Part shown: positions 1 to 7,904 of the stretch, piece by piece
Layout of the letters: each line of letters opens with the position of its first letter
Position numbering within the stretch: position 1 is the stretch's first letter
From: Phycisphaerae bacterium
GTDB taxonomy: Bacteria; Planctomycetota; Phycisphaerae; UBA1845; UTPLA1
Length of the DNA: 7,904 bases
NCBI GenBank assembly: GCA_016935885.1
Contig: JAFGQA010000111.1
Location: 1 to 7,904 of the forward strand
Reading direction: 5' to 3'
The notes under the pieces: model-generated
Seen by the model: the letters and a program-made list of their open reading frames with translations, nothing else
Database searches by the model: none
What the model was told of the DNA's origin: nothing
Program-made: the position numbers and the translations under genes

Positions 1-63
1 CCGATTCTCCGCACATCATCGCACGGACGACGCAGGGCAGGAAGCCACGAAAGGTGTGAGATC
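1..63. other. Left edge, no gene recognised
   Basis: I see no credible coding region, RNA gene or repeat in these bases. They border the left REP1 copy of the transposase unit and are presumably host sequence next to the element. Open frames crossing this stretch on the minus strand are out-of-frame shadows of the transposase gene. Confidence 0.5.
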
Positions 64-88
64 CCGTAGGGTGTGCACCGCACACCAA
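64..88 (+). repeat. REP1 copy, left (3' side of RAYT)
   Basis: A GTAG tetranucleotide at 66-69 is followed by a hairpin with arms GGTGTGC (70-76) and GCACACC (80-86) and the three-base loop ACC. The 25-bp unit is the exact reverse complement of 712-736. It ends only 3 bp from the TAG stop codon (92-94) of the transposase gene, so the hairpin would form in the 3' end of that transcript. Confidence 0.85.
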
Positions 89-91
89 TCC

Positions 92-667
92 CTATTCGCC
101 GAACGCCAAACCGTCACACAGGCTGCCCGGAGCCGTCGGCATGTCGCCACCGCAGACACAAAGCCATTCCGACCGGTAGTAGCCGTCCTCCACCCACCGC
201 CTGAAACTCGAATACGGCCATTGATGCGGACACCGAGCCAAACCGTGCTTGACGGGATTGTGGTGGATGTAATTGACGTGGTGTATGAAATCCTCTTCGC
301 TGCGGATCTTATGTTCCCAGAAACGTCTCTGCCAGACGCCTCGTTCACGGTGCCGCACCCGGGTGCGTGACACCACCAGGTCCCGGCCGCCCGCCGACAG
401 CCACCGCTTGGTGAATCGGCTCTTGATAACGCCCCAACGTTTCGAATAGTCGTCGTCACCCTCGGGCAACGTCCATACGCAATGCCAGTGTTCGGACAAA
501 AGCACCGTCGCCACCAGTTCAAAGGGCCACTGCCGTTGCACATCCAGTACAACCTCGCGCAAGCACCGCCGCGCGAGGCCGGACGAAAACAGCGGACGTC
601 GCCGGTGTGTCACAACCGTGAAGAAGAACATCCCGCCCGGCGCGTAACGACGAAGGTAATTCGGCAT
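92..667 (-). CDS. REP-associated tyrosine transposase (RAYT, TnpA_REP / IS200-like HUH enzyme)
   Basis: A 191-residue single-strand DNA transposase of the Y1/HUH superfamily, expected to nick and join DNA at REP hairpins. The N-terminus (MPNYLRRYAPGG, then FFFTVVTHRRRPLF) is the usual opening of the family. The metal-binding HUH motif is H60-W61-H62 within SEHWHCVWTLPEGD. The catalytic tyrosine is most likely Y133 in VNYIHHNPVKHGL. The W-Q-R-x-F-W-E-H block at about 112-119 and WPYSSF at 150-155 are also typical. All key residues are present and the length is normal, so it looks intact. I chose the ATG at 667 because GGAGG (676-680) lies 8 bases upstream and the protein then starts at the conserved block; an in-frame ATG farther upstream (727) would begin inside the REP1 copy. 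The gene may be co-transcribed from the zinc-ribbon gene, which ends 90 bp upstream on the same strand. The specific partner (REP1) is inferred from position. Confidence 0.92.
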   Translation of the reverse strand: MPNYLRRYAPGGMFFFTVVTHRRRPLFSSGLARRCLREVVLDVQRQWPFELVATVLLSEHWHCVWTLPEGDDDYSKRWGVIKSRFTKRWLSAGGRDLVVSRTRVRHRERGVWQRRFWEHKIRSEEDFIHHVNYIHHNPVKHGLARCPHQWPYSSFRRWVEDGYYRSEWLCVCGGDMPTAPGSLCDGLAFGE

Positions 668-711
668 CGCGTCACCCTCCGTTCCCATACCTCTTTGCGC
701 AGATTCAAACG

Positions 712-736
712 TTGGTGTGCGGTGCACACCCTACGG
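712..736 (-). repeat. REP1 copy, right (5' side of RAYT)
   Basis: Exact reverse complement of 64-88. Read on the minus strand it gives GTAG, then the 7-bp hairpin with an ACC loop, in the same direction as the transposase gene, whose start codon is 44 bp downstream. It lies between the stop of the zinc-ribbon gene (758-760) and the RAYT ribosome binding site (676-680), so the hairpin would be in any read-through mRNA linking the two genes. Confidence 0.85.
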
Positions 737-757
737 AAGCCGGCCTATGTCACGTCG

Positions 758-2422
758 TCATTCGACGGTCGTGACGGTGGTCGTGATCTCTACGGAGATC
801 GGGGTGGTCATGATCTGGTCCGGCTTGCCGGGGACGGGGGCCTTCATCTGGCCGCTCACGACGGTCGCCTGCTCCTTGCTCAGGACCCAGCCGCTCGCGC
901 GGTCCACGGTCAAGGCGGCCTCGGAGTCGCCCAGACCGACCGTCAGCCCCGTCTCCTGAGCCAAGGGGGCCTCCTCCGAACCGCGGTGGCCGGTGGACGT
1001 GATCGTGCAGGTCTCGTCCGTGACGGCCGTGATGGTATGCGTCCCGGCCATCTGGAAGCCGCCATCCAGTTGGGGAAGATCGAGCGGCCGGTCCCAACGG
1101 TCACCCGGGCGGGCCGGCGAGTCGGGCAGAAACGTCACGAGGGCGCCGACCAGAGCGGTGATCTTCTTGGCACCGAGGATCTGGAGCTTCTCCGATTGCT
1201 GCTGCAGCGCCGCGATGCGCTGGGCGCGCGAGCCGTAACGCTCGTTGGCGCGCGCGATGGCCTGCTCGGCATTCTCGGGGGACGGCGCAGCAGCGCGGAT
1301 TTGGGCGTCCTCGTTTTCCACACGTTGCTCGGCGGCGGCGCGGGACAGTCCGTCCAGGTTCATGCCGACAATCTCGCCCCGCTCGGAGATATTGGCCGTG
1401 AAGTGCCGGCCGACGAAGCCGGCGTACATGGCGGCCATGCCGCGGACGTCGCCTTCGGGCCGGTCCGAATCATACACCACCGAGACGGTAGCACCGATCT
1501 GAGATTCGACTCGGACGGCCGCGATGGCGATCGTGACCGGCACCGTCCCATCGGCCTGGGCCGGCGCCGCTTCGAGGTCCAGGGTGAAGGTCTCGGTGCC
1601 ACCCATCGTCTGTTGCTGTCCGGCCAGAGCCGTGGATGTCAGCGCGCGGGTCGCGACGCGCACGGTGCGTTTCACTCCCGCCGGTGGCGCAAACCGCAAA
1701 CGCAACGGCGCGACGGCCGCCGGCTCAGCCGGGAGGTTCGGCGACGGTTCGGTCGGCGCTGTGGTCGGTTGGGTCTCAGCGGCTACCGTTTGCGGCTCGG
1801 GATTCGTCTCGGTGGTTTGGCGCGGGGCGCGCTGCGCTATCGGACGGGCCGGCGCCGGGGGTGGGCCGGAGGATTTGAGCAACACGACGACACCGATGAT
1901 TACCGCGATCAGAACCACTGCTGCGCCGGCGAGGATGAGAACGAGGCGACGATTCAGGCCGCCGCCTTCTTCCGTGTCCTCCTCGGAGGTTCCGTCAACG
2001 CCCTCGTCGTCGGCCGCCGGGGCCTCGCCGTAGGGCGACGGCGCAGCGCCCGACGTCGCATCGACGTAGCTGCCACACGTGGGGCATTCGATGAATTCGT
2101 CCGTCGCGCCCGGCGTCACGGGAATCGCCGCGCCGCACGCCGAACAGACAATCGTCGGGGCCGGAGCTTCGGCGGCCGGTTTCTCCTGCGCCGAGGGAAC
2201 CACGACGGCATGCTGGCACTTGGGACACTTGCCCTTCTTGCCGGCATAGCTGGACGGGACCTTGAGGGTATGGCCGCAATGGCTACAGGAAAACGCGATC
2301 GCGGCCGCCTTGGCCGGCACGACCACTGCGGCGCCGCAGCCGGGGCACTTGCCTCGCTTGCCGGCGTACTTGTCGTCCACACGGATGTGCTTGCCACACT
2401 CGGCACAAGTCAGTTCGATCAC
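758..2422 (-). CDS. Membrane protein with three zinc ribbons and a DUF6263-like exported domain
   Basis: A 554-residue protein of unknown function. Three N-terminal zinc ribbons of CxxC-x16-CxxC form can be read directly: C6/C9/C26/C29, C46/C49/C66/C69 and C93/C96/C113/C116. The first two share the YAGKxGKCPxC signature common in planctomycete proteins. An acidic linker (about 138-154) leads to one transmembrane helix (about 159-183), preceded by NRR and followed by K183. By the positive-inside rule this is ambiguous, but ribbons in the cytoplasm and C-terminus outside is the usual arrangement. A Pro/Thr/Glu-rich linker (about 186-238) follows. The C-terminal domain (about 240-554, beta-rich, with a PDSPARPGDRWD segment) resembles DUF6263 as I remember the family. 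The start is GTG at 2420-2422, with GGGAGG (2431-2436) 8 bases upstream. Function is unknown; sensing or envelope scaffolding would be speculation. Confidence 0.82.
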   Translation of the reverse strand: MIELTCAECGKHIRVDDKYAGKRGKCPGCGAAVVVPAKAAAIAFSCSHCGHTLKVPSSYAGKKGKCPKCQHAVVVPSAQEKPAAEAPAPTIVCSACGAAIPVTPGATDEFIECPTCGSYVDATSGAAPSPYGEAPAADDEGVDGTSEEDTEEGGGLNRRLVLILAGAAVVLIAVIIGVVVLLKSSGPPPAPARPIAQRAPRQTTETNPEPQTVAAETQPTTAPTEPSPNLPAEPAAVAPLRLRFAPPAGVKRTVRVATRALTSTALAGQQQTMGGTETFTLDLEAAPAQADGTVPVTIAIAAVRVESQIGATVSVVYDSDRPEGDVRGMAAMYAGFVGRHFTANISERGEIVGMNLDGLSRAAAEQRVENEDAQIRAAAPSPENAEQAIARANERYGSRAQRIAALQQQSEKLQILGAKKITALVGALVTFLPDSPARPGDRWDRPLDLPQLDGGFQMAGTHTITAVTDETCTITSTGHRGSEEAPLAQETGLTVGLGDSEAALTVDRASGWVLSKEQATVVSGQMKAPVPGKPDQIMTTPISVEITTTVTTVE

Positions 2423-2430
2423 GGTCCGAT

Positions 2431-2436
2431 CCTCCC
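2431..2436 (-). promoter_or_regulatory. Ribosome binding site deciding a GTG start
   Basis: On the minus strand this reads GGGAGG and lies 8 bases before the GTG codon at 2420-2422. No ATG lies between it and the first zinc ribbon, so it supports GTG as the start of the zinc-ribbon protein. Confidence 0.7.
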
Positions 2437-2546
2437 ACTGATTGGCTTGCCGCTTTCGTCTCGTCTGACTCTATCATGCCCAAGAAGCAGGCCGAAAGCA
2501 ACGAAAAACGCAGGGCAAGGTTTGCAGATGTGAAAGGCCAAACGCG

Positions 2547-2565
2547 ACAGGGTGTGCACCACACA
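2547..2565 (+). repeat. Degenerate solo REP1 copy
   Basis: The first ten hairpin bases, GGTGTGCACC (2551-2560), match the REP1 copies at the transposase exactly. The GC that should follow is missing and the right arm is shifted. A shorter hairpin remains: GTGTG (2552-2556), loop CAC, CACAC (2560-2564). The tetranucleotide before it is ACAG and not GTAG. It lies between the zinc-ribbon gene and the 3' end of the PEP-CTERM-like gene, a typical extragenic REP position. It is probably an old copy that no longer has a full recognition site. Confidence 0.6.
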
Positions 2566-2580
2566 GCGGATTCCTGCGGT

Positions 2581-2635
2581 CCTGCCCGGCAGCAGGGATC
2601 GGGACGTCTTGCTGTCCCGCGTGCTGCCAGGCAGG
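2581..2635 (-). terminator. Long hairpin after the PEP-CTERM-like gene
   Basis: Arms at 2581-2594 and 2622-2635 pair over 14 positions. The one non-Watson-Crick position is a G-U wobble in a minus-strand transcript but a C-A mismatch on the plus strand, so the structure favours the minus strand. A second stem is nested inside it: GGGAC (2601-2605) with GTCCC (2614-2618). It starts 41 bases past the stop codon at 2677. No U-run follows, so it is not a canonical intrinsic terminator; it could be an mRNA-stabilising or Rho-assisting 3' hairpin. Confidence 0.5.
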
Positions 2636-2676
2636 TCGCGGATACCCAGGCCGCAACGGCTTGGGGCAGATATCAC

Positions 2677-3420
2677 TTACGAACGTTTGCGTCGGCACAA
2701 CGGCCCGGCGGCACCGAGGCCAAGAAGACCCAACAACACCGCACCCGGAACGGGAACCATCGCAACGTGAAGCCCGGAGGCAACCCAGTTCGCGGTCTGT
2801 CCGTCAAGGACGCCCGTCCCTACGAGCGCGTCGAAATCCGGGAAAGCATCGCCATGAAGAACCGCGTTCTCTGCGACGACACTCAGAACAATAACCCCGG
2901 TATTGTCATCGCCCTTCTGAATGGTGAAATCCAGCCAGATATTCTCGGCATCGGCGATGTCGGTATAACCCCATTGCGAAAGATCGGCAAGAGTCGCCTT
3001 GAGGTAATCCGTCCCTGCCATGTCTTTGGCGTCGAGGTGGTAATAGTCGGCGCCGCCGGTGGAGAACTGCAGCGTGTGAGCCGCGATCTCGAGGGCGAAC
3101 GGGGTGTTGGGATTGCTTTCGAGCAATCCCAGAATATTGTCCGGATCGCTGTACTGAAAGACGCCATAAACGGCGAAGTTGCCTGAAACGGGATTGTCAA
3201 TTCCGTCGCCGCCGATGGACTGGACACCGAGATAGCCGTCACCGGTAAGGGTGTCATAGAACGATGTACCTGAGACGACGACGTTGGCTAATGGGTCGCT
3301 TTTGTAGCTGACTGCGCCATGGTCGATACCGGTAAAGGGAATAAGTTCCCAGGTGAGATCGGCGGAAGCGACGGCGCAGACGGCCAGCGAGGCCAACAGG
3401 GGTAGAATGAATCTTCTCAT
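2677..3420 (-). CDS. Secreted protein with PEP-CTERM-like (VPxPGA) sorting signal
   Basis: A 247-residue exported protein of unknown function. It begins with a clear signal peptide, MRRFILPLLASLAVCAVASA, with cleavage predicted before DLTWEL. The body is rich in beta-forming and acidic residues. The C-terminus has a three-part sorting signal: VPVPGA, a hydrophobic stretch (VLLGLLGLGAAG), then the basic tail CRRKRS. This is the arrangement of PEP-CTERM proteins, which are handled by an exosortase at the outer envelope; VPxPGA in place of VPEP is a variant I associate with planctomycetes. The ATG at 3420 was chosen because AGGAGG (3428-3433) lies 7 bases upstream and it gives the signal peptide at the N-terminus; a longer frame to 3570 would run over the promoter's downstream region. 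No exosortase gene is in the window. The gene is monocistronic or nearly so, with its own promoter at 3562-3590. Confidence 0.87.
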   Translation of the reverse strand: MRRFILPLLASLAVCAVASADLTWELIPFTGIDHGAVSYKSDPLANVVVSGTSFYDTLTGDGYLGVQSIGGDGIDNPVSGNFAVYGVFQYSDPDNILGLLESNPNTPFALEIAAHTLQFSTGGADYYHLDAKDMAGTDYLKATLADLSQWGYTDIADAENIWLDFTIQKGDDNTGVIVLSVVAENAVLHGDAFPDFDALVGTGVLDGQTANWVASGLHVAMVPVPGAVLLGLLGLGAAGPLCRRKRS

Positions 3421-3427
3421 GACATCT

Positions 3428-3433
3428 CCTCCT
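3428..3433 (-). promoter_or_regulatory. Strong ribosome binding site of the PEP-CTERM-like gene
   Basis: On the minus strand this is a full AGGAGG, 7 bases before the ATG at 3418-3420. It fixes the start at the signal peptide and suggests efficient translation. Confidence 0.85.
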
Positions 3434-3456
3434 AACTTAGACAGGACACCGCAGAC

Positions 3457-3472
3457 GCTGGGAGGACCCAGC
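3457..3472 (-). promoter_or_regulatory. Leader hairpin of the PEP-CTERM-like mRNA
   Basis: GCTGGG (3457-3462) and CCCAGC (3467-3472) form a 6-bp stem with a four-base loop, 24 bases upstream of the ribosome binding site. It would lie in the leader of about 135 bases that starts from the promoter at 3562-3590. Its role is unknown; mRNA stability is one option. Confidence 0.4.
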
Positions 3473-3496
3473 AACGCAACAAACTCGGATCGCACC

Positions 3497-3509
3497 CGCA
3501 CCTGGTGCG
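3497..3509. promoter_or_regulatory. CGCACC/GGTGCG dyad in the PEP-CTERM-like leader
   Basis: CGCACC and GGTGCG flank a single central base. With a one-base centre it cannot fold as a full hairpin, so a protein-binding dyad is more natural than an RNA stem. It lies about 50 bases downstream of the predicted transcription start, a place where a repressor could act. No regulator is assigned. Confidence 0.3.
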
Positions 3510-3561
3510 TTCTTACCGCGTGGATCGCCCTCCTTGGCCTCTGCTCGAGAGATACACCTGA

Positions 3562-3590
3562 ATCATACAAGGAATAGGATGATTTGTCAA
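3562..3590 (-). promoter_or_regulatory. Near-consensus sigma-70 promoter for the PEP-CTERM-like gene
   Basis: On the minus strand, TTGACA (3585-3590, perfect -35) is followed after exactly 17 bases by TATGAT (3562-3567, 5/6 to the -10 consensus). Transcription would start near 3555, giving a leader of about 135 bases before the ATG at 3420. This is the best housekeeping-type promoter I find in the window and suggests strong basal expression. Confidence 0.75.
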
Positions 3591-3635
3591 GTTTAAGGCT
3601 CTATTTTCGTAGGAGAAGGCGTGCGGACGGTGGGG

Positions 3636-3672
3636 TTCCAGAGGTCCTATTGGACCGATAGGGCCTCTGGAA
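3636..3672 (+). promoter_or_regulatory. 15-bp hairpin upstream of the sigma-54 activator gene
   Basis: Arms 3636-3650 and 3658-3672 pair over 15 positions around a 7-base loop. One position (3645/3663) is a U-G wobble on the plus strand and a mismatch on the minus strand. TTTT follows at 3674-3677, so a weak plus-strand terminator or attenuator is possible. The right-arm heptamer CCTCTGG (3664-3670) can pair instead with a second CCAGAGG at 3685-3691, giving two mutually exclusive stems. A smaller dyad, GGTCC (3643-3647)/GGACC (3652-3656), is nested in it. Whether it acts as RNA or as a DNA operator cannot be decided here. Confidence 0.5.
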
Positions 3673-3695
3673 ATTTTGCGCTTGCCAGAGGGGCG

Positions 3696-3734
3696 ACAAA
3701 ATTGTACCTTCAGCGTTTAGTTCTACAATTTTGT
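3696..3734 (+). promoter_or_regulatory. Inverted repeat overlapping a candidate promoter of the activator gene
   Basis: ACAAAATTGTA (3696-3706) and TACAATTTTGT (3724-3734) are perfect 11-bp inverted repeats separated by 17 bases. Each arm also contains a small ACAA/TTGT dyad. The right arm holds TACAAT (3724-3729), a good -10 hexamer. A poor -35 (TTGTAC, 3702-3707) lies 16 bases upstream in the left arm. Transcription would start near 3735, 28 bases before the ATG at 3763. The symmetry suggests an operator occluding this promoter, for autoregulation or another regulator; an RNA stem is the alternative. Confidence 0.45.
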
Positions 3735-3762
3735 TGGCCCTTGGGGTCCGGGATCGGAGTGT

Positions 3763-5292
3763 ATGGCAAAGACAAGGCATGCGGCGGAAGTGCAGCTTCT
3801 CAGCGACGTGGCGCGGGCGTTCGCCGAATCGCTGGATCTGGATGCGACGCTCCAGAGCATCCTAAAGTCGCTCGACACGCATCTGAAGCTGCAGCGCGGG
3901 ACCATCAGTCTGCTGGACGCCGAGACGGAGAAACTGGAGATCAAGGTGGCGCACGGGCTCAGCGCCAAGTCGATGACGCTGGGCAGCTACCGGGTGGGCG
4001 AGGGGGTCACCGGCCGGGTCGTGGAGACGGGCGAGGAGATCGTGGTGCCCGATATCGCCAAGGACCCCCGCTTCCTGCACAAGACGAGGGCCCGCAAGTC
4101 GGTCAGCGGCAAGCGGATCGCTTTTTTCTGCGTGCCGATCCGGCTCGACGGTGTCACCGTCGGGGCCCTGAGCGTCGACCGGCAGGCCGAGCGCTCGGAC
4201 GATTTTGAGGCCAACGTCCGGCTGCTCAATATCATCGCGACCATGGTGGCCCAGGCGATCAAGCTCAACAAGCTGGTCGAGTCGGAACGTAAACTGCTGC
4301 AAGACGAGAACGTGCGGCTGCGACGCGAGCTGAAGAGCCGCTTCGACATGGACAACATGGTGGGAACGAGCAACGCGATGCAGGGAGTCTATCGGCTGGT
4401 CGAGCAGGTGGCCGAGAGCACCGCGACCGTGCTGATCCGCGGCGAAAGCGGCACCGGCAAAGACCTCGTCGCCCACGCGGTGCACTACAACAGCCCCCGC
4501 GCCGAGAAGCCGTTTATCAAGGTCAACTGCACCGCGATGCCCGAGACCCTGCTGGAAAGCGAGCTGTTCGGCCACGAGAAAGGCGCCTTTACCGGGGCGG
4601 TCGAGCGGAAGATCGGGCGCTTCGAGCGGGCCCACGGCGGGACGATTTTTCTCGACGAGATCGGCGACTTTCCCACCAGTCTCCAGGTCAAGCTGCTGCG
4701 CGTCATTCAGTTCAAGGAGTTCGAGCGGGTCGGCGGGATTGAGACGATCAAGACGAACGTCCGCATCATTGTCGCGACACACAAGGACCTCGAGACGCTG
4801 ATCTCCGAAGACCTCTTCCGCGAGGACCTCTATTACCGCATCAATGTGTTTCCGATCTACCTGCCGCCCTTGCGGGAGCGCAAGGACGACATCATGCTCC
4901 TGGCCGACCACTTCCTCGAGCACTTCGCCCGCGAGAACAGCAAGCGGATTCATCGTATCTCGACGCCGGCGATCGACATGCTGACGCACTACCACTGGCC
5001 GGGCAACATCCGCGAACTGGAGAATTGCATCGAGCGCGCGGTGCTGCTGTGCCAGGACGACGTGATCCGCAGCGAACATCTGCCGCCGTCGTTGCAGATG
5101 GCTACGCGCAACGAACAGACGGCCCGGCCGTCACTGACGGAGATCATCGCCAACAAGGAACGGGAACTGATCGTCGACGCGTTGAAGAAATCCGACGGCC
5201 ATCAGCGCCTCGCGGCCACCGAGCTGGGCATCACCGAGCGCATCCTCGGCTACAAGATCAAGAAATACAGCATCCACCCCAAGTACCTCTAG
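3763..5292 (+). CDS. NifA-like sigma-54-dependent transcriptional activator (GAF-AAA-Fis HTH)
   Basis: A 509-residue enhancer-binding protein that remodels RNA polymerase carrying sigma-54 by ATP hydrolysis. Domains in order: GAF sensor (about 20-165), coiled-coil linker (about 166-192), AAA+ domain (about 198-430) and a Fis-type helix-turn-helix (about 463-503). Visible motifs are Walker A GESGTGKD (227-234), the sigma-54-contacting loop GAFTGA (274-279), Walker B GGTIFLDE (292-299), the sensor I region [11 protein letters not shown] (333-343), the arginine-finger segment [19 protein letters not shown] (352-370) and sensor [10 protein letters not shown] (412-419). All are intact, so it should be active. 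There is no receiver domain; the GAF domain suggests a small-ligand or protein signal as in NifA, but no nif gene is nearby. The ATG at 3763 follows GGAG (3756-3759) with only 3 bases between, a rather tight spacing. It ends 9 bp from the convergent prepilin pseudogene. Confidence 0.93.
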
Positions 5293-5300
5293 CGCCGCGC

Positions 5301-5326
5301 GTCACGGGCCAAAGGTCACGGGCCAC
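5301..5326. repeat. Short direct repeat between convergent genes
   Basis: GTCACGGGCCA occurs at 5301-5311 and again at 5316-5326, four bases apart. It covers the extra C-terminal codons that the prepilin pseudogene gained by loss of its stop codon. It may be a small slippage duplication. I find no terminator hairpin in this narrow convergent gap. Confidence 0.4.
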
Positions 5327-5848
5327 GACCAGTAGTCCTCGAACTTGCGCAGCCATGGTGGCCAGTCTTGGGGCAAAACGCCGCCCGCCTCGGTCCAGGG
5401 CCCAGCCGTGTCGCATTCGTCATGCCAGGGCAGAGTCCAGAGTTCCTTGAGGCCCACCGCGCGGATCGACCACTCGAGAAACAGCACGTTGACACTGACC
5501 TGGTGACGCATGATGCAGGCCGGCTTCAAGTGATCGCGGCCGCCGCGATAGACCCAGCAGCCGCCGTCGTATTCCGGCGGCTGGTCGAAGTGCGCCGGCG
5601 AGATCTTCTCGGAGACGGAATCGAAGACGACCGGATAGCGGGCCAGACCGGTGAAACCGTCGTACGACCGGCCGCTGAGGCAGCGATTGAATCCATAACT
5701 GTCGAACGGCGGCCGACAGTCCGTATCCGAGGTGGCCAGGTCCGACCAGTCCGTGATCACCGGCGGTCGCGGCGCCGCTGTTGTCGAACACATAAGCAGA
5801 GAAGGCCAAAATGGAAATGGCCGCGAGCAATTCGATCAGACCAGACGC
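5302..5848 (-). pseudogene. Decayed prepilin-like gene, third of the tandem array
   Basis: The first mature helix survives in one frame (GLIELLAAISILAFSAYVF, from about 5846 down) but lacks the normal AFT before LIELL and has no proper leader. The remainder is in another frame, from about 5790 to the stop at 5302. It keeps SYGFNRCLSGRSYDGFTGLARYPVVFDS, a typical middle segment, and the shared tail VGLKELWTLPW, DTAGPWTEAGGVLPQDWP and KFEDY. Compared with the two intact paralogs roughly 60-70 residues between helix and middle are missing. The H-x9-DG motif has become H-x9-EW. The stop after DY is now TGG, adding WSWPVTFGP. Four independent lesions argue for a pseudogene and not a programmed frameshift. 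A REP1 and a REP2 copy lie directly upstream. Confidence 0.8.
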
Positions 5849-5869
5849 GGTATGCGGTGCACACCCGAC
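5849..5869 (-). repeat. Solo REP1 copy next to the prepilin pseudogene
   Basis: Read on the minus strand it matches the 21-base GTAG-hairpin core of the RAYT-flanking copies at 19 positions. One difference is in the tetranucleotide (GTCG for GTAG). The other is in the right arm, which reads GCATACC and so leaves one weakened pair. It lies about 5 kb from the transposase, between the REP2 copy and the remnant of the prepilin helix, and replaces the place where a start codon and leader should be. Confidence 0.78.
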
Positions 5870-5870
5870 G

Positions 5871-5914
5871 GGGCCACCATCACCGAGCCCTGCGGGCTTG
5901 AGGCTGCCACCCGC
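5871..5914 (-). repeat. REP2 palindrome, copy 3
   Basis: This matches the tandem copies at 7795-7837 and 7853-7894, sharing CCATC, a variable GC stem around TGC, then GCTGCCACCCG. Its stem is AGCCC/GGGCT, whereas copy 1 has AAGGCC/GGCCTT, so the stem bases changed on both sides while pairing was kept. It lies between the stop of the middle prepilin gene (5930) and the REP1 copy at 5849-5869. Confidence 0.78.
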
Positions 5915-5929
5915 AGCCACGCCAAGGCG

Positions 5930-6910
5930 TCAATAGTCCTTGAATCGGCGCATCCACTGCGGCCAATCCTCGGGCAGGACTCCGCCGGCCTTCGTCCACG
6001 GCCCGGCCGTGTCGTATTGACGATACCATTTGAGCGTCCAGAGTTCCTTGAGCCCGACCCTGCGAGCCGAGCCGTCCAGGAAGGCCACGTTGACCGTACC
6101 GCCCCCGTGGCGGTCGAAGCAGGCGCGTTTGATCGTGTTGTGGAAAGGCTCCCACGGGTTGTCGGAGCCGGTGATGGTGAAGTCTTCCTCGTAAGCGGGA
6201 GGTTCGTCGGTCTCCCAGGGGCATGCGCCGGTGATGGCGCAATCGAACAGAAAAGGGATGTCGCCGGGGCTTCTCAGCGTGGCCCGTGTCCAGCGTTTGC
6301 GGGCATAGGCGCCGAAGGCCTCCGCTTCTGCCTCGCTGACGCCCGCTGTACGGTATTTCTCGAGGGTTTGATCGCCAACGTATTCATTCGTGCCGTAGCT
6401 GCAACCAAAGAGCGACCAACCGCTCGCGGAGCCCTCGTCGCGCATGTACTGCCACCATGCCGCGAACGTCCCGCCGAAGCCACTTCCTGTCCAGCTCTGC
6501 CTGGTCGCGGCGCCGCTGACCTGCGGAGCCGGGCCCGCACCATTCTTGCTGGCCGCCGGGCATAGGAACGAGGCCTTCTGGAACTCGTCGGCATAACCGT
6601 AGATCTCCGGACCGAAATGCCAGATCTGTGGCGTGTACATCAGTCGACCGTCGTGTTCGCCGGAATACACGGTGGACAAGATCCCCCATTGCCGGGTGGT
6701 GTTCTGGCAGACGACGGCCTGCGCCCGTTTCTTGGCCCTTTGCAGGGCCGGCAGCAGCAGCGCCATCAGCAGCACGATGACCGAGATCACGACCAGCAAT
6801 TCGATCAGGGTGAAGGCCTTCTTGCGCTTGTCATCCTGAGGCGCAGCCGAAGGATGACACCAGGCCGAATGGAATCTGGCGCACCGTTTTGGACATCCTC
6901 CCCATCTCAT
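5930..6910 (-). CDS. Prepilin-like type II secretion-family protein with repeat-derived leader
   Basis: A 326-residue pseudopilin-like membrane-anchored protein. The type IV prepilin helix is FTLIELLVVISVIVLLMALL from residue 33, with the key Glu at position 5 of the mature form (E37). Cleavage by prepilin peptidase would fall between A32 and F33, with Ala in place of the usual Gly at -1. The soluble domain has YGTN and a FLFDC segment. An H-x10-DG motif (H268, D279, G280) is followed by the family tail VGLKELWTLKW, DTAGPWTKAGGVLPEDWP and RRFKDY. The leader is unusually long (32 residues), and residues 18-28 (CHPSAAPQDDK) are encoded by a palindromic repeat. The ATG at 6910 is the only in-frame start; it lies 3 bp after the upstream paralog's stop, with AAGGA about 10 bases before it inside that gene, so translation is probably coupled. 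The exact role (pseudopilus, surface filament) is unknown. Confidence 0.82.
   Translation of the reverse strand: MRWGGCPKRCARFHSAWCHPSAAPQDDKRKKAFTLIELLVVISVIVLLMALLLPALQRAKKRAQAVVCQNTTRQWGILSTVYSGEHDGRLMYTPQIWHFGPEIYGYADEFQKASFLCPAASKNGAGPAPQVSGAATRQSWTGSGFGGTFAAWWQYMRDEGSASGWSLFGCSYGTNEYVGDQTLEKYRTAGVSEAEAEAFGAYARKRWTRATLRSPGDIPFLFDCAITGACPWETDEPPAYEEDFTITGSDNPWEPFHNTIKRACFDRHGGGTVNVAFLDGSARRVGLKELWTLKWYRQYDTAGPWTKAGGVLPEDWPQWMRRFKDY
6829..6859. repeat. Palindromic repeat inside a prepilin leader (REP3)
   Basis: TGTCATCCT (6829-6837) and AGGATGACA (6851-6859) are 9-bp inverted arms around a 13-base spacer, GAGGCGCAGCCGA. I recall similar palindromes, translated as CHPSAAPQDD, in other environmental bacterial genomes, but could not search for it. 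Here it is in frame and encodes residues 18-28 of the middle prepilin. Confidence 0.65.
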
Positions 6911-6913
6911 TTC

Positions 6914-7768
6914 TCAGTAGTCCTTGAACTTGTGCATCCACGCCGGCCAATCCTCGGGCAAGACGCCACCGGCCTTGGTCCACGGTCCGGCCGTATCGTA
7001 ATCGTGGTGCCATTTGAGGGTCCACAATTCCTTGACCCCGACTTTGCGTATGGCACCGTCCAGGAAAACTGTATTGACTCCCTCCTGGTGCCGATTGATG
7101 GCCAGAGCCGTTGCATAGATGGAAACGCTTGCCTCGAAATCACAATCCTCATAAGGCGGCGGCTCCTCACTGCAGCCATCGTTCAAGGCGGTCCGACTCA
7201 CCCGACAATCGAAGAACGTCGGGAGATCCGCCGGTGCGACCTTCCCAAGTTGGAATCGCTCGCGCGTATTGGTCCAAAAGTCACAAAGGAAGTTGTTCGT
7301 CGCATAGCTACCAGCGTATGTCGCATGCGACACACGCATGACCGCCTTTGCTTCTCCGTCGCAGTCAAACCGCCAGGCCACGAACGTGGTGCCGGCAGCG
7401 ACTTCTTTTCCACGGGTATGGAACGTGCCCGGCGGCACCGCTGTCGGCGTACTCGGACACAACATGGCATCCCGAAGGTCAGAGCCGCTATAGACTTCCA
7501 TATGGCAGGCCCAGGGAACGTGATAGTAGGACAGATCCTCTTGCCCCTCGTCCCACGTGGAGTAAGTGCCGTCTGGGAAACGCCCGTCATGCTCGTTCTG
7601 ATAGGCGGCGAACATGATCGACCAGTTACGTTCGCGGCTCTGGCAGACCACGGCCCGCGCCTGCTTCCGCGCCCGCGACAGTACCGGAAACAACAGCGCC
7701 ATCAGCAATACAATGATCGAAATTACAACCAGTAATTCGATCAGTGTGAACGCCCTTCCGTTTCTCAC
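6914..7768 (-). CDS. Prepilin-like type II secretion-family protein (first of the array)
   Basis: A 284-residue pseudopilin-like protein and the intact paralog of the next gene. The leader is MRNGRA, then FTLIELLVVISIIVLLMALLF from F7, with the conserved Glu at E11; cleavage would follow A6. The extracytoplasmic domain contains SYATNN and TFFDC. A canonical H-x9-DG motif (H227, D237, G238) is followed by the tail VGVKELWTLKW, DTAGPWTKAGGVLPEDWP and HKFKDY shared with the neighbours. I prefer the GTG start at 7766-7768 because AAGGGA (7778-7783) lies 9 bases upstream and it gives a normal six-residue leader. An ATG at 7804 would start inside a repeat and add 12 odd residues, and a frame to 7900 is mostly repeat translation. 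It is the first gene of a minus-strand operon-like array, with a 3-bp gap to the next. Confidence 0.82.
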   Translation of the reverse strand: MRNGRAFTLIELLVVISIIVLLMALLFPVLSRARKQARAVVCQSRERNWSIMFAAYQNEHDGRFPDGTYSTWDEGQEDLSYYHVPWACHMEVYSGSDLRDAMLCPSTPTAVPPGTFHTRGKEVAAGTTFVAWRFDCDGEAKAVMRVSHATYAGSYATNNFLCDFWTNTRERFQLGKVAPADLPTFFDCRVSRTALNDGCSEEPPPYEDCDFEASVSIYATALAINRHQEGVNTVFLDGAIRKVGVKELWTLKWHHDYDTAGPWTKAGGVLPEDWPAWMHKFKDY

Positions 7769-7777
7769 GGTTCGGCT

Positions 7778-7783
7778 TCCCTT
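7778..7783 (-). promoter_or_regulatory. Ribosome binding site overlapping a repeat edge
   Basis: AAGGGA on the minus strand lies 9 bases before the GTG at 7766-7768. Its upstream four bases fall within the first tandem REP2 unit (7780-7837), so the repeat supplies part of the ribosome binding site. It decides for the GTG start over the repeat-borne ATG at 7804. Confidence 0.6.
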
Positions 7784-7837
7784 ATTCCTGACCCGTGGAA
7801 CCATCCCCAAGGCCTGCGGCCTTGAGGCTGCCACCCG
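7780..7837 (-). repeat. REP2 tandem unit 1 (core 7795-7837)
   Basis: The core has AAGGCC (7809-7814), loop TGC and GGCCTT (7818-7823), with an outer GTGG/CCAC pair (7795-7798, 7831-7834). The 15 bases before the core match those of the adjacent unit at 10 positions, so the duplicated unit is about 58 bp and not just the palindrome. It lies immediately upstream of the first prepilin gene. Confidence 0.75.
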
Positions 7838-7894
7838 CCTTGTCTCTAACCAGTGGAACCATCGCCAAGCCTTGCGGCTTGACGCTGCCACCCG
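7838..7894 (-). repeat. REP2 tandem unit 2 (core 7853-7894)
   Basis: The second unit abuts the first. Its stem is CAAGCC/GGCTTG around TTGC, so it differs from unit 1 on both sides of the stem yet still pairs. It keeps the flanking GTGGAACCATC and GCTGCCACCCG blocks. The final ten bases of the window (7895-7904) carry nothing I can identify. Confidence 0.75.
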
Positions 7895-7904
7895 ATGCAA
7901 ATCC

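Follow-up and report, generated by a model that had tools for sequence, protein, structure and literature searches.

A probable GTAG-type REPtron in a Phycisphaerae bacterium: a RAYT gene between two cognate REPs

Introduction

REPs occur across bacteria and archaea (PMC12306157), and the classes of REPtron and RAYT have been set out in PMC6006769 and PMC8266576. GTAG REPs were reported in Planctomycetes in 2013 (Di Nocera et al., PMC3733652), with R. baltica among the species that have several REP families, together with many tyrosine transposase genes that have flanking repeats. The stems of GTAG families are mostly 6-9 bp in length, and their dimers lie mostly 20-100 bp apart (PMC3733652). 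A first-pass annotation of the DNA studied here had taken RAYT-REP pairing to be known mainly from proteobacteria, which the 2013 report contradicts. Our search of the literature found no title on REPs of Sedimentisphaerales, although absence is not thereby proven.

The other point of reference is the TnpAREP protein of E. coli (RayT, PDB 4er8; group 2 / subclass 2.2). The residues of its GTAG contact region are W94, Q95, E100, H101 and R104 (PMC6006769), together with G160-E161 (PMC8266576). Group 2 REPs are described as bulged and group 3 REPs as short perfect palindromes, with critical loop bases for the group 3 enzymes (PMC8266576). PMC6006769 gives bulged or imperfect REPs for the majority of subclass 2.2, and not for all of it.

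We have analysed a stretch of 7,904 nucleotides, termed the window, that contains a RAYT gene. Positions 64-736 very probably constitute a REPtron, in which a single-domain HUH/Y1 RAYT is placed between two cognate REPs with GTAG outward, and would act by a mechanism like that of E. coli TnpAREP. The first-pass annotation had proposed a complete REPtron, and the RAYT match, the flanking GTAG pair and a REP type that follows the RAYT clade all support this. The REPtron is a real, well-formed and ordinary example of a known system, not a planctomycete novelty. Our account of the RAYT-REP pairing, the dispersal of the REPs, their intergenic position (in one relative), their paired geometry, the site termed A and the history of the locus is drawn from comparison of sequences.

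Results

Two GTAG hairpins flank the RAYT gene

Positions 1-1200 contain a single inverted pair, with 25-nt arms that are 100% complementary and separated by 623 nt (Table 1). Read on the GTAG strand, either arm is CC-GTAG-GGTGTGC-ACC-GCACACC-AA. It folds into a 7-bp stem with a 3-nt ACC loop (-7.3 kcal/mol, z -2.8), and GTAG lies at the outer foot of both arms, pointing outward at either end of the pair. From GTAG to the end of the stem the REP is 21 nt long and a perfect palindrome, with 11 nt in foot plus stem. The 3' arm starts 3 nt beyond the RAYT stop codon. The first-pass annotation had given this pair with its coordinates and distances, the GTAG, the hairpin with its loop and the proximity of the 3' copy to the stop codon, and all of these hold. 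The RAYT gene is thus flanked by GTAG-tagged hairpins, as in a GTAG-REP REPtron. A TIRtron (TIRYT), whose long terminal inverted repeats are unrelated to GTAG REPs, does not fit, the arms here being GTAG hairpins.

Table 1. Coordinates of the RAYT gene and of the REP copies in the window
Feature	Position	Strand	Description
3' REP	64..88	+	Downstream of the RAYT stop, inverted with respect to the gene; GTAG 66-69, stem 70-76/80-86, loop 77-79
RAYT (TnpAREP) gene	92..667	-	191 aa from the most likely start, ATG 667; stop 92-94; H60-W-H62 and Y133-IHH-NP
5' REP	712..736	-	Lies 45 nt ahead of the ATG; GTAG 734-731; 25-nt identity with the 3' REP
Decayed REP-like copy	2550..2567	+	Without GTAG and with a damaged 3' arm; lies upstream of a zinc-ribbon/DUF6263 gene
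Decayed REP	5849..5871	-	GTCG for GTAG, one stem wobble; beside a truncated pseudopilin frame

When up to three mismatches are allowed, the 18-nt core is present in four copies in the 7,904-nt window against 0.01 expected, and none of 200 shuffles had at least four. The two arms and the core copies are beyond chance. Comparison with Rfam gave nothing at gathering scores, and a plasmid search with positions 1-1200 as query matched nothing. The decayed REP sits just before the truncated pseudopilin (5302-5920, minus strand), in which a prepilin-like N-terminus (LIELLAAISILA) is out of frame with the conserved C-terminal part.

The RAYT protein

The gene product matches NF047646 REP_Tyr_transpos with E=2.9e-53 and 179.7 bits, where the family cut-off is 80. 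A Pfam search of the protein returned no family at E 0.001. PDB 4er8 is the best PDB match both by sequence (E=3.1e-38) and by fold of the predicted model (mean pLDDT 83), and the identity with E. coli TnpAREP is 46%. Both the HUH motif and the Y---NP catalytic motif of RAYT / TnpAREP are present. The W at the middle of the HUH motif is absent from the residues listed in PMC6006769 (L, V, I, F, Y, M); HWH is frequent among the close relatives. The IS200/IS605 transposases IS608 and ISDra2 share the HUH/Y1 fold (fold matches with E 6e-6 to 7e-4), but are ~10-18% identical in those matches and belong to autonomous elements with subterminal hairpins.

An alternative ORF of 211 aa begins at an in-frame GTG at 727, inside the 5' REP. 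We prefer the ATG at 667 because 191 aa is the length of most close relatives. Four RAYT records (P0012, P0016, P0021 and P0031) have longer N-termini, e.g. VCTAHQF and KWCAVHTL, that resemble a translated 5' REP; judging by these residues they have probably been annotated from too far upstream, as with the 211-aa ORF here.

A close relative of the RAYT (P0006, 71%) comes from a MAG named Sedimentisphaerales bacterium. The neighbouring sigma-54 regulator has relatives of 86% in MAGs of the same name (P0129 and P0136; 8000 candidates scored). On this basis the contig very probably belongs to a planctomycete of Sedimentisphaerales type. Just upstream of that regulator gene (3763) are two inverted repeats, at 3636-3672 and 3689-3741, with 18-nt arms (89% complementary). 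The eight closest RAYTs are at loci L001-L008, in genomes G001-G008. Two of these, L004 and L007, have broken frames, in L007 by an early stop.

REP type follows the RAYT across loci

We confirmed 409 relatives of the RAYT in genome contigs and kept the best 80, giving 81 loci with the window. Within 200 nt of each RAYT we looked for perfect-stem hairpins of the GTAG or GTGG type, a procedure to which imperfect REPs are invisible. A hairpin was found at 55 of the 81 loci, on both sides at 36, and as a matched GTAG-out pair at 32. The other 26 loci have no perfect-stem hairpin within 200 nt, and their REPs may be imperfect. Among the 77 loci with enough sequence, 30 have a matched GTAG-out pair against 0 of 662 displaced windows, and 51 have any hairpin against 33 of the 662, where the displaced windows were shifted by 1.5-3.5 kb, several per locus, and are hence non-independent.

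The commonest design, GTAG followed by a 7-bp stem and 3-nt loop, was seen at 27 loci, including some in Syntrophales and Deltaproteobacteria MAGs (L013, L014, L020 and L023). The suggestion in the first-pass annotation of a much shorter REP peculiar to planctomycetes is therefore not supported, given that these four loci have the identical design and that stems of 6-9 bp are usual for GTAG families (PMC3733652).

A tree was made of the RAYTs of 53 loci with GTAG hairpins, after dropping 28 of the 81 (26 with no hairpin and two with GTGG). The stem type requires 24 changes on this tree, whereas 500 shuffles averaged 36.4 and never fell below 32. The clade of the window has nine rows and support of 95; the stem is GGTGTGC in eight of them and GGTGGGC in the ninth (L007). 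Beyond this clade, a GGTGTGC start was seen on the 53-locus tree only in L032, within a longer stem. These comparisons support the view that REP stem type tracks RAYT clade across genomes.

REP copies in the genomes of relatives

Exact copies of the 21-mer GTAGGGTGTGCNNNGCACACC, with the loop left free, number 21, 44, 20, 11, 5, 43, 7 and 40 in G001-G008 respectively. The 21-mer is dispersed in these relatives; the 7.9-kb window has two extra copies, both decayed. No copies were found in any of the eight genomes G009-G016, the RAYTs of which have other stems, and a reversed-pattern control gave none in all 16 genomes (G001-G016). A CCGC/GCGG stem was found in two of the 16, G009 (16 copies) and G013 (20 copies), both with a RAYT carrying that stem. 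The RAYT-linked REP of G012 has the same stem but a 4-nt loop, and a match was not expected there. The GTGGGC stem is more widespread, occurring in 11 of the 16 genomes with up to 251 copies in G010. The REP flanking the RAYT of G010 has a different stem, and therefore REP families also exist apart from the RAYTs examined.

We extended the count to 161 genomes of the order of G002. The GTAGGGTGTGCNNNGCACACC pattern is present in 46 and a RAYT-like match at E 0.001 in 93. Grouped by best RAYT score, at least three REP copies were found in 11/11 genomes at 230 bits or above, 0/5 at 200-230 bits, 3/26 at 120-200 bits and 17/119 with less or none. The contrast of 11/11 genomes with 20/150 others gives Fisher p=2.5e-9, uncorrected for kinship and with the 230-bit cut chosen after the scores were known. 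The first-pass annotation would have been refuted by a core equally common in relatives that lack the RAYT, and the counts do not show this, though there are exceptions: 13 genomes have at least five copies but no RAYT scoring 230 bits or more, which argues against a strict link between REP and RAYT. All five such genomes that were searched (G017, G018, G050, G057 and G088) have an NF047646 gene above the family cut-off; a sixth, G020, has weaker NF047646 matches only. Other RAYTs, loss of the RAYT and gaps in draft genomes may each partly account for REPs that have no close RAYT.

Intergenic placement and REPINs

In 20 stretches around REPs of G002, 43 of 54 exact copies are intergenic, compared with 19% of random positions (p=1.2e-21, although the copies are non-independent). 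Copies with GTGTGC or GTGGGC arms were counted, and genes were called by a rough codon-usage method trained on the long ORFs of the same stretches. An earlier test using raw ORFs gave 9/84 (p=0.17) and was uninformative; the ORFs spanned 87-99% of the DNA.

The loci examined contain 39 distinct close pairs of REPs, of which 26 are GTAG-out, nine tandem and four GTAG-in. REPs in these relatives are often in GTAG-out pairs, and in G002 they are mostly intergenic. The GTAG-out pairs, or REPINs, span 53-87 bp. Eleven of the 26 are heterotypic, with GTGTGC in one arm and GTGGGC in the other (in G002, G004, G001 and others); G004 has five such sites, where the starts lie 32-33 nt apart. The two REPs pair with each other in the fold of 18 of 19 GTAG-out pairs whose spacer is 16 nt or longer, seven having been dropped. 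A palindromic spacer between paired REPs is only slightly commoner than in shuffles (0.42 against 0.34), and was left out as evidence.

At site A there is a REPIN in G001, G002 and G020, and none in G017 and G018, where the flanks can be aligned on both sides. As aligned, this site records one whole REPIN that was either gained or lost. Site C has a pair in G001 and G002 and none in G017, G018 and G020, but was left out as evidence because the left flank aligns poorly. At ~4583-5175 of L002 three RAYT-adjacent REPs recur with an exact period of 285 bp (139406, 139691 and 139976 of contig C139 of G002). This is local tandem amplification of the REP with its flanking DNA.

History of the RAYT locus

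L001 and L002 (G001 and G002) have the RAYT at one shared place, and a downstream neighbourhood is common to L006 and L008. The RAYT region of G002 was searched for in four relatives, and the place was read in three (G017, G018 and G020) plus G001. G018 has a relic that keeps the 5' REP minus two bases, the opening codons, a short internal fragment and the whole of the 3' REP, while all other RAYT sequence is deleted; this genome retains 22 exact REPs. G017 and G020 have no match to RAYT sequence at the orthologous place. Weak matches to the region were found in G019. From this pattern the RAYT seems to be mainly inherited and sometimes relocated, decaying in place while the REPs persist.

The DNA homology that the window shares with L001 runs exactly as far as the outer edge of the 3' REP, and with L002 it runs three nt past that edge. 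No further DNA match beyond the REPs was found with either, neighbouring genes included. In both L001 and L002 the two flanking REPs have identical stems and differing loops.

The first-pass annotation had read the perfect identity of the arms as recent acquisition or selection for recognition. The latter fits, the identity being consistent with a constrained stem. Recent acquisition is not supported, given the identical stems with differing loops in L001 and L002, the shared place of the RAYT in the two and the decayed copy in G018.

Recognition residues and REP type

The contacts W94, Q95, E100, H101, R104 and G160-E161 of E. coli TnpAREP correspond to W112, Q113, E118, H119, R122 and G190-E191 in the window protein. 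All listed contact residues are therefore matched, including those that mark group 2 (Q95, E100, R104 and the C-terminal G160-E161). L001 (FAE) and L002 (FVE) lack the C-terminal G. The E-type motif was matched in 68 of 78 relatives; the other ten fall outside the motif, and none has D within it. The window protein differs from that of E. coli in having ~16 extra residues before the WQ motif. The REPs differ too, those of E. coli being 29-37 nt with a required bulge (PMC8266576), whereas that of the window is 21 nt with a perfect 7-bp stem and is not the bulged imperfect palindrome of group 2.

In this it resembles the short perfect-palindrome REPs of group 3 / subclass 2.5 (Stenotrophomonas, Marinomonas Mb; PMC8266576), and the length of foot plus stem is inside the 10-13 nt range of subclass 2.5 (PMC6006769). 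PMC6006769 and PMC8266576 give those enzymes D in place of E100 and no C-terminal G-E, whereas the window protein has E118 and the G-E. It is mildly interesting that group 2 GTAG-contact residues here go together with a short perfect palindrome of the group 3 kind.

Loop bases were counted in G001-G005, G007 and G008, with G006 left out. At position 1, 91 of the 101 copies of G001-G005 have A, whereas 39 of the 40 copies of G008 have T; positions 2 and 3 are variable. The RAYT-flanking REPs agree, with A in L001-L005 and T in L008. G007 is a misfit, where all seven GTGTGC copies have A whereas the RAYT-linked REP is GTGGGC with a TGT loop. The pattern at loop base 1 resembles the critical loop bases of group 3 enzymes. 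It is a correlation only, and weaker as evidence because the copies are possibly related by descent and thus non-independent. We suggest, tentatively and with more doubt than conviction, that a group-2-type RAYT with the E. coli GTAG contacts may use a bulge-less 21-nt REP by reading loop base 1 and the central stem pairs. If so, this clade would break with the two-way division of REP recognition that has been published.

Discussion

The locus shares with the GTAG-REP REPtrons of PMC3733652 a flanked RAYT, short perfect hairpins tagged with GTAG and short loops and, judging by its relatives, dimers with GTAG outside and a mostly intergenic location. It differs in a stem and loop of its own (GGTGTGC-ACC), which may or may not be among the 24 published consensus sequences, and in a host that is very probably of Sedimentisphaerales type.

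By analogy with E. coli TnpAREP, the RAYT would bind the folded single-stranded REP on its GTAG strand. GTAG would act as a guide, with Tyr133 cutting next to the hairpin and the strand then being rejoined. Cutting and rejoining would spread REPs into intergenic sites, often as GTAG-out REPINs of 53-87 bp.

Positions 64-736 could alternatively be an autonomous insertion sequence, moving as one unit whose terminal inverted repeats are the two REPs. In support of this, a GTAG-out pair encloses the RAYT much as it does the spacer of a REPIN, and homology with L001 and L002 ends at or near the outer edge of the 3' REP, with neighbours that do not match. G002 also has a second, partial close RAYT adjoining REPs (residues 1-80, 61% identity, contig C80). 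We nevertheless think this improbable, since the gene is at one place in G001 and G002 with its relic there in G018, and since the order-wide search found one full-length close copy in most close-clade genomes and not several that are nearly identical.

The position of the 3' arm, and of the REPs that follow the stop closely in L001 and L002 too, might also suit simple RNA hairpins, acting as terminator or mRNA stabiliser, for which the link to a RAYT substrate would be incidental. Yet GTAG-out pairs bracket RAYTs of many phyla and no displaced window, relatives carry this sequence scattered elsewhere in their genomes and the stem type follows the RAYT tree, making this explanation very unlikely. 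A chance inverted repeat has the shortness of the arms in its favor and nothing else; with four core copies where 0.01 are expected, and the same layout in relatives, it is scarcely credible. A REPtron with its cognate REPs is the interpretation we strongly prefer.

The locus brings in an order of planctomycetes that allows REP, RAYT and REPIN to be traced together, with the RAYT intact, broken and absent at one orthologous place. This makes it easier to test the persistence of REPs after the death of the RAYT, and how a RAYT of the E. coli type recognises a hairpin lacking the bulge on which E. coli TnpAREP depends.

The window contains a further palindromic repeat, GTGGCAGC-TCAAG...TTGG-GATGG, at 5876-5914, 7800-7838 and 7857-7895 (read on the minus strand). 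Two of the three copies terminate in CCAC, which recalls the GTGG REPs with a 'double foot' described in PMC6006769. Among the loci examined, L180 (G086) has three copies around a RAYT-like gene of another kind, and L183 (G019) has a single copy beside a further such gene. As judged from its sequence and neighbours, this repeat is probably a second REP family with a RAYT clade of its own.
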